DNA from: Maribacter algicola
GTDB lineage: Bacteria; Bacteroidota; Bacteroidia; Flavobacteriales; Flavobacteriaceae
Assembly (NCBI RefSeq): GCF_003933245.1
Contig: NZ_QUSX01000003.1
Span: 1 to 64,000, forward strand
DNA: 64,000 nucleotides
Direction: 5' to 3'
In this document: positions 1 to 64,000 of the stretch, piece after piece
How the letters are laid out: each line of letters starts with the position of its first letter
Numbering within the stretch: position 1 is the first letter of the stretch
Translations under genes and position numbers: made by a program
The notes under the pieces: generated by a model
What the model was told of the DNA's origin: nothing
Seen by the model: only the letters and a program-made list of their open reading frames with translations
The model's database searches: none

Positions 1-461
1 GTGTTCGTGTCCGTCAATGCCGCGATTTGAGCTAAGGGAATACCTACCATATTACCATCAGAATCTACCATAACCAAATCCGTTCCCATCACCAAAAAGG
101 CATTATTGGTGGTATTGGTGTCTATTGACGCGGCAATGTCCGCAAGGGCTATCGTGACCGTATTACCGTCAGAATCGGTCAATATCAGGTCCGTACCGTT
201 CTCTGTAAAACTAGCATTTGTAGTATTATTATCACTTGAGGTCAATTCCCAGGAATTACCGTCCCAAAAAAAGATGGTACCCGTATTGGTATTCACGTAC
301 AAATCTCCCAAATCGGCACCACTGGGAGTTACGGATCCCGCAGTGGTGACTGCCGTACCCTGTAATACCTCGCAGTTACACTGATCTTCAAGTGTTACTG
401 TCGTTTGTGCGAACGTGATTCCGGATAGTAATAAAAATATCCATAAAATTCTTTTATCCAT
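1..461 (-). CDS. N-terminus of an exported repeat-containing surface protein (runs off left edge)
   Basis: The frame opens with ATG at 461 and stays open to the window edge, giving 153 codons. The N-terminus MDKRILWIFLLLSGITFAQ is a clear Sec signal peptide, with cleavage likely near AFAQ-type residues 17-19. After a short Cys-containing stretch (DQCNCE) and a segment with FFWDGNSWEL, a 37-residue unit begins to repeat. Two copies, 111 bp apart, are visible in the window, each carrying GTDL-DSDGN and ending DTN. This looks like a stalk or adhesin of the kind exported in gliding Flavobacteriaceae, but the C-terminus is outside the window, so neither the sorting signal nor the length is known. 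It lies downstream of and co-oriented with another surface protein. Function is not assigned. Confidence 0.8.
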   Translation of the reverse strand, partial: MDKRILWIFLLLSGITFAQTTVTLEDQCNCEVLQGTAVTTAGSVTPSGADLGDLYVNTNTGTIFFWDGNSWELTSSDNNTTNASFTENGTDLILTDSDGNTVTIALADIAASIDTNTTNNAFLVMGTDLVMVDSDGNMVGIPLAQIAALTDTN

Positions 462-585
462 CGCTTTATGTTTACTTAAATACTTTGTCATTTTATGATT
501 GACCCTGTTAATATTGTTGTTCATATTCATAGTTGGTCGGTACTCGGTTTCATGCGTAGATACACCACGGCATGTTAATTCTTTA

Positions 586-593
586 CAAAATTA
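586..593 (-). promoter_or_regulatory. candidate -7 element of the left-edge surface-protein gene
   Basis: On the minus strand this reads TAATTTTG, an exact match to TAnnTTTG. A good -33 box is not evident at the usual 19 nt spacing. Transcription would start near 582, leaving a leader of about 120 nt before the ATG at 461. Confidence 0.35.
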
Positions 594-614
594 GCCTTAC
601 ACCTAGGCTAGAGA

Positions 615-631
615 AATAATTGTTGTGTAAG
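615..631 (+). repeat. 17-bp upstream element, copy 1
   Basis: AATAATTGTTGTGTAAG matches AACAATTGTTGTGAAAG at 5324-5340 at 15 of 17 positions, in the same orientation. Both copies lie upstream of minus-strand genes for exported proteins, about 150 and 55 nt before the start codons. A role as regulator site is inference. Confidence 0.45.
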
Positions 632-700
632 TGGAATTTCGCACGGTCTACGTCCTAAAAAATGAGGTTACCACCTTTAAAATATTTCAAAAAATCAGAG

Positions 701-719
701 ACACTTTATCGATTAACCC
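701..719 (+). repeat. 19-bp inverted-repeat element, left copy
   Basis: ACACTTTATCGATTAACCC is the reverse complement of the element at 5340-5358 with one mismatch (18 of 19). The two copies flank the 1492-codon gene in opposite orientation. Confidence 0.5.
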
Positions 720-791
720 ACTATTTACAGTAGCTTTCAAAGGTGTGCTTGTAGTCTAAAAACTAGATTTTAACATCATTTATTGGGAAGA

Positions 792-3700
792 TCAGTTCTT
801 CTTTATCCGGTAGGTAATCCTCTTATTCGTAATCAAGGTGTTTGCCCTGATTTCACTCTGAGGTGAAAATTCTGAAGTGCTATTTCCAATTGTTGCGGTA
901 GCCGTAATATATTCCCCAATGGTTACTCCTGGGGGTAAGGGAAAGGTAAACTTAAATTTGTTGGTATTATCCGTATTTCCATCAGTATCAGTATATGGTA
1001 ATATTTTTGAATCCAGATCCAACCCGCTGCCTTCGACCAAGGTTGAAATATACACCTGACCTTCCCCATAGTCCCTTAAAAGACCCAATTGATTATCCCC
1101 GGCACTGGCAGTACCTTCGTTAATATCGGTCATAAAAAATTCCAGGGTCGCTCCAGGTCGTGACCAACCTTCCACTGTTAATGAAGTAGCACTTCCATAT
1201 ACACCTGATATGATAGGGAAATTGAGGCTGCCGTTAGGTCCACCATCGGTATCGTTTAAGTCGTTTATGGTCACTCCATCGCTCGAAATATCAATGCCCA
1301 AAGCAGGTGCGTTGGTACCATTTGCATAAAATGAGTTCTGACTTATTAAATTACCGTTCCCGGACCCAATTAAGGCGATTCCCGCACCTCCATTGCTGTG
1401 GATAACATTATTGGATATTTGAGAGTTGCTACCAGCCAAGTCTATACCCATATCCTCTGGACCACCTCCACAATTGCCTCCATCCTGACCTGATCCCGTT
1501 ATCGTATTTTCCAAAATAATAAGATCGCCCGAGGATGAGGCCGCATCGATTCCTAGGGAGGCCGCATTCTCAATTAGGTTTTGTTGAATTACAATACCAC
1601 TTCCTCCGCTTATGAGTATGTTGTCATCACAGGCCGCATCTCCATTAGATGTAATATGATTATTCTGAACAATGCTGGACGACCCGCCGCTAATTACTAT
1701 TCCGCTATCCGTGTTGGTAGCTATATAATTGGAATCCACCAACATGCTTCCTGCTAGATTCTCAATAGCTATGTCAATATTTCCCGCATTTATACCGGAA
1801 GCATTTAAACCCAATAGATTATTTTGAATATCAATACTACCTCCGTCAATACGAACACCGGTATTGTTATTGGCGAAAATTGCCAAATTTCTTATGGTGA
1901 CATTACTTCCTGAAGATTTGAATACATCGCCATTATCCCTATGGACCTGTACCTCTGGTAGTGAATAATTTGGTAAGGTAATTGCCGATACACCCACATT
2001 AATACCTCCCGAACCAATATTTCCACTATTGGAATCCCCTGAGTATGCTGTTTGTGTTCTACCATCAATTACTGTATTATTATCAGTAATTGTAGTCATT
2101 GGATTTCCATTGGAAATATTTATATCAAAAAAGCCTCCCGAGTAATTGGCATCTGGAGATCTTCCAAGAGTGTCTCCACTAGGAGGAATCATAAAGATAG
2201 ATATATCCTCTCCCGCATTAGGATCAAACAATACATTGGGCTCTACATCTAAGCCCGCTTCATTTAGATTATTAGAGTTGATTATAAATTGCTCTAAAGA
2301 TCCTTGTCCATCTTCATTTGTATTAACAATAGTATTGAAATTAAACCCAAAGTCTATTCCGGCTACACCATTTCCAGCCACCGAAACATCTGAAACACTT
2401 TGGGCCCCGACCAAAACACCTAAGGCAACATCTTGGTTGGCCGCTGGAGCTTTTCCTCCTACTTCATTAACAACGTCCGTTAATGCCCCAGCAGATCCGA
2501 ATACTCTAAAAGTCTGTACAGGATAACAAGATGAACAGTTATTTCCTCCACCTCGTGTTGATCTTACCGTACCATTAACCACTTTAATGCTGTAATCCCC
2601 ATCAGCCATACCTCCAAAGGAATAGTTACCATTGACATCAGTAGTTTTTCTCTGGACAAAATTACCAGAGGAATCGAACAATTCTACTATTGAACCTTGA
2701 ATACCTATACCAGAGGAAGTAAGATGGTCACGCCCTTGACCTCCCGGGTAGTTAATATCCTCGAAAACCGTTCCTGCTATAAGGTTGGTTGGCACTTTGA
2801 GTACCACCGCTGCCGATATCACGAAATCCTGACCAGCATCTACATTCGCAGTTACCTGACTATCCCCTGGTGAAATATAGGAGGAAATGTCATAAGTATC
2901 CAGATCTACCCCATAGGATGTCGAAGAGTTGAAGACTGGCCCCACCGTATTATCATAAATTGTTGAGTTGTATGCATTGTTTCCCGGTTGACCCCCATCA
3001 CCAGAAAGTACAAAAGTCGTATTCGCCTGATTGGTTATAGATAATTCCTCGGGATTCGTTGAACTTGGATGCGAACCATCTAAGGTAGCGTCACCTTCCC
3101 AAGACAAAAAGGTTGCTTTGGCTCCCGAACCTGCTATCGCATAAAAAGAATCTAGGGTAAAAGAAGTACCTGCATTGCTAAAACCATCAAAACCTTGATA
3201 CAAGTTGATATTTACTGCCGGTAAAGATTTGTCCTCATAGAATACCATTAAGGTCCAACCGCCTAAAACCGTTTCGGAACTACAATAAGTAGATGAATTG
3301 TCTATCGTCAAATCCGAAAAGTCAAATACATTGGTAGATGGATTGGGTACCCCTTGAACTATACTGGTTACATCACTTACATATCCATAAAAGTTTCTTG
3401 TAGTCAGCGTCGTTTGATATATATAACCTGCATTAACAGTTTGTCCCTCAAAAGTCACTTGTTGGTCCATTACTCCGCTAGAGTGTGCCCAATATAAATA
3501 AGCCTTTTCTATAGTTGCTGTTGCAGGAATAGGGGAAATCAACTGATTGGAGGAACTTGTGGTAATTAAACATGCCTCACCAGGCTGACCATTTTGCATT
3601 GTTCTGAGTGATCCACCCGTGGTTGAATAATCATAATAACCATCAAACTCTTGAAAAAGCGTCAATGGGTCATTTGCTAAAATTTGAGAGTTTATAGTCC

Positions 3701-5270
3701 CAGTGCCTGTATCCGAATAATTAACCGGAACGTCCGGTGCATTAGCGCCCGTGAACTCTATTGAAAAGCTTTCTGAAATTTCTGGTATACCATCATTGAC
3801 GATTGGGATCGATATGGTTTGAACATTGCCCACTTCTCCATTAAAAGTCAACGTTCCAGAGGTAGCTGTGTAGTCGCTACCTGCCAAGGCACTTCCGTCG
3901 ACCGTTTGAAAATCTACTGTAAAAGGTGTTTCTACAAAACCAAAAAGAAAAATATTTCTACCGTGGGGAGCTCTGGTAGACCTCACGGTAAATATTGCGT
4001 TTCCGATATCCTCATCAAAAGTTATATCATCGATTATAATTTCCGGACCATCAGGAATACAGCTGATGGGTGCTTCCCATCCAGCTCCAGTGGTATTATT
4101 ATTAGAAGTAAACCTAAAAGTTAAACATCCAGAGGTATGATTAGAATTAACTGTTGATGGAATATTGTTATTATCGTATTGACCAATAAGTGTACCCGAT
4201 GTATTGGTTCCTTCATATATGTAAAGAATATCGCCTGATCTTACATCGAAAGAAGTAAAATCAATACTAATGTATGTATCTGCAACATCAGGACATATGG
4301 TATAGACCATATTCTGATTATTACCATAATCCGATAATCCTCCAGGATCTAAAAAAACCTTTCCACATTCATTTACCGTGGTACCGTTTGTCATGGTTAT
4401 GGAATCATCATCGTTTATGGTTCCTATACCTACATCGGTTATGTCAACATCTGGGTCTGATACGGATATAATGTTCAAAGTAAACGTTTCTGCATTTTCT
4501 ACTAATGTATCGTCAGTAATTGTAATGGTTACAGTTCGAGTTCTGCCTGAATTCCCATTAAAATTGAGCGTTCCAGAATTTGAATTATAATCAGACCCAG
4601 CCGAAGCGGTAACGTTACTAGTTTGATAGGTGACATTAAATGGCCCCGAAGCATCATTGCCTGTATGGGTCACTGTAAATGTTAGCGTACCTGCATCTTC
4701 ATCAACGGTAATATCATCTACCTCCATAATCGGTCTTGGCGCTAAGGTAGTAGTGGAAATTTGAAAATTATCAATAAACGCATAGTCGTCATTCCGCCAA
4801 TTACTATTCGATTTTAAGAATCTAACTGTAGTATTGGCCGATATATACGCTGTAATATCCTGATTAAAACTCCCAGAATTATTATTACCGGAAATAGTAC
4901 CAATAGTTGTATAGCTTCCACCCCCATTATTGGAAATTTGGACCGCCAATTGGCGACTACCCCCTAAACTTATGGCTTGCCAATCAAAACTTAAAGTTGC
5001 CGAAGAAGCACCGGAGAGATCCGCAGACCTGATTATGTTCTCCCCCCAAATATAGTAGAACTCCAAACGGTTACTACTAATTTGAATGTATTGACTACTA
5101 GGCCCCAAATCCGTGTCGCCAATTTCAATCCAATTGGTACTAAAATTCTGGTTACCGTCATTATTAGAATAGGAAACAGAATTGAAATTGTCTCTATAGG
5201 TGTCCTGCCCAATAGTGATTTGACAAGCCAAGGTCAAGACAAGAATTATGAACAATCGAAAGAACTTCAT
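792..5270 (-). CDS. large secreted multidomain protein with Calx-beta, CUB-like, Cna-B-like and beta-helix regions
   Basis: 1492 residues beginning with a signal peptide (MKFFRLFIILVLTLACQITIGQ). Roughly in order: a jelly-roll-like region with many Gly/Ser/Asn (25-175); a Calx-beta repeat (180-290, VDEDAGTLTFTV); a CUB-like region (about 290-405, Cys pairs, YEGTNTSG); a second Calx-beta (410-530); a region with YLYWAHSSG (about 535-830) that resembles surface-layer domains; a SdrD/Cna-B-like domain (830-930, TTDVNGNYSFGGMADGDYSI); and a long right-handed beta-helix (960-1330) rich in NNxI/SGG turns. The C-terminus is not a recognisable T9SS type A or B sorting domain; it ends with a basic tail (NKRITYRIKKN). 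The protein is probably exported and possibly binds a surface or polysaccharide, but no catalytic residues were identified. It follows the T9SS unit on the same strand and is separated from it by a terminator, so it is likely transcribed on its own. Confidence 0.85.
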   Translation of the reverse strand: MKFFRLFIILVLTLACQITIGQDTYRDNFNSVSYSNNDGNQNFSTNWIEIGDTDLGPSSQYIQISSNRLEFYYIWGENIIRSADLSGASSATLSFDWQAISLGGSRQLAVQISNNGGGSYTTIGTISGNNNSGSFNQDITAYISANTTVRFLKSNSNWRNDDYAFIDNFQISTTTLAPRPIMEVDDITVDEDAGTLTFTVTHTGNDASGPFNVTYQTSNVTASAGSDYNSNSGTLNFNGNSGRTRTVTITITDDTLVENAETFTLNIISVSDPDVDITDVGIGTINDDDSITMTNGTTVNECGKVFLDPGGLSDYGNNQNMVYTICPDVADTYISIDFTSFDVRSGDILYIYEGTNTSGTLIGQYDNNNIPSTVNSNHTSGCLTFRFTSNNNTTGAGWEAPISCIPDGPEIIIDDITFDEDIGNAIFTVRSTRAPHGRNIFLFGFVETPFTVDFQTVDGSALAGSDYTATSGTLTFNGEVGNVQTISIPIVNDGIPEISESFSIEFTGANAPDVPVNYSDTGTGTINSQILANDPLTLFQEFDGYYDYSTTGGSLRTMQNGQPGEACLITTSSSNQLISPIPATATIEKAYLYWAHSSGVMDQQVTFEGQTVNAGYIYQTTLTTRNFYGYVSDVTSIVQGVPNPSTNVFDFSDLTIDNSSTYCSSETVLGGWTLMVFYEDKSLPAVNINLYQGFDGFSNAGTSFTLDSFYAIAGSGAKATFLSWEGDATLDGSHPSSTNPEELSITNQANTTFVLSGDGGQPGNNAYNSTIYDNTVGPVFNSSTSYGVDLDTYDISSYISPGDSQVTANVDAGQDFVISAAVVLKVPTNLIAGTVFEDINYPGGQGRDHLTSSGIGIQGSIVELFDSSGNFVQRKTTDVNGNYSFGGMADGDYSIKVVNGTVRSTRGGGNNCSSCYPVQTFRVFGSAGALTDVVNEVGGKAPAANQDVALGVLVGAQSVSDVSVAGNGVAGIDFGFNFNTIVNTNEDGQGSLEQFIINSNNLNEAGLDVEPNVLFDPNAGEDISIFMIPPSGDTLGRSPDANYSGGFFDINISNGNPMTTITDNNTVIDGRTQTAYSGDSNSGNIGSGGINVGVSAITLPNYSLPEVQVHRDNGDVFKSSGSNVTIRNLAIFANNNTGVRIDGGSIDIQNNLLGLNASGINAGNIDIAIENLAGSMLVDSNYIATNTDSGIVISGGSSSIVQNNHITSNGDAACDDNILISGGSGIVIQQNLIENAASLGIDAASSSGDLIILENTITGSGQDGGNCGGGPEDMGIDLAGSNSQISNNVIHSNGGAGIALIGSGNGNLISQNSFYANGTNAPALGIDISSDGVTINDLNDTDGGPNGSLNFPIISGVYGSATSLTVEGWSRPGATLEFFMTDINEGTASAGDNQLGLLRDYGEGQVYISTLVEGSGLDLDSKILPYTDTDGNTDNTNKFKFTFPLPPGVTIGEYITATATIGNSTSEFSPQSEIRANTLITNKRITYRIKKN

Positions 5271-5323
5271 TTTAATTCAACCAGATTAATAAACGAAGTT
5301 AACACTTGGGGAAAGTATCAATA

Positions 5324-5340
5324 AACAATTGTTGTGAAAG
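5324..5340 (+). repeat. 17-bp upstream element, copy 2
   Basis: AACAATTGTTGTGAAAG lies about 55 nt upstream of the start of the 1492-codon gene and matches 615-631 at 15 of 17 positions. It abuts the inverted element that begins at 5340. Confidence 0.45.
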
Positions 5341-5358
5341 GGTTAATCGATGAAGTGT
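5340..5358 (+). repeat. 19-bp inverted-repeat element, right copy
   Basis: GGGTTAATCGATGAAGTGT is the inverted partner of 701-719 (18 of 19). It contains an ATCGAT core. Confidence 0.5.
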
Positions 5359-5407
5359 AGCCCTTAAAAAACGTTATTGAGTTTTACATGAAGTCACCCA
5401 TAATAAG

Positions 5408-5434
5408 AAAAGACAGCCCATTTAGCTGTCTTTT
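5408..5434 (-). terminator. intrinsic terminator of the T9SS adhesin/PorP/OmpA unit
   Basis: AAAAGACAGC (5408-5417) pairs perfectly with GCTGTCTTTT (5425-5434) around a 7-nt loop. It starts 24 nt beyond the stop of the OmpA-family gene. Confidence 0.8.
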
Positions 5435-5457
5435 CATTTTGAAACTTTTGTCATTAA

Positions 5458-7410
5458 TTATTCAAAGATGATAAATTCCGATCTTCTGTTGACATCGTGT
5501 TTGGCAGCAGTACATGGTACTCCATCAGCACATTCATTCAACAGTTTTGTTTCCCCAAAACCTTCACTTAACAGACGCTCTTGGGATATTCCTTTCTTAA
5601 TCATATAATTCACCGTGGACTCCGCCCTTTTTTGGGATAACCATAAATTATAGGCAGCAGGTCCTCTACTATCCGTATGGGAATTGACCTTTATTTTTAG
5701 GCTGGGATATTTTTCCATAGCAGCAATTACCTTTTCGATTTCGACTTCTGAGTCCTTTCTGATATTGTATTTATCAAAATCAAAATAAATGGTGCTCAAT
5801 TGCAACAATTTTGCCAGATCATCCCCATAACCAGCCGTTATCCTATCCCTTTCCAAGTAAAAGTCTATAATTTTTGGTTTTCCATCAGATACTCCAATAT
5901 ACTCTTCATGAGGCGTATATCCTTCCATTAAGGCTCTTACAAAATTCCCTTGATTGCAATCCAAAACCAAACTATAGGTTCCCTTAGAATCGGTAATAGT
6001 CGATAAGAGCTCTTCATTGTCCTCATTGATTACTTTGATCGTGGCACCAACCAATACTTGATTGGAAATCTTATCCCTCACCGTTCCCGTTACTTGTTGA
6101 ATACAATCAAAAACCAAGGGTTCATTTTCAACAAAGGCATAGATGTCATCATATCCCATTCCAGTCTCCCTATTGGACGCAAAATAGCCCACTCTACTCT
6201 CCTCGTTAAAAATAAAAGTAAAATCGTCCTTAACGCTATTCACGGGTTCGCCCACGTTCATGATATTTCCACTGAAATCCTTACGTTTTATCTTTGTTCC
6301 AAAGATGTCCAAACCACCTAGGCCTGGATGACCATCCGATGAAAAATATAGAATTTCTTCTTGCGTTACAAAAGGAAATGTTTCACGTGCTTCCGTGTTG
6401 ATATTACTTCCCAGATTGACGGGGGGACCAAAAGTGCGGTCCTTGTTAATTTCTACCATAAAAATGTCTGAAGCCCCCATAGTTCCGGGCATGTCAGAAG
6501 CAAAATACAAGGTCTTCTCATCTGGACTCAAGGCAGGGTGCGCCACCGAATATGAATCACTATTGAAGGGAAGTTCCTCTACCTCTCCCCAAGTACCATC
6601 TTCCATCATTTGTGCCCTAAATATCTTCAGTCTAATGATGCCTTGCTCATCTTTTTTATATTTACCCTCAATAATGTTATTCCTTGTAAAATATAGGGTT
6701 TGGCCATCCTTGGTTGTTATGGAGGTAGATTCATGTAGACGTGTATTTACATAGTCGTCCAACTTGATGACCTTGTTCAGGGATGCGCTATCGGCATTTA
6801 CTTTATATAAATCCAAAAAATCCTTCCCGTTCCAAGTATGCCTATTTCTGGCAAAGTTCCCTGTGTCCCTATCGGAAGAAAAAATAAGTCCCTGTTCATA
6901 AAAAGACGGAGCAAAATCTGAATATGCCGAATTATATGGAAAGTTTTTTATTTCATATCTGCCAGAATTCCTTTTGATGTCTGCCAGATAATCTTCTGCA
7001 CTTTTATATTGTTGGGCTCGGGCATCATTCGATGTCATTTGGGAAAACTTGTCCATTATTTCACTTGCCCTATCATAATCCTTCAAAGATTTTAGTGTTT
7101 GTGCATATTTGAAATAATCTTCCGCGGTTACTTCCGATTGAAACTCATTTACCAGTCTATCAAAGGTTTCTCCTGCTTCCTTATAATCGGCATTATAGTA
7201 GTAAGAATTTCCCAGTTTTCGTAGCAAATCTGCCGACACATAACCTTTATCCAAAACCTTTTTATAAATATCGATGGCCGGACTAAATGAATACTCTTCG
7301 TACTTTTCATTTCCCTTTTTTAAAAACCGTTCCTGGGCAAAAGAAATTCCCATAACCAATTGGGTGGTTATTATTAGAAAAAGGATATGTACTTTTTTGA
7401 ACTTGTGCAT
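5458..7410 (-). CDS. OmpA-family protein with TPR, PD40 propeller and carboxypeptidase-regulatory-like domain (PorE-like)
   Basis: 650 residues. A signal peptide (1-25) is followed by TPR-like helices (about 30-140), WD40/PD40-type propeller blades (about 165-420, with motifs such as ALSPDEKTLYFASDMPG and EEILYFSSDGHPGLGG), a carboxypeptidase-regulatory-like beta-sandwich (about 435-520), and a C-terminal OmpA peptidoglycan-binding domain (about 535-650; IYFDFDKYNIR, NSHTDSRGPAAYN, RRSEFIIF). This domain order matches PorE of the T9SS, which anchors the outer-membrane secretion apparatus to peptidoglycan. It sits 3 nt after the PorP/SprF gene and is followed by a terminator, so the three genes form one unit. 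Whether it is PorE itself or a locus-dedicated paralogue cannot be told here; the tight linkage to an adhesin favours the latter. Confidence 0.88.
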   Translation of the reverse strand: MHKFKKVHILFLIITTQLVMGISFAQERFLKKGNEKYEEYSFSPAIDIYKKVLDKGYVSADLLRKLGNSYYYNADYKEAGETFDRLVNEFQSEVTAEDYFKYAQTLKSLKDYDRASEIMDKFSQMTSNDARAQQYKSAEDYLADIKRNSGRYEIKNFPYNSAYSDFAPSFYEQGLIFSSDRDTGNFARNRHTWNGKDFLDLYKVNADSASLNKVIKLDDYVNTRLHESTSITTKDGQTLYFTRNNIIEGKYKKDEQGIIRLKIFRAQMMEDGTWGEVEELPFNSDSYSVAHPALSPDEKTLYFASDMPGTMGASDIFMVEINKDRTFGPPVNLGSNINTEARETFPFVTQEEILYFSSDGHPGLGGLDIFGTKIKRKDFSGNIMNVGEPVNSVKDDFTFIFNEESRVGYFASNRETGMGYDDIYAFVENEPLVFDCIQQVTGTVRDKISNQVLVGATIKVINEDNEELLSTITDSKGTYSLVLDCNQGNFVRALMEGYTPHEEYIGVSDGKPKIIDFYLERDRITAGYGDDLAKLLQLSTIYFDFDKYNIRKDSEVEIEKVIAAMEKYPSLKIKVNSHTDSRGPAAYNLWLSQKRAESTVNYMIKKGISQERLLSEGFGETKLLNECADGVPCTAAKHDVNRRSEFIIFE

Positions 7411-7413
7411 ATT

Positions 7414-8367
7414 TTAGAAGAATCGAGGTGATACCAAACGTTGAAAAGATCTGACCAACTCAAACCTTAAAAAGACTTCAAAAGAGCCATCATTGAACTG
7501 GGTTCCACCAAGTTCTGTGGTTTCCCTATCATAAGCCAATCCCAACATAAACTGTTCGGATATTTGAAAACCGACCAATGCACTTGCTGCAGCGTCCCAT
7601 CTGTATGCCGCACCAAAGGTAAATTTGTCATTGAACATGAAATTGGCAGACAGGTCTACCTGTAAAGGAGCCCCTCCAACCACCTTGGTCAATAGTGCAG
7701 GTTTGAATTTTAAATTTCCGTTCAGGTCAAACACATAACCGGTAATGAAATAAAAATTGATTCTTTCTTTCGATAAAAATTCCAAGGCATTTGCATCAGT
7801 TTGGGAATTATCAAAGTGTTCCGTCTGCAAAAGATTTGGAGCGGATAAACCTAGATAGAAATTATTGGTATGATAGTACATCCCCAATCCAAAATTTGGT
7901 GAAAACCTATTTTCGATATTATCCGTACTAACAGGTTCTGCATCAAAATTTCTTAGTTTATTAAAATCTAGGCTCAGAATATTGCCACCCGCTTTAAGTC
8001 CAAATGAAAGTTTTGCTTCTCTAGAAACATCTATAGTATAGGATACCATTGCATCCAAATAAGTCTCTTGTACAGTTCCATCTCCAATTTCGTCATTGAC
8101 AATAGACACCCCATAGCCCAATTTGCTATTTCTTATAGGGGAATGTAAGTTTAAGGTAAAAGTACTTGGCGCACCTTCCAATCCAATCCATTGAGAACGG
8201 TATAATCCTGCCATACTTAATTGCCCCCTTGATCCCACATACCCAGGATTTACGGTCATCGTATTATACATATATTGGGTGTACTGCGCATCTTGCTGCG
8301 AACTTGCCTCCTCTAAAAAGATAAAAGTAATAGCTAAAAAAGTTAGTATCCTGTATCTGATATTCAT
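7414..8367 (-). CDS. PorP/SprF-family type IX secretion outer-membrane protein
   Basis: 317 residues with a signal peptide (about 1-24) followed by QDAQYTQYMYNTMTVNPGYVGSRG, the signature start of the PorP/SprF family, and then alternating beta-barrel strands to a C-terminal aromatic (PRFF). In Flavobacteriaceae such proteins are needed for export and cell-surface attachment of one particular partner adhesin carrying a type B C-terminal domain; SprF serving SprB is the model. The partner here is almost certainly the giant protein encoded 12 nt upstream. The gene downstream starts 3 nt after this stop. Confidence 0.93.
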   Translation of the reverse strand: MNIRYRILTFLAITFIFLEEASSQQDAQYTQYMYNTMTVNPGYVGSRGQLSMAGLYRSQWIGLEGAPSTFTLNLHSPIRNSKLGYGVSIVNDEIGDGTVQETYLDAMVSYTIDVSREAKLSFGLKAGGNILSLDFNKLRNFDAEPVSTDNIENRFSPNFGLGMYYHTNNFYLGLSAPNLLQTEHFDNSQTDANALEFLSKERINFYFITGYVFDLNGNLKFKPALLTKVVGGAPLQVDLSANFMFNDKFTFGAAYRWDAAASALVGFQISEQFMLGLAYDRETTELGGTQFNDGSFEVFLRFELVRSFQRLVSPRFF

Positions 8368-8379
8368 ATAGTTATGCTT

Positions 8380-11300
8380 TTATCTGCTGATGTAAATATA
8401 CTCACTATCCACAACATTTTCCCCGTCCAAGGTAGTGTAGTTAAATATGTAAAAGTATACACCTGAAGGTAAATAATCTTCCACGCTCAGGGTAGATCGG
8501 CCCCTTGAACGGCCATCAAAAACATTATTTTGGTTATTATAGTTTTCCCCTTCGTAAACCGAAACTCCCCATCTGTTAAAAATTTTCAAGGTACTTTGTC
8601 TTATATTATCCGTACCTCGGATAAATAGAAAATCATTTTTACCATCGCCATTGGGTGTCAACAATTGATTTACCTCAACCTTTAGGTTAATAATTTTTTC
8701 TACTAAAACACTTACTGTTGCCGTATCACAGATACCTTCTGTATCACAAACCGTATACTCAAAACTATCCGTTCCGTTAAATCCTTCACGTGGAGTATAG
8801 GTTACCGTATCATCTGAAATATCGTCCAGGGTTCCGCCATCGTTTATCTCAACTGTTCCATTTGAAGGGTCAGTTACCGTTAATTCTCCATCCATAGGTA
8901 TCCCCAAATCATTGTTTAAAATATCAATTTCAATGGACGTACCCTGTTGCGTAGATACCTCATCGTCAACCACATCCAAAGTTGGTGATGTTCCTACAAT
9001 AATAGTTACGGTAGCCGTATCACAATTGCCCTCGCTATCACAAACAGTATACTCGAAAGTGTCAGTTCCGTTGAAGCCGGCATCCGGGGTGTAGATTAGA
9101 ATATAATCCGTGATATCGTCTGGGGTACCACCATCGTCTATGGCTACGGTTCCATTGGTTGTCTCGGTTACCGAAAGTTCGCCATCTGCTGGTATCCCCA
9201 CATCATTTGCCAAAACATCAATATCCGTTACTGTGTCTTGCGGTGTAGTAACCTCGTCATCGACTACATCCAACATCTGTGGTGTACCCACCATAATGAT
9301 AACTGTTGCAGTATCACAGTTTCCTTCGTTATCACAAACTGTGTACTCAAAACTGTCCGTTCCGTTGAAGCCGGCATCCGGGGTGTAGATTAGTATATCA
9401 TCCGTGATATCGTCCGGGCTTCCCCCATCGTCAATTCCTACGGTTCCATTGCTTGGTTCGGTTACGGTCAACTCCCCATCCGAGGGAATTCCCGTGTCGT
9501 TTGCCAATACATCTATTTCCGTTGCCGTATCCTGAGGTGTAGCAATCTCATCGTCGACTACGTCCAATACTGGGGGTGTCCCAACAGTTATTGTGACTGT
9601 GGCCGTATCACAGTTTCCTTCGGTATCACAAACGGTATACTCGAAAGTGTCCGTTCCGTTGAAGCCATCCTCAGGGGTATAAATTAGAACATCATCCGTG
9701 ATGTCGTTCGGTGTTCCGCCATCGTTAATTTCCACTGTTCCATTGGTTGGTTGCGTCACAGTAAGTTCTCCATCCAAAGGGATATTCATATCATTCTCCA
9801 ATACGTCTATTTCCGTTGTAGTGTCCTCAGGAATAGAGAACTCGTCGTCCACAACGTCAACAATGTCTGTCGTTGGATCTAAATAATCAGGAGTCCCGTC
9901 GTTGTCCGTATCATCGTTGGTTGGGTCCCCATCACCGTTGGGGTCCTCGTCGGGCGTGTCGATGCCATCCCCATCGTCATCCAAATCGCGATAGTTCACG
10001 TCCTCGGTTCCATCCGTATCCGGTAGGTCGTTTGCAGGATCATCGATTTCATCGTTTACGTCAAAACCGTCGTTAACGTCACTTCCCTCGTAACCATCGT
10101 CCAATCCGTCGCCGTCGGTATCTATGCCTGTAAAGGTCTGGTCCGGGATGCCGTCGAAGTTAAAGTCGTTCCCTTCGTTGTTGTCCGGTACCAGATCATT
10201 GTCGGAATCATCGTCCAAATAATCCAACTCGTCAGTACCATCCGTGTTCACAGGTGTAATACCATTAGGGTATGCACTGTTCACACCGTCGTTGCTTGCG
10301 TACGTAGTGGCATCATCGTCATTAGGTGCAATGTAACCCGATGTCGTCTGGGCCTCTACGTTGTCCGGGATGCCGTCGTTGTCGCTGTCGATATCCAAAT
10401 GGTTGGGATATCCGTCACCATCGGTATCCAATGGATCTGTCAAAGGGTCGTTGTCACCGTCTAGGTTGGGGTCTTCGACCGTATCTAAAATCCCATCGTT
10501 GTCGTCGTCCAGATCGGAACTATCCGGAACCCCATCACCGTCCGTGTCCGTTCCTGGAGAGTCGGGATCTAGGAAATCGGGCGTCCCATCGCCATCGGTA
10601 TCGTCGTTCGTTGGGTCGCCATCACCGTCGGGGTCCTCGTCGGGCGTGTCGATGCCATCCCCATCGTCATCTAAATCGCGATAGTTCACGTCCTCGGTTC
10701 CGTCCGTATCCGGTAAATCATTCGCAGGGTCATCAATCTCATCGTTTACGTCAAAACCGTCGTTAACGTCACTTCCCTCGTAACCATCGTCCAGTCCGTC
10801 ACCATCGGTATCGATGCCTGTAAATGATTGGTCCGGGATGCCGTCGAAGTTAAAGTCATTCCCTTCGTTGTTGTCCGGTACCAAATCGTTATCCGTGTCA
10901 TCGTCTAGGTAATCCACTTCGTCCACACCGTCCGTATTGACAGGGGTGAGTCCGCCGGGATAGGCACTGTTAACTCCATCATTGCTTAGATAGGTTGCCT
11001 CATCGTCATCGTTCGGTGCTATATAACCATCTGTGGTCTGGGCCTCCACATTGTCCGGGATGCCGTCGTTGTCGCTGTCGATATCCAAATGGTTGGGATA
11101 TCCGTCACCATCGGTATCCAATGGATTTGTCAAAGGGTCGTTGTCACCGTCTAGGTTGGGATCCTCCACCGTATCCAATATCCCATCGTTGTCGTCGTCC
11201 AGATCGGAACTATCCGGAACCCCATCACCGTCCGTGTCAGGACCTTGATTATTATCCACGTCCAAATAGTTAGGTCTGCCATCATCATCAGTATCGTCAT

Positions 11301-12252
11301 CGGTAGGGTCGTTGTTGCCATTAATGTCTTCCTCAGGTGTCGTCAAACCGTCATTATCATCATCAAAATCCCTAAAATTAACATCATCAGCACCATCTGT
11401 ATTTGGGAGATCATTGCCTGGGTCGTCAATCTCGTCGTTCACGTCAAAACCATCGTTGACATCACTTCCCTCGTAACCATCGTCCAATCCGTCGCCATCG
11501 GTATCGATGCCTGTAAATGATTGGTCCGGAATGCCGTCGAAGTTAAAGTCATTCCCTTCGTTGTTGTCCGGTACCAAATCGTCATCACTATCAAAATCTT
11601 GATAATCCGGTTTATTGGGTGGCGGGGTGCCATCGGTATTAACTGGTGTCAAGCCACCAATATATGCACTATTAACACCTTGATTTGAAAAATAAGTAGC
11701 AGGGTCATCATTATTTGGAGCAATGTAGCCTAAAGTCGTCTGGGCCTCCACATTGTCTGGAATGCCATCGTTATCAGTATCTATATCTAAATGGTTAGGA
11801 TATCCATCATTGTCCCTGTCGTTAACTGCTACTCCTTCACCAGCTCCAGGATAAGATTCGTAAGTATCATCCAAACCATTTCCATCCGAATCAATTCCGG
11901 ATTTTGGTCTGTAAGTATGGAAGTTTTGGCCTTCCAAATTATCTAAAATACCATCATTGTCCGAATCCAAATCTAAATAATCTGGAACTCCATCACCGTC
12001 AGTGTCCGTAGGATTGGTTGCGGGGTTATTATCCCCATCGAGGTTCTTATCTTCTACCAAATCCACAATTCCATCACCATCATCGTCAATATCTTCATGG
12101 TCGTACACACCATCTCCATCGTAGTCCGTAAAGACGAATGCATTGTTAATAACGGTATTTGCCTGTAGGGAGCAATAAATTAAAAAGCCAATTAATACTA
12201 GGAAAAAGTATCTAAAAGGTCTGGTATTAAAACCAGTCGTATAACTTTTCAT
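8380..12252 (-). CDS. giant T9SS-exported adhesin: thrombospondin type 3 repeats, four Ig/cadherin-like repeats, type B gliding-motility C-terminal domain
   Basis: 1290 residues from ATG at 12252 (two further codons are possible, ATG at 12258). A signal-anchor-like segment (about 13-32) is followed by about 800 residues of Asp-rich calcium-binding thrombospondin type 3 repeats ([19 protein letters not shown] and relatives). Next come four tandem 98-residue Ig/cadherin-like units (VVDDE... [13 protein letters not shown]) and a C-terminal domain starting [18 protein letters not shown] with [11 protein letters not shown] and [10 protein letters not shown]. The last is the CHU_C/TIGR04131 gliding motility-associated domain, a T9SS type B signal. 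It is the first gene of the adhesin, PorP/SprF, PorE-like unit. Expected role: calcium-stabilised surface adhesin for attachment or gliding. The repeat DNA is visibly richer in G+C than its neighbours because of Asp/Gly codons, so composition is not evidence of transfer. Confidence 0.93.
8690..9866 (-). repeat. four tandem 294-bp units coding the Ig/cadherin-like domains
   Basis: The anchor sequence GCCGTATCACA (minus-strand coding for CDTAT) recurs at 8720, 9014, 9308 (as GCAGTATCACA) and 9602, exactly 294 bp apart. That is four in-frame 98-codon units. Confidence 0.85.
9871..11940 (-). repeat. three tandem 690-bp super-repeats in the thrombospondin type 3 region
   Basis: Matching text recurs with a 690-bp (230-codon) period: for example ATAGTTCACG at 9991 and 10681, aligned to CCTAAAATTA at 11371, and GGATCT at 9875 and 10565. 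Copies starting at 9871 and 10561 are nearly identical over long stretches; the copy starting at 11251 (N-terminal in the protein) is more diverged. Confidence 0.85.
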
Positions 12253-12533
12253 TTCCATAATGATAGTTTATTAAAACAATCACCATGACATGTACGTGTA
12301 GTAAGGTAGGATTTGGGCTTTCCCTAACGAAAATTATGCGCAAGATACATTCTTAAAATTCAAGTATTGTTTAATTCGGATAAGTTGTTAATAAATCTCT
12401 TTAAACTGTGAAAAAATACTTACATTTTCCCTATTTATAGTCCTTTAGACATGTTTTAACTATAAAAGTAACCATCCTGTTTAACTAAATTAACAAACAA
12501 ATACATCCCATTTACAAAGTGTTCAATTTAGCT

Positions 12534-12541
12534 TACTTTTG
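12534..12541 (+). promoter_or_regulatory. promoter -7 element of prfC
   Basis: TACTTTTG is an exact TAnnTTTG match. A TTTA at 12511-12514 stands 19 nt upstream as a partial -33 box. The transcript would start near 12546, about 12 nt before the ATG. The rest of the 300-bp divergent gap between the adhesin and prfC is A+T-rich and shows no gene; no clear promoter for the adhesin unit was found in it. Confidence 0.6.
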
Positions 12542-12558
12542 CGGCAAATTTTGACCGA

Positions 12559-14148
12559 ATGAGTTTCAAAAAAGAGATTGAAAGAAGAAGGACTTTTGGT
12601 ATTATTTCGCATCCGGATGCAGGTAAAACGACGCTAACCGAAAAATTACTATTATTTGGGGGAGCCATTCAAGAAGCAGGCGCAGTTAAAAACAATAAAA
12701 TTAAGAAAACTGCCACTAGCGACTTTATGGAAATTGAACGCCAGCGAGGAATTTCCGTGGCTACTTCCGTACTGGCCTTTATTTATAAGGATAAAAAAAT
12801 AAATATTCTAGATACTCCAGGACACAAAGATTTTGCCGAAGATACTTTTAGAACCTTGACCGCGGTGGATAGCGTTATCGTTGTCATTGATGTTGCAAAA
12901 GGTGTGGAGGAACAAACCGAGAAATTGGTAGAAGTGTGCCGTATGCGCAAAATACCCATGTTGGTCTTTATAAACAAACTGGACCGGGAAGGACAGGATG
13001 CTTTCGACCTAATGGATGAGCTGGAACAAAAACTAGGTCTTTCAGTGACCCCACTTAGTTTTCCCATTGGTATGGGATACGATTTTAAGGGCATATACAA
13101 TATTTATGAAAAAAATATAAATTTATTTAGCGGTGACAGCAAAAAGAATATAGAGGAAACTATTGCCTTTGATGACATTGAAAGTCCAGAATTGGAAAAG
13201 ATCATCGGTACAAAAGCGGCCGAGAATCTCAGAGAAAATCTAGACCTTGTTTGGGGTGTCTATCCTGACTTTAATAAGGAACTTTATTTAAAAGGGGAAC
13301 AACAACCGGTATTTTTTGGTTCTGCATTGAATAATTTTGGGGTAAGGGAATTATTGGATTGCTTTATAGAAATTGCTCCTTCCCCAAAAGATAAAATGGC
13401 CGAAGAACGCTTGGTAAAGGCTGATGAAAAAAACCTAACCGGGTTTGTATTTAAAATACATGCGAATATGGACCCCAAACATAGGGACCGTTTGGCATTC
13501 GTAAAGGTGGTGTCCGGTACATTTGAACGAAACAAGCCTTATCATCATGTCCGGCTGGACAAGAATTTGAAATTTTCCAGTCCCAATGCATTTTTTGCGG
13601 AGAAAAAGGAAATTGTTGATGTTTCCTATCCCGGGGATATCGTGGGGCTACACGATACTGGAAATTTTAAAATTGGAGACACCCTAACGGAAGGTGAAGT
13701 TCTGCACTATAAAGGCATTCCCAGTTTTTCGCCCGAGCACTTTAGGTACATAAACAATGCAGATCCCATGAAGTCCAAACAGCTATATAAAGGGATTGAC
13801 CAATTAATGGATGAAGGGGTTGCTCAGCTATTTACCTTGGAAATGAATGGCCGAAAAGTAATTGGAACTGTTGGGGCCTTACAGTTTGAAGTAATCCAAT
13901 ACCGTTTGGAACACGAGTATGGTGCAAAATGTAGTTATGAAAATTTTCCTGTTTATAAAGCCTGTTGGGTGGGTACGGATAATACTAAAAGCGATGAATA
14001 CAAGGAGTTTATCCGCGTAAAGCAAAAGTTTCTGGCCAAGGACAAAAGGAATCAGTTGGTGTTTTTGGCCGATTCCCAATTCTCCCTGCAGATGACACAG
14101 CAAAAATATCCTTCCGTAAAACTTTATTTTACTTCTGAACTGGAATAA
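12559..14148 (+). CDS. prfC: peptide chain release factor 3
   Basis: 529 residues, the normal RF3 length. The GTPase motifs are intact: P-loop HPDAGKT (18-24), switch I RQRGIS (61-66), DTPGH (85-89) and NKLD (about 139-142). The RF3-type beta-barrel and C-terminal domains follow ([27 protein letters not shown]). RF3 recycles RF1 and RF2 from the ribosome after termination, using GTP. It is a single gene transcribed divergently from the adhesin unit and ends at a bidirectional terminator shared with the converging DUF3467 gene. RF3 rather than EF-G is indicated by length and by the ALQFEV motif. Confidence 0.97.
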
Positions 14149-14149
14149 A

Positions 14150-14175
14150 AAAGTCCCGCTTGAAAGCGGGACTTT
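14150..14175. terminator. bidirectional terminator between prfC and the DUF3467 gene
   Basis: AAAGTCCCGCT (14150-14160) pairs with AGCGGGACTTT (14165-14175) around a TGAA loop, with A and T tracts on both flanks. It serves both converging genes. Confidence 0.85.
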
Positions 14176-14181
14176 ACTTTT

Positions 14182-14496
14182 TTAGGCCTCGCCTGTAGGA
14201 CCAAAATTTAAGGGTATGGTCGGTTGTTCATAATCCTTAATGGTACCATGGGCCTTTTCAAACCGTTGTACATTATCGTTTAATGCCTTTAAAAATTTCT
14301 TGGCGTGCTGGGGCGTCAATATAATTCTACTTTTGACCTTTGCCTTTGGAGCACCGGGCATCATACTAATAAAATCAACTACAAATTCTGAAACTGAGTG
14401 ATTTATAATGGCCAAATTCGAGTAAATACCTTCAGCCGTTTTTTCATCCAACTCTATATTGATTTGTTTCTGATTTTGATTTTTATTTTCGCTCAT
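14182..14496 (-). CDS. DUF3467 domain protein
   Basis: 104 residues, almost all one DUF3467 domain (INIELDEKTAEGIYSNLAIINHS, FVVDFISMMPGAPKAKV, ILTPQHAKKFLKAL). The biochemical function of this family is not established. In Bacteroidota it very commonly sits just after rpoC, as here. A terminator-like hairpin (14526-14549) lies between rpoC and this gene, so expression would depend on read-through or on a promoter not recognised in the 57-bp gap. Confidence 0.88.
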   Translation of the reverse strand: MSENKNQNQKQINIELDEKTAEGIYSNLAIINHSVSEFVVDFISMMPGAPKAKVKSRIILTPQHAKKFLKALNDNVQRFEKAHGTIKDYEQPTIPLNFGPTGEA

Positions 14497-14525
14497 ACTA
14501 TGTACAAATGATAATTAAAAAAGAA

Positions 14526-14549
14526 AAAGCCCTCACTTATGAGGGCTTT
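14526..14549 (-). terminator. intrinsic terminator after rpoC
   Basis: AAAGCCCTCA (14526-14535) pairs with TGAGGGCTTT (14540-14549) around CTTA. On the minus strand it is followed by a T-rich tract, and it lies 4 nt after the rpoC stop. Confidence 0.85.
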
Positions 14550-14553
14550 AATA

Positions 14554-17500
14554 TTAGAATCTTAAGGCCTCTTTTCTAGCCATGATTTCATCATATTCTT
14601 CCTTAGATCCTACGATTATGTTTTCATAGTCCCTCATACCGGTACCTGCCGGTATTTTATGTCCCACGATTACATTTTCTTTCAGACCTTCCAAGGTATC
14701 CACTTTACCACTAACGGCTGCCTCGTTCAAGACCTTGGTTGTCTCCTGGAAGGAGGCCGCTGATATAAACGACTTGGTTTGTAACGAAGCTCGAGTAATA
14801 CCTTGGAGTATAGGAGTTGCTGTGGCAGCAACTGCATCCCTAGCCTCTACCAATGCCTTATCATTTCGTTTAAGAACAGAATTTTCATCTCTTAGCTCCC
14901 TTAAAGTAACGATTTGACCTGGTTTAAGGTTCTCAGAATCACCTGCTTCCATAACGACTTTCTTACCAAAAATCTCATCATTTTCGATAATGAAGTCATC
15001 TTTATGAATAAGTTGGTTTTCCAAGAAAATAGTATCTCCCGGATCTTCAATTCTTACTTTACGCATCATCTGTCTTACAACAACCTCAAAGTGCTTATCG
15101 TTAATCTTCACACCTTGTAAACGGTATACCTCCTGTACCTCGTTAACCAAGTATTGTTGTACAGCTGATGGACCTTTTATCGCTAATATATCCTCTGGAG
15201 TAATAGAGCCATCAGAAAGTGGCATTCCCGCCCTTACGTAGTCATTTTCCTGAACTAGAATCTGGTTGGAAAGCTTTACCAGGTATTTCTTAATTTCTCC
15301 GAGTTTGGATTCGATTATGATTTCTCGGTTACCTCTTTTAATTTTACCAAAAGAAACAACACCATCAATCTCGGATACAACCGCTGGGTTGGAAGGATTA
15401 CGAGCCTCGAACAATTCGGTTACCCTTGGAAGACCACCGGTAATATCCCCTGCCTTAGCGGACTTACGAGGTATCTTGACCAAGATTTTACCTTCTTTGA
15501 TCTTATCTCCGTCGTCCACCATTATATGGGAACCAACAGGAAGATTATAAGAACGTAATGTTTCTCCTTTATTGTCCTGAATAAGAAGCGTTGGAATCAA
15601 CCTTTTGTTTCTAGATTCAGAAATCACCTTTTCTTGGAAACCGGTCTGTTCGTCAATCTCGACTTGGTAGGTAACACCCTGCTCAATGTTTTCGTACGCA
15701 ATCTTTCCAGGGAATTCAGAAACGATAACTCCGTTATATGGATCCCAAGAACAAATTAAATCACCTTTCTGGACCTTAGCACCGTCTTCAATGAAAAGTT
15801 GCGAACCATATGGGATATTATTCGTACTTAGGGTAATGCCCGTTTTGGCATCCACCACTTTAATTTCGGTAGTTCTGGAAATAACGATATTTACAGGCTT
15901 ACCTTCTGAATTCTCACCCTTAACGATTCTCAAATCTTCTATTTCGGCGATACCGGAGAATTTAGCTTCAAGTTTGTTATCCTCAGATATGTTACCAGCA
16001 ATACCGCCCACGTGGAAGGTACGCAAGGTCAACTGAGTACCAGGCTCACCAATGGACTGTGCAGCCACAACACCAACAGCTTCACCTCTTTGAACCATTT
16101 TATTGGTAGAAAGGTTTCTACCATAACATTTGGCACAGATTCCCTGTTGTGCCTCACAAGTCAATGCAGATCTTACCTCTACGGTTTCTACAGGAGACGC
16201 CTCAATTTTCTTCACATCGGACTCCATAATTTCCTGACCGGCAGTCAATAATAACTCCTCTGTAATTGGATCATATACATCATGTAACGAGACACGCCCT
16301 AGAATACGTTCTCCTAAAGTTTCAACAATTTCCTCGTTCTTTTTTAGTGCTTGAACTTCAACACCTCTTAACGTCTCACAATCTTCTATGTTGATGATAA
16401 CATCTTGGGATACATCCACCAAACGACGTGTTAGGTAACCTGCATCCGCCGTTTTAAGGGCCGTATCCGCTAGTCCTTTACGTGCACCGTGCGTAGAGAT
16501 AAAGTATTCAAGGATTGAAAGACCTTCCTTAAAGTTGGAAAGAATAGGGTTTTCAATAATTTCACCACCACCGGCCGTAGATTTTTTTGGTTTTGCCATC
16601 AATCCACGCATACCTGTCAACTGACGAATCTGCTCTTTAGAGCCCCTCGCACCGGAATCCAACATCATATAAACCGAGTTGAATCCTTGTTGGTCCTCCC
16701 GTATACGTTTCATGGCCAATTCGGTCAACATGGCGTTTGTAGAAGTCCAAACATCAATTACCTGATTATAGCGCTCGTTGTTGGTTATCAGACCCATGTT
16801 ATAATTAGCCATAATATTATCGACCTGTCCATTGGCATCGGCAATCATTTCATGCTTTTCTTCCGGAATGATAATATCACCTAAACTAAAGGACAATCCT
16901 CCCCTAAAGGCGAAATCGTATCCCATAGTTTTAATCTTATCTAAGAAATCAGCTGTAGTAGGCACATCGGTAACGGATAAAATATCCCCAATAATGTCCC
17001 TTAAGGATTTCTTGTTCAATACTTTGTTAATATATCCAGCCGCTTCAGGTACTTCCATGTTGAACAATACCCTACCTACAGTAGTTTGGATAATCTGGTA
17101 TACCAGTTCCCCGTCTTCATTGAAATCTTTGGCCCTTACCTTAATTCCCGCATTCAAGGCCACTTTACCTTCATTGAAAGCAATTTCAACCTCTTCCGCA
17201 GAATAGAATGTCAAACCTTCTCCTTTTACTGGTACCTCTGGTGTGGATATACGCTCTTTGGTCATATAATACAGACCCAAAACCATATCTTGTGAAGGTA
17301 CGGTAATTGGAGAACCATTAGCCGGGTTCAAGATATTATGGGAAGCCAGCATCAACAATTGAGCTTCCAAAATGGCCTCTGGGCCCAATGGCAAGTGAAC
17401 GGCCATCTGGTCACCGTCAAAATCCGCGTTGAAGGCGGTACATACCAATGGATGTAGGCGAATCGCCTTACCTTCTATTAATTTAGGCTGGAATGCCTGA

Positions 17501-18852
17501 ATACCCAAACGGTGCAACGTAGGTGCACGGTTCAGTAATACGGGGTGTCCTTTCAATACATTTTCAAGAATATCCCAAACAACAGGTTCTTTCTTATCTA
17601 TAATCTTTTTGGCAGACTTAACGGTCTTAACTATACCCCGTTCAATCAATTTCCTAATGACAAAAGGCTTATATAGCTCGGCAGCCATATCCTTTGGAAG
17701 GCCACATTCGAACAATTTCATTTCTGGTCCAACAACGATAACCGAACGTGCCGAATAATCCACACGTTTACCCAATAGGTTTTGACGGAATCGTCCTTGC
17801 TTACCTTTCAAGGAATCAGAAAGCGATTTCAAGGGTCGGTTAGACTCGGTTTTTACTGCCGATGCCTTTCTGGTATTATCAAAAAGTGAATCGACCGCTT
17901 CTTGAAGCATACGTTTCTCATTTCTCAGAATGACCTCAGGAGCTTTGATCTCTACCAACCTTTTTAGGCGGTTATTTCTGATGATTACCCTTCTATACAA
18001 ATCGTTCAAATCCGAAGTCGCAAAACGACCACCATCCAAAGGAACCAATGGACGCAATTCTGGCGGAATTACCGGAATTACTTTCATAATCATCCACTCT
18101 GGAAGGTTTTCACGGTTATCCTGGGATTCCCTCAAAGCCTCAACAACCTGAAGTCTTTTCAAAGCTTCGGTCTTTCTTTGTTTTGAAGTCTCCGTATTTG
18201 CCTTATGTCTTAATTCAAAAGAAAGTTCTTTCAAATTGATTCTGCCCAAAAGATCGATCAAACACTCTGCACCCATCTTCGCAATGAACTTGTTAGGATC
18301 GGTATCCTCCAAGTATTGATTCTCTTGGGGAATGGATTCCAAAATGTTCAAATACTCCTCTTCGGTCAAGAAATCCATTTTTTTAATTTCCTCACCTTCA
18401 GGTCCTTTGGCGATACCAGGCTGAATTACTACGTATCTCTCGTAGTAAATAATCATGTCCAATTTCTTGGAAGGAAGGCCTAACAAATAACCAATTTTGT
18501 TTGGCAATGACCGGAAGTACCAAATGTGTGCAACAGGCACTACCAAATTGATGTGACCAACCCTATCCCTACGTACCTTTTTCTCGGTAACCTCAACACC
18601 ACAACGGTCACAAACAATACCTCGGTAACGGATTCTCTTATACTTTCCACAGGCACATTCGTAATCCTTTACGGGTCCGAATATACGCTCACAGAACAAT
18701 CCGTCACGTTCTGGTTTGTGGGTTCTATAGTTAATTGTTTCAGGCTTTAAAACCTCACCCCTTGACTCTGCCAAAATTGCTTCTGGCGAAGCCAATCCGA
18801 TTGAAATTTTATCAAACCTTTTTACTTGGTTATTATCTTTTATTCTAGCCAT
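14554..18852 (-). CDS. rpoC: DNA-directed RNA polymerase subunit beta'
   Basis: 1432 residues. The N-terminal zinc ribbon is visible (CACGKYKRI and CDRCGVEV, about residues 68-90). The catalytic [15 protein letters not shown] motif, whose three Asp bind the active-site magnesium, lies near residue 465, and the second zinc site uses [15 protein letters not shown] (about 900-915). The trigger-loop region and C-terminal conserved blocks are complete ([16 protein letters not shown]). It is the last core gene of the secE-to-rpoC run, 57 nt after rpoB, and is followed by a terminator. Confidence 0.99.
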
Positions 18853-18909
18853 AATAGCGTACTGATAATGATTTTAATTGTGTTTAAAATAGCCCCAAAA
18901 GACCATCGC

Positions 18910-21900
18910 TTATTCTTCCAATCGAATATCCAAACCTAATCCCTTAAGTTCGTGCATCAATACATTGAAAGATTCTGGTAAACCAGGTTCTGGCATCGTC
19001 TCACCTTTCACGATGGACTCATAGGTCTTCGCCCTACCGATAACATCATCCGACTTAACGGTCAATATTTCCCGCAAGGTTGCAGAAGCACCGTAGGCCT
19101 CCAAGGCCCAAACCTCCATTTCTCCAAATCTCTGACCACCAAACTGGGCTTTACCACCCAATGGTTGCTGCGTAATTAAAGAGTATGGTCCTATAGAACG
19201 CGCGTGCATCTTATCATCTACCATGTGACCTAGTTTCAACATATAGATGACTCCCACAGTAGCAGGTTGATCAAAACGCTGTCCCGTACCACCGTCAAAT
19301 AAATAGGTGTGTCCAAATCTTGGGATACCGGCGTCATCGGTATATTTGTTTATTTCATCCAAAGATGCACCATCGAAAATAGGCGTAGCGAACTTTCTAC
19401 CTAATTTTAGTCCGGCCCAACCCAATACGGTCTCATAAATCTGACCAATGTTCATACGGGAAGGTACACCAAGTGGGTTCAACACAATGTCCACAGGCGT
19501 TCCATCTTCCAGGAACGGCATATCTTCTTGACGTACTATTCTGGAAACGATACCCTTGTTACCATGACGACCGGCCATTTTATCACCTACTTTAAGCTTA
19601 CGCTTCTTGGCTATGTAAACTTTGGCCAATTTCATAATTCCTGCAGGTAATTCATCACCAACGGAAATCGTAAACTTATCCCTTCTCAGGTTACCCTGAA
19701 GGTCGTTCAATTTGATTTTATAATTATGAAGCAAGTCTGCCACAGAATTATTTGTATCGGCATCCGTAGTCCAACTTCCACCCACCAAGTGGGCAAAGTC
19801 ATCAACAGAGTTTAACATTTTCATAGTGTATTTCTTACCTTTTGGCAATACTTCCTCACCTAGATCATTCAATACACCTTGAGAAGTTTTACCATTTACC
19901 AGCGTAAACAGTTTTTCAATCAAGATATCCTTTAATTCTTGGAACTTAACTTCATATTCCAATTCCAATTTGGATAGTTCCTCCTTATCCTCAGAACGCC
20001 TTCTCTTATCCTTTACAGATCTAGAGAAAAGTTTCTTATCTATAACGACACCTCTTAGGGATGGTGAAGCTTTCAAGGAGGCATCCTTTACATCACCGGC
20101 CTTATCACCGAAGATGGCACGCAATAATTTCTCCTCTGGCGTAGGATCTGATTCTCCTTTTGGAGTAATCTTACCTATTAATATGTCGCCAGGTTTCACT
20201 TCGGCACCAATACGGATCATACCGTTTTCATCCAAATCCTTTGTTGCTTCTTCCGAAACGTTTGGAATATCGTGTGTAAGCTCTTCAGCACCTAATTTAG
20301 TATCACGGACCTCCAAAGAATATTCATCTACGTGGATGGAAGTAAATATATCTTCTCTCACCACTTTTTCAGAAATAACGATAGCATCCTCAAAGTTATA
20401 TCCCTTCCAAGGCATGAAAGCTACGGTAAGGTTTCTACCCAACGCCAATTCTCCTTTCTCAGTCGCATACCCTTCGCACAATACCTGGCCTTTTTTAACC
20501 CTATCCCCTTTCTTTACGATTGGCTTCAGGTTTATGCTAGTACCTTGGTTCGTCTTTCTAAATTTAACCAAGAAATATGTCTTTTCATCTTCATCAAAGG
20601 AAATCAATCTTTCTTCGTCCGTTCGATCGTACTTTATAGTAATTTTTTCAGCATCCACATATTCGATTGTACCATCACCTTCCGCATTGATCAATACCCT
20701 TGAATCTGAAGCTACCTGCCTTTCTAGACCGGTACCAACAATTGGGGATTGTGGTTTTAGAAGTGGGACTGCTTGACGCATCATGTTCGATCCCATCAAG
20801 GCACGGTTCGCATCATCATGCTCCAAGAAAGGAATCAGGGATGCAGAAATAGATGCAATCTGGTTTGGTGCAACATCGGTATAGTGAATTTCAGCAGGAT
20901 CAACTACTGGGAAATCACCTTCTTCCCTAGCAATAACCTTATCGGTATCAATCTGGCCATTTTCCTTAAGAGGAATGTTTGCCTGTGCAATCTTCATTCC
21001 TTCTTCTTCCTCGGCACTTAGATAGACGTAATTCTCCAAATCTACTTTGGAATTCTCAACTTTTCTATATGGAGTTTCCAAGAAGCCCATTGGGTTTACC
21101 TTGGCGAATACCGAAAGGGATGATATCAAACCAATGTTTGGACCTTCAGGTGTTTCTATAGGACATAAACGTCCATAATGAGTATAGTGCACGTCACGTA
21201 CCTCAAAACCGGCCCTTTCCCTAGAAAGACCCCCTGGCCCAAGTGCTGATAACCTTCTTTTATGTGTTATCTCCGCCAATGGATTCGTTTGATCCATGAA
21301 CTGAGACAGCTGGTTGGTACCGAAGAAGGAATTGATTACCGAAGATAAGGTCTTCGCATTGATCAAATCGATCGGGGTAAACACCTCGTTATCACGTACG
21401 TTCATACGCTCACGAATCGTTCTTGCCATACGGGCAAGACCCACACCAAACTGTTGTGACAATTGCTCACCTACCGTACGTACGCGACGGTTTGAAAGGT
21501 GGTCAATATCATCAATCTCCGCTTTCGAGTTAATTAACTCTATTAAATATTTTATAATGGTTATGATATCTTCCTTGGTCAAGACTTGTTTGTCCATTCC
21601 AATATCAAGACCCAATTTTTTGTTCATTCTGTAACGACCCACTTCACCTAAGTTGTAGCGCTGATCGGAAAAGAACAATTTATCGATAATACCCCGTGCC
21701 GTTTCTTCATCGGGCGGCTCGGCATTACGCAATTGCCTGTAAATATGCTCAACAGCCTCTTTTTCAGAATTCGTTGGGTCCTTTTGAAGTGTGTTATGAA
21801 TGATGGCATAATCAGACTGCGCATTGTTCTCCTTGTGTAAAAGAATAGTCTTAACGTCAGCCTCCAAAATTTCGGCAATATGCTCCTTTTCCAGAATCGT

Positions 21901-22719
21901 ATCTCGATCTAAGACAATTTCGTTTCTCTCGATTGAAACTACCTCGCCTGTATCCTCATCCACAAAATCCTCATGCCAAGTGTTCAAGACCCTTGCCGCC
22001 AATTTGCGACCAAGAACTTTTTTGAGTCCGGCATTGGAAACTTTTACTTCCTCCGAAAGATCAAAAATTTCCAAAATATCCTTATCCCTTTCAAACCCGA
22101 TTGCCCTAAATAAGGTAGTAACGGGTAATTTTTTCTTTCTGTCGATATAGGCATACATGACACCATTGATATCTGTTGCAAATTCTATCCAAGAACCTTT
22201 AAAAGGAATCACCCTGGCAGAATATAACTTGGTTCCGTTGGCGTGAAAAGATTGTCCAAAGAAAACGCCTGGAGATCGGTGCAATTGGGAAACAACCACT
22301 CTTTCAGCTCCATTTATTACAAATGTACCACTTGGCGTCATGTAAGGAATGGTCCCTAAATAAACATCCTGTACTATTGTTTCGAAATCTTCGTGTTCTG
22401 GATCTGTACAATATAGTTTTAACCTCGCCTTTAATGGAACGCTATAGGTAAGACCGCGCTCTATACACTCTTGGATAGAGTATCTTGGCGGATCGATAAA
22501 ATAATCTAAAAATTCCAGTACGAACTGATTTCTTGTATCAGTAATTGGAAAGTTCTCCATGAAGGTATTGTACAATCCTTCATCACCTCTTTGATCAGAT
22601 TTGGTTTCAAGCTGGAAAAAATCTTGAAAAGATTTGATCTGAATATCCAAGAAATCCGGATAGTGCGGAGTATTCTTAGCGGATGCAAAATTTATTCTTT
22701 CAGTCTGATTTGTGAACAT
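18910..22719 (-). CDS. rpoB: DNA-directed RNA polymerase subunit beta
   Basis: 1269 residues and complete. The rifampicin-pocket segment is readable ([23 protein letters not shown], then [22 protein letters not shown]), as are the [11 protein letters not shown] block and the C-terminal [10 protein letters not shown] and [24 protein letters not shown] motifs that contact beta'. The residues of the rifampicin cluster look wild type ([18 protein letters not shown]). It is preceded by a terminator-like hairpin after rplL and followed 57 nt later by rpoC. Confidence 0.99.
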
Positions 22720-22789
22720 CTACGGACAGTGTTTTGATCGTGAGTACTATTTGGGTGGTATACCTCTTTATATACCTAATTCTATAAAA

Positions 22790-22829
22790 AGGCTTAGGTC
22801 TAACCGCAGAATGCGAAAAGACCTAAACC
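22790..22829 (-). terminator. terminator-like attenuator between rplL and rpoB
   Basis: In the minus-strand RNA, GGUUUAGGUCU pairs with AGACCUAAGCC (11 bp with one G-U) and is followed by UUUUUAU. It lies 23 nt after the rplL stop and about 70 nt before the rpoB start. A partial terminator between ribosomal-protein genes and rpoB is known in E. coli; the same role here is inferred. Confidence 0.7.
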
Positions 22830-22851
22830 AAATTCAATATGGTTAAAGCTA

Positions 22852-23232
22852 TTATTTAAGCTCAACTTCCGCTCCTGCTTCTTCCAATGATTTTTTGATA
22901 CCTTCTGCTTCATCTTTGGAGATACCTTCCTTAACAGCCTTTGGTGCGCTATCAACGATATCCTTAGCATCTTTCAATCCTAAACCTGTCAATTCCTTAA
23001 CCAATTTAACCACTGCTAGCTTAGAAGCTCCTGCAGATTTCAATATTACATCGAATTCTGATTTTTCCTCTACGGCTTCACCAGCATCAGCGGCACCACC
23101 ACCAGCAGCAACGGCTACTGCAGCTGCAGCAGGCTCGATACCATACTCATCTTTTAATATAGCGGCCAACTCATTTACTTCCTTTACTGTAAGGTTAACC
23201 AATTGTTCTGCGAAATCTTTTAAATCTGCCAT
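22852..23232 (-). CDS. rplL: ribosomal protein bL12 (L7/L12)
   Basis: 126 residues. The N-terminal dimerisation helices ([26 protein letters not shown]) are followed by an Ala/Gly-rich hinge (about 36-52) and the C-terminal factor-binding domain ([36 protein letters not shown]). It forms the ribosomal stalk with bL10 and recruits translation GTPases. It lies 50 nt after rplJ, the usual rplJL pair. Confidence 0.98.
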
Positions 23233-23282
23233 TTTCTATCGTTTAATAAAATTTTAAAATATACTTAGTTTTTAGTGCGTAC

Positions 23283-23798
23283 TTATTTTTCAGATAATGT
23301 TTTAAGGATACCGGCAAGTTTACCTCCACCAGATTTAAGTCCGGAAATAACATTTTTAGCTGGGGATTGTAACAATCCAATAATTTCCCCTATCATTTCT
23401 TCCTTGGACTTAATGCTAACTAAAGCATCCAAAGTTTCATCACCTATATAAACTGCTTCTTCAACAAAGGCACCTTTTAATAAGGGCTTATTTGATTTTT
23501 TCCTGAAATTCTTGATAAGCTTTGCCGGAGCGTTGCCAACTTCAGAGAACATTAAAGAGGTATTCCCCTTCAACACTTCAGGTAGTTCACCAAATTCCTT
23601 TTCGGAAGCTTCCATTGCCTTTGCAAGCAATGTATTCTTAACTACTGCCAGTTTGATATTTGCCTTAAAACAAGCCCTTCTTAAATCAGAGGTTGTTCCA
23701 GCGTCCATTCCAGAAATATCCGCTAGGTAAATAATGGAATTCTCACCCAACTGCGTAGTTAAATCCTGTATAACCGTTGCTTTTTCTTCTCTTGTCAT
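23283..23798 (-). CDS. rplJ: ribosomal protein uL10
   Basis: 171 residues, normal for bacterial uL10. The N-terminal rRNA-binding domain (TREEKATVIQDLTTQL, then LRRACFKANIKLAVVKNTLL) is followed by a C-terminal helix that carries bL12 dimers. It anchors the stalk. It starts 25 nt after rplA, leaving no room for a long structured leader, so any autoregulatory site must lie within or upstream of rplA. Confidence 0.98.
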   Translation of the reverse strand: MTREEKATVIQDLTTQLGENSIIYLADISGMDAGTTSDLRRACFKANIKLAVVKNTLLAKAMEASEKEFGELPEVLKGNTSLMFSEVGNAPAKLIKNFRKKSNKPLLKGAFVEEAVYIGDETLDALVSIKSKEEMIGEIIGLLQSPAKNVISGLKSGGGKLAGILKTLSEK

Positions 23799-23823
23799 AA
23801 TTGATATTTTTAACTAGCAGTGC

Positions 23824-24513
23824 TTAAACTGACTTTGGGTCCAATTGAACACTTGGGCTCATGGTGCTTGACAGGAAAATACTTTTCATGTAAACACCTT
23901 TAGCGGCAGTTGGTTTCATCTTGTTCAATGTCTCCAAGAGCTCCTTAGCATTGCCTGCAATTTTATCGGGAGAGAAAGAAACTTTCCCTATTGCGGCATG
24001 TACTATACCCGTCTTGTCAACTTTAAAATCAATTTTACCAGCTTTCACCTCAGATACGGCCTTGGCAATATCCATTGTCACTGTACCTGTTTTTGGATTG
24101 GGCATTAATCCTCTTGGTCCAAGAACACGTCCTAAAGGGCCCAGTTTACCCATAACACTTGGCATAGTGATAATTACATCAACATCTGTCCAACCGTTTT
24201 TAATTTTATCCAAATATTCGTCCAATCCAATATAGTCAGCACCTGCTTCCCTTGCTTCGGCTTCCTTATCTGGTGTAACCAAAGCCAAAACTTTCACATC
24301 CTTACCGGTTCCATGAGGAAGTGTTACCACCCCACGTACCATTTGATTCGCCTTACGTGGATCTACACCCAAACGCACGGCAATATCTACGGACGCATCA
24401 AACTTTGTGCTTGTTATCTCTTTTACTAAAGCAGAAGCCTCTTCTAAGGAATACAATTTGTCCTTTTCGATTTTAGAGTGGGCTTCCTTTTGCTTTTTTG
24501 TCAATTTTGCCAT
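23824..24513 (-). CDS. rplA: ribosomal protein uL1
   Basis: 229 residues. Characteristic uL1 segments are present ([59 protein letters not shown]). It binds 23S rRNA at the L1 stalk near the E site, and in other bacteria represses the rplK-rplA mRNA. It is spaced 19 nt from rplK. Confidence 0.98.
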
Positions 24514-24532
24514 TTAATTGCTTTTTAAGATT

Positions 24533-24970
24533 TTAAAAAGGTCTTTTACCTGCAACCTTCATACCCATTGAACGAGCGGTCCCTGCAATCATGCTCATTG
24601 CCGCTTCAATCGTAAATGCATTAAGGTCTACCATCTTATCTTCGGCAATCGCCTTGATTTGATCCCAGGTTACACTACCCAATTTTACTCTGTTAGGCTC
24701 GCCAGATCCCTTTTTAATCTTAGCCGCTTCCAATAGCTGAACTGCCGCTGGTGGTGTTTTCACGACAAAGTCAAACGACTTGTCTTTATACACGGTGATA
24801 ACAACTGGTAAAACCTTACCTTGCTTGTCCTGCGTTCGAGCATTGAACTGCTTACAGAACTCCATAATGTTAACACCGGCAGCACCTAAGGCGGGTCCAA
24901 CCGGTGGCGATGGATTCGCTGCACCTCCCCTAACTTGTAGTTTAACTACTTTACCTACTTCTTTTGCCAT
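24533..24970 (-). CDS. rplK: ribosomal protein uL11
   Basis: 145 residues. The N-terminal domain has the [27 protein letters not shown] signature, and the C-terminal rRNA-binding domain ends [12 protein letters not shown]. It forms the GTPase-associated centre with bL10 and bL12. It is separated from nusG by 66 nt with only a weak GTGTT/AACAC inverted repeat in between. Confidence 0.98.
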
Positions 24971-25036
24971 TGTTTAAAATTAAATTGAAAGTGTGTTAAT
25001 GGAAGCAACACTACTTTTAAATATGTAACAATTATC

Positions 25037-25597
25037 TTAAATCTTTTCTACTTGCATGTAGCTTAATTCCAATGGCGTTTTTCTACCGAAAATCTTTACC
25101 ATTACCTCAAGCTTACGCTTTTCTTCATTTATTTTTTCAACGGTACCGTTAAACCCATTGAAAGGTCCATCAATAACCTTTACAGTTTCCCCAAAAACGA
25201 AAGGTATTGCAACACTATCCGTATTTACGGTCAACTCATCTACTTTACCTAACATCCTGTTAACCTCAGATTTCCTAAGAGGTACAGGATCACCTCCTTT
25301 AGTTTCCCCTAAAAAGCCAATTACATTAGTAATGGAGCGTATTATATGCACCATTTCACCACCTAAATTGGCCTTCACCATAATATAGCCCGGAAAGTAA
25401 ACTCTTTCCTTATTGATTTTTTTTCCGTTCCTAATTTGAATTACCTTTTCCGTTGGAACCAAAACCTCTTCCAAATAATCAGAAAAACCATGCCTATCGA
25501 CCTCACTTTGGATATACCCCTTAATCTTGTTCTCCTGACCACTTACAGCCCTAACCACATACCATTTCTTTTCCAATACTTCTGACATAGAGCTCAA
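25037..25597 (-). CDS. nusG: transcription termination/antitermination protein NusG
   Basis: 186 residues from ATG at 25597; an in-frame ATG at 25588 (MSEVLEKKWYVV) is an equally good start. An NGN domain (KWYVVRAVSGQENKIKGYI, RVYFPGYIMVKANL) is followed by a C-terminal KOW motif (GETVKVIDGPFNGFNGTVEKI, about 130-150). It modulates RNA polymerase pausing and couples transcription to Rho or ribosomes. It follows secE with a 1-nt gap, suggesting translational coupling. Confidence 0.97.
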   Translation of the reverse strand: MSSMSEVLEKKWYVVRAVSGQENKIKGYIQSEVDRHGFSDYLEEVLVPTEKVIQIRNGKKINKERVYFPGYIMVKANLGGEMVHIIRSITNVIGFLGETKGGDPVPLRKSEVNRMLGKVDELTVNTDSVAIPFVFGETVKVIDGPFNGFNGTVEKINEEKRKLEVMVKIFGRKTPLELSYMQVEKI

Positions 25598-25598
25598 A

Positions 25599-25787
25599 TT
25601 AATTTAAAACGTAATCAAAATACAGTTGAACTACTTTGCTGAATACCGTATCCACTCCCCAAGTCGCCAAAGCGAAAATGATGGAAAAAACAGCGACCAC
25701 TACCATTAAGTTTGAGGCCTCTGCCCTGGATGGAAGGGTAACATTATTCCTGAGTTCTTCAACGGATTCTTTAATATATGTCAACAT
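25599..25787 (-). CDS. secE: preprotein translocase subunit SecE
   Basis: 62 residues with a short amphipathic N-terminus (YIKESVEELRNNVTLPSRAEA) and one membrane segment (about 28-50). This is the minimal single-span SecE form normal in Bacteroidota. It is part of the SecYEG channel. It lies between tRNA-Trp and nusG, the conserved arrangement. Confidence 0.95.
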   Translation of the reverse strand: MLTYIKESVEELRNNVTLPSRAEASNLMVVVAVFSIIFALATWGVDTVFSKVVQLYFDYVLN

Positions 25788-25878
25788 CTCTACTGTATTA
25801 AGTTCAAAAAAATCTAGGAATGTAACTTCCCCAATTGCAAATTTTGCATTAAATGAGATTCCCCTTGATTATGCCCAC

Positions 25879-25893
25879 GGATAAACTTCTCGT
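25879..25893 (-). repeat. short dispersed repeat fragment downstream of tRNA-Trp
   Basis: GGATAAACTTCTCGT is identical to 27749-27763. Both lie just beyond the 3' end of a tRNA gene and resemble degenerate pieces of an intergenic repeat family. Confidence 0.5.
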
Positions 25894-25917
25894 TTCTTTG
25901 CGTTGCCAATTTTTCAG

Positions 25918-25990
25918 CACGGGAGGAGAGACTCGAACTCCCGACACCTGGTTTTGGAGACCAGTGCTCTACCAACTGAGCTACACCCGT
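25918..25990 (-). tRNA. tRNA-Trp (anticodon CCA)
   Basis: A 73-nt cloverleaf. The anticodon stem CTGGT/ACCAG encloses CTCCAAA, anticodon CCA. The T arm is GGGAG-TTCGAGT-CTCTC as in the E. coli gene. The acceptor stem ACGGGTG/CTCCCGT has one T-T mismatch at pair 6-67. The discriminator is G, and CCA is not encoded. It lies between tuf and secE. Confidence 0.95.
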
Positions 25991-26038
25991 ATGTGTGCAT
26001 CACATAAATAAAAGTGACACAAATATGTATTTACATTT

Positions 26039-26069
26039 AAAGGTATCCGCCTAAAAGACGGACACCCTT
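26039..26069 (-). terminator. hairpin after tuf
   Basis: In minus-strand RNA, AAGGGUGUCCG pairs with CGGAUACCUUU (11 bp with two G-U pairs). It lies 28 nt beyond the tuf stop. The downstream T tract is weak, so it may be a processing or leaky termination site ahead of tRNA-Trp. Confidence 0.55.
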
Positions 26070-26096
26070 AAAGTATATTATTTATAAATAATTGGA

Positions 26097-27284
26097 TTAA
26101 TCCAAAATCTTAGTAACCTGACCAGCACCTACAGTTCTACCTCCTTCACGGATAGCAAAACGAAGACCTACGCTAAGTGCAATTGGTTGAATTAATTCAA
26201 CGGTAATTGTAAGGTTATCACCTGGCATTACCATTTCTACACCTGACGGAAGGGAAATATTACCGGTTACGTCTGTTGTCCTTACATAGAACTGCGGACG
26301 ATAATTGTTATGGAAAGGAGTGTGACGACCACCTTCTTCCTTTTTCAAAATATACACCTCAGCTTCAAATTTAGCATGCGGCTTTACAGAACCTGGCTTA
26401 CAGATAACCATTCCACGGCTAATTTGAGATTTCTCAATACCTCTTAACAAGATTCCAACATTATCTCCTGCTTCACCTCTGTCCAAAATTTTACGGAACA
26501 TTTCAACACCAGTAATAGTTGAAGATAATTTTTCAGCCCCCATTCCAATAATATCTACGGCGTCACCAGTGTTTGCGATACCAGTTTCAATTCTACCAGT
26601 CGCCACAGTACCACGACCTGTGATAGTAAATACGTCTTCAACGGGCATCAAGAATGGCTTATCCACATCTCTTTCTGGCAATTCGATCCAACTATCAACA
26701 GCGTCCATCAATTGCATAACAGTATCAACCCATTTTTGTTCACCGTTCAAAGCACCTAAGGCAGAACCAGAAATTACAGGTCCATTATCACCATCGTACT
26801 CATAAAAAGAAAGCAATTCCCTTACCTCCATTTCAACAAGCTCCAACAACTCCTCATCATCAACCATATCCACCTTGTTCAAGAAAACAACGATTCTAGG
26901 GATACCTACTTGGCGACCCAATAGGATGTGCTCACGAGTTTGTGGCATAGGTCCATCTGTAGCGGCAACAACCAAAATTGCACCGTCCATCTGAGCAGCA
27001 CCGGTAACCATGTTTTTTACGTAATCCGCGTGACCTGGACAGTCAACGTGCGCATAGTGACGGTTAGCTGTTTGGTACTCAACGTGCGATGTATTTATTG
27101 TAATACCTCTTTCCTTTTCCTCTGGAGCGTTGTCGATAGAATCGAAACTTCTCTTTTCAGAAAGACCTGCGTTTGACAGAACCTCTGTAATAGCTGCAGT
27201 CAATGTAGTTTTACCGTGATCCACGTGTCCAATGGTACCAATATTTAAGTGTGGTTTGGAACGATCGAAAGTTGCCTTTGCCAT
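26097..27284 (-). CDS. tuf: elongation factor Tu
   Basis: 395 residues and complete. GTPase motifs: GHVDHGKT (19-26), ERGITIN switch [10 protein letters not shown] (about 81-89) and [30 protein letters not shown]. Domains II and III are intact to the [10 protein letters not shown] end. It delivers aminoacyl-tRNA to the ribosome. It follows four tRNA genes and precedes tRNA-Trp, the tufB-type arrangement; no other tuf gene is in the window. Confidence 0.99.
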
Positions 27285-27321
27285 GTTTATTTAATTTTTA
27301 TTCTTAGTTTATATTAGTGTA

Positions 27322-27329
27322 CAAATTTA
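27322..27329 (-). promoter_or_regulatory. candidate -7 element of a tuf promoter
   Basis: The minus strand reads TAAATTTG, an exact TAnnTTTG match, between tRNA-Thr(GGT) and tuf. The nearest TTG is only 14 nt upstream, inside the tRNA 3' end. It would give a leader of about 33 nt. Confidence 0.4.
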
Positions 27330-27340
27330 TACCTTAATTG

Positions 27341-27412
27341 AGCCAATGACGAGATTTGAACTCGTGACCTCTTCCTTACCAAGGAAACGCTCTACCCCTG
27401 AGCTACACCGGC
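27341..27412 (-). tRNA. tRNA-Thr (anticodon GGT)
   Basis: A 72-nt cloverleaf with acceptor GCCGGTG/CATTGGC (two G-T pairs), anticodon stem TTTCC/GGAAG and loop TTGGTAA. The discriminator is T and CCA is not encoded. It is last of the four tRNAs before tuf. Confidence 0.96.
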
Positions 27413-27446
27413 GTAAAGTGTTGAATCCACCTGCGATATGGCAGAC

Positions 27447-27462
27447 TCCTGCCTTCGCAGGA
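27447..27462. repeat. short palindrome between tRNA-Thr(GGT) and tRNA-Gly
   Basis: TCCTGC-CTTC-GCAGGA is a perfect 6-bp stem with a 4-nt loop. It resembles the core of a small intergenic repeat (CCTGCCTTCGCAGGA type) seen in many Flavobacteriaceae. Confidence 0.5.
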
Positions 27463-27486
27463 ACGACTATAAAGTCAAGAAAATAG

Positions 27487-27559
27487 AGCGGGAGACCGGG
27501 TTCGAACCGGCGACATTCAGCTTGGAAGGCTGACGCTCTACCAACTGAGCTACTCCCGC
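27487..27559 (-). tRNA. tRNA-Gly (anticodon TCC)
   Basis: A 73-nt cloverleaf with acceptor GCGGGAG/CTCCCGC and anticodon stem TCAGC/GCTGA around CTTCCAA. The T loop is TTCGAAC. The discriminator is T. Confidence 0.97.
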
Positions 27560-27606
27560 TTATAAATTTTCAAAATTTCACTTCAATACTGATAGACAAA
27601 GCTATG

Positions 27607-27688
<82 letters not shown>

Positions 27689-27711
27689 GCTTTATCAGTA
27701 TTTTAAGAACT

Positions 27712-27731
27712 TAGGAGCCGATGGAGGGACT
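27712..27731 (-). repeat. duplicated 3' end of tRNA-Thr(TGT)
   Basis: AGGAGCCGATGGAGGGACTC is identical to the 3' terminal part of the tRNA-Thr(TGT) gene about 118 bp upstream in the direction of transcription (27829-27848). The match ends abruptly and is followed at 27749-27763 by a dispersed repeat fragment. It may be a tRNA remnant or a scar of integration or repeat insertion. Confidence 0.65.
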
Positions 27732-27748
27732 CCCTTCGACCACGCTCA

Positions 27749-27763
27749 GGATAAACTTCTCGT
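27749..27763 (-). repeat. short dispersed repeat fragment
   Basis: GGATAAACTTCTCGT is identical to 25879-25893. It follows CCTTCGACCACGCTCA, which is typical of a dispersed Flavobacteriaceae intergenic repeat. Confidence 0.5.
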
Positions 27764-27831
27764 CCCAACAAACACCAAGTATTTTTTATTTACTTTTTGT
27801 CTGCACCCCAATGCTTTTTCACTATTCCAGG

Positions 27832-27905
27832 AGCCGATGGAGGGACTCGAACCCACGACCTGCTGATTACAAATCAGCTGCTCTAGCCAGCTGAGCTACA
27901 TCGGC
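27832..27905 (-). tRNA. tRNA-Thr (anticodon TGT)
   Basis: A 74-nt cloverleaf with perfect acceptor GCCGATG/CATCGGC and anticodon stem GCTGA/TCAGC around TTTGTAA. The discriminator is T. It is the first tRNA of the cluster. Confidence 0.97.
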
Positions 27906-27933
27906 ACTTTTAGCGCTTTTTTTAGCACAAAAA

Positions 27934-27955
27934 AGTCCGCTATTTCTAACGGACT
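27934..27955 (-). terminator. terminator-like hairpin after hpf and before the tRNA cluster
   Basis: On the minus strand AGTCCG pairs with CGGACT and six T follow. It starts 53 nt after the hpf stop. The tRNA-cluster promoter (27957-27986) lies immediately upstream of it, so the hairpin would also be at the very 5' end of the tRNA precursor. Confidence 0.65.
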
Positions 27956-27956
27956 G

Positions 27957-27986
27957 CAAATGTATAGATTTATTTGTTTTTTCAAA
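27957..27986 (-). promoter_or_regulatory. promoter of the tRNA-Thr/Tyr/Gly/Thr cluster
   Basis: On the minus strand TTTG (27986-27983), 18 nt, then TACATTTG (27964-27957) is a full match to the Bacteroidota promoter. The start would fall near 27953, about 48 nt before the first tRNA. Confidence 0.65.
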
Positions 27987-28007
27987 ACAAATTTCAAAAA
28001 ATTTTCA

Positions 28008-28310
28008 TCATGCGTTGGCTCTTAATTTTTGCTTTCTCTTAATCAATTTTCTTTCCAAAGAATTACATGCCGTATCCACTGCCTCTTCAAACGATTTACA
28101 TTGCTTTTTGACCATGAAATTATTCTTTGGGACATTCAACTTAATTTCCACAATCTTGTTTTCTTTGGAACTGGTATTCTCTACCTTCAAATAAACATCG
28201 GAACTAATCACCTTATCATAAAAAGTTTCCAATTTATCCAAACGGTTTTGCAGAAAATTTATCAATTTGACATCTGCATTAAAATTAACGGATTGTGCGT
28301 TTACTTTCAT
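28008..28310 (-). CDS. hpf: ribosome hibernation-promoting factor, short form
   Basis: 100 residues of a single S30AE/HPF fold (beta1 MKVNAQSVNFNAD, then helix LINFLQNRLDKLETFYD, and a basic end LERKLIKRKQKL). It lacks the C-terminal dimerisation domain of long HPF. It binds the 30S decoding site in stationary phase. It lies 49 nt after xerC with no terminator between, so probably co-transcribed. Confidence 0.93.
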   Translation of the reverse strand: MKVNAQSVNFNADVKLINFLQNRLDKLETFYDKVISSDVYLKVENTSSKENKIVEIKLNVPKNNFMVKKQCKSFEEAVDTACNSLERKLIKRKQKLRANA

Positions 28311-28359
28311 AAGCTGGAATTTTATGCCCCTTTGCTATTTAGGGACGGAATTAAACAAT

Positions 28360-29253
28360 CTATTTGTTTTTCCCTCTAGGGTGGGAAGAAGCATGTATTT
28401 TTTTAAGTTCAGCTATACTGTTATGCGTATAAACCTGCGTGGATGCCAAACTTGAATGGCCTAGCAACTCCTTGACAGAATTCAAATCAGCACCTTTATT
28501 CAAGAGATGCGTTGCAAAGGTATGCCTCAATATATGAGGGCTTTTCTTAACCTTGACGGACACCTTTCTAAAATACTTATTTATAATTCTATAAACAAGG
28601 GTTTCGTATATTTTATTGCCTTTATCCGTCAATAATAAAAACTCTGAATTTTCAGCCAATGTCATGGTGTTTCTTACTAATAAATAGTCCTTTAAGAGTG
28701 TTATGGTCTCCCGCATCAAAGGAATGATTCGCTCCTTGTTCCTTTTTCCCAAAACCTTTATGGTTTTTTCCTCAAGGTCCACATCTTTAAGCTTAAGGTT
28801 AACCAACTCAGCCCTTCTAATTCCGGTAGCATATAATATATGTATCACAAGCATATCCCTCGTGCCTTCAAAATCATCGGAATAACTTATTGTGTTCAGT
28901 ACATGTTCCATTTCCATCTCAGAAAACGGAGTTTCCAATTTTTTTGGGGTTTTCAAGGCCCTATGCTTTGACAGAGGATTCGTTGTAATAGATTCAATCT
29001 TTTGAAGAAATTTATAGTATGCCTTAAGGGAAGCTATTTTCCTGTTTATCGTCCTATTGGAAATACCTGTGTCTGACAAGGCCACTATCCAACTCCTAAT
29101 TATGGTGTAGGCAATAGTGTCAATGTTCCCTATCACAAATTGAGATTGGCAAAAATTCTTAAACTCCAAAAGATCTTTGCAATACGCCCTAACCGTGTGG
29201 CCGGAATATTTTTTCTCCAAGGCAAGGTAGTCCGTGAATTGATCTAAAAGCAT
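28360..29253 (-). CDS. xerC: XerC-type tyrosine recombinase
   Basis: 297 residues. An N-terminal SAM-like DNA-binding domain (1-100) is followed by the catalytic domain with all expected residues: R146 (TGIRRAEL), K170 or K173 (VLGKRNKER), H240 and R243 (HILRH), H266 (LLGHSS) and nucleophile Y275 (TQVYTH). It acts on chromosome dimers at dif with its partner. Its position between rpsU and hpf is a housekeeping context, so an integron or phage integrase is unlikely even though tRNA genes are near. Confidence 0.92.
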   Translation of the reverse strand: MLLDQFTDYLALEKKYSGHTVRAYCKDLLEFKNFCQSQFVIGNIDTIAYTIIRSWIVALSDTGISNRTINRKIASLKAYYKFLQKIESITTNPLSKHRALKTPKKLETPFSEMEMEHVLNTISYSDDFEGTRDMLVIHILYATGIRRAELVNLKLKDVDLEEKTIKVLGKRNKERIIPLMRETITLLKDYLLVRNTMTLAENSEFLLLTDKGNKIYETLVYRIINKYFRKVSVKVKKSPHILRHTFATHLLNKGADLNSVKELLGHSSLASTQVYTHNSIAELKKIHASSHPRGKNK

Positions 29254-29297
29254 GAACCAAAGTTAGGAATTGCTTTGGAGAAAACACCAATAACAAA

Positions 29298-29320
29298 AAA
29301 TCCCGCAAGATGCGGGATTT
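29298..29320 (-). terminator. terminator after rpsU
   Basis: AAATCCCGCA (29298-29307) pairs with TGCGGGATTT (29311-29320) around AGA. It lies 20 nt after the rpsU stop and has T tracts on the minus side. Confidence 0.85.
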
Positions 29321-29340
29321 AGCTTATATAATATCAACTT

Positions 29341-29535
29341 CTAAAATTCCTCTTGGTCCCTTAGACTTTGAATGTATTGTGCTTTTTGTATTTGAGCTCT
29401 TCGCTCTACTGAAGGCTTAGTAAACTGTTGACGTTTTCTCAACTGCCTCATTGTACCTGTCTTATCAAACTTTCTCTTGAAACGTTTTAAAGCTCTATCT
29501 ATGTTTTCTCCTTCTTTTACTGGTATAATTAACAT
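29341..29535 (-). CDS. rpsU: ribosomal protein bS21
   Basis: 64 residues (MLIIPVKEGENIDRALKRFKRKFDKTGTMRQLRKRQ), the typical bS21. It binds the 30S platform next to the 3' end of 16S rRNA; in Bacteroidota it helps hide the anti-Shine-Dalgarno. The gene has its own consensus promoter, an extended Shine-Dalgarno and its own terminator, so it is monocistronic. See the separate ribosome-binding-site entry for its regulation. Confidence 0.98.
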   Translation of the reverse strand: MLIIPVKEGENIDRALKRFKRKFDKTGTMRQLRKRQQFTKPSVERRAQIQKAQYIQSLRDQEEF

Positions 29536-29543
29536 GGGCTACA

Positions 29544-29554
29544 ACCTCCTTTCT
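29544..29554 (-). promoter_or_regulatory. unusually strong Shine-Dalgarno of rpsU
   Basis: The minus strand reads AGAAAGGAGGT, 8 nt before the ATG at 29535. It complements the CCUCCUUU end of 16S rRNA over nine or more bases. Other start sites in the window lack such a sequence. In Flavobacterium johnsoniae ribosomes lacking bS21 free the anti-Shine-Dalgarno and favour the rpsU mRNA, closing a feedback loop. Confidence 0.85.
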
Positions 29555-29570
29555 TTTGTGATTAAGGCCG

Positions 29571-29600
29571 CAAAGATAAAAACTAATTTAATATGGGCAA
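29571..29600 (-). promoter_or_regulatory. promoter of rpsU
   Basis: On the minus strand TTG (29600-29598), 19 nt, then TATCTTTG (29578-29571). Both boxes and the spacing match the Bacteroidota consensus. The leader would be about 32 nt and contains the Shine-Dalgarno. Confidence 0.75.
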
Positions 29601-29633
29601 CAATATTTCTCTTTTTGAAGCAAAATTCCTTCA

Positions 29634-30803
29634 TTAATTGGTTGCGGGACGGTATTCCTTTTTATCAATGATAATCTTTGCGATTATTTCCCTGAGTATT
29701 TCCGAGGTTCCTCCACCAATAGGTCCCAATCTGCTATCGCGCAGCAATCGTGCCATGGGGTAGTCTTCAATGTATCCATAACCTCCTAAAAACTGTAGGC
29801 ATTCGTAAGCGACCTCATCAGCCATTTTGGTGGATTTAAGTTTGGAAATAGTAGCTTCTTTCACTACATACTCACCTTTGTCCAATCTACTTGCTACGTA
29901 ATAATTGTACTGCTTACAAATTTCAATGTCCGCGTGGAGATCCACGATTCGATGACGCAATGCCTGAAATTGATTTATCGTTTTTCCAAACGCTTCACGT
30001 TCCGACATATACTGCATCGCATAATCCAAAGCATATTCCGCTCTAGCATGCGCATTAATTCCCATTACAAGGCGTTCAAGAGCAAATGCCTCCATTATAT
30101 AAGAAAATCCCATACCTTCCTCTCCCAATAAATTCTCTGAGGGAATTTCAACATTGTCAAATGCAAGCTCAGCGGTATCCGAAGCCCTCCACCCTAGTTT
30201 GTTTAATTTATTTGCAGATACACCCTTTGCATTTCTATCAACTACAAAAATGCTGATTCCTTTATTTCCTGCGGTACTATCTGTCTTAGCTGCTAAGATG
30301 ATATAATCTCCATATACGCCATTCGTAATAAAGGTTTTTGAACCATTAATTATATACATGTCACCCTTTTGTATGGCAGTAGTTCTCATACCAGCAACAT
30401 CACTTCCTCCATAAGGTTCCGTAACACCAAGACAGCCGATTAATTTACCATAGGCACTAGGCTCTAGATATTTTTTCCTTATATCCCCTTTGGCCCTCTT
30501 GTTCAAATAGGTCATGGCCAAGTAAGCATGTGCCCACATTGCGGCTGCAAAACCACCGGAATTTATTTTTTGCAATTCCTCCAAAAAAATAACGGTGTAA
30601 AACAAGTCCAGACCTAAACCGCCATCTTCCTCTGGTGTGGCAAGACCAAAATATCCCATCTCACCAAACTTTTCCCAAATAAATCTTTCGATGGTACCGG
30701 TCTCCTCCCATCTCTCTATATGGGGCACTACTTCCTTCTGCAAAAAATCCTTTAGGCTTTGCCTAAACAAAAGATGTTCTTCAGTGAAGTAAATATTGTT
30801 CAT
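29634..30803 (-). CDS. acyl-CoA dehydrogenase family protein
   Basis: 389 residues from ATG at 30803 (MNNIYFTEEHLLFR). A longer frame starts at 30845 but would overlap the preceding gene; the shorter start lies 4 nt after that stop. Standard fold: N-terminal helices, the FAD-binding CLGVTEPYGGSDVAGMRT segment (about 120-140), a beta domain and C-terminal helices ending QFLGGYGYIEDYPMARLLRDSRLGPIGGGTSEILREI. It oxidises an acyl-CoA to the enoyl-CoA, passing electrons to ETF; chain-length preference cannot be read. It is the downstream partner of the helix-hairpin-helix gene. Confidence 0.92.
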   Translation of the reverse strand: MNNIYFTEEHLLFRQSLKDFLQKEVVPHIERWEETGTIERFIWEKFGEMGYFGLATPEEDGGLGLDLFYTVIFLEELQKINSGGFAAAMWAHAYLAMTYLNKRAKGDIRKKYLEPSAYGKLIGCLGVTEPYGGSDVAGMRTTAIQKGDMYIINGSKTFITNGVYGDYIILAAKTDSTAGNKGISIFVVDRNAKGVSANKLNKLGWRASDTAELAFDNVEIPSENLLGEEGMGFSYIMEAFALERLVMGINAHARAEYALDYAMQYMSEREAFGKTINQFQALRHRIVDLHADIEICKQYNYYVASRLDKGEYVVKEATISKLKSTKMADEVAYECLQFLGGYGYIEDYPMARLLRDSRLGPIGGGTSEILREIIAKIIIDKKEYRPATN

Positions 30804-30807
30804 AGCT

Positions 30808-31683
30808 TTATTTTTTGAGGGACAAATATAAAGGAAATCTATCAATACGGTCGGCAGGAAAATTCTCGATTTGAGTCAATTCACTAAAGGACAGGATTTC
30901 ACCGTTTTTAACCCGATAACTTACAATTCCTTCCGCAACACTCCTGGATATGTACACTATTTTGGACAGTTCCCCTACCGTTGCGGTATTGATATCTATC
31001 TTTTGAATTTCAGGTATGTTCAACACCCTGTATTTCTCAAGGATACGCTCTGCAACAGCAGGCTCCAAACCATATACGTCATATAACTGGTTGTCCAATA
31101 AAAAACCGCCCAATCTATCCCTAAACTTTAATATTCTTTCGGAAAGTACATTCCCTACCCCATAAATGTCTTGAAGTTCTTCAAGTGTCACTCCGTTCAA
31201 ATCCTTTATTCGAACAGATATAGGTTTAGTGCTTTTCTCCAGGTTGGTTGCATCCTTCAAAGTCCTTGTTTGACTATTGGCCCATTCAGGAAATTTAAAA
31301 AAGGGCGATATGAAATTCAGCAAAGAATCAGAGACGCCGGTCACTTCTTGAAATTCTTCCTTGGAGTTGACGTACAGGTCTCTATCCCTGAACCGGTGAA
31401 GACGATCGATTTCATCTACTGAAAGACCCAATGTATATCCTTTGAAATCCGATATGAAATTTGGGTTGAAAGGGTGGAGTTTCAGCGAATCGCTTTTTTT
31501 ACTTTCCTCTTTTATGTTATCAATTTTTTCTTGCATTTCCTTGTCCAAAACGATGGGCTCAAAATATACATTTGAAAAATGATTATACAACCAAAAAGAG
31601 GCTTGCACCAGTACGATTAGTAAAAGCAAAAAGAAAATCCCACTTCGCTCCTGTTTTGTAAACTTGAAGTGGGATTTTTTCAA
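30808..31683 (-). CDS. membrane-anchored helix-hairpin-helix protein (ComEA-like)
   Basis: 291 residues with one N-terminal membrane segment (about 15-33, SGIFFLLLLIVLVQASFWLYN) followed by a periplasmic part. This has repeated ComEA/PSII-U-type helix-hairpin-helix units: FISDFKGYTLGLSVDEIDRLHRFRD, VTLEELQDIYGVGNVLSERILKFRD (about 165-190) and NTATVGELSKIVYISRSVAEGIVSYR (about 235-260). ComEA proteins bind incoming DNA, but a role in uptake is not shown here. Start at 31683 is supported by the membrane segment. The first 17 codons overlap a 13-bp perfect hairpin with a T tract, apparently the terminator of the upstream symporter gene. Confidence 0.85.
   Translation of the reverse strand: MKKSHFKFTKQERSGIFFLLLLIVLVQASFWLYNHFSNVYFEPIVLDKEMQEKIDNIKEESKKSDSLKLHPFNPNFISDFKGYTLGLSVDEIDRLHRFRDRDLYVNSKEEFQEVTGVSDSLLNFISPFFKFPEWANSQTRTLKDATNLEKSTKPISVRIKDLNGVTLEELQDIYGVGNVLSERILKFRDRLGGFLLDNQLYDVYGLEPAVAERILEKYRVLNIPEIQKIDINTATVGELSKIVYISRSVAEGIVSYRVKNGEILSFSELTQIENFPADRIDRFPLYLSLKK
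31634..31678 (-). terminator. terminator-like hairpin inside the 5' end of the helix-hairpin-helix gene
   Basis: AAAATCCCACTTC (31634-31646) pairs perfectly with GAAGTGGGATTTT (31666-31678) around a 19-nt loop. On the minus strand the stem is followed by CTTTTTGCTTTTA. It is 22 nt beyond the symporter stop and 5 nt inside the next coding region. Confidence 0.7.
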
Positions 31684-31699
31684 TGATATCAGATTAAAA

Positions 31700-33373
31700 C
31701 TATTCAGTAACGGCTTTTACCTTAAGTTTGATGGCATCCATATATTTTTTAAGCTCTCCCTTTACCTTGGGTGCCAAGATCACAATCCCGATCATATTTG
31801 GGACCATCATACCAAAAATCATTGCGTCTGAAAATCCGATTACGGAACCCATACTCGCAGAGGCTCCTACAATCACGAATAGACAGAAAATAATCTTATA
31901 GGTATACTCCGTTTTCTTTGTTCTTCCAAAAAGATATGCCCAAGCCTGATAACCGTAATAGGACCAAGAAATTTGGGTACTGAAAGCGAAAAGAACCACG
32001 GCTACCGTTAAGACGTATGGGAACCAGCTAATTACCGAACCAAATGCACCTGAAGTCAACAAGATGGCATCGGCATCATTCAGACCAGCGTTTCCTGGGT
32101 CAACATTACCTGTTATAATTAGTACCAACGCTGTCATTGTACATACCACCACGGTATCTATAAAGGGTTCCAATAGAGCTACCAAACCTTCTGAAGCAGG
32201 GTACTTTGTTCTTACTGCAGAGTGGGCGATGGAAGCAGATCCAACACCGGCCTCATTTGAAAAGGCCGCCCTTCTAAACCCTTGAATCATGACCCCAACG
32301 GCACCACCAACGATTCCCACAGGTGCGAAAGCACCTTGAATAATCTCATTGAAGGCCCAACCAATCATATCAAACTTGGCTATCAGCACAAAAAGGGAGG
32401 CGCCTACATAAATCACGACCATAAAAGGAACTATCTTATCCGTAACCTTGGCAATGGATTTAATACCACCAATGATTACTATTCCAACCAAAACCGCCAT
32501 GACCAAACCAAAAACCCATCGGTAACCATAAAGAAAGGACTCGGTTCCACCTGTCATATTTTCAAAAAGCTGCACGGCTTGGTTTACCTGGAACATATTA
32601 CCGCCTCCAAAAGAACCGCCGATACACATAACAGCAAATGCTCCGGCCAATATCCTCCCTAAGCTCTTGTTCTTAAGCCCCTTGTTCAAATAATACATGG
32701 GCCCTCCAAAAATAGTTCCATCCTTGCCTACGTCCCTGTATTTTACTCCTAGGGTACATTCCACGAATTTAGAGGCCATTCCCAAAAATCCGGCAATGAT
32801 CATCCAAAATGTAGCGCCCGCCCCACCAATGGAGACCGCTACGGCTACACCAGCAATATTCCCCAGTCCAACAGTTGCGGATAGCGCTGCCGTAAGTGCC
32901 TGAAAGTGGGATACCTCCCCGTTGGAACTTTCATCCCTTATGGTATCCAAAATATCACCATCGACTACAATCTCGTCCTTGTTATCCGCCAAATGCTTAT
33001 CAAGGCTTTCCACCTTGTTCAAATCCACTCCGGCCGCAATTCCATCTTCCCCATAAAGCTCCTTGGCCCCATATTTCTCAATGTCCTCATACTTGCCCAT
33101 TACAACTTTTAAGGCTGTCCATACCCCAGTAAAATTTATAAAACGGAAATAGATGGTAAAGAACCCTGCCCCCAATATCAATGGGAACAATACCCAATAT
33201 ATTTTTATATTCTCTGAAAAAGGTATCTGGTAAAAAATAAACTCCACGAACCACCCTGTTAGGTCTCCGAAAACTTTATCGATTTTTTCATCTATCCCCA
33301 TTTCACCGGCCTCTTGGGCCATGGACAAAAAAGGGAACATGAAGGAACAAAGACTTAGAAGTTTATACTTCAT
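31700..33373 (-). CDS. alanine/glycine:cation symporter family protein
   Basis: 557 residues with 10 or more membrane segments. The AGCS (sodium:alanine symporter) signatures are clear: ALTAALSATVGLGNIAGVAVA, GGPMYYL, and FRRAAFSNEAGVGSASIAHSAV. It imports a small neutral amino acid with sodium; the substrate is not predictable. It has an unusually long hydrophilic insert (about 95-150, VDGDILDTIRDESSNGEVSH) between the first spans, and a cleavable-looking N-terminus (FLSMAQE). It has its own 75-nt upstream gap and a terminator-like hairpin after it. Confidence 0.93.
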   Translation of the reverse strand: MKYKLLSLCSFMFPFLSMAQEAGEMGIDEKIDKVFGDLTGWFVEFIFYQIPFSENIKIYWVLFPLILGAGFFTIYFRFINFTGVWTALKVVMGKYEDIEKYGAKELYGEDGIAAGVDLNKVESLDKHLADNKDEIVVDGDILDTIRDESSNGEVSHFQALTAALSATVGLGNIAGVAVAVSIGGAGATFWMIIAGFLGMASKFVECTLGVKYRDVGKDGTIFGGPMYYLNKGLKNKSLGRILAGAFAVMCIGGSFGGGNMFQVNQAVQLFENMTGGTESFLYGYRWVFGLVMAVLVGIVIIGGIKSIAKVTDKIVPFMVVIYVGASLFVLIAKFDMIGWAFNEIIQGAFAPVGIVGGAVGVMIQGFRRAAFSNEAGVGSASIAHSAVRTKYPASEGLVALLEPFIDTVVVCTMTALVLIITGNVDPGNAGLNDADAILLTSGAFGSVISWFPYVLTVAVVLFAFSTQISWSYYGYQAWAYLFGRTKKTEYTYKIIFCLFVIVGASASMGSVIGFSDAMIFGMMVPNMIGIVILAPKVKGELKKYMDAIKLKVKAVTE

Positions 33374-33448
33374 ACTTTTTTTGATTTTTAGTTAGTTAGT
33401 TTGGCAATATCACAAAAAAAATGAACCCAATCAAATTATAACGTTGAA

Positions 33449-34462
33449 TTAACTCAAGTCAATATGGAACATTTCATTCAACTTTTTTATTTGTTCCGGT
33501 CTACCTAGAACTATTACCTTACTCTTAGGCTGCAATTGAAGGTCCGCTTCAGGATTAATTATGTATTCGCCATCCGGTGCAATATAACCTATTATCGTAC
33601 AACCGGTTTTTCTTCGTAGGTCCAGATCTCGCAAAGAATTGCAATCTACTTGATTCGAGAAGTCCTCGATGGCCACTTCTTCCAGATTGGTAGTATGCTC
33701 CCCTTCCACCGATAGTTTGTCCATAAAGGTTATAAGGTCGGGCATTACGACCAATGAGGCCATATGGTCACCACCTATTTTATCGGGCATAATCACTTTA
33801 TTGGCACCCGCCAGCTGCAATTTATGTTGGGAAGTAACCTGCGAAGCCCTACTGATGATAAATAGGTTCGCATTCAATTGGCGTGCGGATAGTACTACAA
33901 ATAGATTGGCCGCATCATCTGGCAATGTAACGATCAAGTATTTGGCCCTCTCGATTCCGGCAGCTAGCAATACCTCATCTTCATTGGCATCACCCTCCAT
34001 AAACAGTATCTCATCATCATATTTTTCCAAAAGCTCCTTGTCCCTTTCAATTACCACAAAAGGCTTTTTATACGCTTTAAGCCTTTCTGCCGCCTGCATC
34101 CCGTTTCGACCAAAACCACACACTACTACATGATTTGATAATTTATCGATCCTATTTTTCACTTTCTTCAATTTTAATATTTGCGGACTGTTTCTATTCA
34201 AAAGGTATTCCGTGATAACGGAAATGGCAAAACCAAAGATAAATACACTGGTCACTATCAAAACGACAGTAAACATTTTCCCTTGTATATCCATGGGGCG
34301 TACTTCAGAAAAACCTACGGTCGTAACCGTTATGATAGTCATATAAAGGGCATCCATCCAAGAATAATCCTCAATATAACGATAGCCCAAAATCCCAAAA
34401 AACAGCACCACTATCATTAATAGTAAAGCCACATAGAGTTTGGAACGAAAGAGCTTAACCAT
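33449..34462 (-). CDS. two-span potassium channel with RCK (TrkA-N/TrkA-C) domain
   Basis: 337 residues. TM1 is about 9-26; the pore loop has the selectivity filter TTVGF (47-51); TM2 is about 63-87. The RCK domain starts HVVVCGFGRNGMQAAERL with a Rossmann GxGxxG-like turn (116-121), and a TrkA-C domain ends at about 335. The architecture is that of MthK-like ligand-gated potassium channels. It is the last of three tightly packed genes (DUF2851, PspC-like, channel; gaps of 2 and 9 nt). Confidence 0.93.
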   Translation of the reverse strand: MVKLFRSKLYVALLLMIVVLFFGILGYRYIEDYSWMDALYMTIITVTTVGFSEVRPMDIQGKMFTVVLIVTSVFIFGFAISVITEYLLNRNSPQILKLKKVKNRIDKLSNHVVVCGFGRNGMQAAERLKAYKKPFVVIERDKELLEKYDDEILFMEGDANEDEVLLAAGIERAKYLIVTLPDDAANLFVVLSARQLNANLFIISRASQVTSQHKLQLAGANKVIMPDKIGGDHMASLVVMPDLITFMDKLSVEGEHTTNLEEVAIEDFSNQVDCNSLRDLDLRRKTGCTIIGYIAPDGEYIINPEADLQLQPKSKVIVLGRPEQIKKLNEMFHIDLS

Positions 34463-34464
34463 AA

Positions 34465-34692
34465 CTATAAATCAAATACAGATGTTCTTTTGGTATAGAT
34501 CAAATCCTTGATTTTTAACCAAAATGCCAAAAACAGATATAGGGCAAATCCAAATCCCAGGGTAACGAAAGTTAGATAGATAAAGGAAGTCCTCACAACC
34601 CTGGCCCTGATTCCAAGCCGGTCAGCAATTCTCCTACAAACTTCAAATCCTCGCTTCTGAAGATAATGCAACAAATTATATAAAATGTTCAT
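34465..34692 (-). CDS. PspC-family small membrane protein
   Basis: 75 residues. The N-terminal part (CRRIADRLGIRARVVRTSFIYLT) is the conserved PspC segment, followed by a strongly hydrophobic helix (about 34-60). In enterobacteria PspC is part of the phage-shock envelope stress response, but stand-alone PspC-like proteins are common in Bacteroidota with unknown role. It is sandwiched between DUF2851 and the potassium channel on the same strand. Confidence 0.85.
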   Translation of the reverse strand: MNILYNLLHYLQKRGFEVCRRIADRLGIRARVVRTSFIYLTFVTLGFGFALYLFLAFWLKIKDLIYTKRTSVFDL

Positions 34693-34701
34693 AGGATAAA
34701 A

Positions 34702-35982
34702 TTAGGATTTTAAATTCAATAATTTGGTCCCAACGGCGCACTGCAAGCATTTATTCCTCGTACAATAGTTATTGTATAATTGTAATAGGGACTGGCTTTC
34801 AAAAGCGGAATTCACAGGAATATCCAAATGCTTAAAATTATCGATAATACTATTCTTTTCTTCATCAATATTTTGAATCAGGGAAAGTAGGGAGTCCGAA
34901 TTGTAGATCCCCTTATTTCTCAAATAACAGTATCTAACGGGAATTATCGTATTAATAATCAAAAGGTCAACAAATTTCTTGGAAATACTCTTTGGCGATT
35001 TTTTTGATTCCTTTCCAAAATTAAAATGTGTGTCCCAATAGGAACTCGCCCTTATTTTAAAAAGCCCATATATTTCTTCTTTTGAACAATGTACCAAATC
35101 GCGGAATAAATTATTTGAGGATGCATATAACATGGCGAACTGAGAAAGTCGAATGGTTGGAAAGTTGGGTGGCCTCAATTTAAAAAATGAAACTTTGGCC
35201 ACGCTTGTCAAATCCAGTTCGTATTTGGATTTTAAGTATCCAAAAGTTTTTTTCAGTTCTATATAATATGCATCCAAAATATCCTCGGACTCCAACAATC
35301 CTGACATACCGAATAATAGACATTCCAATTCAAAAGGTTTCCCTACCAAGTGCCTCACTTGGGAAAAATTCAAATTCTTTCCCAGGCTGAAAAATGCCTC
35401 TCCGTTGATTTTTGATCCAAAGTTCTTTAACAAAAGTGTAAACAAAACCTTTTCCCAGTCATTGCCAAATTTCTCCAAGAGATTCAAGATGACCTTGGAC
35501 TTGTCTTCCAACCGCTCCAAATACAAGCGATCTTGCCAGTTCTTGAAATCGAATCCAGAAACTTCATTAATATCCTTCCCGCAATTGATAAACTGACCGG
35601 AATTTCCCTTCATCAATTTTTGATATCCATCCAACAAACGGGAATCTATCAAGTTTTTTAATTCAAGAGCAGGTATTTCCGACCCGTCTTTTCTATAAAC
35701 CGATACATCATCGTTCCAAACCACATGAAGTATTACATTGTCATAACTACTGTCCTGTTCATGATGATGTACGTACCAGTCCGAAGCATTTATATGAATT
35801 TCCACATTCCCGGCCCAAAGTTGGTTCCCTATGCGTACTTGGGCATTAAAAAAATCTGGGCCGCTCAAAAGATTGTGGGAGCCTGCGTTAAGAATCATAA
35901 GATTCTCCCCACCGGAAGTCTTCAACCCCAGGCTAGGATACTTTTTGTAATTCCAGATGTAGTGCAACAAGTCTTCCCGCAT
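34702..35982 (-). CDS. DUF2851 family protein
   Basis: 426 residues. The N-terminus (MREDLLHYIWNYKKYPSLGL, then LLSGPDFFNAQVRIGNQLWAGNVEIHINASDWYVHHH) is the family hallmark: conserved Asp/Glu/His residues resembling a nuclease-like core. The C-terminus has a four-Cys cluster (CTRNKCLQCAVG), perhaps a metal site. The function is not established; the nuclease hint is only my inference from the GPDF...VEIH pattern. It is first of the three-gene unit with the PspC-like and channel genes. Confidence 0.85.
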   Translation of the reverse strand: MREDLLHYIWNYKKYPSLGLKTSGGENLMILNAGSHNLLSGPDFFNAQVRIGNQLWAGNVEIHINASDWYVHHHEQDSSYDNVILHVVWNDDVSVYRKDGSEIPALELKNLIDSRLLDGYQKLMKGNSGQFINCGKDINEVSGFDFKNWQDRLYLERLEDKSKVILNLLEKFGNDWEKVLFTLLLKNFGSKINGEAFFSLGKNLNFSQVRHLVGKPFELECLLFGMSGLLESEDILDAYYIELKKTFGYLKSKYELDLTSVAKVSFFKLRPPNFPTIRLSQFAMLYASSNNLFRDLVHCSKEEIYGLFKIRASSYWDTHFNFGKESKKSPKSISKKFVDLLIINTIIPVRYCYLRNKGIYNSDSLLSLIQNIDEEKNSIIDNFKHLDIPVNSAFESQSLLQLYNNYCTRNKCLQCAVGTKLLNLKS

Positions 35983-35997
35983 GTGGCAGAATTAAAA

Positions 35998-36018
35998 AGA
36001 CCCGCACAAGGCGGGTCT
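35998..36018 (-). terminator. terminator after the rhodanese gene
   Basis: AGACCCGC (35998-36005) pairs with GCGGGTCT (36011-36018). On the minus strand TTTTTAATT follows. It separates the rhodanese from the DUF2851 unit. Confidence 0.85.
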
Positions 36019-36042
36019 CCAATTTAAGTATTTAAATTCAAT

Positions 36043-36354
36043 TTATTCGGCTACCTCACCTTCCCAGTTCATAAATCCTCCTTCCAGATTAAAGGCGTTT
36101 TCAAAACCAAGACTGTTCATGATGGCACATGCCTGACCAGATCTATTGCCGGACCTGCAATAAACGTAATAGTTCTTTGATTTGTCCATCTTTTCAAGTT
36201 CATCTATAAAACCTTGACCTTTGTAAATATCGATATTGACCGAATTGGGTATAAACCCTTCCTCGACTTCGGTATCCGTTCGAACATCCAAAATGATTGC
36301 ATTGTCGTCCTGCGCTAGCCTAGAGGCCCATTCCTCTTGCGATAAGTCTGCCAT
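36043..36354 (-). CDS. rhodanese-like domain protein
   Basis: 103 residues from ATG at 36354 (MADLSQEEWASRL); an upstream ATG at 36369 is possible. One complete rhodanese domain with DVRTDTE and the active-site loop CRSGNRSG (Cys 66) ending in the EGGFMNWEGE motif. It is cytoplasmic, with no signal peptide. The likely activity is sulfur transfer, but the acceptor is unknown. It is a single gene, divergent from the MarR regulator. Confidence 0.93.
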   Translation of the reverse strand: MADLSQEEWASRLAQDDNAIILDVRTDTEVEEGFIPNSVNIDIYKGQGFIDELEKMDKSKNYYVYCRSGNRSGQACAIMNSLGFENAFNLEGGFMNWEGEVAE

Positions 36355-36456
36355 AATAGTTTTTTTCAAAAATAGCGGATCTATTTGAAATCAGTTAAAA
36401 ATAATTTTAACAAAAAATTAAATCGGTTGGATTAGGATAATTCCTTTGAACCGACA

Positions 36457-36475
36457 TAAATTTGTATATACAAAT
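36457..36475 (+). promoter_or_regulatory. promoter -7 box overlapped by a perfect palindrome (likely MarR operator)
   Basis: TAAATTTG (36457-36464) is an exact -7 element. ATTTGTATATACAAAT (36460-36475) is a perfect 16-bp palindrome that overlaps it and the predicted start point, ending 11 nt before the MarR ATG. This is the usual layout of a self-repressing MarR operator. Confidence 0.7.
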
Positions 36476-36486
36476 ATTGTTTGTAC

Positions 36487-36933
36487 ATGAACGTTGAGGA
36501 AATCATAAAAACAAAAAAAGAAATTCCCTTGGAAGCGAGAACCATCATTCATTTGACATTGGTTACCAACAAGATCAATGAAATGATGTCGGCCTCGTTA
36601 AAACCCTTTGGAATTTCCATTCAACAGTTCAATGTGTTGCGCATATTAAGGGGCCAGGAAAATAAACCTGCCAACCTATCCACCATAAATGAAAGGATGG
36701 TCACGAAAATGAGCAATACTACAAGGTTGGTTGACAAATTGTTGGCCAAAGATTATGTCATCAGAAAAATATGTCCGCAGAACAGAAGGAAAGTAGAAAT
36801 CAAAATCACTACAAAGGGTTTGGATGTTTTAAATGAAATCGATGGCATAAAATTTGAAATGGAAAAGAACATCGTCAAGAACTTTTCCGTCACTGAATTA
36901 AAAGAACTAAATAGTTTATTGGATAAATTTTAA
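36487..36933 (+). CDS. MarR-family transcriptional regulator
   Basis: 148 residues from ATG at 36487 (MNVEEIIKTKKEIPLE); a TTG two codons earlier is less likely. The winged helix-turn-helix is readable: ISIQQFNVLRILRGQ, NLSTINERMVTKMSNTTRLVDKLLAKDYV, and wing RKICPQNRRKVEIKIT. It has one Cys (in the wing region). It sits 4 nt before a nitroreductase gene and then a YceI gene, which suggests control of a small redox or stress set. The palindrome over its promoter suggests autorepression. Confidence 0.93.
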   Translation: MNVEEIIKTKKEIPLEARTIIHLTLVTNKINEMMSASLKPFGISIQQFNVLRILRGQENKPANLSTINERMVTKMSNTTRLVDKLLAKDYVIRKICPQNRRKVEIKITTKGLDVLNEIDGIKFEMEKNIVKNFSVTELKELNSLLDKF

Positions 36934-36937
36934 TGGA

Positions 36938-37570
36938 ATGAAGGACATAATACATGATTTGAATTGGCGCTACGCCACCAAAAAATTCGATACGACAAAG
37001 AAGGTTAATTCGGAGGATTTGGAAACACTCTTGGAAGCAACTAGATTGAGCGCCTCATCCTATGGCCTCCAACCTTACCATATTTTTGTGATTGAAAATA
37101 AAGAACTCAGGGAAAAACTAAAACCTGTCACATGGAACCAATCGCAAATAACGGATGCCTCCCATGTCATAGTGTTTGCCAACAAAAATTCTTTTGGTGA
37201 GGATTTGGTAGACGACTATTTGGACAATGTGGTCCAGACCCGGGGCATTACCCATGAAGCCGTTAAAGGGTATTCGGATTTTATGAAGTCGAAACTAATG
37301 GGACTCCCCAATGAACACAAAAATAGCTGGACGGCCAGGCAGGTATATTTGGCCCTTGGTAATTTAATGACCGTGGCCGCCTCCATGAAAATTGATACTT
37401 GCCCCATTGAAGGTTTTGAGAATGAAAAGTACAATGAAATATTGGGGCTGAAGGAATCAAACCTAAATGCTTCGGTCGTATTGGCCATCGGCTACAGGGC
37501 GTCATCCGATGAAACCCAGCACCTGTCAAAGGTACGTTACCCAAAAGAAAGATTATTCACCCATTTATAA
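36938..37570 (+). CDS. nitroreductase family NAD(P)H-dependent oxidoreductase (NfsB-like)
   Basis: 210 residues. NfsB-type FMN-binding pattern: RYATKKFD at the N-terminus, LEATRLSASSYGLQPYHIFVI, then WTARQVYLALGNLMTVAASMKIDTCPIEGF, and the C-terminal VVLAIGYRASSDE with a KVRYPKERLF end. It reduces quinones or nitro-compounds with FMN; the natural substrate is unknown. It is only 4 nt after marR, so co-transcribed. Confidence 0.93.
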   Translation: MKDIIHDLNWRYATKKFDTTKKVNSEDLETLLEATRLSASSYGLQPYHIFVIENKELREKLKPVTWNQSQITDASHVIVFANKNSFGEDLVDDYLDNVVQTRGITHEAVKGYSDFMKSKLMGLPNEHKNSWTARQVYLALGNLMTVAASMKIDTCPIEGFENEKYNEILGLKESNLNASVVLAIGYRASSDETQHLSKVRYPKERLFTHL

Positions 37571-37605
37571 ACAAAAATTAGTATTCAAACAATTAAATTA
37601 AAAAC

Positions 37606-38187
37606 ATGAAAAAATCAGTTTTAAGCATTGCATTGGCTCTAGTATTCGGATTTTCAGCAACCGCCAACGCTCCTATTGATGGAGAAAAAAAAGAAGTAAA
37701 CGTCAGTGAAAGCAAAGTTACATGGAAAGGTTATAAAGTAACGGGATCACATGAAGGAACAATAAATCTTAAATCCGGCCATTTGGTAATGGATGGCAAC
37801 AAATTAACTGGAGGTGAGTTCGTTGTGGACATGACTTCGATCACCAACTTGGACATGGCCTCTGGAGAAGGAAAGGAAAAACTGGAAGGGCATTTAAAAT
37901 CCGACGACTTTTTTGGAGTTGAAAATTACCCTACCGCCAAATTGGTAATTACATCCGCAGAATCCATGAACAAGAATTCATATTCTGTAAAAGGTGACTT
38001 AACTATCAAAGGAAAGACTAATCCGGTAACTTTTGTTGTATCCATTTATGAGAATAAAGCTACTGCCACTCTCAAGGTAGATAGAGCAAAGTATGATGTA
38101 CGATACGGCTCTGGAAGTTTCTTTGATAACCTAGGAGACAAAACAATCTATGACGAATTTGATTTGGTCGTAGATTTGGCCATCTAA
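37606..38187 (+). CDS. YceI family periplasmic protein
   Basis: 193 residues with a signal peptide (MKKSVLSIALALVFGFSATANA) and one lipocalin-like YceI domain (SKVTWKGYKVTGSHEGTINLKSG, FVVDMTSITNLD, HLKSDDFFGVENYPTAKLVIT, YDVRYGSGSFFDNLGDK). YceI proteins bind polyisoprenoid or amphiphilic ligands; the physiological role is unclear. It follows the nitroreductase by 35 nt and is closed by a strong terminator, so it is probably the third gene of the MarR set. Confidence 0.93.
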   Translation: MKKSVLSIALALVFGFSATANAPIDGEKKEVNVSESKVTWKGYKVTGSHEGTINLKSGHLVMDGNKLTGGEFVVDMTSITNLDMASGEGKEKLEGHLKSDDFFGVENYPTAKLVITSAESMNKNSYSVKGDLTIKGKTNPVTFVVSIYENKATATLKVDRAKYDVRYGSGSFFDNLGDKTIYDEFDLVVDLAI

Positions 38188-38213
38188 CATTCTACTTCTA
38201 AATTACTTTTATA

Positions 38214-38246
38214 AAAGACCTCTAGGGAATTTACCTAGGGGTCTTT
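38214..38246 (+). terminator. terminator after the YceI gene
   Basis: AAAGACCTCTAGG (38214-38226) pairs with CCTAGGGGTCTTT (38234-38246), 13 bp with one G-T, then a run of seven T from 38248. Confidence 0.9.
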
Positions 38247-38264
38247 ATTTTTTTATATATAAAA

Positions 38265-38295
38265 TTGGTGCATTTCAATTTCCTTTCTATATTTA
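38265..38295 (+). promoter_or_regulatory. promoter of the trp operon
   Basis: TTGG (38265-38268), 19 nt, then TATATTTA (38288-38295, TAnnTTTG with the last base changed). Transcription would start near 38299, so the leader peptide would be translated from almost the first base. Confidence 0.6.
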
Positions 38296-38300
38296 CGCCA

Positions 38301-38354
38301 ATGAAAACAATGAAAAAAACTTGGTGGTGGAATAACTTACGACAGCATTCGTGA
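38301..38354 (+). CDS. trpL: trp operon leader peptide
   Basis: A 17-residue reading frame, MKTMKKTWWWNNLRQHS, ending TGA. A second ATG three codons in is also possible. Three consecutive TGG codons (38322-38330) in a short frame between the promoter and a terminator, right in front of trpE, are the hallmark of tryptophan attenuation. A ribosome stalled at these codons when charged tRNA-Trp is scarce would cover the segment before GACAGC (38341-38346), leaving that free to pair with the 5' arm of the terminator. Confidence 0.88.
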   Translation: MKTMKKTWWWNNLRQHS

Positions 38355-38380
38355 GCTAGTACTCCATGTAAAAAATATAG

Positions 38381-38408
38381 AGGCTTGTCATCACGACAGG
38401 CCTTTTTT
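38381..38408 (+). terminator. trp attenuator terminator
   Basis: AGGCTTGTC (38381-38389) pairs with GACAGGCCT (38395-38403) around ATCAC, followed by a T run (38403-38408). It lies 26 nt after the leader peptide stop and 17 nt before the trpE ATG. The alternative partner GACAGC (38341-38346) can pair with GC-TGTC of the 5' arm with one bulged T, a plausible antiterminator. Confidence 0.88.
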
Positions 38409-38425
38409 AATTTATAACGTTTATC

Positions 38426-39823
38426 ATGTCCTACACATTAAAGACATTCTCAAAAAAAATACTGGCAGACACTATAACGCCCGTCAGTGTGTATTTAAAA
38501 ATTAGGGATAAGTTCCCCAATAGCATTTTGCTGGAAAGCAGCGATTACCATGCCAATGACAACAGTTTCTCCTATATCTGTTGCAATCCCATTGCATCCA
38601 TAAAAATTCAGGATGAAAGGATTTTAAAGGAATTTCCCGATGCCAAAAAGCAATCTATTGACATTTCGGAAAAAACTGATGTAATTTCTGAAATTGACAA
38701 TTTTGCCAAAAGTTTCAAGATAACAGAACAGGACTATAAATTTATAACCAACGGACTTTTTGGGTTCATGGCCTATGATGCCGTTCGTTATTTTGAGGAT
38801 GTTAAAATCTCCCAAAAACCGAATTCGGTCGAAATTCCGGATATCTATTATGCCGTCTACCAAAACGTGATCGCCATAAACCATTTTAAGAACGAAGCCT
38901 ATATTTTTGCGCACTGTTATGATTCGGGGAATAATATTTCCGATATAGAACGATTGTTGAACGTTAGGACATTTGCTTCCTACAATTTCTCCAAAGAGGG
39001 AGAAGTCAAAACAAATTTACTGGACGAGGAATACAAGGAGCATGTGGATTTGGCAAAAAAGCACTGTCAACGCGGTGATGTCTTTCAATTGGTATTGTCC
39101 AGAAGGTTTTCCCAAAAGTTTAAGGGGGACGAATTCAATGTCTATAGGGCATTACGTTCCATAAATCCTTCCCCGTACCTTTTCTTTTTTGATTATGGCG
39201 ATTTTAAAATTTTTGGAAGTTCACCCGAAGCACAGCTGATCGTTAAAAACGGTAAGGCGGAAATCCATCCCATTGCAGGCACCTACAAACGTACTGGAAA
39301 TGACGAAAAAGATGCCGAACTGGCTAAAAAATTGGCCTTGGACGATAAGGAAAACAGCGAGCATGTGATGCTTGTAGATTTGGCCAGAAACGATTTAAGC
39401 CGAAACGGTAATTTGGTCAATGTGGACACCTATAGGGAGGTACAGTATTTCTCCCATGTGATCCATTTGGTCTCCAAAGTTACGGGAATGAAAAAACCGG
39501 ACATCCCTACCCTAAAAATTGTGGCGGATACCTTTCCCGCAGGAACCTTGAGTGGAGCGCCCAAGCACATGGCCATGCAGCTCATTGAAAAATATGAAAA
39601 AACGAGCCGTAGTTATTACGGAGGAGCAATTGGGTTTATGGATTTTAACGGCAATTTTAACCATGCCATAATGATCAGAACTTTTTTAAGCAAAAACCAT
39701 GAACTTCATTTTCAGGCCGGTGCCGGACTAGTCGCGGCGTCAATTGCCGAAGACGAGCTACAGGAAACGTATAATAAATTGGGGGCCTTGAACAAGGCTC
39801 TGGAAATTGCAGAAACTATCTAA
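38426..39823 (+). CDS. trpE: anthranilate synthase component I
   Basis: 465 residues. The N-terminal half carries the tryptophan-sensing region (LLESSDYHANDNSFSYI, matching the LLES feedback motif). The chorismate-binding half has QLVLSRRF, NPSPYLFFFDYGDFKIFGSSPEAQLIV, IAGTYKRTGNDEKDAELA, DLARNDLSRN, FPAGTLSGAPK and GGAIGFMD. It makes anthranilate from chorismate with TrpG. It is shorter than E. coli TrpE but normal for Flavobacteriaceae. It ends TAA directly abutting the trpG ATG. TrpE rather than PabB is supported by the operon. Confidence 0.97.
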   Translation: MSYTLKTFSKKILADTITPVSVYLKIRDKFPNSILLESSDYHANDNSFSYICCNPIASIKIQDERILKEFPDAKKQSIDISEKTDVISEIDNFAKSFKITEQDYKFITNGLFGFMAYDAVRYFEDVKISQKPNSVEIPDIYYAVYQNVIAINHFKNEAYIFAHCYDSGNNISDIERLLNVRTFASYNFSKEGEVKTNLLDEEYKEHVDLAKKHCQRGDVFQLVLSRRFSQKFKGDEFNVYRALRSINPSPYLFFFDYGDFKIFGSSPEAQLIVKNGKAEIHPIAGTYKRTGNDEKDAELAKKLALDDKENSEHVMLVDLARNDLSRNGNLVNVDTYREVQYFSHVIHLVSKVTGMKKPDIPTLKIVADTFPAGTLSGAPKHMAMQLIEKYEKTSRSYYGGAIGFMDFNGNFNHAIMIRTFLSKNHELHFQAGAGLVAASIAEDELQETYNKLGALNKALEIAETI

Positions 39824-40396
39824 ATGGCAAGAAAGGTATTAATGATAGACAATTACGATAGTTTCACCTATAATTTGGTTCACTATCTCGAGGATTTGGA
39901 TTGCGAAGTAATCGTAAAACGAAACGACCAGTTACATTTGGAAGACGTAGATGATTATGATGAAATTGTGCTTTCCCCAGGACCCGGAATTCCGGACGAG
40001 GCCGGATTATTAAAACCCATTATTGAAAAGTATGCTCCAACCAAGCGTATTTTTGGAGTCTGTCTGGGACAACAGGCCATTGCAGAGGTCTTTGGGGGGT
40101 CCTTGGTCAATTTGGACCAAGTTTACCACGGGGTTGCGACCAAAATAAGAGTTTCCGTCGATGACTATATTTTTGATGGTCTTGAGACGGAATTGGAAAT
40201 AGGCAGATACCATTCTTGGGTTGTAGACCCCAATTTGCCAGATTGCCTGGAGGCGACTTCCCTAGATGAAAACGGACAGATTATGTCACTTAGGCACAGG
40301 GACTACGATGTTAGGGGCGTACAGTTCCACCCAGAATCCGTACTAACCCCAGAAGGAAAAAAAATGTTGCAAAACTGGTTAAAACAAAAAAAATGA
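39824..40396 (+). CDS. trpG: anthranilate synthase component II (glutamine amidotransferase)
   Basis: 190 residues, a class I glutamine amidotransferase with catalytic Cys 80 (GVCLGQQAIAE), His 169 and Glu 171 (VQFHPESVLTPEG). It supplies ammonia to TrpE. The stop overlaps the trpD start by 4 nt (ATGA), so translation is probably coupled. It may also serve PabB; no pab gene is in the window. Confidence 0.97.
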   Translation: MARKVLMIDNYDSFTYNLVHYLEDLDCEVIVKRNDQLHLEDVDDYDEIVLSPGPGIPDEAGLLKPIIEKYAPTKRIFGVCLGQQAIAEVFGGSLVNLDQVYHGVATKIRVSVDDYIFDGLETELEIGRYHSWVVDPNLPDCLEATSLDENGQIMSLRHRDYDVRGVQFHPESVLTPEGKKMLQNWLKQKK

Positions 40397-41388
40397 AAGA
40401 GACACTTAATAGACTCATTAACCACGAAATCCTTGAAAAAGAGGATGCGAAACAGATTTTGGTCAACATTGCCAAGGGAGATTACAACACCAGCCAAATC
40501 GCTGCTTTCTTAACAGTTTATATGATGAGGAGCATTACCATAGAAGAACTTGAGGGGTTCCGGGATGCCTTGTTGGATTTATGTTTGGCAGTTGATCTAT
40601 CGGAATACAATCCAATTGATTTATGTGGTACAGGCGGTGATGGTAAGGACACTTTCAACATTTCTACTTTGGCCTCCTTCGTTACGGCTGGTGCCGGTAT
40701 AAAAGTTACCAAACACGGTAATTACGGAGTTTCATCAAAATGCGGGAGTAGTAACGTGATGGAATTTCTGGGTATCAAGTTTAGCAATGAGGCGGATTTC
40801 CTTAAAAAATCCATTGAGGAAGCGGGCATTTGTGTACTGCATGCACCACTTTTTCATCCAGCCATGAAAAACGTGGCCCCTATAAGAAGGGAATTGGCTG
40901 TAAAGACTTTCTTTAATATGTTGGGACCTATGGTAAACCCTGCATTTCCAAAAAATCAAATGGTGGGGGTTTTCAATTTGGAATTGGCAAGAATGTATGG
41001 CTATCTATATCAAAATACTGATAAGAACTTTACGGTTTTACACGCTCTGGACGGCTATGATGAAATCAGTTTAACAGGAGATACAAAAACGATTTCCAAT
41101 GGGTCCGAATCCATCCTAAGACCTTCGGATTTTGGTATTTCCCCCATTTCCGCTGATACTATCCTAGGTGGCGATGATATACCTGAATCTGCCCAAATAT
41201 TTATGAACGTACTGAACGGCAGGGGAACGGAGGCTCAAAACAATGTCGTCTGTGCCAATGCAGGAATTGCCATCAGCACTGTAAAAGGTATTGGTCCCAA
41301 AGAAGGATTTGATTTGGCCATGGAGTCCCTAAAAAGTGGTAAGGGACTAGCCGCTCTAAAGAAATTACAAGCCATTAGTGCATCATGA
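40393..41388 (+). CDS. trpD: anthranilate phosphoribosyltransferase
   Basis: 331 residues. The PRPP-binding motif CGTGGDGKDTFNIST (about 77-91) and KHGNYGVSSKCGSSNVME, LHAPLFHPAMKNVAPIRRELAVKTFFNMLGPMVNP are intact. It transfers phosphoribose to anthranilate. It is stand-alone, not fused to trpG. It overlaps trpG and trpC by ATGA at both ends. Confidence 0.97.
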   Translation: MKETLNRLINHEILEKEDAKQILVNIAKGDYNTSQIAAFLTVYMMRSITIEELEGFRDALLDLCLAVDLSEYNPIDLCGTGGDGKDTFNISTLASFVTAGAGIKVTKHGNYGVSSKCGSSNVMEFLGIKFSNEADFLKKSIEEAGICVLHAPLFHPAMKNVAPIRRELAVKTFFNMLGPMVNPAFPKNQMVGVFNLELARMYGYLYQNTDKNFTVLHALDGYDEISLTGDTKTISNGSESILRPSDFGISPISADTILGGDDIPESAQIFMNVLNGRGTEAQNNVVCANAGIAISTVKGIGPKEGFDLAMESLKSGKGLAALKKLQAISAS

Positions 41389-42170
41389 ATATTTTAGACA
41401 AAATAGTTGCCGACAAGAGAAAAGAAGTCGCCTTAAAAAAATCCATAATTCCTGCATCACAATGGGAAAAATCAGTTCTTTTTGGGCGGGATAGAAACTC
41501 TTTGGCAGAAGCTTTAAGAAAGAGTGAAACTGGTATTATAGCGGAACATAAAAGGCGTTCACCATCGAAATCCATCATCAACCAAAATATCAATGTGGGT
41601 CAGGTCGCCCAAGGCTATAATAAGGCAGGGGTTTGTGGCATAAGCATTTTAACCGACATTAAATATTTTGGAGGATCCTTGGAGGATCTATTGTTGGCAA
41701 GGGCATCGGTAGATATCCCGCTTTTGAGAAAGGAATTCATAATTGATGAATACCAACTTTTGGAAGCAAAGGCCCATGGTGCCGATGTGATTCTTTTGAT
41801 AGCGGCGGTACTGACACGAATTGAAATCAAAAATCTATCTGAACTTGCCCAGTCGTTAGATCTTGACGTGCTACTAGAGGTTCACAATGAGGAAGAACTT
41901 AAAAAATCCACCATGCCAAGTTTGGATATGTTGGGCGTCAATAACCGGAATCTAAAGACATTCGATGTCAGCTTGGATACCAGCAAGGAATTATCCCAGC
42001 TCATCCCAAATGATTTTGTAAAGGTTTCAGAAAGTGGAATAAGCTCTATTGAAGCCATTGAGGCTTTAAAAATATTTGGTTATAAAGGTTTTCTAATTGG
42101 TGAAAATTTTATGAAGTCGGTTAATCCAGGTGAAAGTGCCAAAATGTTTATAGATCAACTAAAAAAATAA
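41385..42170 (+). CDS. trpC: indole-3-glycerol phosphate synthase
   Basis: 261 residues, one TIM barrel. Family motifs: IIAEHKRRSPSKSIIN, SILTDIKYFGGSLEDLLLAR, PLLRKEFIIDEYQLLEAKAHGADVILLIAA, LLEVHNEEEL, LGVNNRNLKTF and VSESGI. It is monofunctional; the isomerase is the separate trpF. It starts inside the end of trpD (ATGA overlap). Its downstream junction is broken by an 81-bp gap containing a palindromic repeat. Confidence 0.97.
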   Translation: MNILDKIVADKRKEVALKKSIIPASQWEKSVLFGRDRNSLAEALRKSETGIIAEHKRRSPSKSIINQNINVGQVAQGYNKAGVCGISILTDIKYFGGSLEDLLLARASVDIPLLRKEFIIDEYQLLEAKAHGADVILLIAAVLTRIEIKNLSELAQSLDLDVLLEVHNEEELKKSTMPSLDMLGVNNRNLKTFDVSLDTSKELSQLIPNDFVKVSESGISSIEAIEALKIFGYKGFLIGENFMKSVNPGESAKMFIDQLKK

Positions 42171-42171
42171 A

Positions 42172-42240
42172 TGTCATTTCGAGCGAACGCGAGAAGTCAA
42201 AAATAGATTTCTCTATAGCGTTGCTCATTTTAGAATGACA
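42172..42240. repeat. palindromic intergenic repeat between trpC and trpF
   Basis: An imperfect 69-bp palindrome. TGTCATT (42172-42178) pairs with AATGACA (42234-42240); GAGCGAACGC (42181-42190) with GCGTTGCTC (42218-42226); GAGAAGT (42191-42197) with ATTTCTC (42207-42213). Ends TGTCATT...AATGACA and the inner TCGAGCG...CGAGAA text are typical of a dispersed repeat family in Flavobacteriaceae genomes. It fills nearly the whole trpC-trpF gap. Confidence 0.75.
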
Positions 42241-42251
42241 AATAGAGTCTT

Positions 42252-42893
42252 ATGAAACTTAAAATCTGCGGTATGAAATACAATCCCAAGGAGGTTGCGG
42301 TCTTGCGACCCGATTATTTGGGATTTATATTTTGGGAACCCTCTGCTAGGTATTTTGATGGGGAAATCGCAGCATTACCATCGGACATAGAAAAAATTGG
42401 GGTGTTTGTAGATGCCGATATATCCTATGTGCGGGAACATATTGAAAAATATGACCTCCAAGGTGTACAATTGCATGGAAATGAGACCCCGGAATATTGT
42501 AAAGAACTTTTAGAGTTAACAGGAAGTCCTGGCTGGTCTTCAAAACCTGTAAGGTCTATTAAGGTATTTTCGATAAAGGATAAATTCGATTTTAATATAC
42601 TTAAAGCATACGAAAATGTCTGTGACTATTTCTTGTTCGATACAAAGGGCAAACTTCCAGGCGGCAACGGCTACGTTTTTGATTGGTCAATTTTAAAAAA
42701 CTACCCATCTTCCAAGCCCTATTTCTTAAGCGGAGGGATTGGACTGGAAAATGTTGAAGAAATTAAAAAGTTCCTGCAAACAGCCGGGTCAAAATATTGC
42801 CATGCCCTTGACGTCAACAGCAAATTTGAGGACCGACCGGGGTTAAAAAATATAGAGAACCTTATTGAATTTAAATTGCATTTAAGCATTTAA
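42252..42893 (+). CDS. trpF: phosphoribosylanthranilate isomerase
   Basis: 213 residues, a small TIM barrel. Catalytic Cys and Asp are visible: KICGMKY (Cys 5) and FLFDTKGKLPGGNGYVFDWSIL (Asp about 133); also YLGFIFWEPSARYF, VQLHGNE, and FLSGGIGLENV. It converts PRA to CdRP. It is the only trp gene separated from its upstream neighbour by a long gap. Confidence 0.96.
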   Translation: MKLKICGMKYNPKEVAVLRPDYLGFIFWEPSARYFDGEIAALPSDIEKIGVFVDADISYVREHIEKYDLQGVQLHGNETPEYCKELLELTGSPGWSSKPVRSIKVFSIKDKFDFNILKAYENVCDYFLFDTKGKLPGGNGYVFDWSILKNYPSSKPYFLSGGIGLENVEEIKKFLQTAGSKYCHALDVNSKFEDRPGLKNIENLIEFKLHLSI

Positions 42894-42905
42894 TACGTTA
42901 TGATT

Positions 42906-44087
42906 ATGAGATATCATGTTGATGAAAAAGGATATTATGGGGAATTTGGCGGAGCGTTCATCCCTGAAATGTTGTACCCCAATGTAGAAGAGCTGCGCCA
43001 GAAATATTTAAAAATCATGAATGAGGAATCCTTTCAAAAAGAATTCCATCAGCTCTTAAAAGATTATGTGGGGCGGCCATCGCCATTATACTTTGCAAAA
43101 AGACTTTCGCAGAAACATGGTGCAAAAATCTACCTAAAGCGGGAAGACCTCAACCATACGGGTGCCCATAAAGTGAACAATACAATTGGTCAGATATTGA
43201 TGGCCAAAAGACTAGGCAAAACAAGGATAATAGCGGAAACAGGGGCAGGGCAGCACGGTGTGGCCACGGCAACCGTGTGCGCCCTCATGGGAATGCAATG
43301 TATCGTTTATATGGGTGAAATCGATATCGCACGGCAAGCTCCCAATGTTGCCCGTATGAAAATGCTGGGTGCGGAAGTTAGACCCGCCACATCAGGTAGC
43401 AAAACCTTGAAAGATGCAACAAACGAGGCCATTAGGGATTGGATCAACAACCCTGTGGACACCCATTACATAATTGGTTCGGCCATTGGACCACACCCCT
43501 ACCCTGATATGGTAACCCGTTTTCAATCGGTCATATCGGAAGAAATAAAATGGCAGTTAAAGGAAAAGGAAGGACGTGAAAACCCGGATTATGTGGTGGC
43601 CTGTATAGGTGGCGGAAGTAACGCGGCCGGTACTTATTACCACTTTTTGGACCAGCCGGAAGTGGGCATCATCGCAGTGGAAGCAGCCGGAAAGGGAATT
43701 GATTCCGGGGAAAGTGCCGCTACATCCGCATTAGGTAAAATTGGAATCATCCATGGTTGTAAAACCATGTTGATGCAAACACCTGATGGCCAGATTACGG
43801 AACCCTACTCCATTTCGGCAGGTTTGGATTACCCGGGCGTTGGACCTATGCACTCACACCTTTATGCATCGGGCAGAGCCGAATTTTATTCCGCCACCGA
43901 TGATGAGGCCATGACGGCAGGTCTGGAACTCTCCCAATTGGAAGGCATTATTCCGGCGATTGAATCCGGTCACGCCTTTGCCATTTTTCACCACAAAAAA
44001 TTTAAACCAGACGATGTGATAGTAATGAGCTTATCTGGAAGGGGCGATAAAGATTTACAGACATACATAGATTATTTTAAGTTATAA
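42906..44087 (+). CDS. trpB: tryptophan synthase beta chain
   Basis: 393 residues from ATG at 42906 ([18 protein letters not shown]); an ATG two codons earlier (42900) is possible. The PLP lysine is in [19 protein letters not shown] (Lys about 87), and the phosphate-binding loop is [34 protein letters not shown] marks the TrpB1 form. It condenses indole and serine with TrpA. It lies 2 nt before trpA. Confidence 0.98.
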
Positions 44088-44089
44088 GG

Positions 44090-44851
44090 ATGAATAGAAT
44101 ACAACAGAAATTAAAGGAAGACAAGAAACTATTGTCCATTTATTTTACGGCAGGATATCCATCTTTAGATAGCACAGTTAGCATTATCAAGGATTTGGAA
44201 AGGAACGGCGTGGATATGATAGAAATTGGTCTACCTTTCAGTGACCCTTTGGCTGACGGACCTACTATACAGGAAAGTTCTACTGCCGCTTTAAAAAATG
44301 GAATGACCTCGGATTTTCTGTTTGATCAATTAAAGGATATCCGTGAGTCGGTTTCCATTCCTCTTATCATCATGGGGTATTTTAATCCCGTGCTTCAATA
44401 TGGCGTTGAGGCATTTTGCGCGAAATGCCAGGAAATTGGTATCGACGGACTCATATTGCCCGATTTACCTTTGGATGTCTACGAGTCCGAATACAAAGCG
44501 ATTTTTGAAAAATACGGATTGTTGAATACGTTTCTCATTACCCCGCAAACCGGTGACGAAAGAATCCGCCAAATTGATAAAGCCTCCAATGGTTTTATCT
44601 ATATGGTAAGTTCCGCAAGCGTTACGGGTTCAAAATCCGGATTTGGAAACGAGCAAGAGGCCTATTTTGAACGAATTGCCTCTATGGAACTGAAAAATCC
44701 ACAGATCGTGGGCTTTGGAATCAAAGATGCGGAGACCTTTCAACAGGCCACTCGCGGGGCCAAAGGAGCCATTATTGGTTCGGCCTTTATAAAATTTTTG
44801 TCAGAAAATGGGGAAAGTAATATCGCTAGTTTTATAAAAGAAATACGATGA
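44090..44851 (+). CDS. trpA: tryptophan synthase alpha chain
   Basis: 253 residues, a TIM barrel. Catalytic Glu lies in MIEIGLPFSDPLADGPTIQ (Glu about 47) and Asp in GLILPDLPLD (about Asp 126). YMVSSASVTGSKSGF closes the phosphate site and GFGIKDAETF follows. It splits indole-3-glycerol phosphate to indole. Its stop overlaps the next small gene by 4 nt (ATGA). Confidence 0.98.
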   Translation: MNRIQQKLKEDKKLLSIYFTAGYPSLDSTVSIIKDLERNGVDMIEIGLPFSDPLADGPTIQESSTAALKNGMTSDFLFDQLKDIRESVSIPLIIMGYFNPVLQYGVEAFCAKCQEIGIDGLILPDLPLDVYESEYKAIFEKYGLLNTFLITPQTGDERIRQIDKASNGFIYMVSSASVTGSKSGFGNEQEAYFERIASMELKNPQIVGFGIKDAETFQQATRGAKGAIIGSAFIKFLSENGESNIASFIKEIR

Positions 44852-45063
44852 GCTTTATCAACGATTGGCGAATCATTATACTACTTTGTTTGACCCTAGG
44901 CCTTGCACCATTTTTCCCTGAACCGCATCTTTGGGGCAAAATCAGATGGATTGTGGGTGGGGCCAAAGGAATGGCTTTGATGGATTGGTTCGATGTCCTT
45001 CTGCATGGTTTTCCCTTTATCTTGCTACTTCGTAAAATTATTCTTTACCTGATCAAAAAGTAG
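44848..45063 (+). CDS. small two-span membrane protein at the end of the trp operon
   Basis: 71 residues with two hydrophobic segments (about 8-22, IIILLCLTLGLAPFF, and about 50-68) joined by a short loop with WGKIRWIVGGAKGMALMDWFD. It starts in an ATGA overlap with trpA, so it is translationally coupled to it. Similar short proteins occur in Flavobacteriaceae, sometimes labelled as transporter fragments, but nothing in the sequence supports transport. A tryptophan-related role is only suggested by position. Five Trp in 71 residues is notable for a protein of the trp operon. Confidence 0.75.
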   Translation: MSFINDWRIIILLCLTLGLAPFFPEPHLWGKIRWIVGGAKGMALMDWFDVLLHGFPFILLLRKIILYLIKK

Positions 45064-45217
45064 TTTCATTTGAATCCGTAGCCCTATCTTTAAAGATAAT
45101 TTGAGTCGATACATTAGGCAGAACACATTTATGAAATGAGCCATAACTAGTCTTGATACCCACTGGGATGGTTAATGGCGAATTGCATCTGACCTATAAA
45201 AACAATAAAATAAACAG

Positions 45218-46720
45218 ATGAAAAGAATTTTACCCTTTGTACTTTTAATTGCTACAGTTTGCAATGTTACCGGTCAAGATGTGGTGTCCTTAAAATCGAA
45301 GGTGCGTAAAACCATTGAAGAATTGAAGGATTTTGTGGCCATTCCAAATGACGCCCTAAATGCGGATGACATAGATGACAATATTCTTTGGTTACGGAAT
45401 AAATTTAATGAACGTGGCTTTAACACAAGTATTCTTGAAACAGAGGGACTACCCTTGTTTTTTGCAGCACTGCCCATGGACGACACCAAACCGACCCTAC
45501 TTTTCTATATGCATTTTGATGGTCAATCCGTGGACCCGTCCAAATGGATTCAAAAAGACCCCTATGTTTTGGAATTAATGTCTGAAAACGAAGGACAATG
45601 GCAAAAAGAGTCCTTTGATGCACTGGATACCGATATCAATTATGAATGGCGCCTTTTTGGCCGTTCCTCCTCAGACGATAAAGGGCCTATTGTCATGTTT
45701 CTGAACACGATCGATTTATTAAAGGAAAACGATGTTGACCTACCTTTTAACATAAAGGTGATATTGGATAGTGAGGAGGAGAAAAGCAGTGCCCCATTGC
45801 CAAAAGCCGTGAAAACCTATAGGGAACTTTTGAAGGCTGATTTTTTGATTATCAATGATGGGCCCGTACATGCATCGGGCAAACCTACCGTTGTATATGG
45901 ATGCAGGGGTATCACCTCATTGTCACTGACTACATTTGGCGCTGCAAAACCACAACATAGCGGACATTATGGGAATTATGCCCCAAACCCAGGTTTTATT
46001 TTGTCCAAATTATTGGCATCTTTCAAGGATAACGAAGGTAGGGTAGTAATCCCTGGATACTACGATGGTATTGTGTTGGACGATGCCACCCAAGCTATTT
46101 TAAAAAGCGTTCCTGATGACGATGTCGAGATTAGGGAAAGGCTCCAATTTAATTCTTCCGATAAAGTAGGGTCGTTCTATCAAGAATCCTTACAATATCC
46201 CAGTTTGAACGTACGGGGATTGGGCTCAGCATGGATCGGTGAAGAGGCACGCACCATTGTTCCCGCAACTGCAACAGCCGAATTGGACCTGAGATTGGTA
46301 CCGGAATCGGATGGAAACCGACTCAAAAAATTGGTAAAGGATTTCATAAAAAAACAAGGTTTCTATAGTACAGATACAATTCCAACGAAGGAGGAAAGAC
46401 TGAACCATGAAAAAATAATCATGATCAAGGAAGGTTCCGTAACAGATGCCTTTCGAACGGATTTGAGCGATCCTTACGGAATGCATATTGTAAATACCTT
46501 GGAAACTAAATTTGAACAGGATGTGGTGCAGATCAGGATTATGGGAGGTACCGTTCCCATTGCCCCTTTTGTAAACGAATTAAAAATCCCGGCATTTCTC
46601 GTCCCATTGGTGAATCCTGATAACAACCAACACAGTCCTAACGAAAATCTTAAAATCGGTCAAATTGCCTATGGTATACAAGCCTTTTATGCGCTGTTGA
46701 GTACTCCGATCGTAAAATAA
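45218..46720 (+). CDS. M20 family metallopeptidase, exported
   Basis: 500 residues with a signal peptide (MKRILPFVLLIATVCNVTGQ). Dinuclear zinc site residues are present: His 99 and Asp 101 (FYMHFDGQSVD), Asp 153/154 (GRSSSDDKGP) and the catalytic Glu pair 186-187 (LDSEEEKS). The lid domain follows, and a late His lies in NPDNNQHSPNENLKIG. It probably cleaves dipeptides or acyl-amino acids in the periplasm. The 154-bp gap before it carries a 14-bp palindrome TATCTTTAAAGATA (45085-45098) that includes a TAnnTTTA box; no better promoter was found. Confidence 0.92.
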   Translation: MKRILPFVLLIATVCNVTGQDVVSLKSKVRKTIEELKDFVAIPNDALNADDIDDNILWLRNKFNERGFNTSILETEGLPLFFAALPMDDTKPTLLFYMHFDGQSVDPSKWIQKDPYVLELMSENEGQWQKESFDALDTDINYEWRLFGRSSSDDKGPIVMFLNTIDLLKENDVDLPFNIKVILDSEEEKSSAPLPKAVKTYRELLKADFLIINDGPVHASGKPTVVYGCRGITSLSLTTFGAAKPQHSGHYGNYAPNPGFILSKLLASFKDNEGRVVIPGYYDGIVLDDATQAILKSVPDDDVEIRERLQFNSSDKVGSFYQESLQYPSLNVRGLGSAWIGEEARTIVPATATAELDLRLVPESDGNRLKKLVKDFIKKQGFYSTDTIPTKEERLNHEKIIMIKEGSVTDAFRTDLSDPYGMHIVNTLETKFEQDVVQIRIMGGTVPIAPFVNELKIPAFLVPLVNPDNNQHSPNENLKIGQIAYGIQAFYALLSTPIVK

Positions 46721-46816
46721 GTTTGACTTTAACATCCACTAACAAAGGTTTAATGCGACCTTAACGGAGTTTGCACTAGCTGTTCCTTATCTTAAGGACG
46801 AACAAAAAGAAATATT

Positions 46817-46960
46817 ATGGGAATTATAAAAGATAGAAAAAAGTTTAAAAGAACAAAGGAACAGGAAAATCCTACAAATCCGACTGGTAATACAAGAATC
46901 GATACCAATAAATTTGATATCGACGAGAAGACAATAAAAGACCAGCAGAACAAAAAATAA
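46817..46960 (+). CDS. small basic hypothetical protein (47 residues)
   Basis: The frame MGIIKDRKKFKRTKEQENP... ends DQQNKK then TAA. It is Lys/Asn/Asp-rich with no membrane segment. It is supported as a gene by its position between an A-rich start region and a strong terminator 15 nt after the stop, and by an inverted repeat TCCTTA-TCT-TAAGGA (46784-46798) just upstream that may be an operator. I recognise no domain; a nucleic-acid-binding or ribosome-associated role would be a guess. Confidence 0.6.
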   Translation: MGIIKDRKKFKRTKEQENPTNPTGNTRIDTNKFDIDEKTIKDQQNKK

Positions 46961-46975
46961 TTGTCTGAATAATTG

Positions 46976-47004
46976 AAAAGCCCGGTTCTTGGAACCGGGC
47001 TTTT
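46976..47004. terminator. bidirectional terminator between the 47-residue gene and ppc
   Basis: AAAAGCCCGGTTC (46976-46988) pairs with GAACCGGGCTTTT (46992-47004) around TTG, with T and A tracts on either side. It serves both converging genes. Confidence 0.9.
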
Positions 47005-47027
47005 TTTAGTTTAATAACAACATAATC

Positions 47028-49574
47028 TTATGCCGAATTTCTACTTGCGTTGATGTTTCCGTAGAGTGAACGGGTAACAATTTTCTCGTACAGTTCTTTG
47101 TGTTCAGTCCCCTGGCTTATTTTTTGCAATGCATATTGCTGGATGACCAACAAGGGCAACACAATATCTTCCCGTATTTTTATGGACTCCCTCGAAATAG
47201 CTTCCTTTTGCATTAATACTTCCATTCCTGATAATTGTAAGAGCATCTTTTTGGAAAGTTCAAATTCTTGTAGTAGAATCTCCCAAAAAGCCCCGTACTC
47301 TTTATCCTCCTTCATGTAGCTTGTAAGCTCAAAATAACACTTGGAGAGACTCATCATGCTATTCATCATCAAAGCCTGAAAAAACGGAACCTCTTCATAA
47401 AGTTTTTTGGCCTCATCGAATCGGCCTTCATCCTCCAACTTTTTAAGTGCCGTACCAATACCAAAATACCCAGGGACGTTTTGTTTAAGTTGGCTCCAAG
47501 AACCCACAAAGGAGATCGCCCTCAGATCTGACAATTCAAGTTTTGCCTTATTTCCCCTTTTGCCAGGTCTACTGCCAATATTCGCCTTGGTGTAGTACTT
47601 CAAGGTACTCATGTTCTCCAGGTAGGGCATGAATTTCTCATGATGTTTTAGGGCATCATATTTAGAGAAACTTAGATCGGAGAGTTCCTCTATCAAGGCC
47701 CTGGACTTATCGGAGATTAATATTTCCTTCCCTAATATAGAGTTAGAAAGTCCGGCAGTCAACAATTGCTCACTATTATATATAAATTGCTCCTTTGTAC
47801 CGTAGGTGCTTGTAATGGTCTGCCCTTGAATGGTCAATTGTATCTCATTATTGGCCACCTTGCTGGTCTGAGCGGCGTAAAAACGATGTGTCTTACCGCC
47901 TCCCCTTGCCGGTGGTCCTCCCCTACCATCAAAGAATATGGCAGCAACCCCGTTATTTTCGCAAACGCCGGAAAGGGTTTCCTTGGTCTTTAAAATGGAC
48001 CAATTTGCCTTCAAATATCCACCATCCTTGGTTCCATCAGAAAAACCGAGCATAATGGTCTGCTTATTGCCCCTGTTGGCAACATGTTCCCTGTACTCCT
48101 TTAAACCGAACAACCTCTGCATGGTGGCTTCAGAATTGTCCATGCCCGCCATGGTCTCGAACAAGGGCACGATATCAAAAGTTATTTTTTTATTGGCCCA
48201 ACCACACCACCTAAACAGTCCGTATACAAAAAGGATACTAAATATATCCTCTGAGTTACTGATGATGTATCTGTTACAGCCTTCCTCACCGTTTTTTTCC
48301 TGGATTGTTTTCAATTGCGAAATATTGGCAATGGTATCCTTTACAATATCCTCTGAAAAATCCTTGGCTGATAGTTGAAAATTTTCGTGCAATAAAATCC
48401 TGACCAGTTCATCTTCGGTCAACTCGTTCAAATCCTCCTTTATGAAGTTCTTATGCTTAAGAACTTCGGTCATGACTTTGGTGTGCATGCTATGATCCTG
48501 ACGGATATCGATCGTTGCAAAATGCGTCTTGAAGATTTTCACCTTGTCAATGAATTTATCCAAATCCTTCAAGTACAGGCTATTGTATTTATCGATCAAG
48601 GCCTCGCGTATCTGTATCAATGGATTTATGATTTCATCGTACCCAACATCCTTGGTACTGTCGAACATTGCTGAATATAGATTGGAACGTAATTCGTTCA
48701 AGGGATCTTGAACGGCCTTAAAGGTCAATTTGTACTGTAGCCGCTTAAGGTCATTATAATAACACTTCATCAAGTTTAAGCGTAGCTCGTTCATAACATC
48801 TTTGGTAATGTCCGCGGTTACAAATGGATTCCCATCCCGATCGCCCCCAGGCCAAAATCCAAGTTTTACAATGTTATGATTTTCAAATTTTTTGGATCCG
48901 GTACTACCCTTAATGTATGAGTACAGGTCACCTATGGCATCATAATACACATGTCTTAAAGTGTAAATAATGTTCTTGGCCTCATCCAAAGGGGTAGGTT
49001 TTTTGGCGTTTATTAAGGAGGTAAGCCCCAATTGCTGGAGGGCCACGTCGATCTCGTCTATGCGGTCTTCAAGAATTAGCGTTCGTAAATTGGTAATGAT
49101 ATCAAGAACGGCAGGCGTATAAAATTGAGTGGGATGCGCCGTTAATACGATCCTTGCGCTGAAATTATCGAGCTTTTCACCAATTTGGTCCCAGGCACCG
49201 TTACGCTCCACCAATTGAAAATAATCCTTAAGGGACAACGAACTGGAATGTTTATGTAATTTTGGAAACGCGGCATCCTCCACACTATCGTACAATACTA
49301 CTTGTCGCTCTACATATTGAATCACGCGGAACATAAAGTCTATCTTATCCTTTTCCGTTTCAAGGCTAACGAACTTTTCAAAGAACATGTCCAAAATTTC
49401 CCGTGGGTTTAAGCCATTCTTTAGACCCTTTTCAGACTGGTCCATAAGAAGAGGAATTAACATACCCACGTTTTCTACATTACTGTAAGGTAAATTTAGG
49501 AACAGACTATTGTATACATTAAATTTATTTTCAACGGATTTTTTAAATTCTTCCAATCTTTCTGATTGCTGCAT
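47028..49574 (-). CDS. ppc: phosphoenolpyruvate carboxylase
   Basis: 848 residues, slightly short of the E. coli enzyme. Catalytic motifs are intact: LTAHPTQFYTP (His about 147, with TQ in place of the usual TE), FWPGGDRDGNPFVT, LGFSDGTKDGGYLKANW and FFDGRGGPPARGGGKTHRFYAAQ, and the C-terminal IGSRPGKRG. It makes oxaloacetate from PEP and bicarbonate, refilling the TCA cycle. It is monocistronic. The TQ variant at the catalytic His segment deserves attention. The 231-bp gap upstream (49575-49805) holds nothing recognisable. Confidence 0.96.
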   Translation of the reverse strand: MQQSERLEEFKKSVENKFNVYNSLFLNLPYSNVENVGMLIPLLMDQSEKGLKNGLNPREILDMFFEKFVSLETEKDKIDFMFRVIQYVERQVVLYDSVEDAAFPKLHKHSSSLSLKDYFQLVERNGAWDQIGEKLDNFSARIVLTAHPTQFYTPAVLDIITNLRTLILEDRIDEIDVALQQLGLTSLINAKKPTPLDEAKNIIYTLRHVYYDAIGDLYSYIKGSTGSKKFENHNIVKLGFWPGGDRDGNPFVTADITKDVMNELRLNLMKCYYNDLKRLQYKLTFKAVQDPLNELRSNLYSAMFDSTKDVGYDEIINPLIQIREALIDKYNSLYLKDLDKFIDKVKIFKTHFATIDIRQDHSMHTKVMTEVLKHKNFIKEDLNELTEDELVRILLHENFQLSAKDFSEDIVKDTIANISQLKTIQEKNGEEGCNRYIISNSEDIFSILFVYGLFRWCGWANKKITFDIVPLFETMAGMDNSEATMQRLFGLKEYREHVANRGNKQTIMLGFSDGTKDGGYLKANWSILKTKETLSGVCENNGVAAIFFDGRGGPPARGGGKTHRFYAAQTSKVANNEIQLTIQGQTITSTYGTKEQFIYNSEQLLTAGLSNSILGKEILISDKSRALIEELSDLSFSKYDALKHHEKFMPYLENMSTLKYYTKANIGSRPGKRGNKAKLELSDLRAISFVGSWSQLKQNVPGYFGIGTALKKLEDEGRFDEAKKLYEEVPFFQALMMNSMMSLSKCYFELTSYMKEDKEYGAFWEILLQEFELSKKMLLQLSGMEVLMQKEAISRESIKIREDIVLPLLVIQQYALQKISQGTEHKELYEKIVTRSLYGNINASRNSA

Positions 49575-49805
49575 AAATCACATTTTTTTTTCGATTAATA
49601 ACATCACTTTCCCACCTTCCTTCATCCATAAAGATCGATATTCTATAGAAATGGAAAGCACGAATATGCTTAAATAACAAAATAGATTTCCTTTACCACA
49701 AAAACAACAGTTTTGACAACAATAATTAAAGGAGACTGAATATCCTGCGTAATTTTACCCTGTTATCAAGTAAATAATTTTTTCATTTTCATATAGTGTT
49801 CTCGT

Positions 49806-49837
49806 AAAAGAGTCTTGCCGAAAAGCAAGGCTCTTTT
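49806..49837 (-). terminator. terminator after the uracil-DNA-glycosylase-fold gene
   Basis: AAAAGAGTCTTGC (49806-49818) pairs with GCAAGGCTCTTTT (49825-49837), 13 bp with one G-T, 14 nt after the stop of the minus-strand gene. Confidence 0.75.
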
Positions 49838-49850
49838 TAGTTTTACAGCA

Positions 49851-50510
49851 TTAGAAGTACTTGGCGTACTGCATGACCCTATAATCCACTGTACTAAAAT
49901 TGGGGTCCGCCGTTTTAAGTTTTTGGTATTCAGGAATGCTCCCAACTGCCCGGTTTGCCGCCCCAGATGGTGCGATCAAGGACACGGTCGTAATGCTTAG
50001 TTCTGTTTTTGGGTGAACAAATTCATGTATCCTGGGAACTTGATCGGACTTCACGGTTAATCGCAATCCATGTTCCTTTAGATGTCTTCTAAAAAAATAC
50101 TCAGGACCGTTCTTGCTATTTCCCCCGGTGAACAATAGCGTTTTTACCGAAGGATATTTCTCCAAATAATAGAGTAGGTTACGTAGTTTGATATTTTGCA
50201 TTCCCAAATCCGAGGCATCCACCTTTTCCCGTTCCGCGGAAGCAACAATATCACAGATTCCAATCTTCTTTTGCATCAAAAATTCCTTTCGCTGCGCAAT
50301 GGCCTTCTCAGAAGTTTCAAAGAGCAGTTCCAACTTAAAAATTTCGTTCAAAATGGGCCATAATTGGCCGTCCCTACTGCCATAACAAAAATTTACATCT
50401 CCCTCTTTTAAGGCTCCTGTAGTGAATCTAGGCGGTGGCAGGGTACCTACGATCAGTTTTGTAACGCCTTTAAAAAGAAACGGATTATAAGGATGGGTGT
50501 GCAAGAACAA
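49851..50510 (-). CDS. uracil-DNA glycosylase superfamily protein
   Basis: 219 residues. An N-terminal motif GTLPPPRFTTG (motif A position) and a C-terminal SLIAPSGAANRAVG (motif B position) bracket a Rossmann-like core with TLLFTGGNSKNGPEYF. This is the UDG/MUG superfamily layout, but neither a canonical GQDPYH nor an HPSPLS motif is present, so activity on uracil cannot be claimed. It is a single gene with its own terminator. Confidence 0.8.
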   Translation of the reverse strand: MFLHTHPYNPFLFKGVTKLIVGTLPPPRFTTGALKEGDVNFCYGSRDGQLWPILNEIFKLELLFETSEKAIAQRKEFLMQKKIGICDIVASAEREKVDASDLGMQNIKLRNLLYYLEKYPSVKTLLFTGGNSKNGPEYFFRRHLKEHGLRLTVKSDQVPRIHEFVHPKTELSITTVSLIAPSGAANRAVGSIPEYQKLKTADPNFSTVDYRVMQYAKYF

Positions 50511-50694
50511 ACCGAAAAGAATTGATTAAACAGTATCAAATCTATTGAAATAGGTGTTTAACTCCAATTTCGTAACTTTAAGAAATAAACAAAATGAGAA
50601 CATCTAGCTGGGTTGTTGCAAGGAACAAATGTTTGTTTTCGAAGCTGCCCTCGTTGCAATTACATCTGGATTGTCGATTTAAACTGAAAATGAT

Positions 50695-50823
50695 ATGGGA
50701 AAAGGGGACAAAAAAACAAAGCGCGGTAAAATTACCAATAACTCCTATGGGGCCAGAAGGCCTAGAAAAATAAAACGAAAACTTACTGTTGAGGAGAAAG
50801 TAAAAGTCGGGAAGAAAAAATAG
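50695..50823 (+). CDS. 30S ribosomal protein bTHX
   Basis: 42 residues beginning MGKGDKKTKRGKITNNSYGA and continuing with a poly-basic RRPRKIKRK stretch. This is the bTHX family, a tiny basic peptide that fills a cavity at the top of the 30S head in Thermus and Bacteroidota. It is preceded by a 110-nt leader counted from a TAACTTTA box at 50573-50580. Its last base is 2 nt from the end of the converging lipoprotein gene. Confidence 0.88.
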   Translation: MGKGDKKTKRGKITNNSYGARRPRKIKRKLTVEEKVKVGKKK

Positions 50824-50825
50824 AA

Positions 50826-51191
50826 CTAATAATCTATCCTAAAGTTGAATTCCACCTGGTTTTCCTCATCCAGACCCAACTCATAGGTATAAAAACCTAT
50901 TGGCAAGGAATCTATGGCCAAAACCCTTGGAATGTACTCAAAGCTGGCAGAATCAGAAATTATGGTCAATCCTATTTCTTCTGGAGCTGATTCAAATTCA
51001 TAATATTCTGAGAATTCCCCGGCCGGAATGTTTTCATATACCGTATCCTTTTCGTTGACTCTCACCTCGTTAAAATTAAAATCTGTATTATTCCTAATAC
51101 GGATATTCACCATATCCACTTCATCGTCACGATCGGTACAGGATAACAGAACTACTGAAAAAATTACGAATACATGTAAGAACCTTTTCAT
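50826..51191 (-). CDS. hypothetical lipoprotein
   Basis: 121 residues. A lipobox LLSC at about residues 14-17 (signal MKRFLHVFVIFSVVLLSC) is followed by an acidic linker (TDRDDEVD) and a single beta-rich domain (VNIRIRNNTDFNFNEVRVN ... EFNFRIDY). It is likely anchored in the outer or inner membrane. I do not recognise the domain; the NNTDFNFNEV pattern recalls small Ig-like folds. Confidence 0.75.
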   Translation of the reverse strand: MKRFLHVFVIFSVVLLSCTDRDDEVDMVNIRIRNNTDFNFNEVRVNEKDTVYENIPAGEFSEYYEFESAPEEIGLTIISDSASFEYIPRVLAIDSLPIGFYTYELGLDEENQVEFNFRIDY

Positions 51192-51247
51192 TCTTTTTAT
51201 GTTAGGATAAACTATACTAGCAGAACGAAAAGAAGGAAAATATATTA

Positions 51248-52009
51248 TTACCGAATAAATACGGGCTCGTTTTCCTTAAGGGTATGTTCCTGACTGAACT
51301 GATAATCATCCAATTCAAATCCTTTGATATCGTCCAAACTTGATGCGTTGGAATCCAAAATGTAGCGTACCATGGAGCCACGGGCCTTTTTGGCAAAAAA
51401 ACTTATGACCTTTAAGGTATCGTTTTTCCAATCCTTAAATATCGGAGTGATTACAGGAACTTTCAATTTCTTTTGGTCAAGGGCGCTAAAATATTCGTTG
51501 CTGGCCAAATTCACGAACAACTCTCCTTCTTGCAATTCCTTGTTAAGATGGTCTGTCAGCTCCTTTTTCCAGAATTCATACAAGTTTTTTTTCCTTCCTA
51601 CCTTTAAGGACGTACCCATTTCCAGTCTATAGGGCTGTATCAAATCCAATGGTTTAAGGATTCCGTAGAGTCCGGATAGGATGCGCAATGTATTTTGCAG
51701 ATTATCCAGTTTATCTTCCGTAATAGAATATGCATCCAGACCTTGATATACATCGCCATTGAAAGCATATATCGCCGGTCTGGCATTTTCCTTGGTAAAG
51801 GGAACAGAGAACATTTGGTTGCGTTCCCAATTCAATTGAGCCAGATTATCAGAAATGGACATCAATTCTGAAAGTACCTTGGGTTTTTTCTTGACAAGGA
51901 CCTTGTTAAGCGTCTCGGCCTGTTTTAAAAATTCGGGTTGCGAAAATCTATCGGTGGGCAGAGTGCTTTCAAAATCAAGGGATTTTGCAGGAGATATTAC
52001 AATTTTCAT
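51248..52009 (-). CDS. yaaA: YaaA family peroxide stress protein
   Basis: 253 residues, full length. Signature [15 protein letters not shown] at the N-terminus, [41 protein letters not shown] and a C-terminal [17 protein letters not shown]. In E. coli YaaA limits free iron during hydrogen peroxide stress, and structures show a DNA-binding-type fold. It is a single gene with no OxyR-type site noticed. Confidence 0.94.
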
Positions 52010-52124
52010 TTCTTTCTATTAATTCCGATGGCGTACATCCTATTCTCAATATCAAAAATATATGTTTTTTGTCCGATGCAAAACGGATGGCAAAAAAGAG
52101 TTCTGATAGTCCTATCAACTTCTT

Positions 52125-53153
52125 CTATAAACCGGTTAGGGAGTAATTCCGCCACTTTTCTATACAGGATTGCATATCCTGCGGCATTTCGGAATCGAAC
52201 CTCATTTTATGGCCTGATACCGGGTGGATAAAACCTAGGGTCTTGGCATGTAAGGCCTGTCTTGGCAAGACCTTAAAAGCATTTTCAACAAACTGCTTGT
52301 ATTTTGTAAAGGTGGTACCTTTTAGAATTTTGTCACCTCCGTACCGTTCGTCATTAAAAAGTGTGTGACCTATGTACTTCATATGTACCCTTATTTGGTG
52401 CGTTCTGCCGGTCTCCAATTTACAGGACACCAAGGTGACATATCCCAGGCGTTCCAAAACTTTATAATGGGTAATTGCTTCCTTTCCATCCTCCCCTTCC
52501 GGAAAAACATGCATTTGAAGTCGGTTTTTGGGGTTTCTCCCAATATTACCGATGATAGTACCTTCATCCTCCTCAACATTTCCCCAGACCAAAGCAACAT
52601 ACTCCCGCTCAGAGGTTTTATCAAAAAACTGTTTGGCCAAGTGCGTCATGGCCGCTTCCGTCTTGGCAATTACCAACAGTCCGGAAGTATCCTTGTCTAT
52701 CCTATGGACCAGACCAGGCCGTTCACTACTATTGGTGGGTAAATTTTCAAAATGATAGATCAAGGCATTTATCAGTGTGGCAGAATAATTTCCATGCCCA
52801 GGATGCACCACCATACCCGCAGGCTTGTTCACTACCAAAAGAGTATCATCCTCATAGTCGATGTCCAATGGAATATTCTCCGGAACCAATAAATGTTCAT
52901 GGGGCGGGTGTTCAAAAAGCACCTTGACCTCATCCCCTGCCTTGACCTTGTAGTTACTTTTGACAATGGCATCGTTTACCCAAACATGCCCATCTTTTGC
53001 AGCTTGCTGAATCTTGTTACGCGTGGCATTTTCAACGAAGTTCATCAAAAATTTGTCCACCCTCAGAGGGTCTTGTCCCTTGGAGGCTACAAATCTGTAA
53101 TGTTCAAAAAGATCATCATTATCCTCTTGCTCCAAATTCATGGTAGAAGTCAT
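52125..53153 (-). CDS. rluD: RluA/RluD family pseudouridine synthase
   Basis: 342 residues from ATG at 53153 (MTSTMNLEQEDNDDLFEHYR), 1 nt after the upstream stop; a longer frame to 53207 would overlap the PASTA gene. An N-terminal S4 domain (RVDKFLMNFVENATRNKIQQAAKDGHVWVN) precedes the catalytic domain with HRIDKDTSGLLVIAKT (catalytic Asp in RIDKDTSG). The length and S4 domain fit RluD, which modifies 23S rRNA helix 69, but the target is inferred. Confidence 0.92.
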   Translation of the reverse strand: MTSTMNLEQEDNDDLFEHYRFVASKGQDPLRVDKFLMNFVENATRNKIQQAAKDGHVWVNDAIVKSNYKVKAGDEVKVLFEHPPHEHLLVPENIPLDIDYEDDTLLVVNKPAGMVVHPGHGNYSATLINALIYHFENLPTNSSERPGLVHRIDKDTSGLLVIAKTEAAMTHLAKQFFDKTSEREYVALVWGNVEEDEGTIIGNIGRNPKNRLQMHVFPEGEDGKEAITHYKVLERLGYVTLVSCKLETGRTHQIRVHMKYIGHTLFNDERYGGDKILKGTTFTKYKQFVENAFKVLPRQALHAKTLGFIHPVSGHKMRFDSEMPQDMQSCIEKWRNYSLTGL

Positions 53154-53154
53154 A

Positions 53155-53742
53155 TTATTCGAAATCTTCTTGTATGATGGCTCCTCCAGGCACATTGCCG
53201 TTACCACAGATCAATTCTATTTTAGAAGTTTTGGGAAGTTTATCCCCCGGCTTAATGTCCTTACCCTTGTATTTAGTGTAATACACCATGTCCTTGCCAA
53301 GTTGATCGATATAGGTAACCTTTTGAACATCCAATCCAACTGCCTTCAACATGGAAGAAGCATTTCGCTTGGTTACCTGAATGATTTTTGGCACCGTAAC
53401 CTTTTTATACCCGGACGGGTTTACCGTAAAGTAAATCTTCCTATTGGTCTTAACTTTCGTGCCAGCGGACGGATTCTGTTCTATTATTGAAAATCTTGGG
53501 TACTCCGGATTGTAATTTGCGGAATCCACCACTTCATAACGAAGTCCAGCGTTTTCAACCTTTTGTCGCATTTCCATTACTGAAAGTTTGGAAAAGTCCG
53601 GTACCTCAACAAACTCGCCATGATTGGTGGAGCTGTTCAACCACCTGAAGACCAAGAAAATCAATACCGTTAAAACCACTACGGCCAGACCAATTTGTAT
53701 CAGGAAAGTTTTACTCTTTAAAAACCTAAAAAAATTTCTCAT
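53155..53742 (-). CDS. single-span PASTA domain protein
   Basis: 195 residues. One membrane segment (about 14-33) is followed by two to three PASTA repeats (FVEVPDFSKLSVMEMRQKVENAGLRYEVVDS; VTVPKIIQVTKRNASSMLKAVGLDV; and a shorter third). There is no kinase or penicillin-binding domain, unlike PknB or PBP2x, so it is a stand-alone peptidoglycan or lipid II sensor candidate. It lies 1 nt before rluD and divergent from ddl. The gap 53743-53899 is intergenic and A+T-rich. Confidence 0.87.
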   Translation of the reverse strand: MRNFFRFLKSKTFLIQIGLAVVVLTVLIFLVFRWLNSSTNHGEFVEVPDFSKLSVMEMRQKVENAGLRYEVVDSANYNPEYPRFSIIEQNPSAGTKVKTNRKIYFTVNPSGYKKVTVPKIIQVTKRNASSMLKAVGLDVQKVTYIDQLGKDMVYYTKYKGKDIKPGDKLPKTSKIELICGNGNVPGGAIIQEDFE

Positions 53743-53899
53743 CTAAATCTTTGATTGGTACAAATATAGTAAATGCCATTTTACAAAAATCCGGTTTAAT
53801 AATCGGTCGAATGAGGTATAAATCTTCGATCAACAATTCTCCTCTTTTTTCTTTAACGGGAATAATCCATCTTTGTGTTATAAACCTCTAGTTTAATTC

Positions 53900-54874
53900 A
53901 TGAAGAAAAATATAGCGATCATAATGGGGGGCTTTTCCAGCGAGTACAATATTTCATTGAAAAGCGGTAAGGTAGTCTTTGATTATTTGGACAAGGAAAA
54001 GTTCAACTGTTTTCCAATTCATATTTCCAAGACAAAGTGGGTGTTTGTAGATGGGCACGAAAATGAGACCCCTGTAAACAGACATGATTTTTCCATAGAA
54101 ATCAACGGTAAGAAAATCAACTTTGATTGTGTTTTTAACGCTATTCACGGATCTCCGGGGGAAAATGGGCTATTACAGGCCTATTTTGAATTATTGAAGA
54201 TTCCCCAGACTTCATGCGATTTTTATCAAGCAGCACTAACATTTAATAAAAGGGATTTGTTGAGTGTTTTAAAACCTTACGGGATTAAAACGGCAACTTC
54301 GTTTTTCTTAAACAAGGGAGATGAAGTCAATGAAGCGGAAATTATAGAAAAAGTTAAACTTCCCTGTTTTGTAAAGGCCAATAAATCTGGAAGCAGTTAT
54401 GGTATTTCTAAAGTATACCAAAGGGAAGACCTTAAAACAGCTATCGAATTGGCCTACAAGGAAGATGATGAGATAATTATTGAAGGATTTTTGGACGGAA
54501 CAGAAGTTTCCGTTGGTGTCATCACCTACCAGGGAAAAACAAAAGTTCTACCTATAACAGAAATTGTTTCAGAAAATGATTTTTTTGATTATGAGGCAAA
54601 ATATGAAGGAAAGTCGCAAGAAATTACCCCTGCAAGAATTTCAAAAAGACAAGAAGAAAATGTGAGCGCTTTGGCTAAGAAAATTTATGAGGTCTTAAAA
54701 ATGAAAGGTTTCTCCAGAAGCGAATTCATCTTCGTTGGCGATGAGCCCTTCCTTTTGGAAGTAAATACGACCCCAGGATTGACCAAAGAAAGTATATTAC
54801 CAAAACAAGCACAACAGGCCGGTATAAGTCTTGGCTCCCTTTTTGAAAATGCCATATATGAAGTTCTGACTTAA
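53900..54874 (+). CDS. ddl: D-alanine--D-alanine ligase
   Basis: 324 residues. ATP-grasp enzyme: N-terminal IIMGGFSSEYNISLKSG (EYxIS in place of the usual EHEVS), FNAIHGSPGENG, KANKSGSSYGISKV (ATP site), and the C-terminal metal-binding EVNTTPGLTKESILPKQ. It makes the D-Ala-D-Ala dipeptide for peptidoglycan. A weak -7-like box CATCTTTG lies at 53868-53875. It is 36 nt before coaD. Confidence 0.96.
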   Translation: MKKNIAIIMGGFSSEYNISLKSGKVVFDYLDKEKFNCFPIHISKTKWVFVDGHENETPVNRHDFSIEINGKKINFDCVFNAIHGSPGENGLLQAYFELLKIPQTSCDFYQAALTFNKRDLLSVLKPYGIKTATSFFLNKGDEVNEAEIIEKVKLPCFVKANKSGSSYGISKVYQREDLKTAIELAYKEDDEIIIEGFLDGTEVSVGVITYQGKTKVLPITEIVSENDFFDYEAKYEGKSQEITPARISKRQEENVSALAKKIYEVLKMKGFSRSEFIFVGDEPFLLEVNTTPGLTKESILPKQAQQAGISLGSLFENAIYEVLT

Positions 54875-54897
54875 AATGACTATTTTTAAAGGGTATC

Positions 54898-54905
54898 TAC
54901 ATTTG
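54898..54905 (+). promoter_or_regulatory. candidate coaD promoter (-7 element) with near-leaderless start
   Basis: TACATTTG is an exact TAnnTTTG match only 5 nt before the coaD ATG (54911). No -33 box is obvious. If used, the transcript would begin within about two bases of the start codon. Confidence 0.5.
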
Positions 54906-54910
54906 CATTT

Positions 54911-55369
54911 ATGAGGCGAGCCATCTTCCCAGGATCCTTTGATCCCCTTACCCTAGGTCATCATGACATTATCATGCGCGGTATTACCCTATTCGATGAA
55001 CTTATTATAGCCATTGGGAAAAACGCCGAAAAAAAATATATGTTCACGCTAGACGAACGAATGTCGTTCATCAAAAAGGCCTTCGCCAAAGAACCTAAAA
55101 TTAAGGTCCTTACCTATGAAGGACTAACGGTGGATTTTTGCAAGAAAGTCAACGCCAATTATATTTTAAGAGGCCTTAGGAACCCGGCAGATTTTGAATT
55201 TGAAAAGGCCATTGCCCACACCAATCGTAAACTTTCTGAAATAGAAACCGTTTTTCTGCTCACATCCTCAGGAAAGTCTTACATAAGTTCTTCCATTGTA
55301 AGGGACGTCATTAGAAATGGTGGGGATTATACAGGGCTTGTACCAGAATCTGTAAGAGTCTCGCACTAA
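54911..55369 (+). CDS. coaD: phosphopantetheine adenylyltransferase
   Basis: 152 residues. Nucleotidyltransferase motifs: GSFDPLTLGHHDIIMRG (HxGH type, residues 8-17) and the late SGKSYISSSIVRDVIRNGGD. RGLRNPADFEFE and AHTNRKL are also family hallmarks. It carries out the penultimate step of coenzyme A synthesis. It follows ddl. Confidence 0.97.
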   Translation: MRRAIFPGSFDPLTLGHHDIIMRGITLFDELIIAIGKNAEKKYMFTLDERMSFIKKAFAKEPKIKVLTYEGLTVDFCKKVNANYILRGLRNPADFEFEKAIAHTNRKLSEIETVFLLTSSGKSYISSSIVRDVIRNGGDYTGLVPESVRVSH

Positions 55370-55518
55370 TATTATTCTTGATTAAAATCAAATCCATTTA
55401 ATACCGATACTTATTTTCATACAGAGCGAATATCTTGGATTTTCGATTCCCATTTAATTAATTACCACAAATATTTGATGGTTCACAACAAAGTTTATCT
55501 TAAATTGTAGTCCTCTTC

Positions 55519-55526
55519 TATCTTTG
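55519..55526 (+). promoter_or_regulatory. promoter -7 element of the kinase/response-regulator pair
   Basis: TATCTTTG is an exact match, 17 nt before the kinase ATG at 55544. A TTTA at about 55494-55497 is a poor -33 box. Confidence 0.5.
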
Positions 55527-55543
55527 TAAGAAATTACATATAT

Positions 55544-57394
55544 ATGCTGCTAGGCCCTCAAATTAGATCTACTTCATATTTAATAAAGCAGTTACCAACA
55601 CTAACTGTTTTTATTGATTGTGACTTTAGAATTATCCATGCTTCGGACAAATGGTTGTCTACATTTGGAGAAAGTAGTAACGCAATATTTGGACGAAACC
55701 TTTTTGAGATATTCCCGGATTTAAGTATTAAATGGCAATCAGTTCTGAAAGAATGTTTTAATGGGAAATCCAACCCCATGGGGGTACAGAAATTTAGGGA
55801 TACCTTTCAAAAAGAAAAGTGGTACGAATGGTCCAATAACTGTTGGTACGATGAAGGCGAGAATATAATTGGGGCAATCATTCAAATCATAGATGTAACC
55901 GAAGCAATAGAAAATGAACTAGAGCTTGAAAAAACCAAACTACAGTTAAAGCAACAATCAGAGATTTCCAAAACTGGAAGATGGGAATATAATATTATAA
56001 ATGATACCGTGGAATGGTGCGAAACTACCAAGGCCATCCATGAAGTAAATCAGGACTATGTTCCCAAATTGGATACCAGCATTCAATTTTATAAGGAAGG
56101 TTATAGCAGAAATGCCATTTCCATGGCGATTTTCGAGGCACAGGAAAAAGGAACACCTTGGAGTTTAAAACTACAGATCATTACGGCATCGGGAAAAGAA
56201 AAGTGGGTCCTGGCGGCCGGCAAACCTATTTACGAGAAGAGGAAACTAATTGGTTTTACAGGAACATTTCAGGACATCGATGAACAAGTTCTTGCCAATA
56301 TCGAAATAAAAAAGAGTGAAAAGCTTTTAAGGACATTGATAGACAACCTGCCTTTGAATGTCTATGTAAAGGATACCAATTCTAAAAAAGTATTGGTCAA
56401 TAAAGCCGAGTGCCTTTATTTGGGCTCCAAAAACGAATCAGAACTTCTAGGTAAGGACAATTTTGATATTTATGATTATGAGACCGCCAAAAAGTTAACG
56501 GAGCAGGATATAAAGGTAATGTCCAGTTTGGAACCAATATTGGGGGAAGAGGTAGTCAGCTTAAATAAAAAAGGAATGGAAACAACATTTCTTACTTCCA
56601 AAATTCCTTTACTCGACGAAAGGGGGAAAGCCAACGGCCTCATAGGTATCAGTGTCGATATCACCAACATAAAACAGAAGGAGAAAGAGTTACGAAACCT
56701 GATTGATGTTACTTCCCTACAAAATAAGAAGCTCATTAATTTTGCCCATATAGTCTCACATAACCTTCGTTCCCACACCGCTAATTTTTCTATGTTATTG
56801 GACTTTTTACAGCACGAGGAGAACGAAGAGGAGAAGACCAAATTGCTGAGGATGCTTAACTGTGCATCAGGAAGTCTATTGGAAACAATAGAAAATCTCA
56901 ATGAAGTCCTCGCTATCAATACCAACGTCAATTTGGAAAAAAAAGTAATCAATCTACATGACAAGGTAAATAACGTAGCTCAAAATCTGGAAGAGTTTAT
57001 CACCGAAAATAATGCCCACATTATAAATAACATTTTTGAAGACCGGACTTTAAAGGTCATACCACAATACCTTGACAGTATTTTGATAAACTTTATCACA
57101 AATGGAATAAAATATAAACATCCCAATAGACAACCCAAGATTTCGCTTGATCTATTACAAAAAGAAAATCAAAGTGTTTTGATAATTGAGGATAATGGCT
57201 TGGGAATCGATTTAAAGAAATACGGCAATAAGCTTTTTGGCATGTACAAAACCTTTCATTCCCACGAAAATGCCCGGGGAATGGGCCTTTACATCACAAA
57301 AAATCAAATTGAGGCCATGGGTGGTAAAGTTGAAGTTGAAAGTAAAGTTGGAGTAGGTACCACTTTTAAGATTTTTTTTAATGAGGAAAATTAG
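55544..57394 (+). CDS. PAS-domain sensor histidine kinase
   Basis: 616 residues, cytoplasmic, with no membrane span. Three PAS/PAC-like domains lie at about 15-125 (FIDCDFRIIHASDKWLSTFGESS), 150-250 (a PAS_3-type WEYNIINDTVEW ... KEKWVLAAGKP) and 262-375 (VYVKDTNSKKVLVNKAECLYLG). The H-box has His 406 (FAHIVSHNLRSH), and the ATPase domain has N-box ITNGIKY, G1 DNGLGIDL and G2 GMGLYI. The loss of membrane spans suggests an internal signal (redox, ligand or light). It overlaps the response regulator by 14 nt, so they form a pair. Confidence 0.92.
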   Translation: MLLGPQIRSTSYLIKQLPTLTVFIDCDFRIIHASDKWLSTFGESSNAIFGRNLFEIFPDLSIKWQSVLKECFNGKSNPMGVQKFRDTFQKEKWYEWSNNCWYDEGENIIGAIIQIIDVTEAIENELELEKTKLQLKQQSEISKTGRWEYNIINDTVEWCETTKAIHEVNQDYVPKLDTSIQFYKEGYSRNAISMAIFEAQEKGTPWSLKLQIITASGKEKWVLAAGKPIYEKRKLIGFTGTFQDIDEQVLANIEIKKSEKLLRTLIDNLPLNVYVKDTNSKKVLVNKAECLYLGSKNESELLGKDNFDIYDYETAKKLTEQDIKVMSSLEPILGEEVVSLNKKGMETTFLTSKIPLLDERGKANGLIGISVDITNIKQKEKELRNLIDVTSLQNKKLINFAHIVSHNLRSHTANFSMLLDFLQHEENEEEKTKLLRMLNCASGSLLETIENLNEVLAINTNVNLEKKVINLHDKVNNVAQNLEEFITENNAHIINNIFEDRTLKVIPQYLDSILINFITNGIKYKHPNRQPKISLDLLQKENQSVLIIEDNGLGIDLKKYGNKLFGMYKTFHSHENARGMGLYITKNQIEAMGGKVEVESKVGVGTTFKIFFNEEN

Positions 57395-57785
57395 ATGTAT
57401 CGGGATAGTAGATGATGATCCAATAACCGTTTTTGGTATACGGAAAATGCTGAACCAGGTAGTGGAGTGTGAGTGTATTGAGGCCTATAAAAACGGTAAG
57501 ATAGCCTATGAGGCCCTTAATAAAAAGTTTATGGACAATGAGGACATACCCCAGGTACTTTTCTTGGATATCAATATGCCCATAATGGACGGGTGGCAGT
57601 TTTTGGAGGAGTTCCTTAAACTTCCCATAAAAAAGAGGATACGAATTAATATAGTAACCTCGTCCATAGATCCTTTCGATAAAAAAAAGTGGGAGTTTTA
57701 TAAAAATAAGACACACCATTTGGTAACTTTCAACAATAAACCTATCAACAAACAGGATATCGCAGAAATAACCAAGGTTGCCTAA
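57381..57785 (+). CDS. single-domain response regulator
   Basis: 134 residues of one CheY-like receiver domain with no output domain. Acidic pocket Asp 11/12 (IVDDDP), phospho-acceptor Asp 63 (FLDINMP), switch Thr 93/Ser 94 (IVTSSI) and Lys 120 (NNKPI) are present. It starts inside the end of the kinase gene. As a stand-alone receiver it probably acts by protein interaction or in a phosphorelay. Confidence 0.92.
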   Translation: MRKIRCIGIVDDDPITVFGIRKMLNQVVECECIEAYKNGKIAYEALNKKFMDNEDIPQVLFLDINMPIMDGWQFLEEFLKLPIKKRIRINIVTSSIDPFDKKKWEFYKNKTHHLVTFNNKPINKQDIAEITKVA

Positions 57786-57793
57786 ATAGGGTG

Positions 57794-57826
57794 TTTGGTG
57801 TTTTTGGCTACTTTTGCAACGAACAC
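57794..57826 (+). promoter_or_regulatory. promoter of the M14 peptidase gene
   Basis: TTTG (57794-57797), 21 nt, then TACTTTTG (57819-57826). Both boxes match. Transcription would start near 57830. Confidence 0.65.
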
Positions 57827-57863
57827 CTCATAATTGCACTATTATCCGATGAAGTTTGTTGCC

Positions 57864-59618
57864 ATGAAAAAGTTTTGTTTATCCCTATCTTTAATCTTGG
57901 TCTTACTCGCTTGTGAGAACACAACGGAAGACGTTGCACTGGATTTCCCAACTACTTTTGAAACTTCCAATGGTAAAGAAACCGCTACTTACCAAGAGGC
58001 CATTGATTTTTATTTGAAGTTGGCAAAAGAATTTTCGGAAATTAATATCCAGACCATTGGTAAAACGGACAGTGGCCTACCGTTACATTTGGTTACCTAC
58101 AATGGTGATCGGGACTTTAATTTCAATAAAATAAACAAGGAAAAAACGGTCTTATTTATAAACAACGGTATCCATCCGGGGGAAAGTGATGGTATAGATG
58201 CCACAATGTTATTATACCGGGATTTGGCAAGTGGTAAACTATCTCCTCCCAAAAATACCGTACTAGTTACCATTCCTATTTACAATGTTGGTGGCTCCTT
58301 GAACAGAAATTCCACTTCAAGGGCAAATCAAAATGGACCCAGGGAATATGGTTTTCGTGGAAATGCCCTTAATTATGACTTAAATAGGGATTTTATTAAG
58401 TCCGATACAAAAAACGCAAGGACCTTTGCCCAGATTTTCCATTTAGTTAAACCCGACTTATTTATTGACAACCATGTAAGCAATGGAGCGGACTACCAAT
58501 ACACCTTGACCCATTTATTTACCCAGCACAATAAACTTGGTGGCGAATTGGGACCCTATCTCCATGAAACGTTCATGCCCGCACTGGTAGATTCCTTGAC
58601 TGCCAACAATTGGGATATTACACCTTATGTGAACGTTTTCAACAAACCCCCAGAAGTTGGTTTTTCCCAATTTTTGGATCACCCAAGATACTCCACAGGA
58701 TATACCACACTCTGGAATACTTTGGGAATGATGGTGGAAACACACATGCTTAAACCTTACAAGAATAGAGTAGAAGGCACTTACGAGTTGATGAAAGTAA
58801 TGATAAGCCTTTCAGAAAAAGAAGGTAGTAAAATCAAGGAATTGAGGAGTAAATCCACCATGGACCTTTTAGAAATGGAATATTATCCTATCCAGTGGAA
58901 AGTTGATAGCACAAAAGCTTCCAATATTACATTCAAAGGGTTTCAGGTGGATACTATAGTAAGTGAGGTAACAGGATTTGAGCGTTTAAAGTTCAATCGG
59001 GAAAAACCTATTATGAAAGAGGTTAGCTATTACGATTATTTCAAGGCAACGGACTCCATTAAAATTCCCGAAGCCTACATAATAAAAAAACAATGGCAGG
59101 AAGTAATAGACCTTTTGACCATTAACGGTATAAAATTCAAGGCTTTTGAAAAGAACACCCTTAAAAACGTTGAATCATATACTATAGAAAGTTTTAAAAC
59201 GGCCAACAGACCTTATGAGGGGCACTATCCCCATTACGATACCAAGGTATCATCCGCAATGGAAAGCATTCCAATCGAGGCCGGGGATATTCTGGTGCCC
59301 GCACATCAAGAAGGAATTAGGTATTTATTGGAAACTTTGGAACCCGGGGCAGTGGATTCCTTCTTTAACTGGAATTTTTTCGATACTATCTTACAACAGA
59401 AAGAGGGTTTTTCCCCATACGTTTTTGAGGATACCGCACTTGCAATGCTTCAAAACGATTCGGTTTTAAGGCAAGAATTTGAGTCAAAAAAACAGAATGA
59501 TACCGAATTTTCGGAAAATTGGTACGCCCAGCTAGACTGGTTGTTCAAGCGATCGGAACTGTATGAAAAAGCCCATAATCAGTATCCTATTTATCGGGTG
59601 TTGGAAAATTGGGATTGA
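57864..59618 (+). CDS. M14 family metallopeptidase lipoprotein
   Basis: 584 residues from ATG at 57864, which gives a classic lipoprotein signal (MKKFCLSLSLILVLLAC); ATG at 57849 and TTG at 57834 are weaker starts. The zinc ligands are HPGE (His 104, Glu 107) and a later His 204 (FIDNHVSNG); the ALNYDLNRDF segment matches the substrate-binding Asn-Arg pair of carboxypeptidases. The C-terminal half (about 330-584) is a large unassigned region. It probably degrades peptides at the cell surface or in the periplasm. Confidence 0.9.
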   Translation: MKKFCLSLSLILVLLACENTTEDVALDFPTTFETSNGKETATYQEAIDFYLKLAKEFSEINIQTIGKTDSGLPLHLVTYNGDRDFNFNKINKEKTVLFINNGIHPGESDGIDATMLLYRDLASGKLSPPKNTVLVTIPIYNVGGSLNRNSTSRANQNGPREYGFRGNALNYDLNRDFIKSDTKNARTFAQIFHLVKPDLFIDNHVSNGADYQYTLTHLFTQHNKLGGELGPYLHETFMPALVDSLTANNWDITPYVNVFNKPPEVGFSQFLDHPRYSTGYTTLWNTLGMMVETHMLKPYKNRVEGTYELMKVMISLSEKEGSKIKELRSKSTMDLLEMEYYPIQWKVDSTKASNITFKGFQVDTIVSEVTGFERLKFNREKPIMKEVSYYDYFKATDSIKIPEAYIIKKQWQEVIDLLTINGIKFKAFEKNTLKNVESYTIESFKTANRPYEGHYPHYDTKVSSAMESIPIEAGDILVPAHQEGIRYLLETLEPGAVDSFFNWNFFDTILQQKEGFSPYVFEDTALAMLQNDSVLRQEFESKKQNDTEFSENWYAQLDWLFKRSELYEKAHNQYPIYRVLENWD

Positions 59619-59651
59619 GGTAGTTGGATTTTATAGGGAAGAGAATCTGGC

Positions 59652-60242
59652 CTAATCGCCCTCGAACAAAATTTTAATGTTCGCATAGGAGTTTTGAAGT
59701 GCCTTTTGAATCTTTTTGGGCCCTTTCCATTTCACCTTTACAATTCCCTCCTTTTTCTCAGGTTTGAGCTTTCCTGAATAATCGGTCTTCATAGCGTACC
59801 AATGTACCTGTTTTAAGGTAATGATACCGTTATTTTTAAATATATGATATGTTGTCCTAAGAAAATTCTCGACCCTTATCCCTTTGACACCTGTCTCCTC
59901 CATAACCTCCCTAACGGCACAGTCCTCTATGGATTCACCTTTATCAAGCTTCCCCTTGGGCAAATCCCATTTATCGTTCCTGTAAATAAACAAGACCTTT
60001 CCCAATGGATTCGTGACCACACCCCCGGCCGCAACGACCAAGGGAATTTCCTGTGTGAATTTTTTTAGGATTTCTTCTGAATTGGGATGGTAGATATACG
60101 CTTCGGTGAGCTTTTTCTTTTTTAATGCCTTTATTGCACTGTTGATAGATTCTTGATTCAGAAGAAAATACTCGCCACCAGCTGTTTCGGAGAGTTTATT
60201 TGTTAAAATCAGAGGCAGTTCATTGACAAAAACTTTATACAT
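59652..60242 (-). CDS. NUDIX hydrolase
   Basis: 196 residues from ATG at 60242 (MYKVFVNELPLIL); ATG at 60251 or further is possible but runs into the pyrE start. An unusual N-terminal region (about 1-60, with KALKKKKLTEAYIYHPNSEEILKKF) precedes the NUDIX fold, whose box reads GKLDKGESIEDCAVREVMEETG, complete with REVMEE. It lacks a substrate-defining motif. It is divergent from pyrE, with start codons only 7 nt apart. Confidence 0.9.
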   Translation of the reverse strand: MYKVFVNELPLILTNKLSETAGGEYFLLNQESINSAIKALKKKKLTEAYIYHPNSEEILKKFTQEIPLVVAAGGVVTNPLGKVLFIYRNDKWDLPKGKLDKGESIEDCAVREVMEETGVKGIRVENFLRTTYHIFKNNGIITLKQVHWYAMKTDYSGKLKPEKKEGIVKVKWKGPKKIQKALQNSYANIKILFEGD

Positions 60243-60245
60243 TTG
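60238..60245 (+). promoter_or_regulatory. pyrE promoter -7 element overlapping the NUDIX start
   Basis: TACATTTG is an exact TAnnTTTG match, 4 nt before the pyrE ATG, and covers the start codon of the divergent NUDIX gene (60240-60242). A -33 box at the right spacing was not found. Confidence 0.5.
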
Positions 60246-60249
60246 CGAC

Positions 60250-60891
60250 ATGGTTTTAAACAAAAACACGGCTAAAAAAACAGCTGAGCTTCTGCTGCAA
60301 ATTAATGCAATAAAATTGAAACCCGAAAATCCTTTTACTTGGGCCTCAGGATGGAAATCCCCTATTTATTGCGACAATAGAATTTTACTTTCGTACCCCA
60401 TTATACGGAACTATATAAAGGAAGAAATGGCAAAACAAGTTGAGTCCATATATGGCAAGCCCGATGTTATTGCAGGTGTGGCAACCGGTGCCATAGGAAT
60501 GGGAGCTTTAGTGGCCGATTCCCTTGGACTGCCCTTTATATATGTGAGACCAGAACCCAAGTCACATGGTAGGCAAAATCAAATTGAAGGCTATTTGGAA
60601 CCGCATCAAACGGTGGTGGTCATAGAGGATCTGATAAGCACGGGAAAAAGCAGTTTAAACGCCGTGGCGGCATTACAGGCTCAACAGGCCAAGATTAAGG
60701 GTATGTTGGCCATCTTTACCTACGGTTTTGAAACGGCCAACCTCAATTTTGAAGAAAAAAAAGTGGAACTTCACACCTTGAGCAGTTACGAGTATTTGAT
60801 CGAACAGGCATCGGAAACGAACTATATCAAGGAGGAGCAACTAAATACATTAATGGAATGGAGGAAAGATCCTTCGAAATGGTTACAATAA
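60250..60891 (+). CDS. pyrE: orotate phosphoribosyltransferase
   Basis: 213 residues from ATG at 60250 (MVLNKNTAKKTAELLLQINAIKL); a TTG at 60223 is possible but overlaps the NUDIX gene. PRPP-binding loop VVVIEDLISTGKSS and the catalytic YVRPEPKSHGRQNQIEG segment are intact. It converts orotate to OMP in pyrimidine synthesis. It is followed 3 nt later by the SRPBCC gene, so likely co-transcribed. Confidence 0.95.
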   Translation: MVLNKNTAKKTAELLLQINAIKLKPENPFTWASGWKSPIYCDNRILLSYPIIRNYIKEEMAKQVESIYGKPDVIAGVATGAIGMGALVADSLGLPFIYVRPEPKSHGRQNQIEGYLEPHQTVVVIEDLISTGKSSLNAVAALQAQQAKIKGMLAIFTYGFETANLNFEEKKVELHTLSSYEYLIEQASETNYIKEEQLNTLMEWRKDPSKWLQ

Positions 60892-60894
60892 TAT

Positions 60895-61287
60895 ATGTTT
60901 ATAGAATCGCCTAAATCAATAGTATCAAAAAGTAAGGAGGAAACCTTCAATTTCTTGAACGACCTATCCAATTTTGAAAAATTGATGCCTGAAAATATTG
61001 ATAAGTTTGAAGTGTTGAATGAAAACAGGTTCCTATTCTCGTTAAAAGGAATGCCTGAAATAGTTCTGGAAAAAAAGGATCAAATACCCCCTTCCAAACT
61101 TGTTTTGGGCGCGGCCAGTGAGAAGCTCCCATTTACCCTTACGGCAGATATTAACGAATTGGAGGAAACTAAAAGTGAAGTAACGCTAAGTTTCTCTGGA
61201 GAGTTCAATGCCATGATGGCAATGATGATAAAATCGCCCATCACCAATTTCATGAAAACCTTGTCTTCTAATTTGGAGAAAATCTAG
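60895..61287 (+). CDS. SRPBCC-fold protein
   Basis: 130 residues of a START/SRPBCC-like ligand-binding fold (FIESPKSIVSKSKEETFNFLNDLSNFEKLMPENIDKFEVL, then VTLSFSGEFNAMMAMMIKSPITNFMKTL). Such proteins bind lipids or polyketides; no ligand is predictable. It is directly downstream of pyrE. Its stop overlaps the stop of the converging birA by 4 nt. Confidence 0.85.
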   Translation: MFIESPKSIVSKSKEETFNFLNDLSNFEKLMPENIDKFEVLNENRFLFSLKGMPEIVLEKKDQIPPSKLVLGAASEKLPFTLTADINELEETKSEVTLSFSGEFNAMMAMMIKSPITNFMKTLSSNLEKI

Positions 61288-62015
61288 TAAAGTAGGGTAA
61301 TTTCCTTTATATCAAACTCGGCAAGGCAATCATCCTCCAACTGAACCCTTAATCTTCCGTCGTCAGACACACCTTGAATGATTCCACTGAACATTTTTCC
61401 ATTCCCAGATTGGAACGTACTGGCAATACCTTTTCTGAACAGTAAAGATTGATATTCCTTAAATACATCCTCTGAAGGTCCTGTTTCAAATTGGGCAAAT
61501 CCCAATTTTAAATTTTGTAATAGCCTCTGTAATACTGTCTCCAAATCATACATCTGTCCGGTTTGATTGAATAAGGAAGAAGCTTTGGGGTTACCCGGAA
61601 AAACGGTCTGGTTTACGTTCAACCCAATTCCAATGACCAAAGACTTCAATGCTGCCCCCACAAGGTTATTTTCTATCAATATACCACAAATCTTCTTGGA
61701 ACCTGACATTATGTCGTTAGGCCACTTAACCTTAATCTTTGGGATTTGAAATTCTGCCAAAGTTCTAAAAACAGCTATGGATACAATCATATTGAGCATG
61801 AAATGTTGATCCAATTGAAATCCTGATATCTTCTTTAATACACTGAAAGTTAGGTTTTTACCCGGTTCAGTCTGCCAACTACCATTCATCTGGCCCCTCC
61901 CTTTGGTCTGATGCTTGGCCCATACAACGGTATAATCATCAACAATATCCGTCCTTGACAAGTCCTTTAAAAAGGTATTTGTGGACTCCGTGGCATCAAG
62001 TTTGATTATTTTCAT
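61284..62015 (-). CDS. birA: biotin--[acetyl-CoA-carboxylase] ligase
   Basis: 243 residues from ATG at 62015 (MKIIKLDATESTNTFLKDL); a longer frame starts at 62045. Class I form with no N-terminal DNA-binding domain. Motifs: QTKGRGQMNGSW (the biotinyl-AMP loop GRGQ), VKWPNDIM and KKICGILIENNLVG. It attaches biotin to carboxylase carrier domains. Because it lacks the helix-turn-helix, it cannot be the biotin repressor. It converges on, and overlaps by 4 nt, the SRPBCC gene. Confidence 0.93.
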   Translation of the reverse strand: MKIIKLDATESTNTFLKDLSRTDIVDDYTVVWAKHQTKGRGQMNGSWQTEPGKNLTFSVLKKISGFQLDQHFMLNMIVSIAVFRTLAEFQIPKIKVKWPNDIMSGSKKICGILIENNLVGAALKSLVIGIGLNVNQTVFPGNPKASSLFNQTGQMYDLETVLQRLLQNLKLGFAQFETGPSEDVFKEYQSLLFRKGIASTFQSGNGKMFSGIIQGVSDDGRLRVQLEDDCLAEFDIKEITLLY

Positions 62016-62091
62016 AGAAATTTGTTTGGGCCAATCTTTAATCAATTGTTAAAAACTAAGCCTTAAAGAGCAAAAAAACAATAACTTTGCA

Positions 62092-62099
62092 AAAACTAA
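62092..62099 (+). promoter_or_regulatory. promoter -7 element of rsfS
   Basis: TAACTTTG is an exact TAnnTTTG match, 9 nt before the rsfS ATG. The leader would be only about 6 nt. Confidence 0.55.
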
Positions 62100-62108
62100 A
62101 ACTTTTGA

Positions 62109-62486
62109 ATGCAGAAAAGGAAAACTAGTGCAGATGAGTTAATTGCATTGATTTTACAGGGAATAGAAGAAGTAAAAGGACAAAACATAAATTTACTTGA
62201 CCTAAGAGATATTGAAAATACTGTTTGCGACTACTTTATTATTTGTAATGGTACTTCCAACACGCATGTAAATGCAATCGTTGGTTCCATCCAAAAAACA
62301 GTAAGTAAGGCAAGTAAGGATAAACCTTGGCATGTGGAAGGTACGGATAACGCCGAGTGGGTCTTAATGGACTACGTAAATATAGTTGTCCATGTTTTCC
62401 AAAAGCACATCAGGGAATTTTACGATATTGAAGGCCTATGGGGTGATGCCAAATTCACTACCATAGAAAGTAGCGTTAATAATTAA
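62109..62486 (+). CDS. rsfS: ribosomal silencing factor RsfS
   Basis: 125 residues. RsfS/Iojap motifs: DLRDIENTVCDYFIICNGTSNTHVNAIVGSIQ, and WHVEGTDNAEWVLMDYVNIVVHVFQKHIREFYDIEGLWGDA. It binds uL14 on the 50S subunit and blocks subunit joining in starvation. It is 9 nt before ftsH, a common Flavobacteriaceae pair. Confidence 0.96.
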   Translation: MQKRKTSADELIALILQGIEEVKGQNINLLDLRDIENTVCDYFIICNGTSNTHVNAIVGSIQKTVSKASKDKPWHVEGTDNAEWVLMDYVNIVVHVFQKHIREFYDIEGLWGDAKFTTIESSVNN

Positions 62487-62495
62487 TAAAAAATA

Positions 62496-64000
62496 ATGGC
62501 AAAAGAGAATAGTACGAGTCCCAAAAAGCCAAAATTCAGCTCTTGGTGGATCTATGGTTTGGTAGCAGTATTGCTTATTGGATTTCAATTGTTCAGTAGC
62601 GACGATTTGGCAAGTACCAAAAAAACGACTACATCAGAATTACAGGAATATCTAAGAAATGGGGATGTTAAGAAAATATTGATTATTACCAATACCAATC
62701 AGGCAAAGGTATTTCTTACGGATGAGGCGATGACCAAGGAGGTTCATAAGGACGTTTCTGAAAAATCGTTTTTACCCACTTCGGGCACTGTGCCCCAATA
62801 CACCTTGGATTATGGAGATCTACAGATTTTTCAAAATGAAATCACCGAGATAAAAAAGGATAACAACCTTGATACCATCATTGAATTTGGTAAAGAATCC
62901 ACTGCCATTTTAGACTTTTTACTTTCATTGTTACCATTTGTTCTTATCATTGGTATATGGATTTACCTAATGAGAAGGATGTCTGGAGGCGGAGGCGGTG
63001 GAGCCGGAGGCCAAATTTTCAACATTGGAAAATCCAAGGCAAAACTATTTGATGAAAAAACGGATACCAGAACTTCGTTTAAAGATGTTGCGGGATTGGA
63101 AGGTGCCAAAGAAGAGGTTGAGGAAATTGTAGAGTTTCTAAGAAATCCAGACAAATACACATCTCTTGGAGGAAAAATTCCAAAAGGGGCGTTGCTAGTA
63201 GGACCTCCAGGTACAGGTAAAACCCTATTGGCCAAGGCCGTTGCAGGAGAGGCAAAAGTTCCTTTTTTCTCACTATCAGGATCAGATTTTGTGGAAATGT
63301 TCGTGGGAGTAGGTGCCTCAAGGGTTAGGGACCTTTTCAAACAGGCCAAGGACAAATCCCCAGCGATTATTTTTATTGATGAAATCGATACCATTGGTAG
63401 GGCAAGGGGCAAAAATAATTTTACAGGATCTAATGATGAAAGGGAAAACACCCTGAATCAGCTTCTTACCGAGATGGATGGATTTGGAACTAACACCAAT
63501 GTTATCGTATTGGCGGCAACCAACCGTGCCGATGTTCTCGATAAGGCCTTAATGCGTGCAGGGAGATTCGATAGACAAATTTATGTGGACCTTCCAGATA
63601 TCCGAGAACGAAAGGAGATTTTTGAAGTACACTTAAGACCAATAAAAACGGCCGAAACATTGGATTTGGATTTCCTAGCCAGACAAACTCCCGGATTTTC
63701 CGGTGCCGATATTGCAAATGTTTGTAACGAGGCCGCACTGATTGCCGCTAGAAAAGAACAAAAGGCCGTAAATAAACAGGATTTCCTGGATGCCGTTGAT
63801 AGAATAGTAGGAGGTCTGGAAAAGAAAAACAAAATTATAACTCCCGGTGAGAAAGAAACCATTGCTTACCATGAAGCAGGTCATGCAACCGTTAGCTGGA
63901 TGCTAGAGCATGCTGCTCCTTTGGTAAAGGTAACCATTGTACCTAGGGGACAATCCTTAGGTGCCGCCTGGTATTTACCCGAAGAAAGACTTATTGTAAG
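62496..64000 (+). CDS. ftsH: ATP-dependent zinc metalloprotease FtsH (cut by right edge)
   Basis: 501 codons are visible from ATG at 62496 ([18 protein letters not shown]). Two membrane segments (about 18-33 and 140-162) flank a periplasmic domain, then a Gly-rich linker ([12 protein letters not shown]). The AAA module has Walker A GPPGTGKT (236-243), Walker B IIFIDEID and the pore [15 protein letters not shown]. The SRH is [22 protein letters not shown]. The protease zinc site HEAGH is at 459-463. The C-terminus lies outside the window. It degrades misfolded membrane and regulatory proteins. It is co-oriented with rsfS. Confidence 0.98.

Follow-up and report, generated by a model that had tools for sequence, protein, structure and literature searches.

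The DNA under study, here called the window, is a stretch of 64,000 nt from a contig of Maribacter algicola (NZ_QUSX01000003.1, positions 1 to 64,000, forward strand). It harbors a trp operon with trpE as the first structural gene (Table 1). The putative attenuator region is located between a YceI-family gene on its upstream side, identified by Pfam, and trpE at 38426. Downstream of the YceI-family gene, the terminator scan detected a terminator-like hairpin on the forward strand (38214-38246). The best-matching named TrpE loci are those of Maribacter thermophilus and Maribacter sp. PR1, each with 89%.

An original prediction, made from the letters and a list of open reading frames, had described this region as a complete tryptophan attenuator. 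The elements of its promoter-like arrangement, TTGG-N19-TATATTTA, were found at the positions it had given, and the 17-codon frame with three consecutive Trp codons at 38322-38330 is present exactly as described. Regarding the terminator with its T run, 17 nt lie between 38408 and the trpE start, as had been stated; the terminator scan gives a hairpin of 11 pairs at 38379-38405, compared with the 9 bp named in the prediction.

Table 1. Features of the trp leader region and the adjoining genes in the window
Feature	Position	Strand	Basis
TTGG, candidate -33 element	38265..38268	+	sequence; 19 nt upstream of -7 element
-7 promoter element TATATTTA	38288..38295	+	consensus TAnnTTTG, one mismatch
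predicted transcription start, 0-1 nt before ATG	38300..38301	+	inferred from -7 spacing
leader ORF MKTMKKTWWWNNLRQHS, then stop	38301..38354	+	sequence; ATG 38301, stop TGA 38352-38354, 17 codons
three Trp codons TGGTGGTGG, putative sensor	38322..38330	+	sequence; conserved in relatives
region 1, CTTACGA, predicted to pair with region 2 unless covered by a ribosome	38336..38342	+	single-sequence fold, energy controls
region 2, TCGTGA, holds stop codon	38349..38354	+	near-invariant in alignment A1
linker, upper part of antiterminator in single-sequence folds	38355..38378	+	shuffled-linker control; absent from RNAalifold consensus
intrinsic terminator hairpin, then T tail	38379..38405	+	terminator scan, fold, conservation
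region 3 core, TCACGA, in loop and 3'-arm start of terminator, putative partner of region 2	38391..38396	+	near-invariant in A1; complementarity
trpE, first structural gene	38426..39823	+	Pfam Anth_synt_I_N and Chorismate_bind
trpG, trpD, trpC, trpF, trpB, trpA	39824..44851	+	Pfam domains; gene names inferred from domains and order

Conservation of the leader in the Flavobacteriaceae

TrpE was found in 232 of 249 Flavobacteriaceae genomes, and the upstream DNA was read in 110 of the 232, the window's own included (30 + 80 loci). These genomes were picked in order from the top of the list, with two skipped, and represent 106 genera by genus codes; the other 122 genomes with TrpE, mostly carrying a less similar TrpE, lie outside the sample. 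A run of Trp codons followed by a terminator precedes trpE in all 110 genomes read, and relatives lacking the Trp-rich frame or the hairpin, which the original prediction had named as evidence against itself, were not encountered among them. At one locus (L096) a contig end cuts the sequence before the start codon, and this locus was dropped from the later counts (n=109). Furthermore, 80 named loci were added, of which eight show no difference from one of the 110 in the 150 nt preceding trpE. The start codon is readable in 189 of the 190 loci (110 + 80) and is ATG in 183, GTG in three and TTG in three. Alignment A1 comprises 119 rows: besides the window, it contains 118 out of a total of 124 distinct cores; the six cores omitted are one that equals the window and five from members of the genus.

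As expected for a ribosome-mediated attenuator, the relatives carry a short Trp-rich ORF before trpE which begins with an in-frame ATG, GTG or TTG. The Trp run reads WWW in 106 and WW in three of the 109 leaders with a readable start. By itself, TGGTGGTGG is not rare (two occurrences in the 64-kb window against 0.46 expected, and at least two in 6 of 100 shuffles), and the weight of the evidence therefore lies in the arrangement of the parts and in their conservation. The residue preceding the Trp run (38319-38321 in the window) is Thr in 89 of the 109 family leaders and in 51 of the 80 named loci, mostly with Asn or His before the Thr.

An intrinsic terminator before the first structural gene is predicted from sequence and fold. 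Scanning of 351 nt gave four terminator-like sites, two per strand, compared with 0.2 in shuffled sequences. Of the pair cells of the terminator, 99.8% are kept and four of ten pairs have changed on both sides, with no shuffle reaching as high; the hairpin itself covaries. The stretch 38299-38425 folds at -29.5 kcal/mol (z -3.3), with one of 200 shuffles being as stable.

Predicted alternative pairings of the leader RNA

Complementarity to the segment termed region 2 is found in the loop of the terminator and at the beginning of its 3' arm, where the core is termed region 3. At least six Watson-Crick pairs can form between region 2 and this part of the terminator in 104 of the 109 leaders, against 1.7% of mononucleotide shuffles, and in 71 of the 80 named loci. 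When an eight-pair helix is counted in A1, the six core pairs are present in 114 to 119 of the 119 rows and the flanking pairs in 33 and 55. Because regions 2 and 3 are almost constant, they offer little covariation: 83.5% of the cells are paired versus 83.0% with shuffled letters, five of 951 cells have changed on both sides, of which one lies in the core and four belong to the innermost pair, and the covariation score is reached by 24 of 500 shuffles. One lineage (L124) shows a double change in the core, TCGTAA with TTACGA, and its stop codon has become TAA with it. Swapping region 2 between leaders costs almost nothing, the own version being better in 46 of 109. In the aligned sequences, the evidence for the 2:3 helix is conserved complementarity more than covariation.

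RNAalifold recovers the 2:3 stem when the alignment ends at region 3; between region 2 and region 3 it returned the basal stem alone and not the upper antiterminator. When the leaders are folded singly, the predicted antiterminator is a long imperfect hairpin in which five to seven bases of region 2 are paired to region 3, the middle pairs with the terminator 5' arm and the top lies in the linker. This fold engages two to seven of the eight nt of the 5' arm (four to six in 99 of the 109 leaders), and in 105 of 109 shuffling of the linker makes it less stable. Capture of the terminator through its loop alone was rejected on these grounds, since the folds from region 2 to region 3 also engage the 5' arm, though the alignment consensus shows the basal stem only.

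When the 16 nt that begin with the first Trp codon (0-15) are masked and the RNA is cut off after region 3, 2:3 pairing is obtained in 109 of 109 leaders. The best fold of the full-length RNA contains the terminator in 109 of 109 leaders, stalled or not. The mean energies are -12.5 kcal/mol for the antiterminator and -15.0 kcal/mol for the terminator. Because the full RNA keeps the terminator at equilibrium even when stalled, the antiterminator would have to win in time. Conserved complementarity and truncated folds thus point to a mutually exclusive antiterminator that a stalled ribosome would permit, its covariation being thin and its upper part lying outside the consensus.

The spacing of region 2 is narrow. 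Counted from the first base of the first Trp codon, it starts at 27 nt in 83, at 28 nt in 23 and at 26 nt in three of the 109 leaders, and at 27 nt in 79 of the 80 named loci. The TGA of region 2 is the stop codon in 72 of 109 leaders (TAA in L124). Another 22 use a different frame, in which the stop lies 8 nt after the region 2 start (5 nt later), and keep the RNA motif; in 13 leaders the stop is located 0-11 nt before or at the region 2 start and in one 7 nt after it. Such a spacing is expected if the ribosome measures the distance. With usual footprints, a ribosome stalled at the Trp codons would cover region 1, and a ribosome at the stop codon would cover region 2.

When each leader is folded alone and ribosome-free, region 2 finds its partner upstream in 106 of the 109. 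The own 1:2 pairing beats shuffled versions in 105 of 109 leaders and swapped versions in 86. A consensus 1:2 hairpin was found by RNAalifold neither in the whole alignment nor in two subgroups. In the pair count, 62.7% of the cells are held and shuffles are beaten on three of five measures; among the slid controls, a shift by three columns produces more changes on both sides (51 vs 47 cells) and a shift by one column nearly the same covariation score. It is for the per-sequence folds and the energy controls only that the 1:2 hairpin is retained.

Conservation and the logic of the folds strongly support attenuation by a Trp leader peptide, and we read the locus, with a probability of roughly 93%, as a ribosome-mediated transcription attenuator of the trp operon and a member of family RF01692. 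What the sequences establish are the individual elements and how well they are conserved, the narrow spacing and the alternative folds; all events in the cell are deduced from these. RNA polymerase would start at or 1 nt before the leader ATG, and a ribosome would probably load on the leaderless 5' end. When charged tRNA-Trp is scarce, the ribosome would stall on the three Trp codons and cover region 1 (38336-38342). Region 2 (from 38349) would thereby be left free to pair with region 3 (38391-38396) and, as single-sequence folds suggest, with part of the terminator 5' arm, so that the terminator could not nucleate and transcription would read through into trpE. When Trp is plentiful, the ribosome would reach the stop codon and cover region 2, and the terminator (38379-38405) would form. 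Without translation, region 1 would pair with region 2, and the terminator would form as well.

A different antiterminator had been proposed originally, in which GACAGC (38341-38346) pairs with GCTTGTC, the 5' arm of the terminator, leaving one bulge. The motif lies upstream of the terminator, as required, and its duplex can form in the window at -4.3 kcal/mol, compared with -6.4 for TCGTGA with TCACGA. However, GACAGC occurs in two of the 119 aligned leaders and in one of the 80 named loci, and the truncated window RNA folds as TCGTGA:TCACGA instead. Complementarity of the leaders to the 5' arm also stays below that of shuffles, both in the longest contiguous stretch (mean 3.49 vs 3.65 bp) and in duplex energy, which is weaker (-3.03 vs -3.81). 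On the motif count and these two comparisons the GACAGC pairing was rejected, and it is in our view very improbable as the antiterminator.

The hardly varying core, the thin covariation and the absence of the upper antiterminator from the RNAalifold consensus would also agree with a TCACGA loop that is kept for some other reason, for example contact with a protein or an antisense RNA, with simple termination as the real control and no antiterminator at all. This is unlikely, given that the partner in the leader is held at a narrow distance even when the reading frame changes, that the lineage of L124 carries a compensatory double change, and that the 2:3 fold becomes less stable in 105 of 109 leaders once the linker alone is shuffled. 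Regulation through a T-box or a Trp-binding protein (TrpR or TRAP), with the short ORF being incidental, drew no support from the analysis and is scarcely conceivable: family searches, which were positive in control genomes, gave no match to Trp_repressor (TrpR) or TrpBP (TRAP) in the genome, no T-box in the window reaches the Rfam cut-offs, and the Trp run is kept in 109 of 109 leaders.

Probable position of the transcription start

In F. johnsoniae, the -7 element stands out far more clearly than a -33 motif (PMC6847099). The same study predicts many starts from RNA-Seq data at a distance of 4 or 5 nt downstream of the -7 element, and where a transcript has a probable promoter of this kind, its leader exceeds 10 nt in 87% of cases. 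In F. psychrophilum, 5.5% leaderless mRNAs are given among 890 genes (PMC9723704). The gap between the -7 element and the ATG is 5 nt in the window, which, if the rule of F. johnsoniae holds here, leads to a 5' UTR of 0-1 nt; judged by this spacing, the trp leader mRNA is probably leaderless. The original prediction had spoken of almost no 5' UTR. The promoter spacing agrees with this and is kept by many relatives, and the start itself is deduced from it.

Taking the best-scoring -7 site of the scanned stretch, a choice that favours good matches, a perfect TAnnTTTG was obtained in 185 of 189 leaders and one with a single mismatch in four, the window included. The distance from this element to the start codon is exactly 5 nt in 33 of the 109 family leaders and in 58 of the 80 named loci, and 4-8 nt in 51 of 109 and in 80 of 80, respectively. 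Among the remaining 58 family leaders, it is 9-22 nt in 53 and longer in five. Three relatives (L038, L078 and L120) have a GTG start at a gap of 5 nt. A quick TrpE tree was calculated from 85 rows which had been hand-picked to span the gap sizes. In one of its branches (SH-aLRT 89, not starred) the gap is 4-8 nt in 53 of 54 rows and exactly 5 nt in 39, while outside it 8 of 31 rows have a gap of 4-8 nt. Over the whole tree, the gap label requires 8 changes, compared with 21 in shuffles. Perfect -7 motifs precede ORFs of at least 100 codons 14 times in the window, with gaps from 4 to 43 nt; three of these gaps are 4 or 5 nt, so that short gaps are not unique to the trp leader.

On balance we incline to the following view of the branch with Maribacter, Muricauda/Flagellimonas, Arenibacter, Cellulophaga and Eudoraea, which we hold with modest confidence. 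Its sensor peptide may be translated from a leaderless RNA, with selection holding the ATG (GTG in three relatives) at the transcription start, whereas most other sampled lineages would have leaders of about 4-18 nt; the antiterminator would take up part of the 5' arm in addition to the loop of the terminator and the beginning of its 3' arm. If this is true, the ribosome loads as soon as the 5' end exits RNA polymerase, without help from a Shine-Dalgarno sequence, and leaderless loading would let attenuation work in a phylum without such sequences. Tight coupling of transcription and translation at the trp leader, also part of the original prediction, is plausible. A limited search of the openly licensed literature, in the parts available, found no paper on a leaderless leader ORF in Bacteroidota. 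The probable leaderless start is the one feature of the locus that deserves a bench test.

Known relatives and further candidate leaders of the genome

The Rfam family RF01692 (Bacteroid-trp) matches 38281-38389 with 54.4 bits at a curated cut-off of 49, and, in keeping with the placement of this family before trp biosynthesis genes in Bacteroidota, trpE follows at 38426. A search with stricter filters detected RF01692 in 32 of 60 genomes (the window's own and relatives) and in 30 of the 36 genomes of the genus, with no match in the other six. Among 20 diverse leaders, 18 pass the cut-off and two (L034 and L068) lie below it. A scan across the phylum, covering 198 genomes, was positive in 18, every one of them from the family to which the window belongs; as it missed one genome (G211) whose leader (L135) is in our sample, absence elsewhere is weak evidence. 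The family model opens before the leader ATG, which in the present case is over the -7 element, and closes with the terminator 5' arm. It contains one hairpin over the Trp codons and pairs neither the terminator nor the antiterminator.

The trp attenuator of E. coli has a leader peptide with two adjacent Trp codons and hairpins 1:2, 2:3 and 3:4. The logic appears to be the same here, with a leader peptide containing Trp codons and the corresponding three pairings. Differences are the three adjacent Trp codons instead of two, an antiterminator whose base is predicted to come from the terminator loop and the start of the 3' arm, a 5' UTR that is probably close to zero, and a genome without a TrpR match. 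A Trp leader ORF is also known from the alphaproteobacterial Sinorhizobium meliloti. Its trpL RNA begins with the ATG (PMC7298713), and the likeness is a Trp leader ORF at the RNA 5' end, a position which in the window is deduced from promoter spacing.

The original prediction had regarded a clean trp attenuator in Bacteroidota as worth documenting. Such a leader is not a first in this phylum: Bacteroid-trp, now RF01692, already appeared in 2010 in a list of candidate cis-regulatory RNAs from Bacteroidetes (Weinberg et al., PMC2864571). A Bacteroid-trp RNA was also noted before the F. psychrophilum trp operon (PMC6414381), and leader-peptide attenuation was inferred from the transcriptome for amino-acid operons of this species (PMC9723704). 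By its sequence, the locus is an ordinary and well-conserved member of a known attenuator family, and the surprise of the original prediction was therefore unwarranted. The family shares with our locus the phylum, the place before trp genes, the Trp codons, the hairpin over them and the conserved terminator 5' arm. The putative antiterminator, the whole terminator and the probable transcription start, absent from the RF01692 model, are drawn here. The structured 5' regions of F. psychrophilum are similar in that leader-peptide attenuation was inferred before amino-acid operons; in their accessible parts, these descriptions (PMC9723704, PMC6414381) give neither an antiterminator pairing nor a leaderless start of the leader ORF.

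What is added to the known family is a family-wide count, a conserved candidate antiterminator replacing GACAGC, and a probable leaderless start. RF01692 thereby gains a full three-hairpin model to test. With an RNA of about 110 nt, sharp conserved parts and an ORF that seemingly begins at the first RNA bases, the trp leader is a handy test bed and could show how ribosomes keep pace with RNA polymerase in bacteria without Shine-Dalgarno sequences.

Candidates for further leader peptides precede hisG, pheA and ilvD in the same genome, and attenuation thus looks like a habit of the organism. Upstream of hisG (L141), the candidate MRKNNNTHHHFYTCSQAR with its stop codon is followed by a terminator, and in the truncated fold TTGCTC pairs with the loop of the terminator and the upper end of its 5' arm. 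The pheA leader (L142) has the candidate MTKQYFWNGFYFYFFFKRGTGLL, then a stop, with six Phe residues, and its ACGGGACT is complementary to the terminator 5' arm. Loop capture as a rule for all attenuators of the genome was rejected, since the pheA fold uses the 5' arm and the hisG fold the 5' arm and the loop. Upstream of ilvD (L143), the candidate MKSIIVSEIVIISNRE, in which 7 of 16 residues are Ile or Val, ends in a stop and is followed by a terminator. A second promoter-like site, recognized by eye, is located nearer to ilvD.
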